DNA of 64,000 nt from NCBI GenBank assembly GCA_034522055.1, contig JAXHLS010000006.1, forward strand, positions 1,026,790-1,090,789, given 5' to 3'. The DNA comes from Gammaproteobacteria bacterium. GTDB taxonomy: Bacteria; Pseudomonadota; Gammaproteobacteria; JAABTG01. Of the stretch, positions 1-64,000 are shown one piece after another. Within the stretch, counting starts at the first letter, position 1; each line of letters opens with the position of its first letter. The notes under the pieces were generated by a model. The model was not told where the DNA came from. It did not search any database and saw only the letters and a list, made by a program, of their open reading frames with translations. Made by a program: the position numbers and the translations under genes.

Positions 1-255
1 GGCGGCGCCCGCCGCAGCCACCGCAGCCACCGCCACCGCGTGCAAGCAGACCCTGCTCCCCAGCCACCCAAGGCCGAGACCAAGAAGAAGTCCACCAGCC
101 ACAGACATCGACGGCGACGTTATTCCACTCCCCGGACCTGACCACCATCCGGCCACTTTAATCTGAGAACCTGGATTAGTGCTGCGCTGCCTGAGCAGCT
201 GCCTGAGCATACGGGCCCGCTCTGGTATGCTTGGCCAATGGCAGGGACACGGCGA
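1..255. other. Left-edge segment, no assignable gene
   Basis: Three plus-strand frames are open from the edge and all close between about 140 and 175, so this could hold the 3' end of a gene lying outside the window. None of the three translations (one Arg/His/Lys-rich, one Ala-rich, one Pro/Gln-rich) resembles a family I recognise. The part from about 175 is presumably the leader of the cytochrome gene. Confidence 0.3.
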
Positions 256-1419
256 ATGTGGAACATGATCAAGACGTCCGTACTGCATGGGACGCCGGCA
301 TGGGCAGCAATTATATTGTTGTGGTGGCCGACCATCACTTGGACGGCGGTAAACGGTGACTATTGGCGCCTACCCCTGGTGGAGCCGGTCACGGCCGGCG
401 CCATGGGGGGCGAGGACGGCCCCCACACCTCCCTGAGGTCCGAAGACTGCGGCCTGTGCCACGCCGAGCAGTTCGATCAATGGCGGGAGTCATTTCATGG
501 CAAGGCGGTGTCGCCCGGCCTCCTGGGCCAGTTCGAGGCCTTCGACGCCGGCACCCGCGATATGTGTCTCGATTGCCATGCCCCCCGCGACGCCCAGCGC
601 GAGGCCATCGCAGAATTGGGCCTCGATGCCCTGGGGAGCGTCGATGGCGTGGACTGCGCCGCCTGTCACGTGCGCGCCGACGGCCGCTTCGGTCCCCGCA
701 GCGTGGCGGCGACGCCCCACGGGCCGGTGATGGAAGAGCCGCTGTTCCGCTCCGCCGACTTCTGCGCCCCCTGCCACCAGTTCACCGCCGAGGACGTGGC
801 CGTGAATGGCAAGCCCCTCGAGAACACCCATGAAGAGTGGCGGGATTCGAACTACGCCCGGGACGGCATCACCTGCCAGTCCTGCCACATGGCCGAGGGC
901 AGCCACCGCTTCGGCGGCATCCACGATCCCGATGTCCTGCGTCAGGGCCTGGGCCTCGCGGTGACCCGCACGGAACGGGGTGTGACGGTCACGCTGAGCA
1001 ACCGCGCTGCGGGCCACGCCCTGCCTACCTATGTGACCCCCCTCATCCGCGTCGTCATCGAAGGCACCACAGGGGCATCCCGCAGCGAGCACATCATCCA
1101 GCGGCGCATGAGCTGGAGCCGGGAACAAGGCTGGGGCGAGGTCTTCGACACCCGCCTCCGGCCCCATGAATCCCGCCGCCTGGAACTGCCCCTCGACGCC
1201 GCGGAAGGGGCACGGGCTCAGGTCATCGTGGAGCCGGACGCGGATTATCACGACCGGGTCTATCCTTTTTTGATGGAGCACCTCGCGCAGGACCTGGGAG
1301 CCGAGTCGATGGCGGCCCTGGAGACCGCCCGCGCCGCCGCCGGGGCCAGCATCTACACCGCCTACGACGTGAGTTGCGGGCCGTGGCAGGGCGAACCGGT
1401 CAGCTGCGCCGAGCCATGA
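256..1419 (+). CDS. Five-heme c-type cytochrome, secreted
   Basis: The protein of about 387 residues has five CxxCH heme motifs in its N-terminal half (CGLCH, CLDCH, CAACH, CAPCH, CQSCH). A hydrophobic N-terminal stretch (AWAAIILLWW) acts as signal or anchor, so the heme domain is periplasmic. The spacing resembles cytochrome c554-like multiheme proteins; the C-terminal half has no heme motif and looks beta-rich. An upstream in-frame ATG at 238 is possible; I prefer 256 because AGGGA sits about 8 bases before it. The stop overlaps the next gene's ATG (ATGA). Its position ahead of a binding protein and two-component pair suggests a redox partner or redox-sensing role, which is inference. Confidence 0.85.
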   Translation: MWNMIKTSVLHGTPAWAAIILLWWPTITWTAVNGDYWRLPLVEPVTAGAMGGEDGPHTSLRSEDCGLCHAEQFDQWRESFHGKAVSPGLLGQFEAFDAGTRDMCLDCHAPRDAQREAIAELGLDALGSVDGVDCAACHVRADGRFGPRSVAATPHGPVMEEPLFRSADFCAPCHQFTAEDVAVNGKPLENTHEEWRDSNYARDGITCQSCHMAEGSHRFGGIHDPDVLRQGLGLAVTRTERGVTVTLSNRAAGHALPTYVTPLIRVVIEGTTGASRSEHIIQRRMSWSREQGWGEVFDTRLRPHESRRLELPLDAAEGARAQVIVEPDADYHDRVYPFLMEHLAQDLGAESMAALETARAAAGASIYTAYDVSCGPWQGEPVSCAEP

Positions 1420-2330
1420 GCCCGCTCGGCCGCCTGTTCGCCCCCCTGCTGATGGCCTTGGTCCTGGCGGTAACGGGCTGCGACGGTAACGACCGCGCCT
1501 CCGATGTCCCGGCATCGACACCGGCGCCGGCGCCGGCCGCCCTGTCCTTCATCGTCCATCCCTATGACAATCCGAGCCGCCTGGTGGAACGCTTCCAGCC
1601 CCTGTGCGACTTTCTGGCGGAGCGCCTGCAAACGCCGGTGCGCCTGGACATCGCCCGTTCCTACGTCGACCAGATGCGCCGCATCACCAGCGGCCAGGCG
1701 GACCTCAGCTACATCGGCCCCACGCCCTTCCTGCGCGCCCAGAACTCCTATCTCCGCGGCACCGAGGCCAAGCTAGTGCCCCTGGCGGCCGAGGTAATGG
1801 GAGGAAAGCCGTCCTATCACAGTGTCATCGTCACCCGCGCCGACTCCGACATCCAATCCCTCGCCGACCTCCACGGCAAACTCATGGCCTTCGGCGCCCC
1901 GCACTCATACAGCAGCCATTACGTGCCCCAGGTCATGCTCCTCAAGGCCGGCGTGGACCTCGGCGACCTCAAGGACTACGCCTTCCTCAATCGCCACGAA
2001 CGGGTGGCCCTGGCGGTACTGCACGGAGACTTCGATGCCGGGGGCCTGCGCGCCGAGATGGTCACCGAGTACATGCACCGCGAACCGGGCCTCAGGGTCA
2101 TCGCCACCTCGCCCCCCCTGTCGCCCCACTTAATCGTCGCCAGGCCGGGGCTGCCCGAGGCCCAGCGAGAGCTGATTCAGCACAGCCTGCTGGAGTTCTC
2201 CGATCCCCGCCACCATCTGGGTACGAGACCGGTCTACTACCAGTCCCCGGACCGCAATGACCTCGCCACGGTGCGCCGGGTGGTGGAGATCGTCGAGACC
2301 CGCCCGCCGCCGGCGCAGTGGCCATGGTAA
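1416..2330 (+). CDS. PhnD-like periplasmic substrate-binding lipoprotein
   Basis: The 304-residue protein starts with a lipoprotein signal ending in AVTGC, so it should be tethered in the periplasm. The body matches the phosphate/phosphonate (PhnD) binding-protein fold: an opening beta strand after the linker (LSFIVHPYDNPSRL), the QADLSYIGPTPFLRA loop, and SDIQSLADLHGKLMAFG. The start at 1416 overlaps the cytochrome stop; a longer frame from 1374 would bury the signal peptide. No permease or ATPase follows. Instead a histidine kinase overlaps its 3' end, so I infer it is the ligand-sensing subunit of a three-component system. PhnD-type domains also form the sensor of the tetrathionate kinase TtrS. 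The ligand is unknown. Confidence 0.85.
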   Translation: MSPLGRLFAPLLMALVLAVTGCDGNDRASDVPASTPAPAPAALSFIVHPYDNPSRLVERFQPLCDFLAERLQTPVRLDIARSYVDQMRRITSGQADLSYIGPTPFLRAQNSYLRGTEAKLVPLAAEVMGGKPSYHSVIVTRADSDIQSLADLHGKLMAFGAPHSYSSHYVPQVMLLKAGVDLGDLKDYAFLNRHERVALAVLHGDFDAGGLRAEMVTEYMHREPGLRVIATSPPLSPHLIVARPGLPEAQRELIQHSLLEFSDPRHHLGTRPVYYQSPDRNDLATVRRVVEIVETRPPPAQWPW

Positions 2331-3700
2331 GCAGACCCCTCACCCTGTCGGCGCAGCTCACCCTGACCCTCGGCGCCGGGCTGCTCGCCGTCGGCCTGAT
2401 CATCGGGGTCGCCGTGCACCAGGGGATCTCCCGCATGCTGGATTCGGCGATCCACGACAAGGCCCAGAGCCTGGCGCGCCAACTGAGCATCGTGGTCACG
2501 GACGCGCTGCTGATCTACGACTACGGCACCCTGGAGCGTTACGCCGAGGGCCTGGTGGGCACGCCGTCCCTGGAATATCTGGAGTTGCGGGACAGCCGCG
2601 GCGAACTCCTGGCCCGGGCGGGACAACCGCGGGCCCGGAGCAGCGCCGACGTGGTACGCATCCACCAACCCATCGAGGCCGCCACCAGCGTACTCGGCGA
2701 GATCATCCTGGAATATGATCGCAGCGACATCCCGCGCCAGCTCGAGCGCCTGGCCCTGATGCTGACTGCGGCCCTGTTCCTCATCATGGGTATGCTGTTC
2801 TGGCTCCTCAAACGCGCCATGCACCACCGCGTCGTGAGGCCCATCCAGGCCCTGGCCGAGTCCTACAATCCGTTGCGCCAGAATTGCTGCCCGGAAGACC
2901 ATGACCTGCCCGAGGAACTGGCCCAACTGTCCATCACCTTTTTCGGGCTGTGCCAGGAGATACAGGAACACATGGCGGCCCGCGACCACGCCCAGAAAAC
3001 GGCTGCATCGGCACTGGAGCGCCTGCTGCACGAGCAGCGGCTGGCCACCCTGGGACAGATGGCGGCCGGGCTGGCCCATGCCCTCAACACCCCCTTGGGC
3101 AATATCCTCGGTTACGCCCAGATGGCCGGGCAGGAAACCGACGACCGCACCCGCCAGCGGCTCGCGGTGATCGAGGACCAGGCCCGGCTGTGCGACGGCA
3201 TCGTGCGTAATCTCCTCACGGCGGCGCGACCGCCGGCACCGCAGTTGACCACCGTGGAACTCCCCGCCCTGGTGGCCGCCACCGTGGAACTCACCGAGCC
3301 GGTCTTGCGTAACGACGGGCTCGAAGGGGTGGAAACCCGGTTCGACGACCCCTGCCGGATCGAGGGCGATCCCGCCGGGGTAGAGCAGATCCTGTTCAAC
3401 CTCATGACCAACGCCACCGAGGCCGGGGCGAGCAAGCTGATCATCACCGGCGAGGAACACCGGGACAGGGTGGAACTGGCCGTGGCCGATGACGGCCCCG
3501 GCATCCCGGAGGACCTGCGCGAGCGTCTGTTCGAACCCTTCGTCACCTCCAAGGCCCCCGGCCGGGGAACGGGACTGGGACTACACCTGTCGCGCACCCT
3601 GGCGCGAGAGATGGGTGGCGACCTGACAATAGCGGACAGCTCGTCCCGCGGCACCCGCCTCGTGGTGACCCTGCGGGCCGCCACCGGCGAGGATTCGTGA
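2324..3700 (+). CDS. Membrane sensor histidine kinase
   Basis: The 458-residue protein has a first transmembrane segment near residues 12-33, a periplasmic domain of about 110 residues, a second segment near 143-163 and a cytoplasmic kinase core. The phosphoacceptor is His252 in AAGLAHALNTPLG, an H-box slightly divergent from the usual HEINNPL. The ATPase domain shows an N-box (FNLMTNATEA), G1 (DDGPGIPEDL) and G2 (GTGLGLHLSRTL). ATG 2324 overlaps the binding-protein stop; a GTG at 2318 is an alternative. Tight coupling to the PhnD-like lipoprotein suggests the kinase reads ligand occupancy through its periplasmic domain. Partner: the overlapping sigma-54 regulator. Confidence 0.9.
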   Translation: MVSRPLTLSAQLTLTLGAGLLAVGLIIGVAVHQGISRMLDSAIHDKAQSLARQLSIVVTDALLIYDYGTLERYAEGLVGTPSLEYLELRDSRGELLARAGQPRARSSADVVRIHQPIEAATSVLGEIILEYDRSDIPRQLERLALMLTAALFLIMGMLFWLLKRAMHHRVVRPIQALAESYNPLRQNCCPEDHDLPEELAQLSITFFGLCQEIQEHMAARDHAQKTAASALERLLHEQRLATLGQMAAGLAHALNTPLGNILGYAQMAGQETDDRTRQRLAVIEDQARLCDGIVRNLLTAARPPAPQLTTVELPALVAATVELTEPVLRNDGLEGVETRFDDPCRIEGDPAGVEQILFNLMTNATEAGASKLIITGEEHRDRVELAVADDGPGIPEDLRERLFEPFVTSKAPGRGTGLGLHLSRTLAREMGGDLTIADSSSRGTRLVVTLRAATGEDS

Positions 3701-5043
3701 TGAAGTGGGACCTGCTGGTGGTGGAAGACGACACCGCCATGGCCGGCCTGTTGGCCGAACTGGCGGAAAAGGCGGGCTTCACCGTCCGCACGGCACCGTG
3801 TCATGCCACGGCCGCAGCCATGCTCGCCGAGCGCCCACCGGATGCCCTGTTCACGGATCTGCGGCTACCGGACGGCGACGGCATCGACATCATCCGCCGG
3901 GCGGTGGGCGCCCTTCCAGACCTGCCCGCGGTGCTCATCACCGGTTACGCCTCGGTACCGGACGTGGCGGCGGCGTTTCGCGGTGGCGCCATGGATCTGG
4001 TGACCAAACCCTTCGAGACCCGCCAGGTGGAGCAGGTGCTGGCCCGCATCGAGGCGCGCCTGCAAGACGACCGGCGGGTGGCCGGCCTGACCAAGAAGCT
4101 GGCCATCCTCGAAGGTATCGACGACCCGCCCGTGGCCGTGAGCCCGCAGATGCAGGAGGTGGCTCACCTGGCCCGCCAGGTGAGCACCATGGATGTCCCG
4201 GTGCTCCTGACCGGGGAGACCGGTACGGGCAAGGGCGTGGTGGCCCGCCTGGTCCACGAGTTCGGCGGCCGCAGCGGACGGCCCTGGTTCGTGGTGAACT
4301 GCGGGTCGGTATCCGCCAGCCTGGCCGAAAGCGAGCTGTTCGGGCATGAAAAGGGGGCCTTCACCGGCGCCGTCAGGCGCAAGCTCGGGCTGCTCGAGCT
4401 GGCGGACGGCGGCACCCTGTTTCTGGACGAGATCAACAGCGCCCCGCCGGAGATCCAAAGCCGGCTGCTGAACTTCGTCCAGGAACGCAGCCTGCTGCGG
4501 GTGGGCGGCCAGCAAGCGGTGACGGTGAACGTGCGCCTGATCGCCGCCGCCAACGAGCCGCTCCAGGCAATGGTTGAGGCAGGCCGGTTCCGCCAGGACC
4601 TGTTCTTCCGGCTGAACGTCTTTCCCATCCACATCCCGCCCCTGCGCGAGCGTCCCGACGATATCCTGCCCCTGGCCCAACAAATGCTGACCCACAGCGC
4701 CCAGCGCCTGAATCGGCCGGCCCGCCATCTGGATGAGGGTTGCCACCGGCTACTCCTCGATTACCCCTGGCCGGGCAACGTCCGCGAACTGGAGAACGTC
4801 CTCCAGCGGGCCGTGATCCTGTGCCCGGGGGAGACCATCCTGCCCTGCCACCTGCCGGCCGAGCTGACCGTCACCCCCGATCCGCCGACGGGTGTGGCCG
4901 AGATCCCCCGCGAGGCGACCCTCGCGGAGCTGGAACGCTACTGGATCGAGACCGTGCTCGAGCGTTGCCAGGGTAACAAGACCGAGGCCGCCCGGCGCCT
5001 GGGCATCGATCCCTCCACCCTGCACCGCAAGCTCCGGCCCTGA
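3700..5043 (+). CDS. NtrC-type sigma-54 response regulator
   Basis: The 447-residue protein has three domains. The receiver (1-120) has phosphoacceptor Asp53 in FTDLRLPDGDG, followed by LITGYAS and TKPF. The AAA+ domain (about 145-385) has Walker A GETGTGKG, the sigma-54 contact loop GAFTGA and a GNVRELENV arm. The C-terminal Fis-type helix-turn-helix contains GNKTEAARRLGID. The start overlaps the kinase stop as TGATG, so the cytochrome, binding protein, kinase and regulator form one transcription unit. It should activate sigma-54 promoters; candidate -24/-12 sites precede two downstream sulfurtransferase genes (see 5820 and 12516). The target assignment is inference. Confidence 0.93.
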   Translation: MKWDLLVVEDDTAMAGLLAELAEKAGFTVRTAPCHATAAAMLAERPPDALFTDLRLPDGDGIDIIRRAVGALPDLPAVLITGYASVPDVAAAFRGGAMDLVTKPFETRQVEQVLARIEARLQDDRRVAGLTKKLAILEGIDDPPVAVSPQMQEVAHLARQVSTMDVPVLLTGETGTGKGVVARLVHEFGGRSGRPWFVVNCGSVSASLAESELFGHEKGAFTGAVRRKLGLLELADGGTLFLDEINSAPPEIQSRLLNFVQERSLLRVGGQQAVTVNVRLIAAANEPLQAMVEAGRFRQDLFFRLNVFPIHIPPLRERPDDILPLAQQMLTHSAQRLNRPARHLDEGCHRLLLDYPWPGNVRELENVLQRAVILCPGETILPCHLPAELTVTPDPPTGVAEIPREATLAELERYWIETVLERCQGNKTEAARRLGIDPSTLHRKLRP

Positions 5044-5054
5044 ATCGAGCACCC

Positions 5055-5072
5055 ACCTAATTTCAATCATGT
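5055..5072 (+). promoter_or_regulatory. 18-bp motif shared with the porin leader
   Basis: ACCTAATTTCAATCATGT occurs here and again, identically and in the same orientation, at 10680-10697. The two copies lie 99 and 84 bases before the start codons of the 5154 rhodanese and the 10764 porin. Position and identity suggest a shared cis element or common promoter; its binding factor is unknown. Confidence 0.4.
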
Positions 5073-5111
5073 TTTTTGAGGCGTCGGATCGTCACGCTAG
5101 AAGGGCTGTTT

Positions 5112-5145
5112 CCTATTCAAACAACTGGCCTATTCAAACAACTGG
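5112..5145 (+). repeat. Perfect 17-bp tandem duplication in leader
   Basis: CCTATTCAAACAACTGG is present twice head to tail (5112-5128 and 5129-5145). The second copy abuts the GGAGG ribosome-binding site of the 5154 gene. It may be a doubled regulator or RNA-binding site, or a recent slippage duplication. Confidence 0.6.
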
Positions 5146-5153
5146 AGGTTGGA

Positions 5154-5702
5154 ATGAAAAAAACCCTATATGTCGCAGTAATCGGCTGGCTCGCCATGGC
5201 CGCGTCGGGGGCCTCTGCCCTCACCAGCATCGACACCGAGGCATCCATCGAGAACATCGCCATCAATCTCGCCAACCAGACCGTGCAAGGCGGTTACAAG
5301 CTCATCACCATGGCCGAGGTGAAGGAGATGCTGGACGCCGGGGAGGACTTCGTGCTGGTGGATGCCCATCCCCGCTGGGAGTTCGAGATGGGTTACATCG
5401 ATGGCGCCCGGCACTTCGGCTTCAAGTCCAAGCGCGTGGGCAAGTGGGAGGAAGACGTGGATATGGCGGGCAGCCCCAGCCAGGACGATTACCGCAAGGT
5501 GCTGGGTCCGGACCTGAACAAGAAGATCGTCATCTACTGCGGCTTCACCAAGTGTGGCCGTTCCCACAATGCTTCCATGTGGGCCAGGGAACTCGGCTAT
5601 ACCAATGTCTACCGTGCGCCCGGTGGTATCACCTCGTGGAAGGACCACGGCTATCCCTACAAGGTGGTCCCCAACGACGCCAACACCTATCCGAACAAGT
5701 AA
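5154..5702 (+). CDS. Secreted single-domain rhodanese
   Basis: The 182-residue protein begins with a signal peptide (MKKTLYVAVIGWLAMAASGASA) and continues as one rhodanese domain with LVDAHPRWEFEMGYIDGARH. Its active-site loop is YCGFTKCGRS, with Cys129 as the predicted persulfide-carrying residue and a second cysteine, Cys134, five residues on. The Cys-x4-Cys loop is unusual for a rhodanese and could allow an internal disulfide. GGAGG at 5144-5148 fixes the start; an upstream in-frame start at 5076 has no such site. It is expected to move sulfane sulfur in the periplasm. It follows the sigma-54 regulator and is the first of six exported rhodanese-family proteins here. Confidence 0.85.
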   Translation: MKKTLYVAVIGWLAMAASGASALTSIDTEASIENIAINLANQTVQGGYKLITMAEVKEMLDAGEDFVLVDAHPRWEFEMGYIDGARHFGFKSKRVGKWEEDVDMAGSPSQDDYRKVLGPDLNKKIVIYCGFTKCGRSHNASMWARELGYTNVYRAPGGITSWKDHGYPYKVVPNDANTYPNK

Positions 5703-5733
5703 GGGAACAGCCTCCCTTACCCCGTCGCTACCG

Positions 5734-5764
5734 TTGCAGAATGCCAGACCCTGGCATTCTGCAA
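5734..5764. terminator. 14-bp perfect hairpin between rhodanese genes
   Basis: TTGCAGAATGCCAG, a 3-base loop, and its exact complement form a strong stem 31 bases after the 5154 gene stop. No T-run follows, so this may be a 3' mRNA-stabilising hairpin or a factor-dependent terminator. Confidence 0.45.
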
Positions 5765-5819
5765 TCACCCAAAATCCAAGCGGTTTTGGCAACTATCTGA
5801 TTTAACGTGAATTAAAAAG

Positions 5820-5835
5820 TGGCATGGATCTGGCT
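5820..5835 (+). promoter_or_regulatory. Candidate sigma-54 promoter (-24/-12)
   Basis: TGGCATGGATCTGGCT has the diagnostic GG-N10-GC spacing and TGGCA at -24; the -12 box is TGGC rather than TTGC. It lies about 45 bases before the 5879 start codon. A sigma-54 regulator is encoded two genes upstream. GG-N10-GC alone is not rare in GC-rich DNA, so this stands on the TGGCA match plus context. Confidence 0.45.
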
Positions 5836-5878
5836 ATAAGCTGGACTCAACCGCAATAACGACAGGAGGAGTACATAG

Positions 5879-6874
5879 ATGAAACTCTTTGCAACGAAGG
5901 GGCTGGCCCTGGCGGCCGGCGTATGGGCGACCCAGGCTTGGGCCTTGCAGGTACCGGGTCCCCTGGTGGATACGGCATGGCTGGCCAAGAATCAGGACGA
6001 CGTGGTGGTGCTGGACGTGCGCCGGGACAAGCAGAGCTTCATCCGCAAGATGGGCGGCAGCGGTGAGGTGGCCGGCGTCCAGGCCTGCGGCGCCAAGGGC
6101 GGCGGTGGCGGCGTGTCCGGCCACATCCCGGACTCGGCCCTGATCGAATGGAAGGAAATCGCCGTCAAGGACAAGGCCAATGGCGTGGAACTCCACGACA
6201 TGGTGCCTTCCAAGGGTGATTTCGAGAAGCTGATGCAGAAGAGCGGCGTCGACCAGGGCAGCGCGGTGGTGATCGCCACGCCCGGCGACGGCATGCCGTC
6301 CATCGCCGACGGCACCCGGCTGTATTGGACCCTGAAGTACTTCGGCCATGACAATGTCGCCCTGCTGGATGGCGGCGTGGCCAAGTGGGGGGCCGAGAAG
6401 CGCAAGATCGAGTACGGCCGTACCCGGCCCAGCAATGGTAACTGGAGCGCCACGACGGAGCGCCGCGACATGCTCGCCACCCTGGAAGACGTCCAGCAGG
6501 GCATGCGGGATGGCGTCCAGCTCGTGGACATCCGCACCCCCGACTATTACCTCGGGTTGAAGCATAAGGCGAAGAAGGTGAAGGGCAAGGGCCACATCCC
6601 GGGCGCCAAGAATATGCCCTTCATGGTCATCGGCAAGGAGAGCCCGGAGGGCACCACCCTCTATTCCACCGACGAGCTGCGGCGGATCTCCACCGAACTG
6701 GGCCTCGACCCCGGCAAGCCGATCATCACCCACTGCAACACCGGTCACCTGGCCAGTTCCGGCTGGTTCGTCATGCACGAACTGCTCGGCAACAAGGATG
6801 CCCGGCTCTACGTGGGCTCCATGAACGAGTGGTCCGCCGACCCGGCGCGCCCGGTCAGCAACCGCTCCGAGTAG
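5879..6874 (+). CDS. Secreted two-domain sulfurtransferase
   Basis: The 331-residue protein has a signal peptide ending near AWA and two rhodanese domains, as in thiosulfate or 3-mercaptopyruvate sulfurtransferases. The N-terminal domain lacks the active cysteine (loop ATPGDG), while the C-terminal loop is THCNTGHLASS with catalytic Cys286. A Gly-rich insert (CGAKGGGGGVSGHIPDS) precedes the HIP motif of domain one and carries an extra cysteine. AGGAGGAG lies 8 bases before the ATG. The candidate sigma-54 site upstream suggests its own promoter. Substrate (thiosulfate, polysulfide or a protein persulfide) cannot be read from sequence. Confidence 0.88.
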   Translation: MKLFATKGLALAAGVWATQAWALQVPGPLVDTAWLAKNQDDVVVLDVRRDKQSFIRKMGGSGEVAGVQACGAKGGGGGVSGHIPDSALIEWKEIAVKDKANGVELHDMVPSKGDFEKLMQKSGVDQGSAVVIATPGDGMPSIADGTRLYWTLKYFGHDNVALLDGGVAKWGAEKRKIEYGRTRPSNGNWSATTERRDMLATLEDVQQGMRDGVQLVDIRTPDYYLGLKHKAKKVKGKGHIPGAKNMPFMVIGKESPEGTTLYSTDELRRISTELGLDPGKPIITHCNTGHLASSGWFVMHELLGNKDARLYVGSMNEWSADPARPVSNRSE

Positions 6875-7038
6875 GCCAGACCCGAGGGCTCCCTTGGGGG
6901 TCGCCGCGGGCATCCCGCCACGGCGACCGCCCGCCGGATGCCATCTTCGTGATGGCAGCCGGTCCCCGGGGCGGCCCTCCCCTTCTTTCCCTCATGTGAT
7001 TCGCAATCCTCGAATGGGACTGCGACAGGAGATTCGCC

Positions 7039-8496
7039 ATGTTGAATTCTGACACCCTGATCGACGACGGTGCGTCGCCGACGGAGAGCCTGGGCAAGCG
7101 GCTGCTGCGCCGCCAATGGCCCTTCTGGCTCGGCGGGCTGGTGGTAGGCCTGGCCGAGATCGTTTTCTATTTTCACACCGACATGTTCATCGTCGTGACC
7201 ACCGGACTGGCCCAGATGTTCGCGGTCAGCGAGGAAATGGTGGGTATCGACTGGGTGGCCCGGGTCTACGAGCCCGGCATCCATTGGACCATCATCGCCG
7301 CCCTGTTGGGCGCCCGCCTGGTGGCGGTCGTTGAAGGCGAGTCCCGGGGTTGGGTCAAGTACAACTGGCGCATCCTGAGCCTGGCATTCATCGGCGGCCT
7401 GCTGTTCTCGTTCGGCACCCGCCTCGCGGCCGGCTGCACCACCCACCATTTCATGGGTGGACTGCCCGCCATGAGCATCGCCTCCTGGGTAGTGCTGTTG
7501 ACCGGGATCCCCTTCGCCTTCATCGCATTCAAGATCGCCCTGTGGGCCGGCGTGGGTGGTTACTTCAAGCACCAGGAGACCCGGGAGACCGCTCGCCGCC
7601 ATAAAGACGATCCGGCCAATCCTCAGCCCGGTTACGATGCCAATTATAACCACTGGCTTAATCCCATGCGCTGGGTCTTCAACGCCTTCCTGCTGATCAC
7701 CATCTTCGCGCTGCCCCTCTATTACGGACTCACCGGCTGGATCTCCGGCTCGGTGAACCAGATCGGCTGGTCGGAAGTGATCTGGATGGCCATCCCCGGC
7801 GTGTTGCTCGGATTCGGCATCGCCAAGACGGGTTTCGGCACCGAGTGCTCGGTGATGGCCCCGGAGGCCACCTTCACCAAGGAGGAGTTCTACCGCAAGG
7901 GCGGCGTGCCGCGCTGCACCTATCATATGTTCCGCGGCATGCTGCCCCTGCAGGGCTTCATGGTGGCCATCGTGGTCTTCAACCTGTTCATCCTCGCCTG
8001 GTGGATGCTCGGCAAAGGCAGCATCCCCAATGCCTCGGGCTATGCGGGGCTGTACTGGGGCCATATCCTCGGAGGGCCCCTGCTGGCCATGGGCGCGGTG
8101 TTCATGATCGGCTGCGAGGTGCGCACCTACGCGCGCCTGGGGCTGGGCTACTCCACGGCGCTGGTGGCCCTGCCGGGCTTTTACATCGGTTACCTGCCCT
8201 ACACCCTGTTCCAGGAGCAGATCGATCCGGTGGTCTTCGGTGCCGGCTTGACCGATTTCATCACCATCCCGGAGTGGGCCGCCTATGCCATCGGGGGCAG
8301 CCAGGAGGCCTGGGCCATCGCCTACAGCCTGGTGCTGATCGGGCTGCTGGCCATGTCCTTCCAGGCCTCGCGTTCCTTCCTGGGGCTCAAGCTGAAACAG
8401 ATCCTGTACTACAACACCGACGAGATCGTGTACGGGTCTGCCCGGGCCGCCCAGCCCGCAACGACAGGAAAGCCTGCCTTAGAACCGGCAGGCTGA
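7039..8496 (+). CDS. YeeE/YedE-family sulfur-compound permease
   Basis: The 485-residue inner-membrane protein belongs to the YeeE/YedE (TsuA-like) family, some members of which import thiosulfate. It shows the family's paired cysteine motifs: GCTTHHFMGG in the first half, then ECSVMAPEA and GCEVRTYARLGLGYS in the second, within about ten hydrophobic segments. These cysteines form the relay path for sulfur substrates in characterised members. It is longer than TsuA, because of a hydrophilic loop near residues 180-215. CGACAGGAG precedes the ATG. Placed between exported sulfurtransferases, it probably moves the periplasmic sulfur product into the cytoplasm (inference). Confidence 0.85.
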   Translation: MLNSDTLIDDGASPTESLGKRLLRRQWPFWLGGLVVGLAEIVFYFHTDMFIVVTTGLAQMFAVSEEMVGIDWVARVYEPGIHWTIIAALLGARLVAVVEGESRGWVKYNWRILSLAFIGGLLFSFGTRLAAGCTTHHFMGGLPAMSIASWVVLLTGIPFAFIAFKIALWAGVGGYFKHQETRETARRHKDDPANPQPGYDANYNHWLNPMRWVFNAFLLITIFALPLYYGLTGWISGSVNQIGWSEVIWMAIPGVLLGFGIAKTGFGTECSVMAPEATFTKEEFYRKGGVPRCTYHMFRGMLPLQGFMVAIVVFNLFILAWWMLGKGSIPNASGYAGLYWGHILGGPLLAMGAVFMIGCEVRTYARLGLGYSTALVALPGFYIGYLPYTLFQEQIDPVVFGAGLTDFITIPEWAAYAIGGSQEAWAIAYSLVLIGLLAMSFQASRSFLGLKLKQILYYNTDEIVYGSARAAQPATTGKPALEPAG

Positions 8497-8572
8497 GCCC
8501 GGCATCTGCCGGCTCCGGCCAGGGACGGCCATCACACCCAATGATCATCTACGACACCAAAGGACGGAAATC

Positions 8573-9817
8573 ATGAAATACCCACAACCCATAACCCGCC
8601 TCGCCGCCGCCCTGCTGACCGCCGGCGCCGTATCCACTGCGCTCGCCAGCAACTACACCATCGGCGGCCCCAATCAGAGCCATTTCGTCGTACCCAACTG
8701 GGGCAAGAATGGCCACACCGTGACCTTCATCCCCTCCCTGGAGAACATGCGGACGGTGACCGCCGGCCCGCCCGGCACCAAGCCCGCCCACATGGTCCCG
8801 GACCCGCAGGGGGACTACCTGTTCGCCATCAACCATGGCGGCAATACCCTGACGGTCTTCGATGCCCGCAGCGGTGAATTCATCAAGCAGATCGTCACCG
8901 GATCGGAGCAATCCAAGAAGGGCCAGGGACATCAGTACTACTGGAGCCCCGATGGCAATTATCTGTATGTCACCGAACTCGACGACGACGCCGTGGTGGA
9001 GATCGACGCCCGCAACCTGGTGGTGAGCCGCCGCGCCGAGAACGTGGCCGACTTCCCCTTCGGGATGGTGCCGGCGTGGGACGAGGGATACCTGTACGTC
9101 ATCGCCGAGGGCCCCGGTCCCGTGGAGGTGGAACGGCCGGGTAACTCCGTCACCCAGCTCGACCTCGCCACCTTCAAGCCCCTCAAGCAGATCACCGTAG
9201 GCAAGGCCCCCCACGCCGCTGCCTATACCAACGGCAAGGTCTACGTGGGCAACATCGCCAAGGGCCATCGTTCGGTGTCGGTCATCGATGCGGCCAAGGG
9301 CGAGGTGGTCAAGACCATCGACGTGGACTACGAGAATCCTCATTTCCTGGAAGAGCCGGCCAACAACAATCACATGCTCCTGGTGGCCTCCAAGGAGGTG
9401 CCGGAACTCGTGCTCATCGACGTCCGCAGCGACGAGGTGGTGGGACACTTCAAGGCCACCGAACCGGGCATCGGCATCAACAAGATCCGCCATCCCATCT
9501 GGCATCCTTCCGGGGCAAGCCTGTATTTCCCCATCGGCTTCGAGGACGGGACCTCCCGCATCTACCACATATCGGTACCGGACCTGAAGGTGCTTCACAT
9601 CTCGCAACCGGCACCCACGGTGGTCCACATGCTGCAATGGAACAAGACCCGCGACCGCATGTATGCCGCCACGGAAGGCAACCAGAAGAAGGGCATACCG
9701 CCGGGGGTCTCGGTCTACAAGGCCGCGGGGGACGGCTCATTGAAAAAGCTCGCCGACATGTTCGCCGACCTGCCCGAGGGCGAGGCCATCAAGGGGCATC
9801 ACGGCAGCCTGAATTAA
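8573..9817 (+). CDS. Secreted YVTN beta-propeller protein
   Basis: The 414-residue protein has a cleavable signal (ending STALAS) and about seven beta-propeller blades of the YVTN/cytochrome-D1-like type. Recurrent blade cores include YLFAINHGGNTLTVFDA, YLYVTELDDDAVVEID and KVYVGNIAKGHRSVSVID. No CxxCH or heme-d1 ligand pattern is evident, so it is probably a binding or scaffold protein. AAAGGACGG precedes the start. It follows the permease with a 76-base gap and may be co-transcribed. Function in sulfur metabolism is inferred from position only. Confidence 0.75.
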   Translation: MKYPQPITRLAAALLTAGAVSTALASNYTIGGPNQSHFVVPNWGKNGHTVTFIPSLENMRTVTAGPPGTKPAHMVPDPQGDYLFAINHGGNTLTVFDARSGEFIKQIVTGSEQSKKGQGHQYYWSPDGNYLYVTELDDDAVVEIDARNLVVSRRAENVADFPFGMVPAWDEGYLYVIAEGPGPVEVERPGNSVTQLDLATFKPLKQITVGKAPHAAAYTNGKVYVGNIAKGHRSVSVIDAAKGEVVKTIDVDYENPHFLEEPANNNHMLLVASKEVPELVLIDVRSDEVVGHFKATEPGIGINKIRHPIWHPSGASLYFPIGFEDGTSRIYHISVPDLKVLHISQPAPTVVHMLQWNKTRDRMYAATEGNQKKGIPPGVSVYKAAGDGSLKKLADMFADLPEGEAIKGHHGSLN

Positions 9818-10012
9818 CTCCCATGGCGATACGCGCCGCCCGAGATGATGAAAGAGGAGTGCGTATCGCCATGCTCGTTCCCTCACCCCATCCCTGTACT
9901 CCGGGCATCCTGCCCTTCGCCCTGCGGGCCGCGCCAAGGCGCGTTCAAATCCGTTCCCGACGGATTTGTCCCAGAGGGAGAGGGGGAGTTCGTGCTTCGC
10001 GACTTTCACGTT
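9816..10012 (+). repeat. ~190-bp dispersed repeat, copy A
   Basis: This segment is nearly identical, in inverted orientation, to 21843-22035. It starts at the propeller gene's stop codon. It contains a 12-bp inverted repeat (ATGGCGATACGC ... GCGTATCGCCAT) and a tract reading CCAGAGGGAGAGGGGGAG at the other end. There is no transposase. It looks like a small non-autonomous palindromic element. Confidence 0.75.
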
Positions 10013-10046
10013 AACCGATGATGATGAAAAGCAAGGGGCCCGGTCG

Positions 10047-10652
10047 ATGACGGCCGGCGCCCTCCCCGAGTGTCTGCCGCCGGCCCTGGTGGAACGGTCC
10101 GATACCGTGCCCGTGGCCGGCGGCGAGCGCTTGTTTTCCTTCGGCGCACCCGTCACCCATGTCTATTTCGTCCTCGAAGGGGAAATGAAGGCGGTGCGCT
10201 ATCTGCCCGATGGCCGCGAGGTCATCATGCTGCGTGCCGGCGCGGGCGAGTTCTTCGGCGAATCGGCGCTGGCGGTGGAGACCTTCGTTTGCGACGCCTT
10301 CGCCACCCGCCCCTCACGGGTGGTGGCCCTCCCGGCCGCCACCTTCCGGGCCCAGTTGCAGCAGGACCCGGCGTTCGCCCATGCCTTCTCCATGCTCATG
10401 GCCAAGGCAGCCCGCCGCCAGTGTTCCCGCTATGAGCGCCTGCGCCTGTCCAAGGCCCGGGACCGGGTGCTGCATCTGCTCGGCTGCGAGGCCGACGGCA
10501 ACGGCCGCTACACCCTCGCGGGCACCCTCGCGGACCTCGCCGGGGAGCTGGGCCTCGAGCCCGAGACCCTGTATCGTATGCTCGCGGAACTGAAGCGCGA
10601 GGGACACATCGCCAGGGACCGCAAGGCCCTTCATCTGCTCAGACACGACTGA
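10047..10652 (+). CDS. Crp/Fnr-family transcription regulator
   Basis: The 201-residue protein has an N-terminal cyclic-nucleotide-binding-type barrel (LFSFGAPVTHVYFVLEGEMK, then GEFFGESAL) and a C-terminal winged helix (TLADLAGELGLEPETLYRML). The four-cysteine N-terminus of FNR is absent, so it is not an obvious iron-sulfur oxygen sensor; isolated Cys residues remain. An upstream in-frame start at 9966 lies inside the dispersed repeat and is rejected. It sits between the propeller and porin genes and may regulate either. Confidence 0.88.
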   Translation: MTAGALPECLPPALVERSDTVPVAGGERLFSFGAPVTHVYFVLEGEMKAVRYLPDGREVIMLRAGAGEFFGESALAVETFVCDAFATRPSRVVALPAATFRAQLQQDPAFAHAFSMLMAKAARRQCSRYERLRLSKARDRVLHLLGCEADGNGRYTLAGTLADLAGELGLEPETLYRMLAELKREGHIARDRKALHLLRHD

Positions 10653-10679
10653 GGCCGCGGGTCGCCCCTATGTCGGGTA

Positions 10680-10697
10680 ACCTAATTTCAATCATGT
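10680..10697 (+). promoter_or_regulatory. 18-bp motif shared with 5055-5072
   Basis: This is the second copy of ACCTAATTTCAATCATGT, 84 bases before the porin start. A 6-bp palindrome, GGACCC-GTTA-GGGTCC, follows about 13 bases downstream. Confidence 0.4.
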
Positions 10698-10763
10698 CCA
10701 TCACCATTTGGACCCGTTAGGGTCCGCTGTTCGGGGACATCCACACACATGAGGGAGAGAATA

Positions 10764-12017
10764 ATGCAGTCAATGAAAAGAACCACTCTGCTCACCGCCG
10801 CCATCGCCGCCGCCCTCGGTACCACGCCGGCCCTGGCGGGCGATGCCGAGACCCTGCGGGCCATGAAGGCCCAGATGGCCGAGATGCAGCGCCAAATCGA
10901 GGCCATGGAGGCCCGCCTCGAGGAGCAGGAGACGAAGCAGGACAAGGTGGCCACCCAGGTGGCTCAACAGGAGAAGAAGTATCCCGGCCTCGGCAAGGCG
11001 GTACAGGTCTACGGCCAGGCCCGCGTCAGTGCCGACTTCACGGATAACGATGTCGGCAGCGACGGCGAGGAGATCGTGAGCAACGCCTCGCGCATCGGCG
11101 TGCAGGGGGAGATGGATACGACGATTGCAGGCACTGCGGTGTTCTACCGCGCCGAGCTGCGCTACGAGACCACGGACGAGGTCAACGGCGACGATACGAA
11201 CTTCGCAGACATTGACGGCGACGGAGACCTGGACCCAGTGGGCGAAGACGGCGGCGACAGCAAGGAGCTGGAGTTCCGCGAGGGCTTCGCCGGCCTCAAG
11301 GGCGGCTGGGGCAAGCTGCGGGTCGGCCGCCTGAGCACCGAGTACAAGAAGACCGGCACCACGATCGACCCCTGGACCGATAACGCCCCCCAGGGCCGCG
11401 GCGGCGGCCGCCAGGGCATGTCCGAGATGCACTCCAGCTACTTCAATAACGCCATCGACTACGTGACACCCAAGTTCGCCGGCGGCTTCACCGCCAACGC
11501 CTGGTACTCCACCCGTTTCGATAACTCCTCCAAGAACCTGCACAATGCCGGGGCCTTGACCAATTTCAAGGGCGGCGACGCGGGGGGTATCGGTGTCAAG
11601 TACGCGTCCGGCCCCCTATTCGTAGGCGTGGACTGGGTCGATATCGACGCCGACAGCATCGCCGGTGGCGGTGTAAGCAACGACAGTGCATGGCAGATCG
11701 GAGCCCGTTACAAGGTCATGGACAACCTCTCCTTCGCCGCCCTGTACGAGGACAGCGAGGACCTCGGGTTGGGCGAGAACTGGTACGTCAACGGCATCTA
11801 CCGCGTCGGCAACACCCGCCTCATCGCCGCCTATGGCCAGAGCAACGACCGGGTGGCCAACGGCAACAATGACTGGGACAACTGGAGCATCGGCGCCAAA
11901 TACGACCTCACCAAGAAGTCGGAGCTGCTGGTGGCCTGGAACCGCCGCCAGGACGACACCAACGACAACGATTTCGACACCCTCACGGTGGGCATCAACG
12001 CCAAGTTCGGCTACTGA
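10764..12017 (+). CDS. Outer-membrane general porin
   Basis: The 417-residue precursor has a signal peptide ending ALAG, then a short heptad region (residues about 30-70, rich in MAEMQRQIEAMEARLEEQE) likely to trimerise or bind the cell wall. The rest is alternating beta-strand sequence ending in the aromatic GINAKFGY, the Gram-negative porin signature. GAGGGAGAGA just before 10764 selects this start over 10749 and 10773. A rho-independent terminator follows. It should give passive access of small solutes, possibly sulfur oxyanions, to the periplasmic enzymes encoded around it. Confidence 0.88.
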   Translation: MQSMKRTTLLTAAIAAALGTTPALAGDAETLRAMKAQMAEMQRQIEAMEARLEEQETKQDKVATQVAQQEKKYPGLGKAVQVYGQARVSADFTDNDVGSDGEEIVSNASRIGVQGEMDTTIAGTAVFYRAELRYETTDEVNGDDTNFADIDGDGDLDPVGEDGGDSKELEFREGFAGLKGGWGKLRVGRLSTEYKKTGTTIDPWTDNAPQGRGGGRQGMSEMHSSYFNNAIDYVTPKFAGGFTANAWYSTRFDNSSKNLHNAGALTNFKGGDAGGIGVKYASGPLFVGVDWVDIDADSIAGGGVSNDSAWQIGARYKVMDNLSFAALYEDSEDLGLGENWYVNGIYRVGNTRLIAAYGQSNDRVANGNNDWDNWSIGAKYDLTKKSELLVAWNRRQDDTNDNDFDTLTVGINAKFGY

Positions 12018-12035
12018 GCCCAAGACGGCCAGCGC

Positions 12036-12065
12036 CGGGGGCGGGTACTGCCCGCCCCTTTTTTA
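12036..12065 (+). terminator. Rho-independent terminator after porin
   Basis: A GC stem (GGGCGGG-tactg-CCCGCCC) is followed by TTTTTTA, about 20 bases after the porin stop. Confidence 0.85.
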
Positions 12066-12633
12066 TGCGGCTAAGGTGAATTTCCTCTCGCCAAGGCGCC
12101 AAGAGCGCCAAGAACAGCAAATATTCCTCTCACGGAGGCACGGAGGCACAGAGATTTTTTTTGCTCGTCAGCAGAATTCGTGAGTATAGATGAGAAGAAT
12201 TTCCTCTCGCCAAGCCCCCAAGAGCGCCAAGAACAGCAGATATTCCTCTCACGGAGGCACTTTAGGCACGGAGGATTCTGTGTTGAATGCGCCCGGCGAA
12301 CCTGCCCGGCGAATGGAGCCCTTCCAGGGGACGGGGAGCCGTCACGGAAGCCGCGAGGGTTGCGGAACCATGGTTGTTCTCGCCTTTCTCCGTGCCTAAA
12401 GTGCCTCCGTGAGAGATTAAGCTTTTGATCAACAGCGAACAGGCCACGAATAAAGCGAAAATCGGCAAGCTGAATTGACAGGGAGATGGATCTGACCGCC
12501 AACCGACACAGGCCGTGGCACCAGACCCGCTCTTGAGGTATTTTCAACCATCGATGCGCCCACGGCCGGCGGCGCTTCGACACCGATCCCAGCCGGCCGC
12601 CCCCGACCCAATGACGGAGACCCAGAGAACCCG
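12066..12633. repeat. Repeat-filled intergenic region
   Basis: No gene is supported in this stretch. Two direct copies of a ~80-100 bp repeat occur at about 12078-12181 and 12198-12276, both carrying CGCCAAGAGCGCCAAGAACA and CACGGAGGCAC. A partial inverted copy lies at 12387-12415. A further inverted copy is at 49236-49340 and a fragment at 21152-21180. Downstream of about 12420 the sequence is unique and holds the candidate sigma-54 site. Confidence 0.7.
12516..12531 (+). promoter_or_regulatory. Candidate sigma-54 promoter (-24/-12)
   Basis: TGGCACCAGACCCGCT has TGGCAC and the GG-N10-GC spacing; the -12 box is CCGC instead of TTGC. It lies 103 bases before the start of the second two-domain sulfurtransferase. 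Together with the 5820 site it suggests joint control of both such genes by the sigma-54 regulator at 3700. Confidence 0.4.
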
Positions 12634-13575
12634 ATGAACACAACGACCTGCTTGCATACCCTCCGCGCCGGGCTGCTGTCGGCCCTGCTCCTGGTCCTGC
12701 CCGCCGCCGCCTGGGCGGCACCGGACTTCCTGGTGGACGCCGACTGGCTGGCGGACCGCATCGACGACGACGATGTGGTGGTGCTGGAGGTGCGTTATCA
12801 CCCCCACCGCTACCTCACCATCGGCCACATTCCCGGCGCGGTGCAGATCCAGCGCTTCAAGGACCTCGGCGCCAACCACGCCACCCCGCCCATGCGCTTT
12901 CCCTCCCACGAGGTGTTCCAGCAGCGCCTGCGTTCCTGGGGGGTCAACGACGATTCCACCATCGTCATCTACGACGACTCCCGCACCGCCCTGGCCTCGC
13001 GGCTCTACTTCATGCTGGACCTCTACGGCTTCGACATGGACCGCGTGAAGGTGCTGAACGGCGGCACCATCGAATGGACCGTGTTCAACGAGCTCGAGAA
13101 GGAGCCGGCCGCGCCGGCACCGGGCAACGTCACCCTGAAGCCGGCCCATCCCGGCCTGCTGGTGGAATGGACGGCCGTCTACGACGACGTTATATCCCGC
13201 CGCGACCCGCAGGTGGTGCTGCTAGACGCCCGCCCCGGGGACATGTACACGGGTGAGGTGATCCGCCATTCCATCCAGGGCGGCCACGTCCCCGGCGCCA
13301 TCAACATCGTGAGCCTCGACGGCACCGATGGCCAGAGCCAGAAATGGAAGGACGACGAGGCCCTGGCGGCCATGTACAGCGCCATTCCCAAGGACAAGAC
13401 CATTTATATCTACTGCCACGACGGCTTCCGCCAGAGCCTCGCCTACATGCAATTGAAGCATCTCGGCTACGAGGACGTGCGCCTCTACAACGGCGGCTGG
13501 TCCCACTGGGGCAACGAGCTGACCCTGCCGGTGGTGGAGGGCCCAGAGCCCTACGACGAGGCCTACGCCCTGTAA
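12634..13575 (+). CDS. Secreted two-domain sulfurtransferase
   Basis: The 313-residue precursor has a signal peptide ending AAAWA. Domain one has the fold signatures VVLEVRYHPHRYLTIGHIPGA and VIYDDS, where Asp replaces the catalytic cysteine. Domain two carries VLLDARPGDMYTGE, GHVPGAINI and the active loop YCHDGFRQS with Cys261. It differs clearly from the 5879 protein, so the two are not a recent duplication. It stands alone between the repeat region and a hairpin, with its own candidate sigma-54 promoter. It should transfer sulfane sulfur in the periplasm; donor and acceptor unknown. Confidence 0.88.
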   Translation: MNTTTCLHTLRAGLLSALLLVLPAAAWAAPDFLVDADWLADRIDDDDVVVLEVRYHPHRYLTIGHIPGAVQIQRFKDLGANHATPPMRFPSHEVFQQRLRSWGVNDDSTIVIYDDSRTALASRLYFMLDLYGFDMDRVKVLNGGTIEWTVFNELEKEPAAPAPGNVTLKPAHPGLLVEWTAVYDDVISRRDPQVVLLDARPGDMYTGEVIRHSIQGGHVPGAINIVSLDGTDGQSQKWKDDEALAAMYSAIPKDKTIYIYCHDGFRQSLAYMQLKHLGYEDVRLYNGGWSHWGNELTLPVVEGPEPYDEAYAL

Positions 13576-13585
13576 CCCGCCTCGC

Positions 13586-13609
13586 CCCGGGGGCGCCAAC
13601 GCCCCCGGG
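13586..13609. terminator. GC hairpin after sulfurtransferase
   Basis: CCCGGGGGCG, loop CCAA and CGCCCCCGGG form a perfect 10-bp stem 10 bases after the stop. There is no T-run, so termination would be weak or factor-assisted. Confidence 0.5.
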
Positions 13610-13760
13610 CCGCGCACCATCAAACCCACCTGAAAGCGTAGGGTGGAACAAGCGTAGCGGTTCCACCAAGAAGGTGATGAGCATCGTCCCATCCCCGTCC
13701 GGCAGGTCCGCTGCGCTTGACCTGCCCTACGGGGCTGTGAGTGATTCCGGCCCGGCCTGT

Positions 13761-13884
13761 GGTATGCGCGGCGGGTTTGAATGTCGGGATGAATCCCGAC
13801 CTACATCCGTGCCAAAGGAATGGGCGGTGGTGGGGGGTGTTGTGTAGATCGGGCTGTAGGTCGGGCTTCAGCCCGACACCCAAC
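13761..13884. repeat. Palindromic repeat pair (GTAGGTCGGG type)
   Basis: Two adjacent palindromic modules occur: one around TCGGGATGAATCCCGACCTA (to 13804) and one around GTAGGTCGGGCTTCAGCCCGAC (13856 on). Both reappear inverted, separated by about 300 bp, at 23576-23640 and 23923-23965. The stretch 13576-14008 otherwise holds no supported gene. Confidence 0.65.
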
Positions 13885-14008
13885 GTTGGCGGGTGGCGCG
13901 AGCGCAACATTCATCCACAGATTCTGCAGGCGAGCCTAAAGACATATCCGTTGTATGGATCGACGTCAAAGGCCATGAGGTAGTCCTAATTAATATATGG
14001 TTGTTGTT

Positions 14009-14028
14009 ATATATGAAGAATCGTATAT
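14009..14028. promoter_or_regulatory. Probable ArsR operator
   Basis: ATATATGA-agaa-TCGTATAT is an inverted repeat with one mismatch, ending 8 bases before the arsR start. AT-rich dyads of this kind just upstream of the gene are typical ArsR/SmtB autoregulatory sites. No clear Shine-Dalgarno separates it from the ATG. Confidence 0.55.
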
Positions 14029-14035
14029 TTCGCCC

Positions 14036-14389
14036 ATGACCTTCGACGCCGACAGATTCTTCGCCGCCCTCGCCCATCCGTTGCGGCTGCGGGCGGTGGT
14101 GCTGCTGCATCACGAGGGCGCGTTGTGCGTGTGCGAGCTGACCCATGCCCTGGAGGTCTCCCAGCCCATGATCTCGCGCCACCTGGCCCTGCTGCGGGAG
14201 GCCGGCGTGGTGCAGGACCGGCGCGACGGGCTGTGGGTCCACTACCGGCTCCACCCGCAACTCCCGGATTGGGCGGCACAGGTGGTGGCGAGGGCCGGCA
14301 CCGGCCTCGCGGGCCAGCCGCCCTATCGCCGGGACCGCGAGGCCCTGGCGGCCATGCCGGACCGCCCGCCCATCCGCTGCTGTGCCTGA
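14036..14389 (+). CDS. arsR: ArsR-family arsenic-responsive repressor
   Basis: The 117-residue winged-helix protein has the ArsR metal-site motif LCVCEL at the start of the alpha-3 helix and the recognition region VSQPMISRHLALLREAG. Its C-terminus ends in a vicinal cysteine pair (RCCA), another possible arsenite ligand. It is expected to repress the downstream arsC and acr3 until As(III) binds. A longer frame from 13997 exists, but the start at 14036 fits the family length and leaves the operator upstream. Confidence 0.9.
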   Translation: MTFDADRFFAALAHPLRLRAVVLLHHEGALCVCELTHALEVSQPMISRHLALLREAGVVQDRRDGLWVHYRLHPQLPDWAAQVVARAGTGLAGQPPYRRDREALAAMPDRPPIRCCA

Positions 14390-14435
14390 ACCCCACACCA
14401 CCCTCGCCCAAGCCCACCCCTAAGGAGTAGACCCC

Positions 14436-14867
14436 ATGAACCTGCTGTTCCTGTGCACCGGCAACTCCTGCCGCTCCCAGATGGCCGAGGGCTGGGCCCG
14501 GCACTTGGGCCGGCCATGGCTCCAGGTGGACTCGGCCGGCATCGAGGCCCACGGCCAGAACCCCCGGGCCATCGCGGTGATGGCCGAGGCGGGCGTCGAC
14601 ATCTCCGGCCAGGCCTCCAGCCGGGTCACCCCGGAGATGCTTGCCACCGCCGACTTGGTGGTGACGGTGTGCGGCCATGCCGACGAACACTGCCCGGTGC
14701 TGCCGCCAGGCACCCGCAAGGAGCATTGGCCCCTGGAGGACCCGTCAAAGGCCACCGGCACCGAAGAAGAGATCATGGCCGTATTCCGGGCCAGCCGCGA
14801 CGAGGTGCGGCGCCGCGTCGAGGCATTGATCGAAACGCTGGAATCCGAGCGAGGTAAGACACCATGA
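14436..14867 (+). CDS. arsC: Arsenate reductase, LMW-phosphatase type
   Basis: The 143-residue protein has the phosphatase loop [12 protein letters not shown] (CX5R: Cys7, Arg13), the general-acid region WPLEDPS, and two further cysteines (Cys79, Cys86) in VCGHADEHC. The Cys7/Cys79/Cys86 set is that of thioredoxin-coupled ArsC (pI258 type), which reduces As(V) to As(III) by a thiol cascade. TAAGGAG precedes the start and its end overlaps acr3 by 4 bases, so the two are translationally coupled. Confidence 0.93.
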
Positions 14868-15994
14868 GCACCCAATGCGAGACCACCGCCAAGCACGCCG
14901 CCGGCGCGGAGATGGGCTTCTTCGAGCGCTATCTCACCGCCTGGGTGTTCCTGTGCATTCTGGCGGGGATCGGTCTGGGTCATTTCTTCAACGGCGCCTT
15001 CCAGGTGGTGGGCGCGCTGGAGGTGGCCCAGGTCAACCTGCCGGTGGCGGTGCTCATCTGGCTGATGATCATCCCCATGCTGCTGAAGATCGACCTGCGG
15101 GCCCTGGCCGGTGTGCGCCAGCACATGCGCGGGGTGGGGGTGACCCTGTTCATCAACTGGGGGGTCAAGCCGTTTTCCATGGCCCTGCTGGCCTGGTTCT
15201 TCATCGGCTGGCTGTTCCGCGACTGGCTGCCGGCGGAACAGATCGACTCCTACATCGCCGGCCTCATCATCCTGGCGGCGGCGCCCTGCACCGCCATGGT
15301 GTTCGTATGGAGCCATCTGGCCCGCGGCGAACCCCATTTCACCCTCACCCAGGTGGCCCTGAACGACGTCATCATGATCTTCGCCTTCGCCCCCGTGGTC
15401 GGCCTGCTGCTGGGGCTGTCGGCCATCACCGTGCCGTGGGAGACCCTGCTGCTGTCGGTGGTGCTCTACATCGTGGTGCCCCTCATCATCGCCAACCTGT
15501 GGCGGCGCTGGCTGCTGCGGGGCGAGCACGGCTACCTGCGCCTGCAGCGGGTGCTCGATACCATGCATCCGGTATCCCTGGTGGCACTGCTGGCCACCCT
15601 GCTGCTGCTATTCGGCTTCCAGGGTGAGCAAATCATCACCCAACCGCTGATCATCGCCCTGCTGGCGGTGCCCATCCTCATCCAGGTGTTCTTCAACTCG
15701 GGGCTCGCCTATGTGTTGAACCGCGCCGTGCGCTCGCCCCACTGCGTGGCCGGCCCGTCGGCCCTCATCGGCGCCAGCAACTTCTTCGAGCTGGCGGTGG
15801 CCACCGCCATCGTGCTGTTCGGCTTCGAATCCGGCGCGGCGCTGGCCACCGTGGTGGGGGTGCTCATCGAGGTGCCGGTGATGCTGCTGGTGGTACGCCT
15901 GGTGAATCGCACCCAGGACTGGTACGAGCGCCGCGAGGGGGTGCCGCCTTACGAGGAGTGCTGCCCGACGGCGCTTCATGTGCATGGCCAGTAG
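14864..15994 (+). CDS. acr3: ACR3-type arsenite efflux permease
   Basis: The 376-residue protein has about ten transmembrane segments and ACR3 landmarks: [16 protein letters not shown] near the N-terminus, [18 protein letters not shown] with the essential cysteine, and [14 protein letters not shown] near the C-terminus. It exports As(III) using proton motive force. It ends in [15 protein letters not shown] overlap with arsC places it in the arsR-arsC-acr3 unit. Confidence 0.94.
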
Positions 15995-16172
15995 GCTCAC
16001 GGCCGGCTACCGGCCTGTCTGGCGACACGGTCATTGAATGTTTTTAATGACAGCCCCCTGCGGTGCGCCGAGAATCCCTTTGCCGGCCCGTGAGCCGCCG
16101 CGGCGGAACTCAGGCACGGATCGGGGCGCCCACGGTGGCATCCCAAACCACTACTCACAAAAGGAGCATTCC

Positions 16173-16661
16173 ATGACAAAACCACGCCTCTACACCCTGT
16201 TGCTCTGTACTTTAGCCCTCGCCCTGCCAGGCATCGCCACAGCCTATGACGCCGATCTGGCGACGCGCCTGCATGAGGGACTCACCGGCAAGATGGACCG
16301 CCAGAACCTCGCCGAGGCACCGCCCAAGATCGATGCCCCGGAGTTGGTGAAGGCGCTCGCCAAGGGCGAGGGCCCCGTCCTGCTCGACATCCGCACCCCG
16401 GCAGAACACGCCATGGTGGCCCTCAGCCATCCCCGGGCCCTGTGGATCCCGCTGGATGAACTGTTCAAACCCGAGAACCTGGACCGCCTGCCGGCAGACA
16501 CCCCCGTCGCGGTGGTCTGTCTATCCGGTTACCGCGCCGCCTTCGCCACCGCCCTGCTCCGGGCCGTGGGCTTCGAGGACGCGGTGTTCGTCAAGGGCGG
16601 CCTGGCCGGCCTGGTGAAGGAACTCAAACCGTCGGTATTGGGCCCCGTGAAGTCCCGTTAA
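16173..16661 (+). CDS. Secreted single-domain rhodanese
   Basis: The 162-residue precursor has a signal peptide ending GIATA and one rhodanese domain: VLLDIRTPAEHAM, then the active loop VCLSGYRA with Cys116, then FVKGGLAGLVKEL. AAGGAG precedes the ATG at 16173; the in-frame upstream start at 16038 is unsupported. It follows acr3 by 178 bases and precedes the lactamase-fold gene. Exported location is clear; its sulfur donor is not. Confidence 0.85.
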   Translation: MTKPRLYTLLLCTLALALPGIATAYDADLATRLHEGLTGKMDRQNLAEAPPKIDAPELVKALAKGEGPVLLDIRTPAEHAMVALSHPRALWIPLDELFKPENLDRLPADTPVAVVCLSGYRAAFATALLRAVGFEDAVFVKGGLAGLVKELKPSVLGPVKSR

Positions 16662-16704
16662 ATCGGCGATGACCCAAATCGGGATAGCCCATCGAGTAGC
16701 CCCC

Positions 16705-17685
16705 ATGTCCGCTTCCATGCCCACCCACTGCCGCGACAACCACCGCCGCCGGGCCGTGCCCTGGCCCGGTGTACTCGTGGCGGTGCTCCTGGCCGGCTTC
16801 AACACCGCCGCCCCGGGCTTCACCCTGGAAGTGGAGCGTGTCACCGACCGGGCCTACGCCCTGGTGGGCGATATCGGCCCCCGCAGCGTGGAAAACCACG
16901 CCCTCAACAATACCCTGGGCTTCGTGGTGACGGATGATGGCGTGATCCTGGTGGGCTCCGGCGCCAGTCCCGCGGGCGCCGCGCTTATCGAACGGACGGT
17001 GGCCGGCGTCACGCCCCAACCCATCCGCTGGGTGGTGAACATCGGCGCCCAGGACCACCACTGGCTGGGCAACGATTATTTCGCCGCGAAGGGTGCCGAG
17101 ATCATCGCCCTGGAACGCACGGTGGCGGCCCAGCAGACCCATGTGGATGCCCACCTGGCGCGCCTGCGGGGGCTGCTGGGCGACGTAGTAGAGGACATCG
17201 GGCCGGCCTACGCCCCGGCCCCTATCGACGCCGATCGGGCCTCCCTGCAGCTGGGCGGCCTGGACCTTGAACTCATGTGGCCCGGTAACGGCCATTTCCC
17301 CGGCGACGCGGTGCTGTGGCTGCCCCGCCAGCGCGTCGTGTTCACCGGGGACTTCGTCTTCCATGACCGCATGCTGGGCATCCATCCCTTCACGTCCGTG
17401 GTGGCCTGGCGGGACGCCTTCGATGCCATCGCGGCCCTCGAACCCGCACATGTCGTGCCGGGCCACGGCCGGCCCGGCGACATGGCGAAGGCCACGGCGG
17501 ACACCGGCGACTATCTCCACTCGCTGGCGGACCGGGTAGGGGGCGCACTGGAGGACTGGATGGAGATTGGCGCCACCATCGAGGCCCTGGCCGAAGCACC
17601 GGCCTTCCGCCATCTGCGCTTCTACGATGACTGGCACCGCCGCAACCTGCACCGGACCTATCTGCAACTGGAATCCGCCCTTTAG
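16705..17685 (+). CDS. Secreted metallo-beta-lactamase-fold protein, altered metal motif
   Basis: The 326-residue protein has an N-terminal signal or anchor (WPGVLVAVLLAGF) and the lactamase fold: LGFVVTDDGVILVGSGASP, NGHFPGDAVLWLP, VFTGDFVFHDRMLG and HVVPGHGRPGD. The HxHxDH zinc motif is replaced by GAQDHH within NIGAQDHHWLGN, so the usual first metal site is lost or rebuilt. I recall related proteins with QDHRWLGN at this site, so it is probably a real subfamily, not a mutation. SoxH-like and quinoprotein-relay hydrolases are the nearest named relatives. Start 16705 is chosen over 16669 for the signal; role unknown, perhaps sulfur-compound hydrolysis. Confidence 0.75.
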   Translation: MSASMPTHCRDNHRRRAVPWPGVLVAVLLAGFNTAAPGFTLEVERVTDRAYALVGDIGPRSVENHALNNTLGFVVTDDGVILVGSGASPAGAALIERTVAGVTPQPIRWVVNIGAQDHHWLGNDYFAAKGAEIIALERTVAAQQTHVDAHLARLRGLLGDVVEDIGPAYAPAPIDADRASLQLGGLDLELMWPGNGHFPGDAVLWLPRQRVVFTGDFVFHDRMLGIHPFTSVVAWRDAFDAIAALEPAHVVPGHGRPGDMAKATADTGDYLHSLADRVGGALEDWMEIGATIEALAEAPAFRHLRFYDDWHRRNLHRTYLQLESAL

Positions 17686-17830
17686 CAACCATGGACCCAC
17701 ATCCGTTCAATCGTTTCCCGCACCCGGCGCGGCTGCCGGATAACTCCGGCCCGCCCTTGCAGCGCCCCGCAGGGGCCGGACCGGCCGCATCCTCAACCCT
17801 CTAGGGATGGATAAGAATATGGAGTCACCA

Positions 17831-18292
17831 ATGAAGGCATCACTCAAACCTCGTATCCTCCCCGGCGCGGCCCTGGGGCTGTTGCTGGCGCTCCTGCTGC
17901 CCTGGTCGGCTGCGGCCGCGCCCCGGGACGGCCTCGACAACGCCATCGTCACCTATCTCGCCGCCGGGCCCATCGAGAACTTCCTGCTGCAACCGGAGGC
18001 CCTGCCCGATGATCCGGGCGATGAGTTCTACCTGGTGTTCGATGTGCGCAGCCCTGCCGAGGTGGAGGAAGGCGGCCTCCTGCCCGGCGCCGTCCACGTG
18101 CCCTATACCGATATCGACCCGCTGCTGGATGCCCTGGCCGGCGACCATAGCCAGCCGGTGCTGGTGTATTGCCAGACCATGCTGCGCAGCACCCAGGTAG
18201 TCATGGCCCTGCGCCTGCTCGGTTACGAGAACGCCTGGTACCTGGCCGGTGGCATCGACCGCTGGCGCGCGGCCGGCAAACCGCTGGAATGA
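17831..18292 (+). CDS. Secreted single-domain rhodanese
   Basis: The 153-residue precursor has a signal peptide ending SAAAA and a compact rhodanese domain: VFDVRSPAEVEEGGLLPGAV, then YCQTMLRSTQ with catalytic Cys114, then WYLAGGIDRW. GGAG 6 bases upstream selects 17831 over ATGs at 17807 and 17819. It lies between the lactamase-fold gene and the ArsP-type permease, probably in one unit with the latter (36-base gap). Confidence 0.85.
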   Translation: MKASLKPRILPGAALGLLLALLLPWSAAAAPRDGLDNAIVTYLAAGPIENFLLQPEALPDDPGDEFYLVFDVRSPAEVEEGGLLPGAVHVPYTDIDPLLDALAGDHSQPVLVYCQTMLRSTQVVMALRLLGYENAWYLAGGIDRWRAAGKPLE

Positions 18293-18328
18293 ACCTGCCC
18301 TGCCCTCACCGGAGAAAGGCTGATACCC

Positions 18329-19300
18329 ATGTTCGATAGCCTCGCCGACTTGGTGGTCTACCAGTGGCTGGGACTGGACCCCGCCACCCATGGCGGTGCC
18401 GCCCTTCATTTCTTCGTCATGGACACGGCGAAGATCTTCGCCCTGCTGGTGGTGATCATCTACGTGATGGGACTGTTCCGGGCCCTGCTGTCACCGGAAA
18501 AGGTGCGCGCCTACGTGCGCGGCAAACCCAAGTGGCTGGCGCGCTCCTCGGCGGTGAGTCTGGGCGCGGTGACACCCTTCTGCTCCTGCTCGTCGGTGCC
18601 GCTGTTCATCGGCTTCGTGGAGGCCGGCATCCCCCTCGGGGTCACCTTCTCCTTCCTCATCGCCAGCCCCATGATCAACGAGGTGGCGGTGGTGATCCTC
18701 ATCGGCATCCTGGGCTGGGAGCTGACCCTGATGTACGTGGCCGCCGGCCTCACCGTGGCCTATGTGGGCGGCGTGGTGATGGAGCGCTTCCGCGTCGAGC
18801 GCTGGGTGGAGGACTACGTGTGGAAGATCCACATGGGCGAGGCGACCATGGCCCGGCCCGACACCTCCCTGGCCGGCCGCCATCGCTACGCCTGGGGCGA
18901 GGTGCGGGAGATCGTCGGCCGGCTATGGAAGTGGGTGGTGGCGGGGATCGCCGTGGGCGCCCTGTTCCATGGCTACGTGCCCGAGGACTGGGTCACAGAG
19001 CACCTGGGTGGCGAGGGCAACTGGCTGGCGGTACCCGGCGCCGTGCTGCTGGGAGTGCCCCTGTACTCCAACGCCACCGGTGTCATCCCGGTGGCCGAGG
19101 CCATGCTCGGCAAGGGTGTGGCCATCGGCACCACGCTGGCCTTCATGATGAGCATCGCCGCCCTGTCGCTGCCGGAGATGATCATCCTGCGCAAGGTGAT
19201 CCGCTGGCCGGCCCTCGCCCTCTATGCGGGCGTCCTCGCCATCGCCTTCATGCTGGTGGGCTGGGGCTTCAACCTCCTTGGAGCGTCGGTACCGGTCTGA
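18329..19300 (+). CDS. ArsP/DUF318-type permease
   Basis: The 323-residue membrane protein shows the signature TPFCSCSSVPLFIGF of the ArsP_1 permease family, with about eight hydrophobic segments and a central hydrophilic loop. ArsP members export methylated trivalent or aromatic arsenicals; other members are uncharacterised. An arsenite methyltransferase gene two positions downstream supports export of methylarsenite, but the family is broad and another thiophilic substrate is possible. Confidence 0.8.
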   Translation: MFDSLADLVVYQWLGLDPATHGGAALHFFVMDTAKIFALLVVIIYVMGLFRALLSPEKVRAYVRGKPKWLARSSAVSLGAVTPFCSCSSVPLFIGFVEAGIPLGVTFSFLIASPMINEVAVVILIGILGWELTLMYVAAGLTVAYVGGVVMERFRVERWVEDYVWKIHMGEATMARPDTSLAGRHRYAWGEVREIVGRLWKWVVAGIAVGALFHGYVPEDWVTEHLGGEGNWLAVPGAVLLGVPLYSNATGVIPVAEAMLGKGVAIGTTLAFMMSIAALSLPEMIILRKVIRWPALALYAGVLAIAFMLVGWGFNLLGASVPV

Positions 19301-19312
19301 ATGAACACATCG

Positions 19313-19341
19313 AGGACACGCCGAAGAATTCGGCGTGTCCT
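19313..19341. terminator. 13-bp perfect hairpin after permease
   Basis: AGGACACGCCGAA, loop GAA, and the exact complement start 12 bases after the permease stop. No T-run follows. A second smaller palindrome (TTGGCC-ATGGGA-GGCCAA) lies at about 19434-19451 in the same leader. Confidence 0.5.
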
Positions 19342-19480
19342 ACGCGCGGCAGGATGCCACGTGCTTGTGCGATGGCATGGGCCATCGACAATGAAGGAAG
19401 GCGAAAACCGTGTTTTCACCTTCCGCGCTGACTTGGCCATGGGAGGCCAATCCGCAGCATATCCTTACAGGAGCAAGCTC

Positions 19481-19954
19481 ATGAAGACATTGACTGTGGT
19501 ACTGATGTTTCTCTCCCTGTGCACCGCGGCGCTGGCCGATGAAGCGCTGGCCGATGAGGCGCTGGCCACTGACCGGGGGCTGGAGCAATACATCACGAAC
19601 TTCGACTACGCCGCGCGCAAGGACATGAAAATGGACAGCCAAGGCCTCATCCAGCTGTTGAAGGAAGGCAATGCACAGTTGATCGATATCCGTTTTCCGG
19701 AGGAGTTCGCGGCCTGGAAGGTCAGCCCGGCCACGAACATCCCCTTGCCGGAATTGCCCGCCCGGCTCGACGAACTGGATACCAGCAAGGTCATCGTCAC
19801 CGCCTGCCCGCACACACCCCGCGCCGTCATCGCCATGCTCTATCTGCGCTCCCGGGGGATCCCGGCCAAATTCCTCAAGGATGGCCTCATAGGCCTCGCC
19901 GACAACCTGCGGGGAGACGACGCCCGCGACTTCATTCAACAACTTCCCAAGTAA
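19481..19954 (+). CDS. Secreted rhodanese-like protein
   Basis: The 157-residue precursor has a signal peptide (LMFLSLCTAALA), then a repeated DEALA at the mature N-terminus, coded by a short direct repeat. A rhodanese-like domain follows: LIDIRFPEEFAAWKV and VTACPHTPRAVIAM with candidate active Cys109, then FLKDGLIGLADNL. The active loop ACPHTPR is atypical. ACAGGAG precedes the start. It abuts arsM (1-base gap), so the two are co-transcribed, linking a periplasmic sulfur carrier to arsenic methylation. Confidence 0.8.
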   Translation: MKTLTVVLMFLSLCTAALADEALADEALATDRGLEQYITNFDYAARKDMKMDSQGLIQLLKEGNAQLIDIRFPEEFAAWKVSPATNIPLPELPARLDELDTSKVIVTACPHTPRAVIAMLYLRSRGIPAKFLKDGLIGLADNLRGDDARDFIQQLPK

Positions 19955-19955
19955 C

Positions 19956-20747
19956 ATGCCAGATGCCATGAACGAACCTGATCAGAACTCCATTCGCGAT
20001 GCCGTGCGCGAGACCTACGGCGACGCGGCCCGCGGCGGCGGTTGTTGCGGATCAACACCCGTAAGCATCGACTCGGCACGGCTCGGCTACTCGGATGCAG
20101 ACCTCGGCGCCATCCCCGAGGGCGCCGATCTGGGCCTGGGTTGCGGCAACCCCCAGGCCATCGCGGGCCTGAAACCGGGGGAGACGGTGCTGGACCTGGG
20201 CAGCGGGGCGGGCTTCGATTGTTTCCTCGCCGCCCGCGCCGTGGGTGACGGCGGTCACATCATCGGCGTGGACATGACACCGGAGATGCTGGCCAAGGCC
20301 AGGGAGAATGCCCGGCGGGGGGATTACCGCAACGTGGAGTTCCGCCTCGGCGAGATCGAGCACCTGCCCGTGGCGGATGCCAGCATCGACGTGATCATCT
20401 CCAACTGTGTGATCAACCTCTCGCCCCACAAGGAACAGGTATTCCACGAGGCCTTCCGCGTGCTCAGGCCTGGTGGCCGCCTCGCCGTCAGCGACGTGGT
20501 GGCGAGTGCGGAAATCCCGGAGCAGACACGCCGCGACTTGGCCCTCCATACCAGCTGCATCGCCGGCGCCCGCCCCGTGGACGAGTTGGAGACCATGTTG
20601 AGGGACGCGGGCTTCGATGCCATTCGCATCGCGCCCCAGGACAAGAGCCGGGAATTCATCCGCGACTGGGCGCCCGGACATGAGGCCGAGGCCTATGTCG
20701 TTTCCGCCTCCATGGAGGCCATCAAACCAGAGGTAGTGACACCATGA
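19956..20747 (+). CDS. arsM: Arsenite S-adenosylmethionine methyltransferase
   Basis: The 263-residue protein has the SAM-binding motif VLDLGSGAGFDCFLAA, the ArsM N-terminus with a vicinal cysteine pair (GGGCCGST), a second cysteine in SNCVINLSP and a third in HTSCIAGA. These match the arsenite-binding cysteines of ArsM. It methylates As(III) in the cytoplasm. ATG 19968 is an equally possible start; neither has a clear Shine-Dalgarno. The stop overlaps the thioredoxin-like gene (ATGA). Confidence 0.92.
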   Translation: MPDAMNEPDQNSIRDAVRETYGDAARGGGCCGSTPVSIDSARLGYSDADLGAIPEGADLGLGCGNPQAIAGLKPGETVLDLGSGAGFDCFLAARAVGDGGHIIGVDMTPEMLAKARENARRGDYRNVEFRLGEIEHLPVADASIDVIISNCVINLSPHKEQVFHEAFRVLRPGGRLAVSDVVASAEIPEQTRRDLALHTSCIAGARPVDELETMLRDAGFDAIRIAPQDKSREFIRDWAPGHEAEAYVVSASMEAIKPEVVTP

Positions 20748-20986
20748 TGAACATCAAGGTACTCGGCACGGGTTGTGCCAACTGCAAACGCACCCAGGCC
20801 CTCATCGAGGAGGCCGCCAAGGCCGGCAATGTCGACATCGAGATCGAGAAGGTGGAAGACATCGCCGCCATCATGGGCTACGGCGTCATGTCCACCCCCG
20901 GCGTCGTCATCGATGGCACCGTGGTCCATGCCGGCGGCGTGCCGGATCGCAAGGCCGTGGAGGGCTGGCTCGCCGGCCACAGCTGA
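20744..20986 (+). CDS. Small CxxC thioredoxin-like protein
   Basis: The 80-residue protein opens with MMNIKVLGTGCANCKRT, the CxxC of the thioredoxin_3 (redox-active disulfide protein 2) family, and has the cis-proline STPGVVIDG. There is no signal peptide, so it is cytoplasmic. Members of this family are often encoded beside ArsP/DUF318 permeases. Likely role: thiol reduction for ArsM or the permease (inference). Confidence 0.88.
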   Translation: MMNIKVLGTGCANCKRTQALIEEAAKAGNVDIEIEKVEDIAAIMGYGVMSTPGVVIDGTVVHAGGVPDRKAVEGWLAGHS

Positions 20987-21151
20987 TCGTCGTCGCAGAC
21001 AACCGGAGCGACCACGACAGGTCCTCCTACCACCATGAAGAACCGGCTGATAGCAAAACCATCCCGGCAGTCCCTTGCTTAATTTCGGCGAGGCGCTCAT
21101 GAAGCATAGCATTACCCGCATCGCCAATCGGCTGGAAGAGACTGCTGATCC

Positions 21152-21180
21152 CTTGGCGTTCTTTGCGTCTTGGCGAGAGA
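21152..21180. repeat. Fragment of the CGCCAAG dispersed repeat
   Basis: CTTGGCGTTCTTTGCGTCTT and adjoining GGCGAGAG match the core of the repeat at 12078-12276 and 49236-49340. The rest of 20987-21220 holds no supported gene. Confidence 0.5.
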
Positions 21181-21222
21181 CTATTGTTTCTTGGTTTGTG
21201 CTTGTCTCGACTATAACCCCGG

Positions 21223-21241
21223 TATACTCCTACTGAGTATT
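21223..21241. promoter_or_regulatory. Probable VapB operator overlapping a -10 box
   Basis: TATACTC-ctact-GAGTATT is a near-perfect inverted repeat 18 bases before the antitoxin start; TATACT itself reads as a -10 hexamer. This layout fits autorepression by the antitoxin. Confidence 0.5.
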
Positions 21242-21258
21242 ACCTTGAGGGTCATATT

Positions 21259-21507
21259 ATGGAAACCACCTCGGTCACCAGCAAGGGCCAGGTAACGATT
21301 CCCCAGGCGATCAGGCGAAAGTTGGGCATCCGCAAGGGCAGCAAGGTGGAATTCACTATTGTGGGAGACCACGTGCAGTTGCACTTGGTGAGCACCCCTG
21401 CGGAGGTCGAGGAAAGCGGCTTCGGTATGCTCAAGAGTAAGAAAGCTGCCGTCGCCACCGATCTCGATCCGTCGACACTGCTGAAAAGGGGATCGTCCGG
21501 TCCGTGA
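21259..21507 (+). CDS. AbrB/MazE-type antitoxin (VapB-like)
   Basis: The 82-residue protein has a swapped-hairpin DNA-binding domain at its N-terminus (TSVTSKGQVTIPQAIRRKLG, then GSKVEF). The C-terminal tail presumably wraps the toxin. TTGAGGGT precedes the ATG, and its 3' end overlaps the toxin start by 4 bases. Confidence 0.88.
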   Translation: METTSVTSKGQVTIPQAIRRKLGIRKGSKVEFTIVGDHVQLHLVSTPAEVEESGFGMLKSKKAAVATDLDPSTLLKRGSSGP

Positions 21508-21842
21508 ATGGATTGGACACCAACATCCTGGCTCGCTACTACATCCAAGACCGCGCCGATACCGAGGCATCGAAGCAGCACGAGGCGGCGCGCAAGCTCA
21601 TCGAGGCGGGTGATCCGCTCATGGTCTGCAAGACCGTGCTGCTCGAGTTCGAGTGGGTGATGCGCGGGTACTACGGCTTCGAAAGGGAAGAGATCCTCCC
21701 CGTATTCCGGCACCTTTCCCCCCTCGCCCACATAAGAATCGAAGATCGGTCGGAGGTCGAGCAACCTGCCACAGGTCGTATTTCATCTGCTGGCCGAGCC
21801 ACATCTCGGCACGCCCGCCGTGCTCAGGTCCCAACCATTTAA
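21504..21842 (+). pseudogene. Truncated VapC-type PIN toxin
   Basis: From a GTG overlapping the antitoxin stop, the frame gives an intact PIN N-terminus (GLDTNILARYYIQD with the first catalytic Asp; LLEFEWVMRGYYGF with the conserved Glu) to about residue 88 (IEDRSEVEQ). After that homology stops and the tail (PATGRISSAGRATSRHARRA) looks random. The later acidic residues of the active site are missing, so it is probably inactive. Homology ends about 70 bases before the dispersed repeat copy B, suggesting a rearrangement. Confidence 0.8.
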
Positions 21843-22037
21843 GGTGCAAGCCGCGAAGCACGCTCTCCCCCTCTCCCTCTGGGACAAATCCGTCGGGAAC
21901 GGATTTGAACGCGCCTTGGGCGGCCCGCAGGGCGAAGGGCAGGATGCCCGGAGTACAGGGATGGGGTGAGGGAACGAGCATGGCGATACGCGCTTCTCTT
22001 TTATCATTCCGGGCGGCGCGTATCGCCATGGGAGTTA
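21843..22037 (-). repeat. ~190-bp dispersed repeat, copy B
   Basis: This is the inverted partner of 9816-10012 with only scattered differences, ending with the same CCATGGGAGTTAA. The internal GCGTATCGCCAT / ATGGCGATACGC inverted repeat is conserved while the loop between has diverged. It lies between the broken toxin and the His-rich protein gene. Confidence 0.75.
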
Positions 22038-22150
22038 AACACAAAAACTGGCGCCACACTTGCATAACAGTAATTAGTGTCAGACCGCGGAGATAATTGG
22101 TCTCTGCTTTAATGCAAGTATGCAAGCCTGACCCGAACACTGGAGACCCC

Positions 22151-22552
22151 ATGAAACTAATCCCTCTATTCGCCACCGTGGCGATCGTCTGCTCCGCCCC
22201 ATCCGCGACGGCCCAGTTCATGGCCCAGTTCGATACGTCCCGCGACAGCCGCCACCAGCACCCGCACCACTCGCGTCCCATGATGGATGACCGGCATCAT
22301 CGCCCCCGGCACGACCGGTCGGCCGAGGAGCACCAACGCCATGAGTCCAGGCCACGGCAGGATGCCCCCTTCAACACCGCACCCCGGAAGAGAGAGCACC
22401 GCTATCACGAGCATTACCCGGAATTCCAGCCGGGACCACCCCTGTGGCAACAGCGGCGGAACGACATGTCCCGAGGCGGCTACCGGGACGGCCCGCCCAT
22501 GTGGCAGCAACACCGCGGACAACCCTATCAGCGACCCTCATGGCGCGAGTAA
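22151..22552 (+). CDS. Secreted His/Arg/Pro-rich protein, unknown function
   Basis: The 133-residue precursor has a signal peptide ending SATA, then a low-complexity, very hydrophilic body rich in His, Arg, Asp, Gln and Pro (for example RHQHPHHSRP and DDRHHRPRHDR). The histidine clusters could bind metal ions; it adjoins relics of heavy-metal efflux genes, which is consistent but not proof. I do not recognise a family. The start is placed at 22151 for the signal peptide. Confidence 0.6.
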   Translation: MKLIPLFATVAIVCSAPSATAQFMAQFDTSRDSRHQHPHHSRPMMDDRHHRPRHDRSAEEHQRHESRPRQDAPFNTAPRKREHRYHEHYPEFQPGPPLWQQRRNDMSRGGYRDGPPMWQQHRGQPYQRPSWRE

Positions 22553-22570
22553 CACGGTGGGGCTCCCAGA

Positions 22571-22830
22571 GTGATGCTCACAAGGGACCTGACCCGCGCC
22601 ATCCGCGCCGTGGGCCGGGTGACCTACGGCGAGACGCGCCTGGCCGACGTCGCACTCAAGTTCGATGCCTGGATCGGCGAGCTGCACGTGGATTACGTCG
22701 GCGCCCCGGTCGAGAAAGGCCAGAAGTTGTTCACCGTCAACGGACCGGAGTTGCTGGCCGCACAACAGGAGTACCTGGAGCTCGGGGACCGTCCGTTGGT
22801 GTTCGAAGACCTTGGCGCCGGGCGGCGTGC
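22571..22830 (+). pseudogene. Relic of CusB-type efflux adaptor
   Basis: The frame reads VGRVTYGETRLADVALKFDA, GELHVDYVGAPVEKGQKLF and ELLAAQQEYLEL, which is the barrel-sandwich start of CusB/CzcB-type periplasmic adaptors. After about residue 80 it passes by frameshift into RND sequence. Some 80 of roughly 400 residues survive. Confidence 0.75.
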
Positions 22831-22985
22831 CCGTCACCATCAGCGACGTGGGCACGGTGGCCCTGGGGCCGGCCATGCAGCGCGGTCAGGGTAAACTCGA
22901 CGACCAGGGCGTGACCGTGGGTGGCATCGTGGTGATGCGCTATGGCGAGAATGCCCTGGCTACGCGTCGCGCCCTTCGCCGGGAT
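22815..22985 (+). pseudogene. Relic of CusA-type RND pump
   Basis: In the next frame, GGVPVTISDVGTVALGPAMQ and VGGIVVMRYGENALA match the docking-domain region of heavy-metal RND pumps. Only about 55 residues of an approximately 1,040-residue protein remain, joined directly to the adaptor relic. Confidence 0.75.
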
Positions 22986-23039
22986 CAAGGCGCCCACGGG
23001 CGAGATGACGACTGTGATTCCCATGGCCGGCTGCCGGCC

Positions 23040-23477
23040 AGTGTGCAGGCGGGCTCCGGATCGTGGGACTATTTCGGCGGCATCGTCATGACCCACCAGA
23101 CCCTGAGATACCAGATGGATAGGCAGATCACTTATCGGGAGAACACCGTGGCCGACGACTTCGAGGCCGGGGATGTCTGGCGCCTGGATGGGTCTTTGGA
23201 ATATCGCTTGAATCCGTTGGAGATTGCCGGTGGCGTACCGGCCTTCATCTACGGCGCCCTGGAGGTCAACCTGATCCATGAGGGCAGGAACCGCATCGAT
23301 GGCCGCAGGGACCCCGACTCCGGCGGCACACGGCTCTTTCTCACGCCGGGGCCTCAATACGTGGGCCGGCGGTGGATCCTGGAGGGGGCGCTGCAGGTGC
23401 CGGTGGTACAGGACCTCAACGGCGGCGCCCTGGAGACCGACTACATCCTTCGCGCCGACGCCAGGCTCAATTTCTGA
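23040..23477 (+). pseudogene. C-terminal relic of a beta-barrel outer-membrane protein
   Basis: The same frame continues into GGVPAFIYGALEVNLIHEGR, GTRLFLTPGPQYVGRRWILE and ALQVPVVQDLNG, ending with the aromatic terminus DARLNF. This resembles the C-terminal part of transporter/phenol-MetA-degradation-like barrels found beside metal RND operons. No start codon or signal peptide of its own is visible. Confidence 0.6.
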
Positions 23478-24009
23478 GCACCGGGATCTGTACGTGAAGG
23501 ACGCGGGCATGGCACGGGAAAGAGCATTTCGTGGGGTTCGCAAGCTCACCCCAGCTATTGGCTCCGCCTGGCGGGATGTCGGGCTGAAGCCCGACCTACA
23601 GCCCGACACGACACCCCCACCGCCCATTCCTTCGGCACGAATGTAGATACTCCGTTTCCTGTCAAGCAGTCTGTAGGTCGCTTGCTCTCGGCAACCGACA
23701 TCCGCGCCCGCAAAGCGCCGAGTTTCCGTCGGCTGCCAAGAGCAGCCGACCTACGCCTCTGTCTTTCTCCCCAGGGGAAATGGGAAAGGGGAAAAGGTTT
23801 ATTACCCGTGCGTCCGCTATGCTGAAGCCGAAACGGTGGATCCGCTGCGCCTTTTCAAACGGCCACTCCTCCCTGACCTTCTCCCTTTTCGCGTCACTCG
23901 CGTCTTTTGCGGTTACGCTTTTTGTAGGTCGGGATTCATCCCGACATTCAAACCCGCCGCGCATGCCTCGCGCCGGGGCGTTTCTCCCGCAACAGGCCCC
24001 TCAGGTCCG
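23478..24009. repeat. Intergenic region with palindromic repeats
   Basis: No gene is supported. Palindromic modules at 23576-23640 and 23923-23965 are inverted relatives of 13761-13884. A different pair (GTAGGTCG ... CAGCCGACCTACG) spans 23671-23757; its right half resembles 56416-56445. Short open frames on both strands run through these repeats and are not credible genes. Confidence 0.6.
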
Positions 24010-26173
24010 CTACCGGCGCTCCTGAAGGCTCAACACGAACACCGTCAGGGCGGGCAGCATGGTGAGGGTGACGATGGCCGCGCCGAGGATGCCGAACAGC
24101 ACGATGGCGCCCACGCCGCGGTAGAGCTCGGCGCCGGCGCCGGGCAGGAACACCAGGGGCGACAGCCCGGCGATGGTGGTGATGGCCGACATGGCGATGG
24201 GCCGCAGGCGGGCATCCACCGCCTCGCGCACGGCATCCAGCGCCGCCATGCCCTCGTGGCGCACGTTGTCCATGGCACGATGGACGATGAGGATGGGGTT
24301 GTTCACCACCGTGCCCATGAGGATGAGAAAGCCCAGCATGGAGATCATGTCGAAGGGCTGATGCACGGCCTGCAGGCCCGCCAGGGGCAGCAGGGCCCCA
24401 CCCTGGTTGAGCAGCCACAGGCCGGCGATGCCACCGGCCACGCCCAGGGGAATGGCCACCATGATGAGCAGGGGATAGCCCCAGTGGGAGAAAATGGCCA
24501 CCAGCACCAGGTAGACGATCACCAGCGCCACCGCGAAGTTAGTCCGCAGGGCCTCCTGGGTGGCCTGGAGCTGGTCGCTGGCCCCGGAGATGTCGATGGT
24601 GATGCCGCTGGGGATGGCGCCGGTCTCGCGCAGGTGGCCCAGCACCTCCTGCCGCACCACCTCCACGCCGGTCTCCAGGGCCACCGTCTCGGGAGGGATG
24701 ATGTTGAGGGTCACGGCACGGCGGCCCTCCACCCGCCGAATGGTGCTGGTATCCACCGTCTGCACCACGGAGGCCAGGGCCGACAGGGGCAACACCGCGC
24801 CCTGGGGGGTATAGATGGGCAGCCGCTCCAGCTCGCCCACCCCGACCCCGGGACCGGCGCCGCTGTACAGGTAGATATCGATCTTGTCGTCGGCCAGGAA
24901 GAACTCGTCCACGAAGGCGCCGTCGGTGAGGGCGGCCACGGTGAAACCCAGGTCCCCGGCGCTCATGCCCACCTCGCTGGCCCGGTCCCAGTCAGGGCGT
25001 ACCTCGATGAGGGGCTGGGCCAGGGACAGGGTGGACGGGTTGGCCTGGATGCGCGGCCCGTCGAACACCTCCTCCGCACGCCGGTAGGCGGCCAGGGCGA
25101 CATCGTAGATGGGCCCGAGCCGCGGCCCCGTGATGTCCAGATTGACGCTGCGGGTACCGCCCTCGTTGCTGGTATGGAGTCCTCGACGTAGGTCACGTCG
25201 TCGGCGGTGAGGGCCATCTCCATGCCGGCGGGCCGCAGCATCTCCTCGTTGATGGCCGCCACCTGGTCCATCATGGCGTACTTGATGTCGATGACGTTGG
25301 AGCCGGTGATGCGCCGCACGGACAGGCTGATGACGGGCTGGCGATTGACGAAGGAGGCATCCCGGACCTCCTGATGGTCGAGCACCACCCGGGCCACGTC
25401 GGCGAGGCGGATCACCGCGTCGCCGCGGCGGGCGATGATGAGGGTGTCCATGTCCTCCACTTCGTCGAAGCGCCCCACGGTGCGCAGCAGGTAGCGGCGC
25501 TTGCCGCTCTCCAGCTCACCCCCGGAGACGTCACGGTTGCGCGCGGTGATGGCTTCGCGCACGTCCAGCACCGTGAGGTCCCGCTGGGCCAGGGCCTCCG
25601 GATCAAGCAGCACCCGCACCTGGCGCTCGGCGCCGCCGCCCACGCCCACCCGGGACACGCCCGGCACGCCGGACATGCGCGGGCGCACGTGGTCCTCCAC
25701 GAAATCCCGCATCATGTCCATGTCGAGGCCCCGGGGATTACCCTCCAACGGGGCGATGCGGAAATACATGAAGGAGTTCTGGGAGAACGACGTCGCGTAG
25801 ACCCGGGGCTCGTCCACGTTCAGCGGATAGGACGCACCTGGTTGAGGGCGTTGTTCACCCGGATCAGGGTCTCGGTGATGTCCACGCCGAAGGGGAACTC
25901 CATCTCGATCTCGGCCTGACCGCTGGAGGCGCGGGAGATGATGCGGCGCAGGGCCGGAATGGTGCGCAGGTACTCCTCCTGCTCGATGAGGATCTCCTTC
26001 TCCACATCCTGGGGCGTGGCGCCGGGCCAGGAGGTCTGTACCGTCACCGTGCGCACCTCCAGGTCCGGGATCATCTGAACCGGGATCCGCAGGGCCGCCA
26101 GGACCCCTAGCACCCCCAGGATGAGGACGATGACGGTCATCAGCACCCCGCGGCGGATGATGGCCTCGAACAT
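24010..26173 (-). pseudogene. Broken RND efflux pump gene
   Basis: Translation from 26173 gives a normal RND N-terminus (first membrane helix, then PVQMIPDLEVRTVTVQTSWP). A one-base loss near 25833-25836 shifts frame, after which the sequence resumes with SYPLNVDEPRVYATSF and runs through the first periplasmic domain to TYVEDSI. There, near 25175, it jumps to the second periplasmic domain (NEGGTRSVNLDITGP) and ends normally with the last five helices. Helices 2 to about 7, including the proton-relay aspartates of helix 4, are missing: about 720 residues remain of about 1,030. The product cannot pump. Confidence 0.88.
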
Positions 26174-26181
26174 GGCGCCCC

Positions 26182-27288
26182 TCAGTCGCCGCCGCGCACA
26201 CGGACGGCCTGGCCGTCCCGCAGGGCCTCATTGCCCTCCACCACTACCGTCGCACCACTCGCCAGGCCGTCCCGGATCTCCACCTCGTCACCGAAGGCGA
26301 GGCCCAGCCGGATCTGGTGCTCCCGCGCCCGGGGGGTGGTTGCGGAGCGCTCCACCACCCACACCGACACGCGGCCGTCGGGATAACGCAGCAGGGCGTC
26401 ACGGGGCACCACCACCCCCCTGCGTCCCGTTTCCAGGCGCAGGATGCCCCGTACGGACATGCCCGGGGTCATGGTGGGATGGGCGTCCTCGGCCGGCAAC
26501 ACCCGCAGCAGGAAGGTACGCGCGGAGGGGTCACTCACCGGCACCGCAGCGTGGATACGCCCGGCGATGGGTCGTCCGGGGAGGGCGTCGAGGAACACCT
26601 CGACGGCGGTATCCTCGTTCAGGCGGGGATAGAGTTCCTGGGGGGCGCGGAAGTCGAAGCGCAGGCCGGTGGTGGCCACCAGTTCCACCACCGTGTCACC
26701 GGGGGAGACCCACTCCCCCACCTCCGCCACCCGGCGGCTGATGACCCCGTCATAGGGGGCGGTGATGCGGTGCCGCGCCACCACGGCCCGCTGGTGCCGG
26801 ACCTCCGCGGCCGCCCCCGCCATCTCGGCCTCGGCCACCGCCACGGCCGTGGCCCGGGCCTCCAGCTCGCTGGCCGATATGGTCTGATCCCGCTCCAGGG
26901 CGCGCCGCTCCCGCAGGCGCCGGCGGGCATCCGCCAGCTCCGCCCGCGCCCGCCGGGCCGCGGCATCGAAGAGTTCCAGTTTCAGATCCGCCAACTCGTG
27001 GTCGAGTTCCACCAGCAACCCGCCCGCCGCCACGCGGTCGCCGGCATCCACCGGCAACGCCGCCACCATGCCGCCCACCTGGGTGGACAGGGACGAGGTG
27101 CGGGGTGAAGTGACGGTGCCGGTGACCCGCTCCTCCCGGACGATGGGGATGGTCTCGGAACGGGCCACGGCCACGGGTGCGACATCCGTGGTGGCTGCCA
27201 TCGCCGGGCACATCATCAGCAGCCCCATCACGGCCAACCCGCCCGTCGCCGGGAGGCGGAACCTTCCAGGGATGAATTTAATGCGCAT
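26182..27288 (-). CDS. RND efflux periplasmic adaptor (HlyD/MFP family)
   Basis: The 368-residue protein has a signal peptide ending CPAMAAT, a lipoyl half-motif (GGMVAALPVDAGDRVAAGG), an alpha-hairpin of about 80 residues rich in Ala/Arg/Glu, the second lipoyl half (APYDGVISRRVAEVGEWVSP) and beta-barrel and membrane-proximal domains. It is complete. It would pair with the adjacent RND pump, which is broken, so it may be an orphan. A larger open frame runs upstream through the FAD-subunit gene and is ignored. The start codon lies in a 16-bp palindrome. Confidence 0.88.
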   Translation of the reverse strand: MRIKFIPGRFRLPATGGLAVMGLLMMCPAMAATTDVAPVAVARSETIPIVREERVTGTVTSPRTSSLSTQVGGMVAALPVDAGDRVAAGGLLVELDHELADLKLELFDAAARRARAELADARRRLRERRALERDQTISASELEARATAVAVAEAEMAGAAAEVRHQRAVVARHRITAPYDGVISRRVAEVGEWVSPGDTVVELVATTGLRFDFRAPQELYPRLNEDTAVEVFLDALPGRPIAGRIHAAVPVSDPSARTFLLRVLPAEDAHPTMTPGMSVRGILRLETGRRGVVVPRDALLRYPDGRVSVWVVERSATTPRAREHQIRLGLAFGDEVEIRDGLASGATVVVEGNEALRDGQAVRVRGGD

Positions 27289-27292
27289 TAAA
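27277..27292. promoter_or_regulatory. 16-bp perfect palindrome over adaptor start codon
   Basis: TTTAATGCGCATTAAA is self-complementary and contains the adaptor ATG (27288-27286 on the minus strand). It may be a repressor operator. Confidence 0.35.
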
Positions 27293-27371
27293 ATGCGACA
27301 ACACGCGCTCCCGGGACGTTCCCTGCGGGCGGCCACGAACCGGGTCCATCGCCCCCCCGCGGGGGGCGGGG

Positions 27372-28349
27372 TTAGCGGGGACGGGCCCTGGCGAGTTCTT
27401 CCATGAGCATGCCCTTGAAGAGGGGCACCTTGTAGGCGTTGTGGGTCATGGGCACGGCGTCGGCCATGGCGACGTCGGCGGCCTCGCGGATGTGGGCCTC
27501 GTCCAGGGGATTGCCGCGCAGCGCCTCCTCGGCGGCCGTGGCGCGCCACGGTACCGGCGCGGCGGCGGCCAGCACCACCCGGGCCTGCCCCACCGTATCG
27601 TCCTCCAGGGTCAGGGCCAGGGCGCAGCCGGCGATGGCGAAGTCCCACGAGCGCCGGGTGCGGATCTTGCGATAGCTGTTGTAGAGGCCGGGGGGCGGCG
27701 CCGGGATGCGCACCTCGGTGATGATCTCGCCGGCCTCCAGCACCGTCTCGCGGGTGGGATCGTCCGCGGGGGCGACGTGGAGTTCCGCCACCGGGACCCG
27801 CCGGGTGCCGTCGGGACCGTCGATGATCACCGCGGCATCGAGGGCCATGAGGGCCGGTGCCAAATCCGAGGGATGGACGATGAAGCACTGGGCCCCGCCC
27901 AGGATGGCATGGTGCTGGTTCTCGCCGTTCACGGCGAAGCACCTGTAGCCGCCCTTGCGCAGGCAGGGGAAGTCGCCGCGGTAGTACCAGCAGCGGGGCT
28001 TCTGGCACAGGTTGCCGCCCACGGTGCCCTGATGGCGCAGCTGGGGGCTGGCCACGGCCGCGGCGGCCTGGGCGAGGCCCGGGTAGCGTCCGGCCACCAT
28101 GGGGTTCTCGGCCAGGGCGGTGATGGTGGTCATGGCACCGATGGCGAGGCCGCCGTCCTTCCCCTCCCGCACTCCCGCGAGGCCCTCGATATCCGCCAGG
28201 CTCACCACCGTGTCCACGGCGTAGACGCCGTCCCGCAGGCAGCCCAGCAGATCGGTGCCGCCGGCATGGACAGCCGCCCCGTCGGCTGCGGCGCTGGAGA
28301 TGGCAGCGGCCACGGAGCGCGGCCGCACGTAGGCGAATGGCGCAGTCAT
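27372..28349 (-). CDS. FAD subunit of periplasmic aldehyde oxidase (PaoB-like)
   Basis: The 325-residue protein is a molybdopterin-dehydrogenase FAD-binding subunit: HAGGTDLLGCLRDGV binds FAD pyrophosphate, followed by VGGNLCQ. The four cysteines in LCQKPRCWYYRGDFPC and YRCFA form an insert like the [4Fe-4S] loop of E. coli PaoB. It has no export signal; partner subunits are thought to carry such proteins out by the Tat route. It overlaps the molybdenum subunit by 4 bases (ATGA). Confidence 0.88.
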   Translation of the reverse strand: MTAPFAYVRPRSVAAAISSAAADGAAVHAGGTDLLGCLRDGVYAVDTVVSLADIEGLAGVREGKDGGLAIGAMTTITALAENPMVAGRYPGLAQAAAAVASPQLRHQGTVGGNLCQKPRCWYYRGDFPCLRKGGYRCFAVNGENQHHAILGGAQCFIVHPSDLAPALMALDAAVIIDGPDGTRRVPVAELHVAPADDPTRETVLEAGEIITEVRIPAPPPGLYNSYRKIRTRRSWDFAIAGCALALTLEDDTVGQARVVLAAAAPVPWRATAAEEALRGNPLDEAHIREAADVAMADAVPMTHNAYKVPLFKGMLMEELARARPR

Positions 28350-30658
28350 GGCTGGCCCTCCTGGTGATGGATACGGGCGACGAGGGTCTCGGGGTTGATG
28401 GGCGTGTCGGACATGCGCACCCCCACGGCGTCGTACACCGCGTTGGCGATGGCCGCACCGGTGGGGATGGTGACCGGCTCGCCGAGGCCCTTGGCCCCCA
28501 CGATGTTGGCCTCCCGGTCGTTCAGCATCACCGGCGCCGACACCACCTCGTCAGGCACGTCCAGGGCGGTGGGCAGCTTGTAGTCGTGCCAGCTCTTGTT
28601 GCACAGCTTGCCGGTGGGCCCGTCCAGCACCCGTGATTCCGTCTGGGCGAAGCCGACCCCCATGGTGATTCCCCCCACCACCTGGCCGTCCCAGGTGAGG
28701 CGGTTGATGACCCGCCCGCTCTCGTTGGTGCCGAGCATGCGCAGCAGGCGCACCTCGCCGGTGCGGGTATTGACCTCCACCTCGCAGAACTGGGCCGCGA
28801 AGGGGGTGATGCTGACGTCGTCGCGGTTGGGCCGGCGTTCCCCTACCCCTACCACCACCTTCTGATTCTTCAGGGCATCGAGGTCGGTGATGGCCACGGC
28901 CTCAAGGCCGTCGGTGGTCTCCAGGCGGTCGCCGGCGAAGCGGATCTCCTCGCGCGAGCGTCCCAACTGGGCGGCGGCCATGTCCATGAGCTGGTCCTTC
29001 ACCGCCAGGCAGGCGCGGCGTACGGTGGGGGCCTCGGTGGGCACCGTCTTGCTGCCCCCGGAGGGGGTGGCGAACTGGGTGGTGGCGGTATCGGCGTGCT
29101 CCACCTGAATGGCGTCGGGGCCCATGCCGAACTCCTCCGCCACTACCATGGCCATCACCGTCTTGGTACCGGTGCCGATGTCCGAGGCCCCCATGTTGAG
29201 GTTGGCGGTGCCATCGACGTAGAGGCGCAGGATCACCGTGGCCGGCGGGCCGCCATCGCCCACGAACCAGTTGGCGGCGGCCATGCCCACGCCGCGCCGC
29301 ACATGGCCCTCGCCGTTTCCGGAAGCCTTGGCCTGCTGCCAGCCGAAGGCCGCGGCCCCCTCCTCGATGCAGCGCCGCAGGCCGTCGGTGGTGTAGGGCT
29401 TGTCACCGCGGGCCTGGGAACCGCCGGGGATGTTCTTCAGCCGCAGGGCCACCGGGTCCATGGCGAGCTCGGTCGCCAGCTCGTCCATCATCTGGTCCAT
29501 GGCCCACGAGCACTGGACGTAGCCGGGGGCGCGGAAGGGACGGGCCGGCTGGGCGTTGATATAGACGTCCTTCAGGTGCGTGCGCACGTTGGGGCAGCGA
29601 TAGAGGTCCTTGGCGATCCAGTCCAGCAGGGCGGTGCCGCCGGCCCGGTAGGCACCGCTGGCCCCCGTACCCTCGAAGTGGATGGCGGTCAGGGTGCCGT
29701 CCTTCTTCGCCCCCACCCTGAGGGTCATGAGGGTGGGCGGCCGGTTGCCCTGGGTGAGCAGGGTCTGCTCCCGGGTCAGGAACAGTTTCACCGGCCGATT
29801 GATGCGTTGGGCCATCAGGGCCGCCGCCACGGCGTACTTGTCGGTGCGCAGCTTGGAGCCGAAGGCCCCACCCACGTAGTGGCCGATGACCCGCACCCGG
29901 GCCAGGGGCAGGCCCAGCACCTCGGCCAGCTCGCCCTGGATGGCGAACACCCCCTGGGTGGACTCCCACACCGTAAGCCGATCGCCGTCCCAGCGGGCCA
30001 CGCAGCCATGGGGCTCGAGGGGCGTCTGCATCTGACTCTCCACGCGGTAGCTGCGCTCCAGCACCACGTCGGCCGCGGCGAAGCCCTGCTCCACGTCGCC
30101 CCGGGCATCGTCGGACTCGCCCGCCAGATTGCCGTCGGGATGGACGCCGGGGGCGTCGTCATCCAGGGCACGGGCCACGTCCGACACGAAGGGCAGCTCC
30201 TCGTACTCCACGGCGATGGCGCGCAGGGCGTCGGCCGCCCGGTAGGGGGAGTCGGCGGCCACCGCCGCCACCGCCTCGCCCTCGAAGCGGCAGTGGTCCT
30301 CGAACAGCCGGCCCTGATGGCCGTCGCCGTACGACCAGGCGGGATTGGCGTCGCCGGTGTTGCGGCTGATCACCGCGTAGACGCCGGGCATGGCCGCGGC
30401 GGCGGCGGTGTCGATGGACTTCACCCGGGCGTTGGCGTGGGGGCTGCCGAGCATGGCCCCGTAGACCATGCCGGGGAGCACCACGTCCGAGGGGAATACG
30501 GCCGCCCCGCTCACCCGCTCATAGCCATCCACCCGGGGGCGGCGCTGCCCCACCACCCGGGTGCGCTCCCCCCAGGGCTCGGCCTCGCCTGCGGCGCCCG
30601 CGTCGGGGGCCTGAGTAAAGGGGATTTGGCCTTCGATGCCTTTTCCTTCCTCTGCCAT
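28346..30658 (-). CDS. Molybdopterin-binding large subunit (PaoC-like)
   Basis: The 770-residue protein is the catalytic subunit of the xanthine dehydrogenase/aldehyde oxidase family: RVDGYERVSGAAVFPSDV at the N-terminus, GGAFGSK for cofactor contact, RAPGYVQ, and VGAKGLGEP containing the conserved active-site Glu. It oxidises an aldehyde or N-heterocycle by hydroxylation at molybdenum; the substrate cannot be deduced. It lies between the [2Fe-2S] and FAD genes, whereas E. coli has the order A-B-C. Confidence 0.9.
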   Translation of the reverse strand: MAEEGKGIEGQIPFTQAPDAGAAGEAEPWGERTRVVGQRRPRVDGYERVSGAAVFPSDVVLPGMVYGAMLGSPHANARVKSIDTAAAAAMPGVYAVISRNTGDANPAWSYGDGHQGRLFEDHCRFEGEAVAAVAADSPYRAADALRAIAVEYEELPFVSDVARALDDDAPGVHPDGNLAGESDDARGDVEQGFAAADVVLERSYRVESQMQTPLEPHGCVARWDGDRLTVWESTQGVFAIQGELAEVLGLPLARVRVIGHYVGGAFGSKLRTDKYAVAAALMAQRINRPVKLFLTREQTLLTQGNRPPTLMTLRVGAKKDGTLTAIHFEGTGASGAYRAGGTALLDWIAKDLYRCPNVRTHLKDVYINAQPARPFRAPGYVQCSWAMDQMMDELATELAMDPVALRLKNIPGGSQARGDKPYTTDGLRRCIEEGAAAFGWQQAKASGNGEGHVRRGVGMAAANWFVGDGGPPATVILRLYVDGTANLNMGASDIGTGTKTVMAMVVAEEFGMGPDAIQVEHADTATTQFATPSGGSKTVPTEAPTVRRACLAVKDQLMDMAAAQLGRSREEIRFAGDRLETTDGLEAVAITDLDALKNQKVVVGVGERRPNRDDVSITPFAAQFCEVEVNTRTGEVRLLRMLGTNESGRVINRLTWDGQVVGGITMGVGFAQTESRVLDGPTGKLCNKSWHDYKLPTALDVPDEVVSAPVMLNDREANIVGAKGLGEPVTIPTGAAIANAVYDAVGVRMSDTPINPETLVARIHHQEGQP

Positions 30659-30661
30659 GGC

Positions 30662-31315
30662 TCACCTCTTCCTGTGGCGGGCGGCGTCGGCCACCGCGTT
30701 GAAGATATGGGCGTAGGCGCCGCAGCGGCACAGGTTGCCGCTCATGGCATGGCGGATCTCCTCCCGCCCCGGGGACGGATTCCTGCGCAGCAGCCCCTCC
30801 GCCGCCATCACCTGGCCGGGCGTGCAGTAGCCGCACTGCAGGCCGTCCTCCTTGACGAAGCTGGCCTGCACCTGGCCCAGGGTCTCGCCGTCCATGAGCC
30901 CTTCGGCGGTCTCGATGCGCCGGTCCACGGCCTCCACCGCCAGGGTCAGGCAGGCGTAGCGCGGGACGTCGTCCACGAGCACGGTACAGGAGCCGCATTC
31001 GCCCCGCTCGCAGCCCATCTTGGCGGCCGTGAGCCCGAGGCGTTCCCGCAACACGAACAGCAGGCTCCAGCGCGGCTCCACCAGCAGGCGCTCGCTGCGG
31101 CCGTTGATATCGAGGGTGATGGGCACCGTCTCGCCCGCCTCGAGACGGGTCTCCGAGCCCTCTTCCGCACCGGCCTGCCCGGCGGCGTAGGCACCGGGGC
31201 CCATGGCGAAGGCGACGGTGCCCATACTCGAGGACTTGATGAAGGCCCGGCGGCTCAACTTCTGCCCGCCCCGGCGGCCGCTACCGCCGGCCCTGTCTCT
31301 GATGTCATCCGCCAT
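30662..31315 (-). CDS. [2Fe-2S] subunit with Tat signal (PaoA-like)
   Basis: The 217-residue protein starts with a twin-arginine signal (LSRRAFIKSSSMGTVAFAMG). The plant-type cluster is bound by CERGECGSC plus a later Cys; the second cluster by CGYCTPGQ and CRCG. It shuttles electrons from molybdenum to FAD. The Tat signal implies a folded, cofactor-loaded complex is exported to the periplasm. It is the first gene of the three-gene operon. Confidence 0.9.
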   Translation of the reverse strand: MADDIRDRAGGSGRRGGQKLSRRAFIKSSSMGTVAFAMGPGAYAAGQAGAEEGSETRLEAGETVPITLDINGRSERLLVEPRWSLLFVLRERLGLTAAKMGCERGECGSCTVLVDDVPRYACLTLAVEAVDRRIETAEGLMDGETLGQVQASFVKEDGLQCGYCTPGQVMAAEGLLRRNPSPGREEIRHAMSGNLCRCGAYAHIFNAVADAARHRKR

Positions 31316-31429
31316 GAAGCATCCTCCCGTCTGATTCCAGACAACCCTGGTGGGCCGGATGGCGCAGGACCGGATGGCCCACCAGACCGTTAATCTGACA
31401 TAAGCCGCCCGGCGCGCAATTGAGGTCCG

Positions 31430-32131
31430 TCAATCCCCCCAGCGGCGCTCCCAGGCCTGCTGGTTGCGGCGGGCGTCGCGAATGAAGGGAGACCAGCGGA
31501 TGAGGGCGAGCACCAGGCGGTTGAGGGCGGAGGCGGGAAAGGCCAGGGGCCGGCGCACGTCCAGGAACAGCACCACCCGGGTGCCGTCGGTGTCGTTCTG
31601 CACCGCATGCTTGTAGGTGTCGTCGAACACCAGGCAGCGGCCCTCCTCCCAATGGGCCTCCTCGTCCCCCACCTGGATGCGGCAGCGCTCCCGGGGCTCC
31701 GGCACCATGAGGGCGAGGTGACAGCGCACCACACCCTTGTAGGGCCCGCGGTGGCGGGGGATGTGCTTGCCCGGGGCGAGGATGGAGAAGAAGGCCGTCA
31801 TCATGCCGGGCACGGATTCCACCAGGCGGGTGGTCTCGGGACAGCGGGCGCAGTTGCCGGGCATCTTGTAGCCGTAGCCGTAGAGGAAAAAGGTCTTCCA
31901 GCGGTCATCCTGGGTCAGGTTGGTCTGGTCCCTGGAGATCTCCTGGAAGCTGGGCAGGCGCTCGGGATCCTGCATCACCCCTTCGAGTTCTTGCCGCACC
32001 ACCCGCCAGCGTGCCTCCAGCTCGCGGGTCCAGGGGAAGTCCCGGTTGTCCAGGAAGGGCGCCGTGCCCACCAGGGACTGGCGCTCCAGGAAGCGCTCGA
32101 TACGCTTGATGACCCACAGGCCCACCCGCAC
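31430..32131 (-). CDS. LpxO-like aspartyl/asparaginyl beta-hydroxylase
   Basis: The 233-residue protein carries the family core: HIPRHRGPYKGVVRCHLALM with the first iron-binding His, EEGRCLVFDDTYKHAVQND with the second His, and RVVLFLDVRRPL. It is an Fe(II)/2-oxoglutarate dioxygenase; LpxO members hydroxylate lipid A acyl chains at the membrane. The neighbouring sphingolipid genes make a lipid or acyl-chain substrate plausible here. The start is a GTG at 32131 (another GTG two codons on); no ATG exists in frame. It lacks LpxO's clear N-terminal membrane helix. Confidence 0.8.
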   Translation of the reverse strand: MRVGLWVIKRIERFLERQSLVGTAPFLDNRDFPWTRELEARWRVVRQELEGVMQDPERLPSFQEISRDQTNLTQDDRWKTFFLYGYGYKMPGNCARCPETTRLVESVPGMMTAFFSILAPGKHIPRHRGPYKGVVRCHLALMVPEPRERCRIQVGDEEAHWEEGRCLVFDDTYKHAVQNDTDGTRVVLFLDVRRPLAFPASALNRLVLALIRWSPFIRDARRNQQAWERRWGD

Positions 32132-32229
32132 GCTGGCTGGGGCGGTGACGTTTTTTCTGCGGTGGATTCGCCGTCTGTTCCATGATTACCATGATCCTCC
32201 GCGTTCGTGGGCGCTGTCCAACCCCAATC

Positions 32230-33201
32230 TCAATGCAGCACCCGGGCCCGCAGCAGCCGCCACACCGTGCGCAGGCCAAACACCACCGGGTGGCGCCGCA
32301 TGGCGGCCGTGACCGGCACCGCCATGCCGGTATGGCGCTCTACCTTCCAGGCGGCGTAGTCCACCCCGCCCTGGAAGGTGAAGGCCGCCTTGATCAGGCG
32401 GGCCAGGGACAGCAACCGGCCCTGCCAGCGCCGCAGCCACCAGCGGCGGCGACAGCCACGCCGGCTCAGGGTCGTTCCCGGCCCCTGGCGATATACCCCC
32501 TCTCCCACCGCCACGAGGAGCGGCGCGGGCCCCGCGGCCGCGGCGGCCGTGCGGGCCGCGCAGGCCGCCGCCTCCAGCTCCGCCAGGCGCGCGGCGCGAC
32601 CCCGGTCCTCGGGCCGCAGTTCCGCCGCGTAGCTTAGTTCCAGCCCGACCCGCCACAGGGTGCCGGCCTCGAAGGGAGACTCCACACAGGGCGCCGTGTG
32701 GGTGATGAAGGTGCGCACCGCCGTGGTCAACGCGTTCTCCAGACGGGCGTGGGCGGCCCCATCCCGGGCGTTGGCCAGACGCACGGGCTGGGCGAAGCGG
32801 CCCCACAGGTAGGAGTGGAACCAGCGGCCCACGCCGCGTTCCAGATCCGCCAGGGACAGCACCCCATACTTGACCCGGATGGGCCCCTGGGGGGTGGCAC
32901 ACTCCATATAGAACACGTTGGGGGGCAGCCAGGCGTTGACCCACCGCAGCCATGGCTTGTCGTAAGCCGCGGCGTAGCCATCCACCACCGCGTAGGCATC
33001 CACAAGACCATCCCGCGGATCACCGCTGCGCAGGCAGGAGCCGTAGAACAGCACCCCCGCCAGGTTGGCGCCGAAACGCCCCCGGAGGGCGGCTGTCACG
33101 TGGTGCAGATCCTCAGAAAAGGGGGCGGCCGCCTGGGCCGCCACCACCGCCCGCAGGGGGTCCGGGGCCCCCGCCGTATCCTCAGCTCCTGCCACCATCA
33201 T
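32230..33201 (-). CDS. Nucleotidyltransferase-fold-like protein, unknown function
   Basis: The 323-residue protein has LAGVLFYGSCLRSGDPRDGL followed by VDAYAVVDGY, which resembles the GS...D-x-D active-site strand of the polymerase-beta nucleotidyltransferase fold, though the second Asp motif is weak (DAYAVVD). The rest is Ala/Arg-rich with a basic C-terminus. Its ATG overlaps the end of the CDP-alcohol phosphotransferase gene by 20 bases, so they are co-translated. I infer a role in head-group or membrane-lipid tailoring from its operon partner only. Confidence 0.55.
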   Translation of the reverse strand: MMVAGAEDTAGAPDPLRAVVAAQAAAPFSEDLHHVTAALRGRFGANLAGVLFYGSCLRSGDPRDGLVDAYAVVDGYAAAYDKPWLRWVNAWLPPNVFYMECATPQGPIRVKYGVLSLADLERGVGRWFHSYLWGRFAQPVRLANARDGAAHARLENALTTAVRTFITHTAPCVESPFEAGTLWRVGLELSYAAELRPEDRGRAARLAELEAAACAARTAAAAAGPAPLLVAVGEGVYRQGPGTTLSRRGCRRRWWLRRWQGRLLSLARLIKAAFTFQGGVDYAAWKVERHTGMAVPVTAAMRRHPVVFGLRTVWRLLRARVLH

Positions 33202-34375
33202 CGCCCAGGCGGGTGAAGGTGCGCACCGCCAGGTCCCGGGGCCCGCGGCCCGGCCCCACCCGGCTCAGCCACGAGTCCAGGGGGGCCCGCCGGCGCACCA
33301 CCAGGGCCATGGCCAGGCGCAGCGCCAGCACCCCCGTGGACAGCACATGCCAGGCCATCACCGCCCACAACCCCAGGTCCGGCCGCCCCGCCGCCCAGCC
33401 CACGGTCAACAGGATCAGGTTGGGATTGCGCCGCGCGGTGATGAGACGATTGAAGGAGTCGAAAGGCCGCCACACGAACATGGAAAAGGGGGCCAGCCCC
33501 GGATGGAAGGCGCCCTCGCACAGGCGCCCCCCCAGATAGGCGGCGAAGATCAGTACCAGGGTGGCTTGAAGCCCCGGGGTCAGGTCCCAGGAGGCGGCGA
33601 GCCCGAGGCCCCAGGCCAGGTACCACAGGGGTGGATGGATCAGGTCGAGCCCGTGGTCCAGGATGTCGCCCAGGCGGCTGGAGGTGACGGTCACCCGCGC
33701 CAGCTTGCCGTCCACCGTATCCAGGAAGGTCATGACCCAGCCCGCCAGCAGTCCCACGCCGAAGGCACCTTGATAGAAGGCGATCCCCGCCACCACCGCC
33801 AGCACCAGGCTGAGGACGGTGACATGGTTGGGCTGGATGCCGAGAGCCACACACCAGCGGGTGACGGCCCGTGCCGGGGCCGGCCACAACCACTTGGTGA
33901 CCCCATCCGTGACGCCCTTGTAGGCGCCGGCAAACAGTTCCCGCTCCAGCCACGGGGCGTTGGTGGCGGAGATGGATTGCACCCGGGGCGGGCTGTGGCT
34001 CAGCAGCTTCGCGTCGTAGCCCCCCACCAGATCCCTGGACCCCACCACGGGGATATCTGCAAACGCCGGGGTATGGCCTTGCTGCAACGCGGAACGCAAG
34101 GTCGACAGTTGCCCGGCCGGGCCCCGGGCGGCCACCGGAACACCATCTTCGCCCGCCAACAGCAGGGGCGTATCACCCGCCGCCAGGGCCTGCACCACCC
34201 GGGGATCGAAGTGATGATCCCCCCGCAGGACCAGGGCCGTCCCGGGCTCAGGGACCGACCCGCCGGCATCCGCAAGACGCACCTCTGGAAACGCCGCCAG
34301 GGTGCGCCGCAGGCGCTCCTGGCCGCCGAGGCCCCATAACCGCACCTCGCTGTCTCCGATGATGTCGACGATCAT
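33182..34375 (-). CDS. CDP-alcohol phosphotransferase with N-terminal extension
   Basis: The 397-residue protein has a complete CDP-alcohol phosphotransferase motif: FLDTVDGKLARVTV and GDILDHGLD give D-x2-D-G-x2-A-R-x8-G-x3-D-x3-D. The helices around it place it in the inner membrane. About 140 N-terminal residues (VDIIGDSEVRLWGLGGQERL, ALVLRGDHHFDP) form an extra domain reminiscent of nucleotidyltransferases but without a convincing active site. It transfers a phospho-alcohol from a CDP-activated donor to a lipid or alcohol. ATG 34375 is preceded by AAGGTTCCTGAG. With the sphingolipid genes nearby, head-group attachment to ceramide is the natural guess. Confidence 0.85.
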   Translation of the reverse strand: MIVDIIGDSEVRLWGLGGQERLRRTLAAFPEVRLADAGGSVPEPGTALVLRGDHHFDPRVVQALAAGDTPLLLAGEDGVPVAARGPAGQLSTLRSALQQGHTPAFADIPVVGSRDLVGGYDAKLLSHSPPRVQSISATNAPWLERELFAGAYKGVTDGVTKWLWPAPARAVTRWCVALGIQPNHVTVLSLVLAVVAGIAFYQGAFGVGLLAGWVMTFLDTVDGKLARVTVTSSRLGDILDHGLDLIHPPLWYLAWGLGLAASWDLTPGLQATLVLIFAAYLGGRLCEGAFHPGLAPFSMFVWRPFDSFNRLITARRNPNLILLTVGWAAGRPDLGLWAVMAWHVLSTGVLALRLAMALVVRRRAPLDSWLSRVGPGRGPRDLAVRTFTRLGDDGGRS

Positions 34376-34405
34376 ATTCTCAGGAACCTTCCTAAGGACC
34401 TGGGG

Positions 34406-35401
34406 ATGTCCGAACGACGACCCCTCGAGGGCGGCGAGTATAATCACTCCATGGCCCCCCGCATAACCGAAGCCCCTGGCGGCGAAACCTTCACTCTCGC
34501 TCATCTGTCGGATCCCCACCTCACGACCCTGGACGGTGTGCGGTGGCCGGAGTTGCTCGGCAAGCGGCTTTTGGGCTACCTGTCCTGGCATCGGCACCGG
34601 CGACACATCCACCTGCCGGAGGTCCTGGAACGCCTCACGGCGGATATCCACCGCCAGGCACCGGATCACCTGGTCATCACCGGCGACCTCACCCAGATCG
34701 GCACCCCTGGCGAGTACCGCCAGGCCCGGGAATGGCTGGGCCGCTGCGGCGAGCCCGCGGCGGTGACCGTCACCCCCGGCAACCACGATACCTACGCGCC
34801 CGCCCCCCGGCTGGCCACCCTCGGATTGTGGCAGGCCTACATGACGGGAGACGACGGCTCCATCACCTTTCCTTTTTTGCGCCGGCGCGGTCCCGTGGCG
34901 GTGATCGCCCTCTCCAGCGCCCTGCCCACGGCACCCCTGCTGGCCAGCGGGCGCCTGGGTCCCGGCCAGCTGGCGGCCCTGGACCACATACTGGAGGCCG
35001 CCGGCCGCGAGGGCCTGTCCCGGGTGGTCCTTATTCACCACCCCCCCATGGCCGGCGTGGTGAGCCGCCGCTGCGGTCTGGACGATGCCGGCGCCTTCGC
35101 CGACGTGCTGGCCCGCCGGGGCGCCGAACTGGTGCTCCATGGCCACACTCACCGCAGCACACGGGGTTACCTGCCCGGGCCCGCCGGTGCCATCCCCGTC
35201 ATCGGCGTGCCCTCGGCATCGGCGCAGGATGCACGGGACGGGCGCGCTGCCGCCTATCACCTCTACCGCCTGAGCCGCATGGCGGGTGGCTGGCGTATCG
35301 ACGTGCGCTGCCGGACCCTCGACGCGGCCTCCGCCACCCCGCGCGACGGTCCATCCTGGCAGTTCGAGGTCGCCGCACCAGCGGTTTCCGCCAATTCCTG
35401 A
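34406..35401 (+). CDS. Calcineurin-like metallophosphoesterase
   Basis: The 331-residue protein shows all five metal motifs: LAHLSDPHL, VITGDLTQ, TPGNHD, LIHHPP and LHGHTH. It is closest to the CpdA/LpxH-like class; the substrate may be a phospholipid-linked or nucleotide diphosphate. AAGGA 7 bases before 34406 supports this start; ATG 34451 is an alternative. It is divergent from the phosphotransferase gene with only 30 bases between, so promoters must lie inside coding sequence, and it converges on lptG with a 5-base gap. Confidence 0.87.
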   Translation: MSERRPLEGGEYNHSMAPRITEAPGGETFTLAHLSDPHLTTLDGVRWPELLGKRLLGYLSWHRHRRHIHLPEVLERLTADIHRQAPDHLVITGDLTQIGTPGEYRQAREWLGRCGEPAAVTVTPGNHDTYAPAPRLATLGLWQAYMTGDDGSITFPFLRRRGPVAVIALSSALPTAPLLASGRLGPGQLAALDHILEAAGREGLSRVVLIHHPPMAGVVSRRCGLDDAGAFADVLARRGAELVLHGHTHRSTRGYLPGPAGAIPVIGVPSASAQDARDGRAAAYHLYRLSRMAGGWRIDVRCRTLDAASATPRDGPSWQFEVAAPAVSANS

Positions 35402-35406
35402 GGCCC

Positions 35407-36468
35407 TCAGCCCGGCCCCTGGCGGCGCAGCACCAGGAGTGCGACAGCGAGCATCGCAAGGGCCGGACCCAGGGTCACCAGCGCCGGCGCCAAACCCACC
35501 ACCAGCCCTGCCTGCCCACCCAGCTGGGCCAGGAGGAAGAACGAGATGCCGGTGACGGCCCCCAGCAACAGGCGCGCGCCCAGGCCACTGCGCGGGGTGC
35601 CGAACACGAAACCGAGGGCCAGAAGCGCCATGGCCAGGGTATTGATGGCCGCCGCCAGCTTCTGCCACAGCACCAGGGCGTACTGACCCGACGGGCGCCC
35701 TGCGGCCTCCAGGTAGGCGATGTAGCGAAACAGTTCCAGGGGAGCGAGGCTCTCTGCCGCCAGTTGCAGGCGGGTGATGCGGCCGATGCCGGTGGGGGGA
35801 CGCCATTCCAGGGTATGCTGGTGACGGGGCTCGGCGCCGGCAGAGAACGTCTTGACGGTCACATCGCGCAACAGCCAGAGGTCCTCGGCGATGATGTCCG
35901 CATGCCCGGCGTGGACGAAGCGCGCCAGGGCCATATCGGGGGCGAGCTCCATCAACTCGAGGTCCGCGGGCACCCGCCCGTGGCGCATGTCGCCGATGCG
36001 CAGGATCACGTGGCCGTCCCGCAACCACCAGTCACGTCCCGTCTCGCCACTGTCCCCCATGGCCCGATTGCGCGCCTCCAGGGCGGTGTAATCGAGGGTC
36101 GGGGCAATAAACTGCTCCAGGGCCACCAGGATCACCACCAGCACCACGGCGGCCTCGACCACCGTTACCGCCAGACGACGCACCGACAACCCGGCCGCCC
36201 GCATGGCCACCAGCTCCTGGTGGTTGGCCAGTCCGCCGAGGGCGGCGATACCGCCCATGAGGGCCGCGAAGGGCAGCAGTTGGGCGAGGCGGCGGGGCAT
36301 GGCCAACAGGGTCTGCCAGGCCGCGTCCAGGGTGCCGAAACTGCCGTCCCCCACGTCCTCCAGCTGCTCCACCAGATCCATGAACCCGAACAGGCCGAGC
36401 AACACCGCCGCGGCCAACCCCGTGCCCATGAGCAGAGCACCCACCAGATAGCGATCCAGCAGCGTCAT
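35407..36468 (-). CDS. lptG: LptG-type lipid export permease
   Basis: The 353-residue YjgP/YjgQ-family protein starts MTLLDRYLVGALLMGTGLAA, has three N-terminal membrane helices, a periplasmic beta-jellyroll domain (about 120-250) and three C-terminal helices. With LptF and LptB2 this fold extracts lipopolysaccharide from the inner membrane. Its ATG overlaps the lptF stop. It could be the cell's only LptG or a paralogue serving sphingolipid export; location among sphingolipid genes leaves this open. Confidence 0.85.
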   Translation of the reverse strand: MTLLDRYLVGALLMGTGLAAAVLLGLFGFMDLVEQLEDVGDGSFGTLDAAWQTLLAMPRRLAQLLPFAALMGGIAALGGLANHQELVAMRAAGLSVRRLAVTVVEAAVVLVVILVALEQFIAPTLDYTALEARNRAMGDSGETGRDWWLRDGHVILRIGDMRHGRVPADLELMELAPDMALARFVHAGHADIIAEDLWLLRDVTVKTFSAGAEPRHQHTLEWRPPTGIGRITRLQLAAESLAPLELFRYIAYLEAAGRPSGQYALVLWQKLAAAINTLAMALLALGFVFGTPRSGLGARLLLGAVTGISFFLLAQLGGQAGLVVGLAPALVTLGPALAMLAVALLVLRRQGPG

Positions 36469-37529
36469 GGGCGCCCCCTGCGCGGCCGGTAGACCACCGC
36501 CAGGACCAGCGCCAGCAAGGCGTGAGGCCACCACAGGCCGGGCAGCGGCGGCACTGCGCCCTGCTCGACCCAGGTACGGGCCACGCTGCCCAGGTTGTAG
36601 TACACGCCGTAGGCCACCACGGCGAGGAAAACCCGCCCGTAGCGCCCGCGCCGCGGCGCCGAACGGCTCAGGGGCACGGCCAGCAATGCCAGCAGCACGG
36701 TGGCGGCGGGGCGGGACAGGCGCCACTGGTACTCGGCCACATCATGGGGCGAATCGGAGTCCGCGAGTTCGGCCGTGGGCGCCGCCTTGCGCTTGTAACC
36801 CAGCACGGTTTCCGTCTCTTCGAGATGCAGGGTCAGGCGCTTGAAACGCAACACCAGGCGGGTGCGCCCCGTGGCCTCGAAGCGATAGGCGCTGCCCTGC
36901 TCGAGGACGAGAGTGGAAGGCCTGCCCGGGACCGGCTGCGGCTGCTCGGCGCTGCGGGCGAGAAAGATGTCCCGGTGCTCGCCGTCACGCCGGTAGATAT
37001 AGACCTCCTCGAGGCGGCGCGCGGCGGCGTCCACCCGCCGGGCATGGATCACCCGCTCACCGTCCCCGTCGCTCTCGAAACGATCGGCACGCACACGGTC
37101 CACCAGGGATTCGGCCTCCTCCCGGGCCTCCAGGACGTAACTCATGTCATAGGCCCACGGACGGACCTCCAGGGCCAAGGCCCCCGCGGCCATCCCCAGG
37201 GGTACCGCGAGCCAGGCCACCGCCACCAGCAACCGACCCTCGCCGACCCCCACGGCCTGCAGGGCCACCAGTTCCGAGTCGCTGTGCAGGCGCCCGAGGC
37301 CCATCACTACGGCCAGGTAGAGGGCCAGGGGCAGCAGTACCTCGAGGGCGATCAGGGTACGCAGACCCACGAGCTGGAACACCGCCTCCAGACTCAGGGT
37401 CTCGCTGGCCGCCTCGGCCATGAAGCGCATGGAGCTGAAGCTCGCGAACAGGATCGTGAGCACCACGGCCACGGCGAACCAGACGACGGCGATCTCGCGA
37501 ATGACGTAACGATCGATCAGGCGGGGCAT
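36465..37529 (-). CDS. lptF: LptF-type lipid export permease
   Basis: The 354-residue protein opens MPRLIDRYVIREIAVVWFAV, the LptF N-terminus, and has LGRLHSDSELVALQAVGV, the cytoplasmic coupling segment that meets LptB. The jellyroll domain and final helices (LALVLAVVYRP) are complete. It forms a translation-coupled pair with lptG and faces the nucleotidyltransferase gene across a 189-base divergent gap. Confidence 0.87.
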   Translation of the reverse strand: MPRLIDRYVIREIAVVWFAVAVVLTILFASFSSMRFMAEAASETLSLEAVFQLVGLRTLIALEVLLPLALYLAVVMGLGRLHSDSELVALQAVGVGEGRLLVAVAWLAVPLGMAAGALALEVRPWAYDMSYVLEAREEAESLVDRVRADRFESDGDGERVIHARRVDAAARRLEEVYIYRRDGEHRDIFLARSAEQPQPVPGRPSTLVLEQGSAYRFEATGRTRLVLRFKRLTLHLEETETVLGYKRKAAPTAELADSDSPHDVAEYQWRLSRPAATVLLALLAVPLSRSAPRRGRYGRVFLAVVAYGVYYNLGSVARTWVEQGAVPPLPGLWWPHALLALVLAVVYRPRRGRP

Positions 37530-37607
37530 GGCAGAGGGCGAAGGGAAGGGGTCGCAGACGGCGGGCGCGCCGCCCCGGACCGCGCGGAGAATAGTACTCG
37601 TGGGCTC

Positions 37608-37631
37608 ACCGTATTAAGAACCGTATTAAGA
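37608..37631 (+). repeat. 12-bp tandem repeat in divergent promoter region
   Basis: ACCGTATTAAGA is duplicated head to tail, followed by TATGATATTTTG, between lptF and the 37719 gene. The AT-rich tract is the likely promoter for one or both genes; the duplication could be a regulator site. Confidence 0.45.
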
Positions 37632-37718
37632 TATGATATTTTGTTTGCGGACAATACCGACAACCCCAGGCGCGGCCTTCCGGCGTCGCGCCGTAACGCA
37701 TCCCGACGACAAGGTCCC

Positions 37719-38495
37719 ATGAATCGATTCATCTCCTCCACGGTCCGCCGCGTAGTCATACTGAGCGCAGGCCAGGGCAAACGTCTGCGGCCCCTGACCG
37801 ACGGCTGCCCCAAGTGTGCCCTCGATATCGGCGGCAAGACCGTCATCGAACGGCAGATCGATGCCCTGCTGAACGCCGGACTGGAGGAGATCCATCCGGT
37901 GCTCGGCTACGGCGCCGCCGAGGTGGAAACCTTGCTGGCCCGGCGCTACGGCAGCGAGCGGGTACGACCCGTATTCAATCCCTTCTTCGAAGTGGCGGAC
38001 AATCTCGGCAGCTGCTGGATGGCCCGCGACAAGATGACCGAGGATTTCCTGCTGCTGAACGGCGACACCCTGTTCGAACCCGGCGTCCTGACCCGCGTGC
38101 TCAATTCCCCCCGGGCCGACATCATCCTGGCGGTGGACCACAAAGCCCATTACGACGACGATGACATGAAGGTACAACTGGACGGCGACCGCCTCCAGGC
38201 CGTCGGCAAGGACCTCACGCCCTCCCAGGCCAACGGCGAATCCATCGGCATGGTGTTGTTTCGCGACGCCGGTCCCGCCATCTTCGCCAATGCCCTGGAA
38301 GATGCGGTGCGGGACCCCACGGGACTGCGGCGCTGGTACCTGTGGGTCATCAATTCCCTCGCCCGCTCGGGCGCGGTGGGTACCTGCTCCATCGCCGGCC
38401 TGCGCTGGGCCGAGCTGGACTTCCCCAAGGATCTGGCGGACATGGAGGCCCTGGTGGGTGCCGAAAGCGATATGAGCGCCGGCGCCGCGGGCTGA
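37719..38495 (+). CDS. Sugar/alcohol-phosphate nucleotidyltransferase
   Basis: The 258-residue protein has the NTP-transferase signature VVILSAGQGKRLRPLTDGCP, conserved PKCAL lysine, and LLNGDTLFEPG with the metal-binding Asp. It activates a phospho-sugar or phospho-alcohol as an NDP or CDP derivative in the cytoplasm. A CDP-alcohol phosphotransferase nearby needs such an activated donor, so the pair is a plausible head-group module. A long frame running in from 36522 is a shadow of lptF; GACAAGG before 37719 fixes the start. Confidence 0.85.
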   Translation: MNRFISSTVRRVVILSAGQGKRLRPLTDGCPKCALDIGGKTVIERQIDALLNAGLEEIHPVLGYGAAEVETLLARRYGSERVRPVFNPFFEVADNLGSCWMARDKMTEDFLLLNGDTLFEPGVLTRVLNSPRADIILAVDHKAHYDDDDMKVQLDGDRLQAVGKDLTPSQANGESIGMVLFRDAGPAIFANALEDAVRDPTGLRRWYLWVINSLARSGAVGTCSIAGLRWAELDFPKDLADMEALVGAESDMSAGAAG

Positions 38496-38640
38496 ACATT
38501 GTTCGATTGTTCAATTTGTTCGACTGGCCTTCTTCGGACTTGGCGAGAGATCCGTTCCGCATAGCCCTGCGAAATTTAGAACGACTTTGCCCTGGACACC
38601 TCCCTGCGCCACTCGACAGGCTGAATTTCTCAGCGTTTTC

Positions 38641-39504
38641 TCAGGTCCCCCGCGCCCGTACGGCTTCGTCGCTGATCTGTTGCGGAGACGCGTCGTGCCC
38701 GCCCGCCGGGGCAACGCCGCGACGCGCCAGCGTGGCCTCCACCTGGTGCAGATCCGCCACCGTGTCCACATCCAGGCCGGCCTCCGGCGCCGTCAACTCC
38801 ACCGCCCTCACCCGCACCTCGAGATGGCGTGACAGGCGCGCCATGGCCCGTTCCACCGACAACCATCCGAGGCCATACTGCATCAGGGCGAGAGGCCCCA
38901 GGGCCGCGGCGATGAGGCGCCACGGGCGCTTGCGCCGGGACTCCACACCCTGCCAGTAGCCCACCACCCGACGCCCGGCAGGGGTGGGAAAGGCGAACAG
39001 GTTGGTGCCGCAAAAGCCGCCATCGCGAAACCGGGTCACCGTACGGCGCGTGTCCGGAAAGGCCGCCCGGACCCGCTCGTGTCTCACCAGGCCCACCACC
39101 GCATCGCCCCCCGACGCCGCCGCCAGGCGCAGAAAGTCATCCACCAGCGCGGGTCCCAGCAGGGCATGATCGGCGGTGGTGATGAGTACCGGATCTGCCC
39201 CACCGATCAGGCCCAGACCGGCCATCGCGCTGGCGCTCGGGCCCGTACCCGGCGGCACCCAGTCCACCACCCCGGGCCGGATACGCCCCTGCAAGGCAGC
39301 AGATCCCATGACGGCGTCCCGGGTCGGGCCGCACAGCACCACCCGCCCCACGCCGTCACTGCGAGCCAGGGCGTCGAGCACCCGCAGCACCATCGGCACC
39401 CCGGCCACTGGGGCCAGGGCCTTGCACGGCGTGCCGGCCGCCCCCGCCACGGCATCCCCCGGACCGCGATCGCCGGCCAGGACCAGGGCCGCAAAGGGCG
39501 TCAC
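38641..39504 (-). CDS. MobA-like NTP transferase
   Basis: The 287-residue protein has a MobA-like nucleotide-binding start (FAALVLAGDRGPGD), PCKALAPVAGVPMV, and LITTADHALLGP. The first loop differs from the standard GGRSSRMG, so substrate handling may differ. Residues 210-235 (LIAAALGPLALMQYGLGWLS) are hydrophobic and may bind the membrane. It overlaps the ceramide-synthase-like gene by 4 bases; homologous neighbours occur in sphingolipid loci, so a lipid-linked substrate is likelier than molybdopterin. Confidence 0.78.
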   Translation of the reverse strand: MTPFAALVLAGDRGPGDAVAGAAGTPCKALAPVAGVPMVLRVLDALARSDGVGRVVLCGPTRDAVMGSAALQGRIRPGVVDWVPPGTGPSASAMAGLGLIGGADPVLITTADHALLGPALVDDFLRLAAASGGDAVVGLVRHERVRAAFPDTRRTVTRFRDGGFCGTNLFAFPTPAGRRVVGYWQGVESRRKRPWRLIAAALGPLALMQYGLGWLSVERAMARLSRHLEVRVRAVELTAPEAGLDVDTVADLHQVEATLARRGVAPAGGHDASPQQISDEAVRARGT

Positions 39505-40679
39505 GCCGTCACCGGACCGCCCGGTCCCGGCCCGGGAAGATGCCGTTGGTAGAGCCGATAGCGCTTGTAGATCCGACCGCCAAAGGATTCGAGGATGGTG
39601 CGCACGCCGGTGTTGTGCTCCAGGATCCAGGACAGTTCCACCCCCCTGATGCCGCGCCGCACCAGGGCCGCCTGCACCGCCGCGATCACCCCCATGGCCA
39701 GGGCCGCCCCCAGGGGCCCGTGCTGATGTTCTCGCCGCACCCCCATGAGGGGAACCCGGCCCTGGCGGGGACGATTACCCCCGAGGCGCCACAGCAGCCG
39801 CGCCCATCCCAGGGGCAGCAGGCGACCGTTCAGGTCACGGATGGCGTGGTTGAGGTCCGGCATGGCGACGACGAATGCCGCGGGCTCGCCGTCCAGTTCG
39901 GCGATCTGGATGAGATCGTCAGGCAACAGGAGCTTGAGGGTCTGGCCCAGGTCGTCGAATTCCGCCTCGGTAAAGGGCACGAAGCCCCAGTTGTCCGCCC
40001 AGGCATCGTTGAACAACTCCCGTAACGTAGCCAGTTCCATCTTGAACTCGCGGCGCCGCAGGGTGCGGACGCGAACCCGCCGGGAGAAACGCCGCAACAC
40101 CGCCTCCATGGCCCGGGGATGGACGAAATCCGTATGGATCCAGTAGGCCAGCAGGTCCACCGCACCCTCATAGCCCCGATCTTCGAGATGGCGGTCGTAC
40201 CACGCCCCGTTATGGGGCATCATCACCACCGGCGGATGCTCGAAGCCCTCCACCAGCACCCCGCACTCCTGGTTGATGGAGAAACTAAAGGGCCCCGTGA
40301 CCCGCCGGGTGCCGCGGGCCGCCAGCCAGGACTCGGCGGCCTGCAACAGGGCCGCGAAGACCTGCGGGTCGTCCACGCCGTCCAGGAAACCGAAGTGTCC
40401 CGTATCCTCGCCATGGTGCTGGCGATGGAGGCGGTCCACCTGGGCGCTGATACGCCCCACCGGGCGACCGTCACGCACGGCCAGCCAGCCTTGCCACTCG
40501 GCGTGGCGAAAATAGGGATTGCGCGCACTCATATGAAGGCGGCGTTCCAGGTGCAGGGGCGTAATCCAGGCCGGATCGTCGCCATGGATGTATTGAGGCA
40601 CCCGCAGGAACGCCCGCAGGTCCCTGGCACGGGCCAGGGGAAGGACTTCCAGGACTCCGCCCGGCATCTTGTGATTCAT
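39501..40679 (-). CDS. GNAT-type ceramide synthase (bCerS-like)
   Basis: The 392-residue protein matches the family often labelled N-acetyltransferase or dATP pyrophosphohydrolase that was identified as the bacterial ceramide synthase in Caulobacter. It has two GNAT-like halves: FLRVPQYIHGDDPAWITPLH with GHFGFLDGVDD, and EPAAFVVAMPDLNHAI with GIRGVELSWILEHNTGVRTI. It would N-acylate the long-chain base (3-oxo-sphinganine or sphinganine) with an acyl-CoA/ACP. It is transcribed away from the acyl ligase, reductase, carrier and palmitoyltransferase genes through a shared 376-base promoter region. Confidence 0.8.
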   Translation of the reverse strand: MNHKMPGGVLEVLPLARARDLRAFLRVPQYIHGDDPAWITPLHLERRLHMSARNPYFRHAEWQGWLAVRDGRPVGRISAQVDRLHRQHHGEDTGHFGFLDGVDDPQVFAALLQAAESWLAARGTRRVTGPFSFSINQECGVLVEGFEHPPVVMMPHNGAWYDRHLEDRGYEGAVDLLAYWIHTDFVHPRAMEAVLRRFSRRVRVRTLRRREFKMELATLRELFNDAWADNWGFVPFTEAEFDDLGQTLKLLLPDDLIQIAELDGEPAAFVVAMPDLNHAIRDLNGRLLPLGWARLLWRLGGNRPRQGRVPLMGVRREHQHGPLGAALAMGVIAAVQAALVRRGIRGVELSWILEHNTGVRTILESFGGRIYKRYRLYQRHLPGPGPGGPVTA

Positions 40680-41055
40680 TATCGTGGTTTTGAAACCTTA
40701 TTGCCCGCCGGACGGTCGCTATGGGGACAGGATCCTCACGGGAGCCTGAGTAAAAACTAAGGAAAATCGTCGCCGAATATGGCAACATTATGAACTTATG
40801 GCGACATGATAATAAAATTAGGTGTAAGGGAGGTCCGGATCGCGCCCATGACATACGCAAGCAAGGCTTTGCGTACTGACGACTTAAACGCCCTCGCAAC
40901 GACCGTGAGTGCATCGATTATATCGATTATTCGGTGCGCCGCGGCGTGGTGTATGGCTGGCAATCCCTTCAGTGGCCGGCGGCCGCCGCAGATTTCAAAG
41001 CTTGGCATTTATTTTGCCAGGTAATCCAGCATTGACCAGGAGGACAGAACCTTTG
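40680..41055. promoter_or_regulatory. Divergent control region of ceramide genes
   Basis: This 376-base stretch separates the minus-strand bCerS operon from the plus-strand acyl ligase operon. It is markedly more AT-rich than its surroundings around 40745-40830 and 40910-40935 (TCGATTATATCGATTATTC, an imperfect direct repeat of TCGATTAT). Small open frames inside it (for example 40806-41024) have no family match. Confidence 0.5.
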
Positions 41056-42825
41056 ATGGCATCCCCCACGCCCACTGAAGACGGCCTCATGCCGCGTCCA
41101 GACGGGTCCGCGACCCTCGTGGAGGCCTTGAACCATGCCGCCGGCGGCGACAAGGGCTACAACTTCTACGATGCGCGCGGCCGGCTGCGGGAGGTCCTGC
41201 CCTATGGTGAACTCAAGCAGCTGGCCGAGACCACGGCGCGGCGCCTGCGCACCCTCGGTCTCGTGCCCGGCGACCGCGTGGCCATCGCCCTGGATACGGA
41301 GGCGGCCTTTCCGATCATCTTCTTCGGTTGCCGCTATGCGGGTCTGGTACCGGTGGCCCTGCCCATGCCGGCGCACCTGGGCAGCCACCGCGCCTACGTG
41401 GAGCAGTTGCGGGGCCTGGTGCGGGCCTGCGACGCCGCCCTGGTGGTGGCGGGCTCCGGGGTCGAGGGCTTCGTGGCAGAGGCCCTGGCGGAACTGCCGG
41501 ACGTCGCCAGCTACAGCCCCGCGGAGCTGGCGACCGTGGCGGAGGACCCGGGTCCCCTGCCGGCGCAGGGACCGGACGACGTGGCCTACATGCAGTTCAC
41601 CTCCGGCAGCACCCGCTTTTCCCAGGGTGCTGTGATCACCGAGCGTGCGGTGTTGAGCAATCTGCGGGGTACCATCGAGCATGGCCTGCGCATCACCCCC
41701 AGCGACCGTTGTGCCTCATGGCTGCCCTTCTACCATGACATGGGGCTCGTGGGCTTCCTGCTGACGCCGGTGGTGGCCCTCATGTCGGTGGATTTCCTGA
41801 AGCCCCGGGACTTCGGTGTCAGGCCCCTGCAATGGCTCAAGATCATCAGCGCCAACCGCTGCACCATCGCCTTCGGCCCGCCCTTCGGCTATGACCTGTG
41901 CCGCCGCCGCGTGCGCGGCTCCCAACTGGAAGGCCTGGACCTCTCCTGCTGGCGAGTCGCGGGCGTGGGGGCGGAGATGATCCGGCCGGCGGTGCTGGCG
42001 GAGTTCGCCGCCCAGCTCGCGCCGGCGGGTTTCGACGCCCGCGCCTTCGTGGCGGCCTACGGCCTCGCCGAGGCCTCCCTGGCGGTCGCCTTCGCACCCC
42101 TGGGCCACGGCATCGAGGCCATGACGGTGGACGCGGATGCCCTCACCGATGAGGCCATGGTGGTATCACCCCGCAAGGCCGGCGCGCGGACCCTGGAACT
42201 GGTGGACTGCGGGCACGTGCTCCATGAGCACGAGGTGGTCATTCGGGACGACGACGACCAACCCATGCCGGACCACCACATCGGGCGGGTCACCGTCAGC
42301 GGACCCAGCCTGATGCAGGGCTATTTCCGCGCCCCTGAGGCCACCCGTGAAGCCCTCCACCCCGACGGCTGGCTGGATACCGGGGACCTGGGATGCATGG
42401 TGAAGGGGCATTTGGTCATCACCGGCCGGCGCAAGGATCTGATCATCGTGAACGGCCGCAACATCCTGCCCCAGGATCTGGAATACCTGATGGAGACCCG
42501 CCTCGAGACCCGCTCCGGTGACGCCTCCGCCTTCGCCGTGCCCGGACCCGATGGCGGCGACCAGGTGGTATTGGTGCTGCAGTGCCGCACCCAGGCCCCC
42601 GACGAACGGGCCGCCCTGGTAAAGCGCATTCAGCATTTGGTCTACGAGCACAGCGGCGTGCACTGCGAGGTGGATCTCGTCCCCCCCCAGACCCTGCCGC
42701 GCACCTCCTCCGGCAAGCTGTCCCGATCCGCCGCGCGCAAGGATTATCTGCAACGGGTGCAGCGCGGCGATGCCCCCACCAGCATCCTGCCCCAGACGGT
42801 TGAATCCGCCGCCGGCGCCGCCTGA
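41056..42825 (+). CDS. Fatty acyl-AMP ligase / acyl-ACP synthetase
   Basis: The 589-residue adenylate-forming enzyme carries YMQFTSGSTRFSQGA (P-loop), FYHDMGLVGFLL, YGLAEASLAV, DGWLDTGDLG and GRRKDLIIVNGRN, a pattern typical of fatty acyl-AMP ligases. In sphingolipid loci the homologue (AasR) loads a fatty acid onto the dedicated carrier protein for serine palmitoyltransferase. AGGAGG lies about 12 bases before ATG 41056; the frame open from 40909 has no homology. It leads the five-gene operon. Confidence 0.88.
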   Translation: MASPTPTEDGLMPRPDGSATLVEALNHAAGGDKGYNFYDARGRLREVLPYGELKQLAETTARRLRTLGLVPGDRVAIALDTEAAFPIIFFGCRYAGLVPVALPMPAHLGSHRAYVEQLRGLVRACDAALVVAGSGVEGFVAEALAELPDVASYSPAELATVAEDPGPLPAQGPDDVAYMQFTSGSTRFSQGAVITERAVLSNLRGTIEHGLRITPSDRCASWLPFYHDMGLVGFLLTPVVALMSVDFLKPRDFGVRPLQWLKIISANRCTIAFGPPFGYDLCRRRVRGSQLEGLDLSCWRVAGVGAEMIRPAVLAEFAAQLAPAGFDARAFVAAYGLAEASLAVAFAPLGHGIEAMTVDADALTDEAMVVSPRKAGARTLELVDCGHVLHEHEVVIRDDDDQPMPDHHIGRVTVSGPSLMQGYFRAPEATREALHPDGWLDTGDLGCMVKGHLVITGRRKDLIIVNGRNILPQDLEYLMETRLETRSGDASAFAVPGPDGGDQVVLVLQCRTQAPDERAALVKRIQHLVYEHSGVHCEVDLVPPQTLPRTSSGKLSRSAARKDYLQRVQRGDAPTSILPQTVESAAGAA

Positions 42826-42832
42826 AGCGGGG

Positions 42833-43756
42833 ATGTCACGCACCATCGCCATCACAGGAACCACCGGGTTCATCGGCTCCCATCTGATGACTGCCCTGCT
42901 GGAGGACGGCTGGTCGGTGCGGGCGTTGATCCGCCACCCCCCACCACCCGGGGACCATGGGGTGGAGTGGGTGACGGGGGATCTGGACGATCGTGACGCG
43001 TTGCACGACTTGGTGCAGGGCGCTCAGGCGGTGGTGCACTGTGCCGGGCGGGTGCGTGGCCGCACTGCCGCCCAGTTCGACCACGTCAACGCCGAAGGCA
43101 CCGAGAATCTCGTGAGCGCGGCGACCGAGCAACCCACCTGGCCGCGGTTCCTGTTGCTGTCGTCCCTGGCGGCACGCCAGCCCAAGCTGTCCTGGTATGC
43201 CGCCAGCAAGCGCCGGGCCGAGGAACTGCTGCTGCTCCACGGCGACGCCATGCCCTGGACCATCCTGCGTCCCACGGCGGTCTACGGCCCCGGCGATCGG
43301 GAGATGCTCGGCCTATTCAAGGCCATGCGCCGCGGCCTGCTCCCCGTACCGGGAGATCCGGCGGCCCGCATCACCCTGATCCATGTAAAAGACCTGGTGG
43401 AGGCCATCCTGTGCTGGGCGCGGGCGGACACGCCGCCCCGAGGGCGCTTCGAGCTCCACGACGGCACCCCCGATGGTTACGGCTGGGCCGATCTGACGGC
43501 CATCGCCGCCACCGCCTGGCGCCGGCCGGTGCGCCGCCTGCCCATTCCGTCAGGGCTGCTGCGCGGCGCCGCATGGGTCAACCTGGGTCTGGCACGGCTG
43601 CTGGGCTACGACCCCATGCTCACGCCCGGCAAGGTACGGGAGTTGCGCCATCCCGACTGGCGCTGCGACAACACGCACCTCACCCAGGCCGTGGGCTGGT
43701 CCCCGCGCATCACCCTGTTGGACAGTCTGCGCGGCGACATGGCCGCCCTCACCTGA
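42833..43756 (+). CDS. NAD(P)-dependent reductase, CerR-like
   Basis: The 307-residue extended short-chain dehydrogenase has the Rossmann motif IAITGTTGFIGSHL and the catalytic pair Tyr122/Lys126 in WYAASK. In Caulobacter the neighbouring NAD-dependent epimerase-like protein CerR reduces the 3-keto group after acylation. GAAGCGGGG precedes ATG 42833, 7 bases after the ligase stop. Specific reaction is assigned by locus, not by sequence alone. Confidence 0.85.
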   Translation: MSRTIAITGTTGFIGSHLMTALLEDGWSVRALIRHPPPPGDHGVEWVTGDLDDRDALHDLVQGAQAVVHCAGRVRGRTAAQFDHVNAEGTENLVSAATEQPTWPRFLLLSSLAARQPKLSWYAASKRRAEELLLLHGDAMPWTILRPTAVYGPGDREMLGLFKAMRRGLLPVPGDPAARITLIHVKDLVEAILCWARADTPPRGRFELHDGTPDGYGWADLTAIAATAWRRPVRRLPIPSGLLRGAAWVNLGLARLLGYDPMLTPGKVRELRHPDWRCDNTHLTQAVGWSPRITLLDSLRGDMAALT

Positions 43757-43759
43757 GCC

Positions 43760-44008
43760 ATGGAAGCACATCCCCAGCTCAAGACGCGCCTGACGGCCCT
43801 GTTGCGACAGCTGGCGGACCATGACGTGGCCATCGACGAGGATACGGATCTCATCGATGAGCTGCGCCTGGACTCCGTCAAGGTCCTGGACCTGGTGCTG
43901 GAGATAGAAGACGAGTTCGATGTCTCCATCCCCCTGAACAGCCTCGCCGACGTACGCACCATGGGGGATCTGGCACGACTCATCGTGCACTACGGTGAGA
44001 CAGACTGA
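43760..44008 (+). CDS. Acyl carrier protein for sphingolipid synthesis
   Basis: The 82-residue acidic protein has LRLDSVKVLDLVLEIED with phosphopantetheine-acceptor Ser39. It ends directly at the SPT start codon (TGA then ATG), implying translational coupling. It most likely delivers the acyl thioester made by the 41056 ligase to SPT. Confidence 0.9.
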   Translation: MEAHPQLKTRLTALLRQLADHDVAIDEDTDLIDELRLDSVKVLDLVLEIEDEFDVSIPLNSLADVRTMGDLARLIVHYGETD

Positions 44009-45217
44009 ATGGCCCTGCTCACCAAACTGGGGCGTGTCGCCGCCGAGCGTGACCGCCTGGCGGCCACCGGCATCGATCCCTTCGCTACCGCCATCGAGGA
44101 ACTCTACTCGCCCACGGAGGCCCGCATCCAGGGCCGGCGAGTGATCCTGGCGGGTACCAACAATTACCTGGGCATCACCTTCGACGACGCGTGCATCGCC
44201 GCGGCCCGGGAGGCCCTGGAACGTGACGGCACCGGCACCACCGGCTCGCGCATGGCCAACGGCAGCTATACGGGTCACAAGGCCCTGGAGCTGGAATTGG
44301 CGGCGTTCTACGAAATGCGCTCCGCCATCGTCTTCTCCACCGGCTACCAGGCCAACCTGGGCATGATCTCCGGCCTCGCCGGTCCCGGCGATGTGGTGCT
44401 GCTGGACGCCGACTGCCATGCCAGCATCTACGACGGCTGCCGCCTGTCGGGGGCCGACGTCATGCGTTTCCGTCACAACGATGTGGCGGGCCTGGACCGG
44501 CGCCTGGAACGGCTCGGTAAGCGCCGCGAGCAGACCCTGGTGGTGGTGGAGGGGCTCTACAGCATGCTCGGCGACCGGGCCCCTTTGGGGGAGATCGCTG
44601 CCGTCAAGCGCGCCCACGGCGTGATGCTCATGGTGGACGAGGCCCATTCCCTCGGCGTACTCGGGGCCCGCGGACGGGGTGCGGTGGAGGCGGCGGGTGT
44701 GATGGCGGACACCGACTTCGTGGTGGGCACTTTCAGCAAGTCCCTGGGCAGCATCGGCGGCTTCTGCGCCAGCGACCACGCCGAGCTCGACCTCATCCGT
44801 TATGTCAGCCGCCCCTATATATTCACCGCCTCCCCCGCACCCGCCGTCATCGGTGCCGTGCGGGCCGCCCTGGCGGTCCTGCAGACCCGCCCGGAACTGC
44901 GGCGGCGCCTGTGGGACAACGCCGGGCGCCTGTATGACCGGCTCGAAGCCCTGGGCTATGCCGTAGGCCCCGAGCCCGGCCCGGTGGTGGCGGTGACCCT
45001 GGACGACACGGCCCAGGCCCTCTCTCTGTGGCAAGGGCTGCTGGCCCACGGCGTCTACGTCAATCTGATGCTGCCGCCGGCGACGCCCGGGACCCAACCC
45101 CTGGTGCGTTGCAGCGTCAGCGCCGCCCACACCACGGCCCAGATCGACGCCATCGGCGATGCCTTCGCGACCCTGGGTCAGGTGCTCGAGGGGGCCGCGA
45201 CCACCACTCATCCATGA
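44009..45217 (+). CDS. spt: Serine palmitoyltransferase-like alpha-oxoamine synthase
   Basis: The 402-residue PLP enzyme has the alpha-oxoamine synthase landmarks GTGTTGSRMANGSYTGH, VDEAHSLGVLGARGRG and GTFSKSLGSIGGF with PLP-binding Lys244. The immediate upstream carrier-protein gene and downstream transporter distinguish it from biotin synthesis BioF or Kbl. It condenses serine with an acyl-ACP (or acyl-CoA) to 3-oxo-sphinganine, the committed step to sphingolipids. Confidence 0.87.
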   Translation: MALLTKLGRVAAERDRLAATGIDPFATAIEELYSPTEARIQGRRVILAGTNNYLGITFDDACIAAAREALERDGTGTTGSRMANGSYTGHKALELELAAFYEMRSAIVFSTGYQANLGMISGLAGPGDVVLLDADCHASIYDGCRLSGADVMRFRHNDVAGLDRRLERLGKRREQTLVVVEGLYSMLGDRAPLGEIAAVKRAHGVMLMVDEAHSLGVLGARGRGAVEAAGVMADTDFVVGTFSKSLGSIGGFCASDHAELDLIRYVSRPYIFTASPAPAVIGAVRAALAVLQTRPELRRRLWDNAGRLYDRLEALGYAVGPEPGPVVAVTLDDTAQALSLWQGLLAHGVYVNLMLPPATPGTQPLVRCSVSAAHTTAQIDAIGDAFATLGQVLEGAATTTHP

Positions 45218-45412
45218 CCGCCTGGCGGCGTCACGGTGACCAGGACCCCGCCCTCGCGCGGCGGATGATGGAGGGGTCGCCGGAGTCACTCCCGGCCCGC
45301 GCCTTACCGGCATCCGCCCGAGGCCGTCGGGCATAGTCCTGAGTTGGCGAGCGGCCACCCCCGTTTTGCGACGCCGTCATTCCACCCCCACCTCTACGGA
45401 GCCCGAACGGCC

Positions 45413-47113
45413 ATGGGCATGATGATCGACCTCGTCCGCGCCCATCCGCGCCGCAGCCTGCTGATACTACTGGCCATGCTGCTCGCCGGCGTGGCCGAGG
45501 GTCTCGGCCTGTCCACCCTGCTGCCCCTGCTCGGAACGGCGGTGGACCAGGACGCCGCCCCCAGTGGCATCGCCCTGTACGTCACCGATACCCTCACGGC
45601 CCTGGGTATCACCCCCACCATCGGTGCCATGCTCATGGTCATCGTACTGGGTATGGTGATCAAGAGCCTGCTGTTGCTCATCGCCAACCGCCAGGTGGGC
45701 TACACGGTGGCCCAGGTGGCCACGGATCTGCGCCTCGAACTCATCGACGCCCTGCTGGCCAGCCGCTGGTCCTATTTCATCCAGCAGTCCGGCGGTGCCC
45801 TCGCCAACTCCCTGGCCACCGAGGCCTATCGCGCCGCCACCGGCTTCCAGTACGGCGCCACGGTCTTCGCTCTCGCCATCCAGGTGATGGTCTACGTGGC
45901 CCTGGCCTTGATGGTGTCCTGGCAGGCCACCGTGGCATCCCTGGTGCTAGGGTTATTCATGGTGACGGTGCTCTACCGCCTGGTGCGGGCGGCCCGGCGC
46001 GCCGGCCACAGCCAGACCCTGCTGCTGCGCTCCCTGCTAGGCTATCTCACGGACGTCCTGGGCGGCATCAAACCCTTGAAGGCCATGGGCCGCGACCACG
46101 CCGCCGACGCCCTGCTGCGCCGGGACACCGCCCAGCTCAATCGCGCCATGCGCCGGGAGGTCATCAGCAAGGAGGGCCTGCGGGCGCTGCAGGAGCCCAT
46201 GCTGGCGGCGTTCGTGGCCCTCGGCCTCTATGTCGCCCTGGAACACCTGGGTCTCACCCTGCCGGCGGTGATGATGCTGGCCTTCGTGCTGGTGCGGATC
46301 CTGACCCTGGTGAACCGCATGCAGCGCCGCTATCAGCAGTATGTGATCCAGGTCAGTGCCTATCACGCCCTGCAGGACACCATTGCCCAGGCCCGCGCCG
46401 CCGCGGAGGGGGTCACCGGTACCACTCCCCCGCGACTGTGCCGGGACATCCACCTCGACGATGTGTGGTTCGGCTACGGCGAGGAAACGGTATTGCGAGG
46501 TCTGGACATGGTGTTCCCCGCCGGCAGCTTCACCACCCTCACCGGCCCCTCGGGGGCCGGCAAGAGCACCCTGCTCAATCTCCTGTGCGCCCTCGCCGAG
46601 CCGCAACGAGGCGTCATCCGGGTGGACGGCATCCCCCTGGTCGAGTTGGACCGCAGGGCGTGGCGGCACCTCATCGGCTACGTGCCCCAGGACACGGTGT
46701 TGTTTCACGAGACCGTGTATCACAACATCACCGTGGGTCACCCTCATCTGACCCGGGATGATGCGGAGTGGGCGTTGCGCCAGGCCGGGGCCTGGGATTT
46801 CGTCTCGGCCCTGCCCGAGGGACTGGACACGGTGGTGGGAGAACGCGGTGATCGCATGTCCGGCGGCCAGCGCCAGCGTATCGCCATCGCCCGGGCCCTG
46901 GTGCACCGGCCGCGACTGCTGATCCTCGACGAGGCCACCAGCGCCCTCGATGCCGACAGCGAGGCCCGCATCTGCCATGCCCTCAGCCACCTGCAGGGCG
47001 AGCTCACCATCGTCGCCGTGACCCACCGTCCTGCCCTCGTGGCGGCGGCCGATCGAGGCTACCGGCTCTCCCAGGGCACTGCCGTTCCTGAGCCCGTCGC
47101 CATGGAGGCATAA
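45413..47113 (+). CDS. MsbA-like ABC lipid exporter
   Basis: The 566-residue half-transporter has six membrane helices (residues about 10-310) and an ATPase with GPSGAGKST, MSGGQRQRIAIARAL and LLILDEATSALD. Such proteins flip lipids or glycolipids across the inner membrane. Its place at the end of the spt operon suggests sphingolipid flipping. An upstream frame to 45344 exists; 45413 follows an ACGGAG. The 196-base gap after spt holds only a 40-codon frame. Confidence 0.88.
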   Translation: MGMMIDLVRAHPRRSLLILLAMLLAGVAEGLGLSTLLPLLGTAVDQDAAPSGIALYVTDTLTALGITPTIGAMLMVIVLGMVIKSLLLLIANRQVGYTVAQVATDLRLELIDALLASRWSYFIQQSGGALANSLATEAYRAATGFQYGATVFALAIQVMVYVALALMVSWQATVASLVLGLFMVTVLYRLVRAARRAGHSQTLLLRSLLGYLTDVLGGIKPLKAMGRDHAADALLRRDTAQLNRAMRREVISKEGLRALQEPMLAAFVALGLYVALEHLGLTLPAVMMLAFVLVRILTLVNRMQRRYQQYVIQVSAYHALQDTIAQARAAAEGVTGTTPPRLCRDIHLDDVWFGYGEETVLRGLDMVFPAGSFTTLTGPSGAGKSTLLNLLCALAEPQRGVIRVDGIPLVELDRRAWRHLIGYVPQDTVLFHETVYHNITVGHPHLTRDDAEWALRQAGAWDFVSALPEGLDTVVGERGDRMSGGQRQRIAIARALVHRPRLLILDEATSALDADSEARICHALSHLQGELTIVAVTHRPALVAAADRGYRLSQGTAVPEPVAMEA

Positions 47114-47252
47114 GCGACCCGCCGCGGGCCATTGCCCTTGCTCGCTGCCGTGAGGCTCCCTACCATGGGACGGGAGCGTTGCCGGGCCGCAGTTTTTTCC
47201 CACCGCACATGATGGCGCGGCAACGTACACCCACCAACAAAGAGGAATATCC

Positions 47253-47858
47253 ATGAAACTGACTTCACTGCTGGCCATCGGTGCCCTGACCTGTTCCGCC
47301 ATGACCGCCGTCGCCGAGGAAGCGGTCCAGGACGCCGCGGCCGAGTCCGAAAGCGCAGCGTCCATGAGCGTGGCACCCGAGAGCAAGGCCCCGGAGAACA
47401 TGGCCCCGGAGAACATGGCCAGGTCGGGCAAGAAATGCGACCACAAGAAGAAGATGCATGGCATGAAGCCGGGCGACAGGCGCCAGATGTCAGGCCCCGG
47501 TATGGGCCCCATGGGGGGCCAGGGCAGGTATCCGGGGCCCATGTACGGCCAGTACCCGGGCCGCCCGGGGCCCATGATGTATGGCCGCCAGGGTCCCATG
47601 GGAGACATGACCGGTCCCCAGGACTCACCCTATGAGACCACCATGTCCCCGCCCCGCGGCATGATGGGCCACGGCCCCCGCCCGATGATGGGCCGCGGTC
47701 AGGGTGACGGCCCCATGATGGGACGGGGCATGGGCCAGGGTATGGGCCAGGGCATGGGCCCCCAGGCCATGGAAAAACGCCTGGAGGCCATGGAAGACCA
47801 TCTCGCCAACATCGAGAAACTGCTCCAGAAGATGGTGGACCTGCAGCAGAAGCAGTAG
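47253..47858 (+). CDS. Secreted Met/Gly/Pro-rich protein with C-terminal coil
   Basis: The 201-residue precursor has a signal peptide ending AVAEE, a short Ala/Glu/Ser stretch with a tandem APENM repeat, a lysine-rich CDHKKKMHGMK and then about 110 residues dominated by Met, Gly and Pro (repeated GMGQ, PMMGRG). The last 35 residues form a heptad coil (LEAMEDHLANIEKLLQKMVD). Methionine-rich periplasmic proteins often bind Cu(I), but no family match is recognised. AGAGGAATATCC precedes the start. Confidence 0.65.
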   Translation: MKLTSLLAIGALTCSAMTAVAEEAVQDAAAESESAASMSVAPESKAPENMAPENMARSGKKCDHKKKMHGMKPGDRRQMSGPGMGPMGGQGRYPGPMYGQYPGRPGPMMYGRQGPMGDMTGPQDSPYETTMSPPRGMMGHGPRPMMGRGQGDGPMMGRGMGQGMGQGMGPQAMEKRLEAMEDHLANIEKLLQKMVDLQQKQ

Positions 47859-48037
47859 CCGCCCGAGCACCGGCCCCGGCATGACCCGCCACCCCGGGGT
47901 CCGGTGCTCCCGGCCGCCTCACCCCGCTCCCACTCTCTCCCGACCCGCGAGGCCATGTCCTGGACGCCACGGCAGCCCTAGCCGCCCAGGCCGTTCCCGG
48001 ACTGCAGTCCCTGGCGGGCATCATCATCCTGCCTTTG

Positions 48038-49228
48038 ATGGCGTGGGCCGCGAGCGAGCGCCGCGACGCCTTCGTGTGGCGTGTCCCCGCCGCCGGCCTG
48101 GCCGTGCAATTCGTCCTGGCCCTGGTGTTGTTGAAGGTCCCCTTACTGCAGGGCCTGTTCGTCGCCCTCAACGAACTCATGCTGGCCCTCCAGGCCGCGA
48201 CCCGGGACGGCACCGCCTTCGTGTTCGGCTACCTCGGCGGCGGTGAACCGCCCTTCGAGGAGCGGCCCGGCGCCAGCAGCTTCATCCTCGCCTTCCAGGC
48301 CCTGCCCCTGGTGCTGGTGCTGTCGGCCCTGTCGGCCCTGCTGTTCCACTGGCGCATCCTGCCGGCGCTGGTGAGCCTGTTCGCCTTTGCCCTGCGGCGT
48401 ACCCTCAACGTGGGCGGTGCCCTGGGTGTGGGGGCCGCCGCCAACGTGTTCGTCGGCATGGTGGAGGCCCCCCTGCTGGTGCGTCCGTACATCGCCCGCT
48501 TGACCCGAGCCGAGCTGTTCGCCCTCATGACCTGCGGCATGGCCACCATCGCGGGTACCGTGATGGTGCTCTACGCCTCGGTGCTCGCACCCATCCTGCC
48601 GGATGCCATGGCCCACATCCTCACGGCCTCCATCATCTCGGCCCCTGCCGCCATTACCGTGGCCCGCCTCATGGTGCCCGACGCCGGTACCGCCACTCCC
48701 GGCGACATGGCGGACCCCGATCCCGCCGCAGGCCCCATGGACGCCATCACCCGGGGCACCCTGGCGGGACTGGAACTGCTGCTCAACATCGTCGCCATGC
48801 TGATAGTGCTGGTGGCCCTGGTGAGCCTGGTGAACCTGTTGCTCGGCGGGCTGAGCCTCCCGAGCCTGCAGGCGCTGCTGGGATTCCTGATGGCCCCGGT
48901 GGTGTGGCTCATGGGCATACCCTGGAACGAGGCCGTCACCGCAGGCAGCCTCATGGGCATCAAGACCGTCCTCAACGAGCTGTTGGCCTACGCCGCCCTG
49001 GCGGAACTGCCCGCCGGCGCCCTCGGCGAACGCAGCACCCTCATCATGACCTATGCCCTGTGCGGCTTCGCCAACTTCGGCAGCCTCGGCATCATGATCG
49101 GCGGCCTCGCCACCATGGCGCCGCAACGCCGCACCGAGATCGTCGGCCTGGGTTTCAAGGCCGTGGTGGCGGGCACCCTGGCCACCTGTCTCACCGGCGC
49201 GGTGGTGGGCGTGGTGACCCTGATATGA
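48038..49228 (+). CDS. CNT-family nucleoside transporter
   Basis: The 396-residue membrane protein matches concentrative nucleoside transporters (NupC type): GALGVGAAANVFVGMVEAPL, MTCGMATIAGTVMVLYA and GIPWNEAVTAGSLMGIKTVL, then YALCGFANFGSLGIMIGG. Cation-driven uptake of nucleosides is expected. The first ATG at 48038 (TTG 48035) removes the expected first helix: the same frame upstream reads LQSLAGIIILPLMAWAASE and has no ATG, GTG or TTG, so translation may begin at CTG 48002 or the N-terminus may be damaged. Confidence 0.87.
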   Translation: MAWAASERRDAFVWRVPAAGLAVQFVLALVLLKVPLLQGLFVALNELMLALQAATRDGTAFVFGYLGGGEPPFEERPGASSFILAFQALPLVLVLSALSALLFHWRILPALVSLFAFALRRTLNVGGALGVGAAANVFVGMVEAPLLVRPYIARLTRAELFALMTCGMATIAGTVMVLYASVLAPILPDAMAHILTASIISAPAAITVARLMVPDAGTATPGDMADPDPAAGPMDAITRGTLAGLELLLNIVAMLIVLVALVSLVNLLLGGLSLPSLQALLGFLMAPVVWLMGIPWNEAVTAGSLMGIKTVLNELLAYAALAELPAGALGERSTLIMTYALCGFANFGSLGIMIGGLATMAPQRRTEIVGLGFKAVVAGTLATCLTGAVVGVVTLI

Positions 49229-49235
49229 ATAAAAA

Positions 49236-49340
49236 ATCTCCGTGCCTCTGTGCCTCCGTGAGAGGAATATTTGCTGTTCTTGGCGCTCTTGGCGAGAGGC
49301 AATTTTCCTTCTCTACACCCACGAATTCTGCTGACGAGCC
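49236..49340 (-). repeat. Inverted copy of the 12.1-kb dispersed repeat
   Basis: TGCCTCCGTGAGAGGAATAT, GCTGTTCTTGGCGCTCTTGG and ACGAATTCTGCTGACGAGC are the reverse complement of segments at 12078-12181. It sits between the convergent nucleoside transporter and relA genes and begins 8 bases after the transporter stop. Confidence 0.75.
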
Positions 49341-49399
49341 ATGCGGAAATGCCGGTTTTCTCCGGCGCCTCCTGCGGGCCCCGCCGGCGGCGGTAGCGC

Positions 49400-51547
49400 T
49401 CAGCGCGCCACGCGACGCACGTCGAGGACGTTGGACACCCGGGCCAGGCGCCCCAGCACCCGCTCCAGGTCCTTCACGCCCCCGATCTCCAGGGTCAGGC
49501 CGATGTAGGCGCGGTGCGCCTCTCGATCGCTGCGGGAGTTCACGCCCAGGACGTTGACGCGGGCGTCGGCGAGGACGCGGGTAACATCGTGCAGCAGCTC
49601 CCGCCGGTCCAGGGCGACCAGCTCCACGTCCACCGGGTGGGTCTCGGCCTCCTCCGGGCCCCACTCCACCTCCACCACCCGTTCGAAACGGCTCGCCGCG
49701 AAGCGCCGCAGGTTCGGGCAGTCCCGGCGGTGGATGGTGACGCCCTGGCCGCGGGTGATGTAGCCCGCGATGGCGTCGCCGGGCAGGGGCATGCAGCAGC
49801 TCGCCAAGCGGGTCAACAGGTTGCCGACCCCCTGGATCCGAAGGCCGCGCCCGCGGGGCTCCGGCACCTCGCGGCGGCGCGGCGCGGTAGTCGGGGGCTC
49901 GGCGGGCTGCAGTCGCCCCGCCAGTTGGGTGGCCTTGAGATCGCCGGCACCGAGGGCGGCGAGGAAATCATCCACCTGCGCATAACCGCAGAGTCGTGCC
50001 AGGGCATCGTAAGCCATCCTGGTTTGGCCCAGGCGCTGGAGTTCACGCTCCAGAATGGAGCGCCCTGCGGCCAGGTTCTTGTCGAAGTCCTGCTGCTTGA
50101 ACCAGCGCTGGATGTGGCCGCGGGCGCGTCGCGTATGGACGTAGCCGAGGTGGGGGCTGAGCCAGTCACGGCTCGGCCCACCGTGGCGGGCGGTGAGGAT
50201 CTCCACCTGCTGGCCGCTCTCAAGCGGCCGGGTCAGGGGCACCATGCGACCGTCCACTTTGGCGCCGCGGCAGTGGTGGCCCACCTCGCTGTGGACGGCG
50301 TAGGCGAAGTCCACCGGCGTCGCGCCCCGGGGCAGGTCCACCACCCGTCCCGCCGGTGTGAACACGTAGACGCGGTCCTCGAAGACCTCGTCGTGGAAAC
50401 GGTCCAGCAGATCCGTGGCATCCGCCGCCTCGTCCTTCCACTCCAACAATTGACGCAACCACAGGATCCGGGCCTCCATGCCCAGATCGGCCCGCACTCC
50501 CTCCTTGTAGCGCCAGTGGGCGGCCACCCCGAACTCGTTGTGCCGGTGCATCTCCCGGGTCCGGATCTGCACCTCCACCACCTTGCCGGCGGGCCCGATG
50601 ACGGCGGTGTGGATGGACCGGTAACCGTTCTTCTTGGGGGTGGCGACATAGTCGTCGAACTCCCCGGGGATGTGGGGCCACAGGCCGTGCACGACCCCCA
50701 GGGCGCGGTAGCAGTCCGCGATATCATCCACCAGGATACGCGCCGCCCGCACATCCAGGATCCGTTCGAAATCAACATCTTTATCCCGCATCTTCTTCCA
50801 GATGCTGAAGATGTGCTTCGGCCTGCCGCTGACCTCCGCCGCGATGCCGTCGCGGGCCAGGGCCACCTCCAGGGTGGCGGTGAAATCGGCCAGGTAGCCC
50901 TCGCGGTCGACCCGCCGCTCCTTCAGGCGCGCCGCGATATCGCGGTAGGCCTCGGGCTCCAGCACCCGTAGCGACAGGTCCTCCAGCTCCCACTTCAGCT
51001 GCCAGATACCGAGGCGATTGGCCAGCGGCGCGAACAGATCCATGGTCTGGCGGGCGAAGGCCACCTGTTCCGCGGGCGGCCGCTCGCGCAGGGTACGCAG
51101 GCTGTGGACGCGGTCCGCCAGCTTGATGACCACCACGCGTACGTCTTCGACCATGGCCAGCAGCATCTTGCGCAGGCCCTCCGCCTGCAGGCCGTCGCGA
51201 TGCCCGGCATCGTCCGCCACGGGCTGCTCCGGCAGCACGTCCATGCGCCCGAGGCCGGTCAGCAGGCGTACCACGCCGTCGCCGAAGCGCTCCCGCAGTA
51301 GTTCGTCATCCGGCCACCCGGCGGCGCCGGTCCCGGCGTGCAGCACGGTGGCCACGACGGCGTCGCCATCGAGGCCGAGGTCGTGGACCATGCGCGCCAC
51401 CGCCAGGGCTCGCTCAAGGCCCGCGCCCGGATGGTTGGCCTCCACCAGCGCCACGGCCTGCCGCAGCCGGGTGGGCTGCGCGTCGGGCGGCTCCGCCATC
51501 ACGCCCAGCCAGGCCTCCAGCCGGGGCTCGGGGGCGGGCCGCGTCAT
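49400..51547 (-). CDS. relA: (p)ppGpp synthetase RelA
   Basis: The 715-residue protein has a degenerate HD domain (VVATVLHAGTGAAG in place of LLHDVIEDT), an intact synthetase (RPKHIFSIWKKMRDK, NGYRSIHTAV, VEVQIRT, YKEG), TGS (VYVFTPAGRVVDLPRGATPV), a Cys-containing domain (SCCMPLPGD) and a C-terminal ACT domain. Loss of the HD hydrolase motif marks a RelA-type synthetase that responds to uncharged tRNA on ribosomes. ATG 51547 lies 4 bases after the SelW-like gene stop; an extended frame upstream is a shadow of that gene. Confidence 0.93.
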   Translation of the reverse strand: MTRPAPEPRLEAWLGVMAEPPDAQPTRLRQAVALVEANHPGAGLERALAVARMVHDLGLDGDAVVATVLHAGTGAAGWPDDELLRERFGDGVVRLLTGLGRMDVLPEQPVADDAGHRDGLQAEGLRKMLLAMVEDVRVVVIKLADRVHSLRTLRERPPAEQVAFARQTMDLFAPLANRLGIWQLKWELEDLSLRVLEPEAYRDIAARLKERRVDREGYLADFTATLEVALARDGIAAEVSGRPKHIFSIWKKMRDKDVDFERILDVRAARILVDDIADCYRALGVVHGLWPHIPGEFDDYVATPKKNGYRSIHTAVIGPAGKVVEVQIRTREMHRHNEFGVAAHWRYKEGVRADLGMEARILWLRQLLEWKDEAADATDLLDRFHDEVFEDRVYVFTPAGRVVDLPRGATPVDFAYAVHSEVGHHCRGAKVDGRMVPLTRPLESGQQVEILTARHGGPSRDWLSPHLGYVHTRRARGHIQRWFKQQDFDKNLAAGRSILERELQRLGQTRMAYDALARLCGYAQVDDFLAALGAGDLKATQLAGRLQPAEPPTTAPRRREVPEPRGRGLRIQGVGNLLTRLASCCMPLPGDAIAGYITRGQGVTIHRRDCPNLRRFAASRFERVVEVEWGPEEAETHPVDVELVALDRRELLHDVTRVLADARVNVLGVNSRSDREAHRAYIGLTLEIGGVKDLERVLGRLARVSNVLDVRRVAR

Positions 51548-51551
51548 GTCA

Positions 51552-51827
51552 TCAGCGGTCGGAATGACCGAGATCGCGCTCGGGCCACACCCGGTCGCGC
51601 ACCAGTTGCTTGAGTTCCTTGCTGTCGGGAAAGCGCCCCTGGGCCTTCTTGGACCACAGGAGGTCATCCCCCAGATGCACCTCGAAGATGCCGCCGCCGG
51701 CGGGGATGAGGGCCACCTCGCCGAGGTCCTCGCCGAAGGTCATGAGCAGTTCCTGGGTCAGCCACGTGGCCCGCAGGACGAAGCGGCACTGGGCACAGTA
51801 GGTGATGGCGATGCGGGGTTTGGACAT
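51552..51827 (-). CDS. SelT/SelW/SelH-type (Rdx) selenoprotein homologue
   Basis: The 91-residue protein has IAITYCAQCRFVLRA, the CxxC redox motif of the Rdx family with cysteine where some homologues have selenocysteine, and GIFEVHLGDDLLWSKKAQGR, the typical second half. It is cytoplasmic and presumed thiol-redox. It is followed directly by relA. Confidence 0.9.
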   Translation of the reverse strand: MSKPRIAITYCAQCRFVLRATWLTQELLMTFGEDLGEVALIPAGGGIFEVHLGDDLLWSKKAQGRFPDSKELKQLVRDRVWPERDLGHSDR

Positions 51828-52003
51828 TTCGGGGGTCCGTCGATGGTGGGTCCGAGGCCATAAGCTAGCGCCCGGGACGGCGGGATGGAAGGCATTGACG
51901 GAGACTATCTCCCATGTTTTATTGAAAAATCCATGGGAGGCGTCGCCCCCTGCCCGCGACCATGAACCCCCAATGACTACACTGCCATCAGGAGGCCGCC
52001 GCC

Positions 52004-52927
52004 ATGACGACAACCATACCCGCGGGCCCGACACCGCGACCTATACCGCGCCGGGAACGCCCCACCCCCCACCGGCTCCGCCCCTGGCCCCACCTGGCGC
52101 GACTGGGGCTCGTGCTCATGGCCCTGGGGCTGCCGTGGGACGGTCCGCGGGCGGATCCCCTGCCCATCTTCGACGTCCACCTCCATTACGATGCCGACCA
52201 CCAGACCGTGGTGCCACCCGAGACCGCCTTGGGGATCCTCGACCGCGGTGGCATCGCCGCGGCCGTCGTGACGAGCCGGCCACCCGACACGGCGCTGGCC
52301 CTGCACGAGGCGGCGCCCGAACTTATAGTCCCCTTCCTCGGTATCTATCAGGACCGCGACGACAAGGAGAACTGGCACCAGGACGAGGACCTCCCCGGCC
52401 GCGTCGAAAAGCGACTGGATGACGGCCCGTGGGCCGGCATCGGCGAACTCCACATATTCGCGGAGCATCGCCGCAGCCCGGTATTCGGGCGCATCGTGGA
52501 CATGGCCGCCGAGCGAGGGCTGGTGCTGCAGATGCACTGCGACCCCGCGGTCATCGATGCCCTGTTCTCGCGCCAGCCCGACGCCACGGTGATCTGGGCC
52601 CACGCCGGGCGCTACCCCTACCCGCCGTTGCTGAAGGACTACCTGGAACGCTATCCCGGCCTTCACATCGACCTCTCCACCCGCGACGACCGCCTGGGCG
52701 CCCAGGGCGGCATGGGCACCGCGTGGCAGGTGTTGCTGCTGGAGTATGAGGACCGCTTCATGGTGGGCGTGGACACCTACAGCGTGGGGCGCTGGGAGAG
52801 CTTCGGGAGTATCGTCGAAAAGACCCGATCCTGGCTCGATGACCTCCCCCGGGGCGCGGCGAAGGCCATCGCCTGCGACAACGCCGCCCGCCTGTTCGAC
52901 CTGCCGGTGTGCGACACCGGGAGCTAG
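52004..52927 (+). CDS. Exported amidohydrolase_2-family protein
   Basis: The 307-residue protein has a basic N-terminus and hydrophobic segment (LARLGLVLMALGLPW) acting as signal or anchor, then a TIM-barrel hydrolase: FDVHLHYD (HxH metal pair), LQMHCD, WAHAGRYP and GVDTYS. It hydrolyses or decarboxylates an unknown substrate in the periplasm. It is divergent from the SelW-like gene (176-base gap) and convergent with the next gene. Confidence 0.8.
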   Translation: MTTTIPAGPTPRPIPRRERPTPHRLRPWPHLARLGLVLMALGLPWDGPRADPLPIFDVHLHYDADHQTVVPPETALGILDRGGIAAAVVTSRPPDTALALHEAAPELIVPFLGIYQDRDDKENWHQDEDLPGRVEKRLDDGPWAGIGELHIFAEHRRSPVFGRIVDMAAERGLVLQMHCDPAVIDALFSRQPDATVIWAHAGRYPYPPLLKDYLERYPGLHIDLSTRDDRLGAQGGMGTAWQVLLLEYEDRFMVGVDTYSVGRWESFGSIVEKTRSWLDDLPRGAAKAIACDNAARLFDLPVCDTGS

Positions 52928-52946
52928 CCGAGGAACCCCTCGCGAC

Positions 52947-53951
52947 TCAATCCACCCCGCGGCCCAGCAGCATGTCGACGAAGCGCTGGCGATCGGCCGC
53001 GCTCATGGCTCGATAGACCTCGTAGTCGGCATGACGATGGGGGGCCTCCGGGTCGAGCCGGATCCCCCACAGGGGATCGAGCCGGTCGGGCAGCATGGCG
53101 TAGCGCGCATCCCCCACCCCATGGGCACGCGTGGGGTCCAGAAAGAGGTAACCCTCGGAGAAGCGGGCGAAGCGCCGGATGTCTTCGCCCTGGACGGAAT
53201 CGGGCGGCACCAGCGTCGCGTCCGTGCCGGGCGTGAATACGGCGACGCTCTCCCCCTCATAGATACGCGTACCCGTCACCCCCACCCGCACCGCATCCAC
53301 ATGGAAACGACCGGCGGCCTCATATACCGAGCGCCACAGCACCAGGTTCCCCAGGGTGGGCTTGACCAGCCCCCGCTCCACCTCATGGCCGCGGGTGGCC
53401 GCCAGCTCCGCCGCCGCGGCGGCGGCCCGTTCGTGCTGTACCACCCCGAGCAGCAGGTAGCCGGCCGCCAGGACCAGCCCCAACCGCGCGGCCCGCACCG
53501 CGTACCGGCGCAGGGCCAGCACCAGGGCCGTGATGAGGATCAGGGAGAACACGGGATCCACGATGGAGATGATGTTGAGGGCCAGGCGCCGCTCCACCAG
53601 GGGCCACAGCCAGTGGGTACCGTAGCTGGTACAGACATCCAGGAACCCCGCCAGGGCGAAACCCAGGAGGGCAAACAGATACAGGCGCGCGAAGGCCAGG
53701 CGGCGACGCAACAGGGGCCACAACACGACGGCGGCCACCAGGGCACCGGCGGGCACGAAGAACAGGGAGTGGGTGAAGTGGCGGTGATACTCGAGATAGA
53801 GCAGCGGGTCCGACGAGGAGCGGATGAGGGCGTCCGCATCCGCCAGCAGGGCGGCGCCGAAGCCCACCCCCGCCGCCACCCGCACCTCCTCGCGGCGCGC
53901 CCCGGCCTGGGCGCTGACGGCCCCCAGCAGGCCCTGGGTGAGAATATCCAC
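52947..53951 (-). CDS. YdjM-like membrane-bound metal-dependent hydrolase
   Basis: The 334-residue protein starts MDILTQGLLGAVSAQAG and has LADADALI, YHRHFTHSLFFV and LDVCTSYGTHWLWPL, the DUF457/YdjM histidine and aspartate motifs, within four to five membrane helices. The last 150 residues are soluble. Catalysis is predicted only by family name; the E. coli relative is a LexA-regulated membrane protein of unclear function. Confidence 0.8.
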   Translation of the reverse strand: MDILTQGLLGAVSAQAGARREEVRVAAGVGFGAALLADADALIRSSSDPLLYLEYHRHFTHSLFFVPAGALVAAVVLWPLLRRRLAFARLYLFALLGFALAGFLDVCTSYGTHWLWPLVERRLALNIISIVDPVFSLILITALVLALRRYAVRAARLGLVLAAGYLLLGVVQHERAAAAAAELAATRGHEVERGLVKPTLGNLVLWRSVYEAAGRFHVDAVRVGVTGTRIYEGESVAVFTPGTDATLVPPDSVQGEDIRRFARFSEGYLFLDPTRAHGVGDARYAMLPDRLDPLWGIRLDPEAPHRHADYEVYRAMSAADRQRFVDMLLGRGVD

Positions 53952-53984
53952 GGCGCGTGTCGCGCAGGGGTTCGGGGCGGCGGC

Positions 53985-54668
53985 TCAGTGCACCGGCGAC
54001 AGATCGGCCAGACGGTCCTCCATCTGGGCGAGCCGCTGCCAGGCCGCCGGGAACAGGTCGTAGTTGGGATCCCGCGCCACCAGCAGACGCCGCCCATCGG
54101 TGGAGAGCTGGGCCACCTGGACGGCGTCGAACACGTTGAGGGCGGCGTCCAGGGCCTCGGCACTCTCGCTCAACAGGGTGGGCAGCAGCTCGCGGGAACG
54201 GATCACCGTATCCGGGTGCAGCAGATCCGCCACGATGGGAAACTCCAGCAGCCCGTAATGGACCCGGCGTGCCGCCTCCTCCTGGTCCAGCTCCTGGGTG
54301 GCGGTAGCATCCCCCGCGGCGGCATTGCGGATGGTGCGGGTGATGACATCCACCAGCCGCCGCACCGCCGCCTTGTTGGCCTGCTGGTCCCCGGCCAGGC
54401 CCGCGGCGGTCTCGTACAGGCGCTCGAGACGCTGCTTGAGGTCGAGGATGGTATCGCTGTCCACATTGGCGTCGAGATCCACCGCCTCCTGGACGGCGGC
54501 CTGGAGTTCTTTCTGAAAGGCCGCCCGCTCCTCCTGATCCCGGCGCTGGGCCTCCCGCAACTCGTCGTGGGCATCCGCCGCCACGGGCTCGTCGAACAGG
54601 GCGTTGCCCATCCTGCGACGCAGGTGGCGTTCGTGTCTTCCGGGTTTGTCGCTCAACGTTGGCTGCAT
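53985..54668 (-). CDS. Conserved-looking soluble protein, unknown function
   Basis: The 227-residue protein is helical and charged, with DELREAQRRDQEERAAFQKE suggesting a coiled coil, and an ordered C-terminal part (HYGLLEFPIVADLLHP, DPNYDLFPAAWQRL). No signal peptide or known motif is evident. It precedes the YdjM-like gene by 33 bases in the same direction and may be co-transcribed. Confidence 0.6.
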   Translation of the reverse strand: MQPTLSDKPGRHERHLRRRMGNALFDEPVAADAHDELREAQRRDQEERAAFQKELQAAVQEAVDLDANVDSDTILDLKQRLERLYETAAGLAGDQQANKAAVRRLVDVITRTIRNAAAGDATATQELDQEEAARRVHYGLLEFPIVADLLHPDTVIRSRELLPTLLSESAEALDAALNVFDAVQVAQLSTDGRRLLVARDPNYDLFPAAWQRLAQMEDRLADLSPVH

Positions 54669-54812
54669 GACTCTATGACGGTTGGGGGGCCGGGGGCCGG
54701 TGAGAAACTAGCACAGGAGGTCCCCGGAGTTCCAAGGGCTTATCGCCCTGTAATGGCCCTGACTCTCCACCGCGTCACCCCTCCGGGTCTCGCCGGACCG
54801 CAGCCACCGGAC

Positions 54813-56297
54813 TCACGAAGAACAGCTCACCACGATCTCCGGCGCCCCCTGCGGCGGCGGCTCCGCCCAGGCCGACCGGGCCGGGTGCTCATCGAAGGGA
54901 CTGTGCAGCACCTCCACCAGGTCCTCGAGAAAACCATGGTCGCCCGCCTCGGCCCGTTCGATGGCCTGCTGGGCCAGGTGGTTGCGCAGGATGTATTCAG
55001 GATTCACCCGGTTCATGGCAGTACGGCGGGCGGCCGGATCCACGCCCTCGGCGGCCATCCGCGCGTCATAGTCCGCCGCCCAGGCATCGAAGGCGGCGCG
55101 GTCGTGGAAGCGATCCCGCAACCGGGGCGCGCCACCGTCTACGCCATCCCCGGGGGCCAGGTCGCGGAAGCAGCGGGTATAGTCCACGCGGCTCCCGGCC
55201 ATCAGCTCCAGCAGGCGATCCACCAACTCGTTGTCGCCTTCGCGCGCCTCGAAGAGCCCGAGCTTGGAACGCATACCGGCGGCATAGGCCGTGGCCAGTT
55301 CGGGCTCGAAGGCCGCCAGGGACTCGCGGGCCATGGCTGCCGCGGCCTCGCCGTCCCGGGGCTCCAGCAGGGGCAGCAAGGCCTGGGCGAAACAGCTCAG
55401 GTTCCACAGGGCCACCCGGGGCTGGCGGTTGAAGGCGTAGCGACCGCGGTGGTCCGAGTGGTTGCAGATGAAATCGGGATCGTAAGCGTCCAAGAAACCG
55501 AAGGGGCCGTAGTCCATGGTGAGTCCCAGCACCGACATGTTGTCGGTATTCATGACGCCGTGGGCGAAACCCACCTGCTGCCACCGGGCCACCAGCCGGG
55601 CGGTGCGCGCCACCACCTCGTCGAGGAAGGCGAGATAGGGATGAGCGGCCTCCTGCAGGGCGGGAAAATGATCCGCCATGACGTGGTCCGCCAGCACCTT
55701 CAGATCATCGAAGCGGTTGCCGTAGTAGAGCACCTCGAAGGAGCCGAAGCGCACGTGGCTGGGGGCGAGGCGCAACAGCATGGCACCCTTCTCCACGCGC
55801 TCCCGGTACACCTCCTCGTCGCTGCCCACCATGCACAGGGCGCGGGTGGTGGGGATCCCCAGACCGTGCATGGCCTCGCTGCACAGGTACTCCCGCACCG
55901 TCGAGCGCAGCACCGCTCGCCCGTCGCCGTCCCGGGAGTAGGCGGTAAGCCCGGCGCCCTTCAGGTGCAGGTCCCAGGATTCGCCGCGGCGGTTGCGCAC
56001 CTGCCCCAGCAGGATGGCGCGGCCGTCGCCGAGGCGGGGCACGTAGTGTCCGAACTGATGGCCCGAGTAGAGCATGGCCACGGGCGCGGACCCGGGCAGC
56101 GGACGGGCACCGGCAAAGTAATCCACGAACTCGGGGCGGGCCGCCTCGGCGGGGTCCAGATCGATGAGTTCCGCGGCCCGCCGATTGAAGGCCACCAGAT
56201 AAGGGTTGGCCAGGGGGGTGGGCTCCACCCGGGAATAGAATGACTCCGCCAGGCGTGCGTAGCCGTTGTCGAACACCAACTCCTCGAGACTTTTCAT
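54813..56297 (-). CDS. selO: SelO-type protein AMPylator
   Basis: The 494-residue pseudokinase-fold protein has SGHQFGHYVPRLGDGRAILL, DLHLKGAGLTAYSRDGDGR, FAHGVMNTDNMSVLG and DYGPFGFLD, the SelO (YdiU/UPF0061) signature. It transfers AMP from ATP to Ser/Thr/Tyr of target proteins in redox homeostasis. It ends in VSCSS; homologues with selenocysteine have it near this C-terminus, and here a Cys occupies the place. Confidence 0.93.
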   Translation of the reverse strand: MKSLEELVFDNGYARLAESFYSRVEPTPLANPYLVAFNRRAAELIDLDPAEAARPEFVDYFAGARPLPGSAPVAMLYSGHQFGHYVPRLGDGRAILLGQVRNRRGESWDLHLKGAGLTAYSRDGDGRAVLRSTVREYLCSEAMHGLGIPTTRALCMVGSDEEVYRERVEKGAMLLRLAPSHVRFGSFEVLYYGNRFDDLKVLADHVMADHFPALQEAAHPYLAFLDEVVARTARLVARWQQVGFAHGVMNTDNMSVLGLTMDYGPFGFLDAYDPDFICNHSDHRGRYAFNRQPRVALWNLSCFAQALLPLLEPRDGEAAAAMARESLAAFEPELATAYAAGMRSKLGLFEAREGDNELVDRLLELMAGSRVDYTRCFRDLAPGDGVDGGAPRLRDRFHDRAAFDAWAADYDARMAAEGVDPAARRTAMNRVNPEYILRNHLAQQAIERAEAGDHGFLEDLVEVLHSPFDEHPARSAWAEPPPQGAPEIVVSCSS

Positions 56298-56415
56298 GAC
56301 CCGAGCATGGAAGCACCCGCCACGGCCATCAACCTGACAGGCCTGCGGTTATAACCTCGAGGTCCTGGACATCCGCGAGGCCGGCGGCGGCCTCAGCCTG
56401 TCGGTCCGCCGCAGC

Positions 56416-56445
56416 GCCGTCGGCGGCCAAAAGCAGCCGACCTAC
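56416..56445. repeat. Palindromic repeat, GCCGTCGG/CCGACCTAC type
   Basis: GCCGTCGGCGGCCAAAAGCA followed by GCCGACCTAC closely resembles the right half of the repeat at 23729-23757. It lies between selO and the sigma-54 regulator gene, where no other feature was found. Confidence 0.5.
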
Positions 56446-56454
56446 CTGCTCAGA

Positions 56455-57861
56455 TTATGGCTTTGGAGGCTTCTCGATTCCCATGCGCTTCATGCGTGAG
56501 GCCAGGGTGGTGGGCTTGACGCCCAGGAGTTCGGCGGCGCCGCCGGCGCCGAACACCTTGCCGCCGGTCTTCTCCAAGGCCCGCAGGATCATCTCGCGGT
56601 CGCGGCGGCGGCGCTCGGTCTCGCCCATGAGGTCGGGCTCGGCGGGGGTTGTGATCGGTGTTGCGGCGGCGATGGCGGGCCCGTTGGCTGTGGCGGGCTC
56701 GTCCGGCAGGTGGAGGGTGAGACGGCCCGCCACGGAGGCGATCACGCCGCGCTCCATCACGTTCTCCAGCTCGCGCACGTTGCCGGGCCAGGAGTAAGCC
56801 TGAAGCCGCGCGATGTCATCCCCGGTCAGGCGCACGTGGGGCACGTTGAGGCGCCGGCTGGCTCGCAGCAGGAAATGGCTGGCCAGCAGGGGGATGTCCT
56901 CGGGCCGTTCACGCAATGGAATGGACTCGATGGGGAAGACGTTCAGGCGGTAGTACAGGTCCTCCCGAAACTCCCGAGCCGCCACCGCCTCCTGCAGATT
57001 GCGGTTGGTGGCGGCCACCACCCGCACGTCCACGGCCCGGGTGGCGCCCTCCCCCACGCGCTCGAACTCACCGGCCTGAAGCACCCGCAGCAGCTTGCCC
57101 TGCATCTCCAGGGGGATCTCCCCCACCTCGTCCAGAAACAGGGTGCCGCCGTGGGCCAACTCGAAGCGCCCGACGCGGTCCTTCACGGCGCCGGTGTAGG
57201 CGCCTCTGACGTGGCCGAAGAACTCGCTCTCGAAGAGGTCCCGGGGCACGGCGGCACAGTTGACCCGCACCAGCGGCCCGTCACGGCGCTCGCCGGCCCG
57301 GTGGATGGCGTGCGCGATGAGTTCCTTGCCGGTGCCCGACTCGCCGCTGATGAGCACCGTGGCCCCGGTGGGGGCCACCAGTTCCACCTGCTTGAGGACA
57401 TGATGCACGGCCGCGCTGGTGCCGACGATGTCGTGGAAATCGCCCCCGGCGCCGCTGGGCGTCCCCGCCGCGGACCGCCCGCGTTGGGGACGGTCCACCT
57501 CGTCCAGGCGCAGCCGCAGCAGGCTGCGCGGACCCTGCTTGAAGACCACGGCAGCGTATGCGAACAGCCGGAAACCGGCCTCCCCTACGCCGGCACCGGG
57601 GGGCGCTCCGGCCGCACCTCGGGAAGGCGGGGTCGCGATGCACAGCCGCGCCTTGCCGGCCTCACCGTTCATCCAGCTCACCCGCAGCCCCGTGATGTCC
57701 TCCGCCCCCCAGTCCAGCCACTGCCGCGCCGCCCCGTTGGCCTCGATCACCCGGTCGTCCACCGGATCCACCACTATCTCCGGCCCGCCTGCGAGCGCCG
57801 TCCCGGCTCCCCCATACCGGTCCGCAGGGTCCGCCTCGGTCAGGCATAGGGCGGACGTCAT
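56455..57861 (-). CDS. Sigma-54-dependent activator with PAS-like sensor
   Basis: The 468-residue protein has an N-terminal PAS-like region ([20 protein letters not shown]), an AAA+ domain with [13 protein letters not shown], the sigma-54 loop GAYTGA, and [13 protein letters not shown], then a Fis helix-turn-helix ([20 protein letters not shown]). There is no phosphoreceiver, so it senses a ligand directly. It is divergent from the ABC-CobW operon, whose leader holds a -24/-12 promoter and a 15-bp inverted repeat, making it the likely activator. GAYTGA replaces the usual GAFTGA, which is tolerated. Confidence 0.92.
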
Positions 57862-57904
57862 CCGCGCGCCCCGGGGGCCACGGGGATGGCCATTGGTTTA
57901 CCGT

Positions 57905-57940
57905 CACGAACCTTCGTAGGCGATGCTACGAAGGTTCGTG
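57905..57940. promoter_or_regulatory. 15-bp perfect inverted repeat, probable activator site
   Basis: CACGAACCTTCGTAG, loop GCGATG, CTACGAAGGTTCGTG. It lies 44 bases upstream of the regulator gene and about 90 bases upstream of the sigma-54 promoter at 58027, the right range for an enhancer-type site. No T-run follows, arguing against a simple terminator. Confidence 0.6.
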
Positions 57941-58026
57941 GATCACGATATTCCCGACTCTCCACCATTCTTGCTCCTGCAGCCATTTCATTCGTATTTT
58001 CAATGTGTTAGAGAGATCACGCCCAA

Positions 58027-58043
58027 TTGGCACGGATACTGCT
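58027..58043 (+). promoter_or_regulatory. Sigma-54 promoter of the ABC-CobW operon
   Basis: TTGGCACGGATACTGCT matches the sigma-54 consensus with TGGCACG, N4 and CTGCT, and exact GG-N10-GC spacing. The start would fall near 58054, leaving a leader of about 240 bases. The region 57862-58294 holds no supported gene. Confidence 0.75.
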
Positions 58044-58294
58044 CTGGCCTTTGACAAAAGCGGCGCCATGAGGCCGCCGCCGCAATGTCGCTCCAGTCGA
58101 GGCGTTGCACCGCCGGAGTGCGCCGGGCGCCCAGATTGGGGCGCCCACGGCGTCGGCGAGCACCGTAAATGGGGCTACGGCGGCCACCCGCGGTGGTATC
58201 GCAGGATACGTGCCAGAAATGGCGGCCGGCGGTTTCGGACTTCCATCTCAGCAGGCCATCACAGCAGGCCACCACAGCAGGAGAGAGACGACCC

Positions 58295-59782
58295 ATGTCC
58301 TACAAGAGCCTAGGCAACCCCTACGACGAGAACTCCGACCTGACCCACGGGCCGGGCTGCAACTGCCCCATCTGCGTGTTTCAGCGCGAGCAGGCCGAGG
58401 CCCGCTACGAATGCAGTGAGACGGAGCTCACCGAACGCCTGGAGCGGGCGGTGTTCGAGGGCACCATCGCCACCGGCACCCAGGCAGCCATGCCCGCCCC
58501 CGTCCGCGGCGACCAGCTGGAGTCGGCTGATGACGTCATGGACCGCGCCATCGAGAGCGCCATCGTGCGCGGCGTATTCGGCCACGACGACATGAGCCGG
58601 CGCGGCTTCCTCAGCACCGTGGGCGGTGGCACCCTGGCCGCTATCCTCGGCACCATGCTGCCCATGGACAAGGTGAAGGCGGCGGTCAAGGAGAGCATGG
58701 GCAAGCCCGAGAAGACCAAGCTCAAGGTGGGCTTCGTGCCCATCACCTGCGCCACGCCCATCATCATGGCCAAGCCCATGGGCTTCTACGAGAAATACGG
58801 CCTGGACGTGGATGTCATCAAGACCGCCGGCTGGGCGGTGGCCCGGGACAAGTCCCTGAACAAGGAATACGACGCCAGCCACATGCTCACCCCTATGCCG
58901 CTCGCCATCTCCATGGGCGCCGGCTCCACCGCCGAGCCCTTCATCATGCCGGCGGTGGAGAACATCAACGGCCAGGCCATCGTGCTGCACGTCAAGCACA
59001 AGGACAAGCGGGACCCCAAGCAGTGGAAGGGCTTCAAGTTCGGCGTACCCTTCGACTATTCCATGCACAACTTCCTGTTGCGCTACTACGTGGCCGAGCA
59101 TGGCATCGACCCGGACCAGGACATCCAGATCCGCGTGGTGCCGCCGCCGGAGATGGTGGCCAACCTGCGGGCCGGCAACCTGGACGGCTACCTCAGCCCG
59201 GACCCCTTCAACCAACGCGCGGTGTGGGAGAAGGTGGGCTTCATCCACATCCTCACCAAGGACATCTGGGCCGGCCACCCCTGCTGCGCCTTCGCCTGCT
59301 CCAAGGAGTTCGCCACCACCCTGCCGAACACCTACGCGGCCCTGCTGAAGTCCATCGTGGATGCCACGGCCTATTCCTCCAAGCACGAGAATCGCAAGGA
59401 GATCTCCGCCGCCATCGCGCCCAAGAATTTCCTCAACCAGCCGGTGCCGGTCATCGAGCAGGTGCTCACGGGGCGTTACGCCGACGGCCTTGGCAACGTC
59501 AAGAACGACCCCGACCGCATCGACTTCGACCCCTTCCCCTGGCACTCCATGGCGGTGTGGATCCTCACCCAGATGAAACGCTGGGGCTATGTGGAAGGCG
59601 ACATCGACTACCGCAAGATCGCCGAGGAGGTCTATCTGGCGGCGGATGCCGGCAAGATGATGAAGGAGCTGGGTTACCCGGTGCCGGACAAGACTTACGA
59701 GTCGTACACCATCATGGGCAAGACCTTCGATCCCGCCACCCCCGAGGACTACGTGAACAGCTTTGCCATCAAAAGGGGCTGA
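58295..59782 (+). CDS. NrtA/CmpA-type ABC substrate-binding protein
   Basis: The 495-residue protein binds nitrate/bicarbonate/cyanate-type solutes by family: KLKVGFVPITCATPIIMAKP, GFYEKYGLDVDVIKTAGW and WAGHPCCAFACSKEFA. It is unusual in having about 100 residues before a twin-arginine signal (MSRRGFLSTVGGG, Arg102-Arg103). That extension begins with a cysteine cluster GPGCNCPICVF (Cys22, Cys24, Cys27) able to bind a metal. The ATG at 58295 follows AGGAGAGAG; the Tat motif would then be internal, unless translation starts later. A strong terminator separates it from the permease gene. Confidence 0.87.
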   Translation: MSYKSLGNPYDENSDLTHGPGCNCPICVFQREQAEARYECSETELTERLERAVFEGTIATGTQAAMPAPVRGDQLESADDVMDRAIESAIVRGVFGHDDMSRRGFLSTVGGGTLAAILGTMLPMDKVKAAVKESMGKPEKTKLKVGFVPITCATPIIMAKPMGFYEKYGLDVDVIKTAGWAVARDKSLNKEYDASHMLTPMPLAISMGAGSTAEPFIMPAVENINGQAIVLHVKHKDKRDPKQWKGFKFGVPFDYSMHNFLLRYYVAEHGIDPDQDIQIRVVPPPEMVANLRAGNLDGYLSPDPFNQRAVWEKVGFIHILTKDIWAGHPCCAFACSKEFATTLPNTYAALLKSIVDATAYSSKHENRKEISAAIAPKNFLNQPVPVIEQVLTGRYADGLGNVKNDPDRIDFDPFPWHSMAVWILTQMKRWGYVEGDIDYRKIAEEVYLAADAGKMMKELGYPVPDKTYESYTIMGKTFDPATPEDYVNSFAIKRG

Positions 59783-59820
59783 TTCGGCAGCCGGTGCACC
59801 AAACTGGGTCGATGACCCGA

Positions 59821-59850
59821 GGGGGGATTGACGCAATCCCCCCTTTTTTT
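59821..59850 (+). terminator. Rho-independent terminator within operon
   Basis: GGGGGGATTG, loop ACG, CAATCCCCCC then seven T. It lies between the binding-protein and permease genes, so the binding protein is probably made in excess over the membrane parts by partial read-through. Confidence 0.9.
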
Positions 59851-59934
59851 CGCCTGCCCAAAGCCCGGCATGGAAATTGCTCGACTCCCTGTGACGTCTG
59901 AACCAAACGCATTCAAACCCGTCAGGAGCGATTC

Positions 59935-60765
59935 ATGCTGAAGTCCCTCAACCTGCGCGCCGCCCTGCTGTCGGTGGTGCTGCTGGCCATTTTGCTCGGC
60001 ATATGGGAGCTGGCCAACCAGCCGCCCGACGCCGAAAAGGCCCTCACGGAATACGAGCTGCTCATGGGCGGCGCCGATCAGGAGGCCCGGGTGCCACCGC
60101 CATCCGCCGTCATCGAACGGGCCTACGAGGAGTTGTCCAACCCCTTCTACGACAAGGGTCCCAACGACAAGGGGATCGGCATCCAGCTCGGCTATTCCAT
60201 CTACCGGGTGCTAGCGGGTTTCCTGCTGGCGGCCCTCATCGCCATCCCCGTGGGCTTCCTCATCGGCATGTCGCCCATGATGCACAAGGCGCTGAACCCC
60301 TACATCCAGGTGCTGCGCCCCATCTCGCCCCTGGCATGGATGCCCCTGGCCCTGTTCATCATCAAGGACTCGGAGGCCTCGTCCATCTTCGTCATCTTCA
60401 TCTGCTCCATCTGGCCCATGCTCATCAACACCGCCTTCGGCGTGGCTAACGTGCGCCAAGACTGGCTCAACGTCGCGCGCACCCACGAACTCTCGCCCCT
60501 GCGCACCGCCTTCACCGTCATCCTGCCCGCCGCCGCGCCCACCATCCTCACCGGCATGCGCATCTCCATCGGCATCGCCTGGCTGGTCATCGTGGCGGCG
60601 GAGATGCTGGTGGGGGGCACCGGTATCGGCTACTACGTGTGGAACGAGTGGAACAACCTGGACCTCACCAGCGTGATCTTCTCCATCCTCATGATCGGTA
60701 TCGTGGGGATGGTCCTGGACCTCGCCCTGTCCACTGCCACTCGTTTCGTGGAATACGAGGAGTAA
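59935..60765 (+). CDS. ABC transporter permease (NrtB/TauC type)
   Basis: The 276-residue membrane protein has about six helices and the coupling loop with EAA-like sequence (ARTHELSPLRTAFTVILPAA, LTGMRISIGIAWLVIVAAEM). It forms the channel of the importer with the 58295 and 60770 products. CAGGAGCG precedes the start; it ends 4 bases before the ATPase gene. Confidence 0.92.
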   Translation: MLKSLNLRAALLSVVLLAILLGIWELANQPPDAEKALTEYELLMGGADQEARVPPPSAVIERAYEELSNPFYDKGPNDKGIGIQLGYSIYRVLAGFLLAALIAIPVGFLIGMSPMMHKALNPYIQVLRPISPLAWMPLALFIIKDSEASSIFVIFICSIWPMLINTAFGVANVRQDWLNVARTHELSPLRTAFTVILPAAAPTILTGMRISIGIAWLVIVAAEMLVGGTGIGYYVWNEWNNLDLTSVIFSILMIGIVGMVLDLALSTATRFVEYEE

Positions 60766-60769
60766 CCCC

Positions 60770-61723
60770 ATGACCCGTCATCACTTCGTGGAGGTCGAGA
60801 ACCTCAGCAAGCGCTTCGGCAGCGGCGCCAACCAGCTCACCGTCTTCGAGCAGGCCAACTTCGGCATCGAGAAGGGGGAGTACGTCTGCATCATCGGCCA
60901 TTCCGGCTGCGGCAAGTCCACCATCATGAACATCCTGGCCGGCCTCGACTCTGCCACCGACGGCTTCGTCTACATGGAGGGCAAAGAGGTCAAAGGGCCG
61001 GCCCTGGACCGCGGCGTGGTGTTCCAGAACTACTCCCTGATGCCGTGGATGTCCGCCCTGCGCAACATCCAGTTCGCGGTGCGTGCGCGCTGGCCCGGCT
61101 GGTCGTCGGAGCAGATCCGGGCCCACTGCTACAAGTACCTGGAGATGGTGGGGCTCACCGGCGGCACCGAGCTGCGCAAGCCCTCGGAGCTGTCGGGCGG
61201 CATGCGCCAGCGGGTATCCATCGCCCGGGCCTTCGCCATCGAGCCCAAGCTGCTGCTGCTGGACGAACCCTTCGGCGCCCTGGATGCCCTCACCCGGGGC
61301 AACATCCAGGAGGAACTCATCAAGATCTGGAGCGAAACCCACCAGACCGTGTTCATGATCACCCACGACGTGGACGAGGCCATCCTGCTGTCGGACCGTA
61401 TCCTCCTCATGACCAACGGGCCCTACGCCCGCATCGCGGAATCGGTGCAGGTGGACATCGCCCGGCCCCGGGAACGCGCCTCCATCATCCACGACCCCGG
61501 TTACTACCGCATCAGGAACCACTTGGTGGACTTCCTGGTGGCCCGCTCCAAGGGGTTGGCCGGTGGTCCGGATGCCGCCCCCCAGACCACCGCCGATGAA
61601 GAAGGCTACAACCGTCCCTTCCCGCCGCAGGTGAACCCGGCCCGGGACGGCAAGGATGTGGCCCCGCCGCCGGCCGCCGCGCGGCAACGGCAAGACCCCA
61701 GAAAAGAGGAGCGCGTGGCATGA
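60770..61723 (+). CDS. ABC transporter ATPase (NrtD/TauB type)
   Basis: The 317-residue protein has Walker [10 protein letters not shown], signature [15 protein letters not shown] and Walker [16 protein letters not shown]. The last 60 residues form a Pro/Asp/Arg-rich tail not needed for ATPase function. It overlaps the CobW gene by 4 bases (ATGA). Confidence 0.93.
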
Positions 61724-63114
61724 GCACCTGCCTGAACGAGACCTGCGACGAACCGCCGGAGGCCGCCCCCACCGAGGACCTGGACCAGCGGGTGCCGGTC
61801 ACCGTGCTCACCGGCTTCCTGGGATCAGGCAAGACCACCCTCTTGAACCGCATCCTCACGGAGCAGCACGGCAAGCGTATCGCCGTCATCGAGAACGAGT
61901 ACGGCGAGATCGGCATCGACCACGAGCTGGTGGTGAACACCGACGAAGAGGTGTTCGAGATGAACAACGGCTGCATATGCTGCACCGTGCGCGGGGACCT
62001 CATCCGCATTCTCGGGCGCCTCATGCGCCGCAAGCACAGCTTCGACCACATTCTTATCGAGACCACCGGCATGGCCGATCCCGGCCCGGTGGCCCAGACC
62101 TTCTTCATGGACGAGGAGATGAAGGACAAGCTGCGCCTCGACGCCATCGTCACGGTGGCGGACGCCCGCCATCTCGGCGAGCACCTGGGCGACTCGCGGG
62201 AATGCGATGCCCAGATCGCCTTCGGCGACGTGGTGCTGTTGAACAAGGCGGACCTGGTGGATGACGCCACGCTGGAAGGGATCCGCCGCGACATCAGCGC
62301 CCGCAACCCCATGGCCACCATCCACACCACCCGCTACGGCGCCATCGACCTGGACCGGGTGCTCGGGATCCGCGCCTTCGACCTGGCGGCGAAGACCCGG
62401 GACATGCCCGATTTTCTCACCGAGGAGCTGCCCTTCGAATGGGCGGGCACCTTCACCCTGGAGGCCGGCGAGTACATCCTGCGCTTCCAGCCCGGGCCCG
62501 ATCCCACCATCGACATCGTCGTGGGGGCCGTCACGCCGGAACAGCCATTCGAGCACTGGAAGCAGGCCGGGATCCGGCTCTATGCGCATACCCCCGCCGG
62601 CTACGGCCAAGAGCCCCTGGTGCCCGGCGAGGCCCTGCAGCGCCTCGCCATCGCCGAGGCCCGCGAGACCACTTACCGGCTGGCCATCGATGTCCCGGGC
62701 AACTACGTGCTCCTCACCCAACACCTGCCCGAGGAGTTCTCCATGACCCTCGAGGATGCCGGGGGGTCCCTGGCACCCCAGACGGAGCACCGCTACGCCA
62801 GCCCCCACGAGCACGACGACAGCGTGGGCTCGGTGGGCCTGCGCCTGCCCGGCGACCTGGACCCCCAGCGCTTCGAGCGCTGGATCGTCAACCTGCTGCG
62901 CACCAAGGGCCCGGACATCTTCCGTATGAAGGGGATCCTGGCCCTGGCGGGCGATTCCAAGCGCTTCGTGTTCCAGGGCGTACACATGCTCTTCGACGGC
63001 CAGCCGGGCCGGGAATGGGAGCCCGACAGCCGCCGCGAGAACCAGATGATCGTCATCGGCCGCAACCTCGACCGGGCCTTCCTCGAGGCCGGCTTCGCCA
63101 GTTGTCGCGCCTGA
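61720..63114 (+). CDS. CobW/P47K-family GTPase metallochaperone
   Basis: The 464-residue protein has the P-loop [12 protein letters not shown], the metal motif [12 protein letters not shown] (CxCC), [11 protein letters not shown] and the NKAD guanine-binding motif in [10 protein letters not shown], followed by a longer than usual C-terminal half (to residue 464). CobW/P47K proteins deliver zinc or cobalt to enzymes such as nitrile hydratase. Cysteine spacing is intact. Being translationally coupled to an anion importer and to a WD40 gene suggests it matures a metal enzyme encoded further right, outside the window. Confidence 0.9.
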
Positions 63115-64000
63115 TGAACGAACCGGCCCACACCACCGCCATGGCGATCGGCGACACCCCGATGGAACTGGCATGGGCGACGGTGATGGCGGAGAGCATC
63201 GCCGGCCTCGCCTGGTCCGCGGACGGCGCCACCCTCTATGCCGGCAGCGCCGACGGCCAGCTGGTGGGGCTGCAGGGGGACGGCGACTGGCGTTTCCGCT
63301 GCCAGGCCCACGACGAGGGCATCACCCGGGTGTGCGCCCAACCCGGCAGCACCACCCTGGCCACGGCCGGCGAAGACGGCCGCGTCAAGTTATGGCAGGG
63401 CGACACCGGCGACGCCCTGGCCACGCCGGTGGCCGACCGGCAATGGATAGAACACCTGGCCTGGTCCCCCGACGGCACCCTGCTGGCGGCCGCCGCCGGA
63501 CCGCGCCTCCACGTCACCGACCACGACGGCGCCAGCCATACCTGGGAAGGCCATCCGGGCAACATCGGCGCCATCCGCTGGGCCCCCTCGGGCAAGCGCC
63601 TCGCCAGCGGCGCCAACAAGGGCGTCCACCTGTGGAACGTGGGCAGTTGGGAACCCGTCAAGGTGATGGACTTCCCGGGCGCCAGCGTCGCCCTGGCCTG
63701 GAGTGCCGACGGCAAGGCCCTGTCCACCGGCACCCAGGACGGCTTCCTCTATGTGCGTCTCCACGGCCCCGGCACCACCCCGCGCCTGCTCACCATGAGC
63801 GGCTACCCCGGCAAGGTCAGTGCCCTGGCCTGGCAGCCCCATCCCCGCCCCGGCCAACTCCTCGTCGCCAGTTGCGGCGGCAGTGACGTGGTGTTGTGGC
63901 GCCTCGACCCGCGGGACAGCAAACGCGAGGCCAGCCCCCTGCGCCACCACGACCATACCGTCACCGCGCTGGCCTGGTGCGGCGATGGCCGTTTCCTGGG
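63114..64000 (+). CDS. WD40-repeat protein, 3' end outside window
   Basis: An open frame runs from ATG 63114 (TGATG overlap with the CobW stop) to the right edge without a stop, at least 295 residues. It contains at least six propeller blades: GLAWSADGATLYAGSADGQL, LATAGEDGRVKLWQGDTG, HLAWSPDGTLLAAAAG, AIRWAPSGKRLASGANKGVH, ALAWSADGKALSTGTQDGFL and ALAWQPHPRPG. There is no signal peptide, so it is cytoplasmic. A scaffold role with the CobW protein is inferred from translational coupling. Confidence 0.85.
   Translation, partial: MNEPAHTTAMAIGDTPMELAWATVMAESIAGLAWSADGATLYAGSADGQLVGLQGDGDWRFRCQAHDEGITRVCAQPGSTTLATAGEDGRVKLWQGDTGDALATPVADRQWIEHLAWSPDGTLLAAAAGPRLHVTDHDGASHTWEGHPGNIGAIRWAPSGKRLASGANKGVHLWNVGSWEPVKVMDFPGASVALAWSADGKALSTGTQDGFLYVRLHGPGTTPRLLTMSGYPGKVSALAWQPHPRPGQLLVASCGGSDVVLWRLDPRDSKREASPLRHHDHTVTALAWCGDGRFL

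Follow-up and report, generated by a model that had tools for sequence, protein, structure and literature searches.

A conserved three-site array as the putative enhancer of a CynF-like sigma-54 activator upstream of a cyanate-type uptake operon

Does a perfect 15-bp palindrome lying between a divergent activator gene and the sigma-54 promoter of a transporter operon serve as the binding site of that activator? This question was raised by a sequence-only reading of the window, i.e. the whole 64-kb stretch of gammaproteobacterial DNA analyzed here, which had proposed the palindrome as the site of the activator and the operon facing it as the target. The palindrome itself proved to be exact: its 15-bp arms, CACGAACCTTCGTAG (57905-57919) and CTACGAAGGTTCGTG (57926-57940), are 100% complementary, enclose a 6-nt loop and end 86 bp before the promoter. 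No other inverted repeat in the window has 15-bp arms and a loop of 20 nt or less, and none of 13 bp or more was found in 12 first-order (dinucleotide) shuffles of the window. Each arm is also a 12-bp dyad of its own, ACGA-N4-TCGT, the two starts being 22 bp apart. The genome (5.14 Mb) contains a single copy of this two-dyad element, located beside the activator gene. Further single half-matches of the palindrome lie in unrelated contexts; a repeat element was rejected, as no other genomic copies were found and the half-matches are incidental.

Comparison with loci around the orthologous binding protein revealed that these two dyads belong to a larger array, whose consensus comprises three TACGAAATTTCGTA dyads with starts 22 and 17 bp apart. 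This array was found in 56 of 91 loci, in dozens of bacteria from many genera, and in each of them none of 100 shuffles gave an equal match. The spacing was 21-23 and then 17-18 bp in all 56 loci, and site 1 lay 117-124 bp 5' of TGGCAC in 53 of them, typically at about 121 bp. Among the named-genome loci that were scanned upstream of cynA, 50 of 76 carried the array at up to five mismatches; at the same threshold, 867 kb of real flanking DNA, a stronger control than shuffles, gave no match. Within the window genome, no second array was found, matches with three mismatches being at control level, and a wider regulon was rejected given this single array. The third dyad (Table 1) is degenerate in a congeneric genome as well, where it retains 6 of 8 consensus letters.

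The conservation of this array indicates that it is a real, strongly conserved regulatory element, and that the palindrome is best regarded as the promoter-distal two thirds of a putative three-site enhancer rather than as a lone palindrome. Fully paired arms (15 of 15) occur in the window alone among the 56 homologous arrays, three others reaching 14, and the perfection of the palindrome is therefore read as a local accident, in which sites 1 and 2 happen to have mirror-image cores. In the congeneric genome, the long hairpin is broken because the middles of the arms differ while both dyads retain their outer letters. A single 15-bp palindrome as the functional unit was rejected, since the long pairing is not conserved across the arrays. 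Thus, the location proposed for the activator site is supported by conservation and by co-change with the helix-turn-helix (HTH), but not the proposed unit, in place of which stand an IHF-like site and three dyads of 12 bp. The sequence-only reading had missed the third of these dyads, the IHF-like site, the connection with cyanate and an opposed sigma-54 promoter.

Table 1. Coordinates of the regulatory elements and genes in the window.
Feature	Position	Strand	Basis or remark
CynF-like sigma-54 activator, 468 aa	56455..57861	-	Pfam, alignments, orthologues
Putative activator site 1, ACGAACCTTCGT	57906..57917	.	8/8 consensus letters; phylogenetic footprint
Putative activator site 2, ACGAAGGTTCGT	57928..57939	.	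8/8 letters; start = site 1 + 22 bp
Putative activator site 3, ACGATATTCCCG	57945..57956	.	5/8 letters; left half intact, right half decayed; start = site 2 + 17 bp
IHF-like site, TTTCAATGTGTTA	57998..58010	+	One mismatch to WATCARNNNNTTR; 30 bp before TGGCAC
Sigma-54 promoter of the transporter operon, TTGGCACGGATACTGCT	58027..58043	+	-24 TGGCAC, -12 CTGCT; predicted start near 58054
GCAC-N7-GTGC dyad in the leader, TGCACCGCCGGAGTGCG	58106..58122	.	NtrC-site-like or RNA hairpin
Opposed sigma-54 consensus, CTGGCACGTATCCTGCG, candidate cynF promoter	58200..58216	-	Points at the activator gene
CynA-like periplasmic binding protein	58295..59782	+	NMT1_2; Cys-rich N-terminus
CynB-like permease (NtrB-type)	59935..60765	+	TIGR01183 above cut-off
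CynD-like ATPase (NtrCD-type)	60770..61723	+	TIGR01184 above cut-off
CobW/COG0523 GTPase	61720..63114	+	Pfam; overlaps ATPase gene; same place in the cyn operon of relatives
WD40-repeat-like protein, 370 aa	63114..64000	+	Continues past the window end

The consensus sigma-54 promoter that had been read from the sequence was confirmed: TTGGCACGGATACTGCT is the only exact match in the window to YTGGCACG-N4-YTGCW (chance alone would give 0.82 matches when up to one mismatch is allowed), it shows the -24 GG and -12 GC, 12 bp apart and in a consensus context, and it is conserved in orthologous loci. The genome carries a single copy of rpoN. Between the array and this promoter, 37 of the 56 loci show a match to WATCARNNNNTTR, with at most one mismatch, 29-31 bp upstream of TGGCAC, compared with 15 such matches at all remaining offsets and strands together; IHF-like matches in one locus alone are not significant (5 of 100 shuffles for the window). 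The genome contains ihfA, and IHF action at RpoN-dependent promoters is established (PMC7962754).

The protein encoded beside the palindrome is a sigma-54 activator without a receiver domain, as had been proposed. Its Pfam domains comprise a weak N-terminal PAS-like region, an AAA+ domain with a GAYTGA loop, which reads GAFTGA in 45 orthologues, and a Fis-type HTH. The AAA+ domain with a GAFTGA-type loop, the Fis-type HTH, the missing receiver, the divergent orientation to cynABD and the sigma-54 promoter before cynA are all features of the CynF type. In contrast, the two N-terminal PAS domains of the orthologues examined were not found: a second PAS was strong in all four orthologues examined with Pfam, whereas in the window protein just the weak PAS-like region, the first one, is left, and both this second PAS and the coiled coil present in orthologues are missing. 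It is also shorter: the two proteins of the genus have 468 aa and 460 aa, versus 585-690 aa in nearly all orthologues. The activator of the congeneric genome is 80% identical to the window protein. Downstream of the cynF orthologue in that genome lies a perfect hairpin with 24-bp arms (GGTTTTTACTCTGACCCC..., L010:3010-3064), which resembles a dispersed repeat or a terminator.

With regard to the operon, cynS (cyanase, TIGR00673 above cut-off) is the next gene after the ATPase gene in most loci, and the cynF-cynABDS arrangement was assigned for this reason. In the window genome, cynS is located at another chromosomal place, with neither the array nor a sigma-54 promoter, and the congener also keeps one cynS outside the operon. 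Four relatives exhibit the order cynABD-cobW-WD40-cynS, which indicates that the cobW and WD40 genes are regular members of cyn operons rather than foreign to them. CobW proteins with a long middle region, together with a WD40-like protein, were observed in the cyn operons of sulfur-oxidizer-type gammaproteobacteria (window 61720-64000, L046, L047, L051 and L052). A search for a nitrile hydratase or thiocyanate hydrolase link for CobW gave no NHase_alpha matches, and likewise none in the control genomes. At 59820-59851, between the binding-protein and permease genes, AGGGGGGATTG and CAATCCCCCCT can pair into a hairpin that resembles a classic terminator, with a T run after it; it may determine how much binding protein is made relative to the membrane subunits.

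From this comparison, the array and promoter very probably turn on a cyanate-type uptake operon, with cyanate as the presumed substrate or inducer. Regulation by cyanate is less sure in this genus than in its relatives, because the second PAS is lost and the operon lacks cynS. In this lineage, the transporter could instead take up another small anion (nitrate, nitrite or other) under a CynF-derived switch, a reading that we regard as unlikely but which deserves some weight. It would fit the operon's lack of cynS, seen in this genus as well as at three Thiohalocapsa loci, the CobW and WD40 genes that come after cynABD in its stead, the loss of the second PAS of CynF in the genus, and the nitrate-type scores of the ABC subunits. 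Nevertheless, the binding protein is 72-82% identical to those of operons that contain cynS, some relatives carry cynABD-cobW-WD40-cynS in a row, and both members of the genus retain cynS elsewhere, all of which favors a cyanate-type operon.

As to which protein binds the dyads, the association with the activator gene and the letters of the sites both point to the divergent activator. The gene was found within the fetched DNA in 52 of the 56 loci with an array. Among the other four, two (L108 and L127) had too little upstream DNA to include it and the sequence of one (L056) starts 1.6 kb before cynA, while L094, from Cellvibrionaceae, shows a good three-site array and a sigma-54 promoter with no activator homologue in its full fetched flanks; its activator may be encoded elsewhere in the genome. 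The 12 Flavobacteriaceae loci contained cynA but neither the activator nor a strong sigma-54 promoter, and the array was absent from all 10 of these that could be scanned. Across 298 Pseudomonadaceae genomes, the array (spacing 23/17) was present in eight of nine loci with the activator, compared with none of seven without it; one of the eight comes from the genome of L102. An activator-type match with no clear ACGA array was found at 14 loci, six of which have diverged ATGA-type sites, most of the others being distant relatives.

The letters of the sites change together with the HTH of the activator. Half-sites of the ACGC type occur in five loci, and in the alignment a Trp in the HTH (R-W-x-I) is present in all five and in none of the 50 others; on a tree built from the AAA+ domain alone, two origins of the ACGC-type sites are needed. 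Loci of the ATGA type, which are from alphaproteobacteria and some members of Thiomicrorhabdus and likewise have two origins, show different changes in the recognition region. Such events are few, and this co-change is strong but not conclusive evidence. We infer that the divergent activator would bind the dyads, and the prediction that the operon facing it is its target is likewise supported by cross-genus conservation and by the co-change of HTH and sites. It is very improbable that the dyads are the target of another regulator: a nitrogen regulator could act at the cynA promoter, and the leader contains an NtrC-like dyad, but across genera the array occurs together with the activator gene, changes in its letters are matched by changes in the HTH of that protein, and in the window genome it adjoins the activator gene only.

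That the palindrome acts as RNA, through a terminator or attenuator hairpin in the leader of the activator gene, is hardly credible: the minus strand does fold into a perfect 15-bp stem (MFE -48.6 kcal/mol, z -4.1, for a 101-nt stretch) and the opposed sigma-54 promoter would put it in the cynF leader, but such readings fail because the perfect hairpin is found in the window genome only (full pairing in one of 56 arrays, paired N4 cores of sites 1 and 2 in four), the middle of each arm is unpaired in the sister species, terminator prediction makes no call there, and neither strand has a T-run directly after the palindrome. A mere terminator, which the sequence-only reading had named as one outcome that would speak against its proposal, is thus not supported. 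The only Rfam match in the region was a sub-threshold one to narK (E 0.91), and none was found in the leaders of relatives.

The leader of the transporter operon contains two further elements. The -24 and -12 letters of the opposed sigma-54 consensus are conserved in seven divergent loci (L044-L047, L051, L052 and the window), which carry CobW or belong to its clade; all seven aligned loci have an unusually long leader, and the leader motif GCAGGANNCGTGCCA of the alignment is the reverse complement of a sigma-54 promoter. This conservation suggests sigma-54-dependent expression of cynF from the opposed promoter in this lineage. If this promoter is active, the cynF transcript would run over the enhancer, antisense to the cynA leader. 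The second element is the GCAC-N7-GTGC dyad, which we take to fit the NtrC consensus. Its exact core is present in about 20 loci, always in the cynA leader and 74-135 bp after TGGCAC. Its outer pair varies in a compensatory manner (T-A, C-G, A-T, T-G), which suggests that an RNA hairpin would suit it as well. Taken together, these elements might form a nested switch, in which the opposed promoter, possibly with NtrC at the GCAC dyad, drives cynF, and the CynF with its reduced sensor then drives cynABD-cobW-WD40. We put this forward tentatively, as a possible but rather doubtful arrangement; if true, nitrogen status would be hard-wired into the level of CynF in place of cyanate sensing.

For the transporter operon itself, we consider it highly probable that a three-site CynF enhancer, IHF and the sigma-54 promoter together drive cynABD-cobW-WD40. 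Three activator dimers would bind the ACGA-N4-TCGT dyads starting at 57906, 57928 and 57945, and the AAA+ hexamer would form on this array, a step for which NorR provides the analogy. Given that site 3 is half decayed, assembly of the hexamer may rest on two good sites in this genus. IHF, if it occupies its predicted site, would bend the DNA at about 58004, so that the hexamer could reach and open the sigma-54 polymerase. The resulting transcript, starting near 58054, would cover the genes of the cyanate-type ABC transporter, cynABD, followed by cobW and the WD40 gene. Directly visible in the compared sequences are the three-site array in its constant geometry, its association with the gene of the activator, the sigma-54 promoter, the position of the IHF-like match and the co-change with the HTH.

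These observations would provide, for an activator that is widespread, a DNA code and an exact geometry: three TACGAAATTTCGTA-like dyads spaced 22/17, an IHF-like site, and a promoter located some 121 bp from site 1. In the papers searched, activators of the CynF type had been characterized by genetics only. No description of a CynF binding site or site consensus was found in the literature searched, which comprised openly available papers without their supplements, and the three-site enhancer of CynF is apparently undescribed. With the code and geometry, genomes could be searched for cyanate regulons, and the model of assembly on three sites could be tested in a system other than NorR. The naturally occurring change of ACGA into ACGC, accompanied by the Trp in the HTH, offers a ready specificity experiment, and the lineage variant raises the question of which signal is perceived by a CynF without its second PAS domain.

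Among known systems, FhlA, the formate hydrogenlyase activator, is the best NCBIfam model by E-value for the window activator, which scores 365.9 bits versus a cut-off of 830 bits and whose target here is a transporter operon. In NorR-norVW of Escherichia coli, too, a divergent sigma-54 promoter is preceded by three enhancer sites, and these scaffold activator assembly; NorR needs all three to assemble its active oligomer (PMC2941729). Unlike NorR, which senses nitric oxide through a GAF domain, the window protein has no GAF and scores below the family cut-off (356.6 versus 476 bits), and its identity as NorR was rejected on these grounds. The closest likeness is to cynFABDS of Pseudomonas pseudoalcaligenes CECT5344, in which CynF is genetically essential for expression of cynABDS, a putative sigma-54 promoter precedes cynA, cynF has a reported sigma-70 promoter, and the system is induced by cyanate and repressed by ammonium (PMC6627978). 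Both loci share a divergent sigma-54 activator with a Fis-type HTH, a cynABD transporter and a sigma-54 promoter before cynA, and Pseudomonadaceae loci of the cynFABDS arrangement carry the same three-site array as the window. However, cynS ends the operon in CECT5344, whereas in the window genome it is located elsewhere and cobW and the WD40 gene follow cynABD. The window also differs in its CynF, which is about 160-180 aa shorter than its orthologues, and in having an opposed sigma-54 promoter. On the basis of these comparisons, the system appears to be of a known kind, CynF/cynABD, with a lineage variant of its regulator, its operon and its promoter layout.
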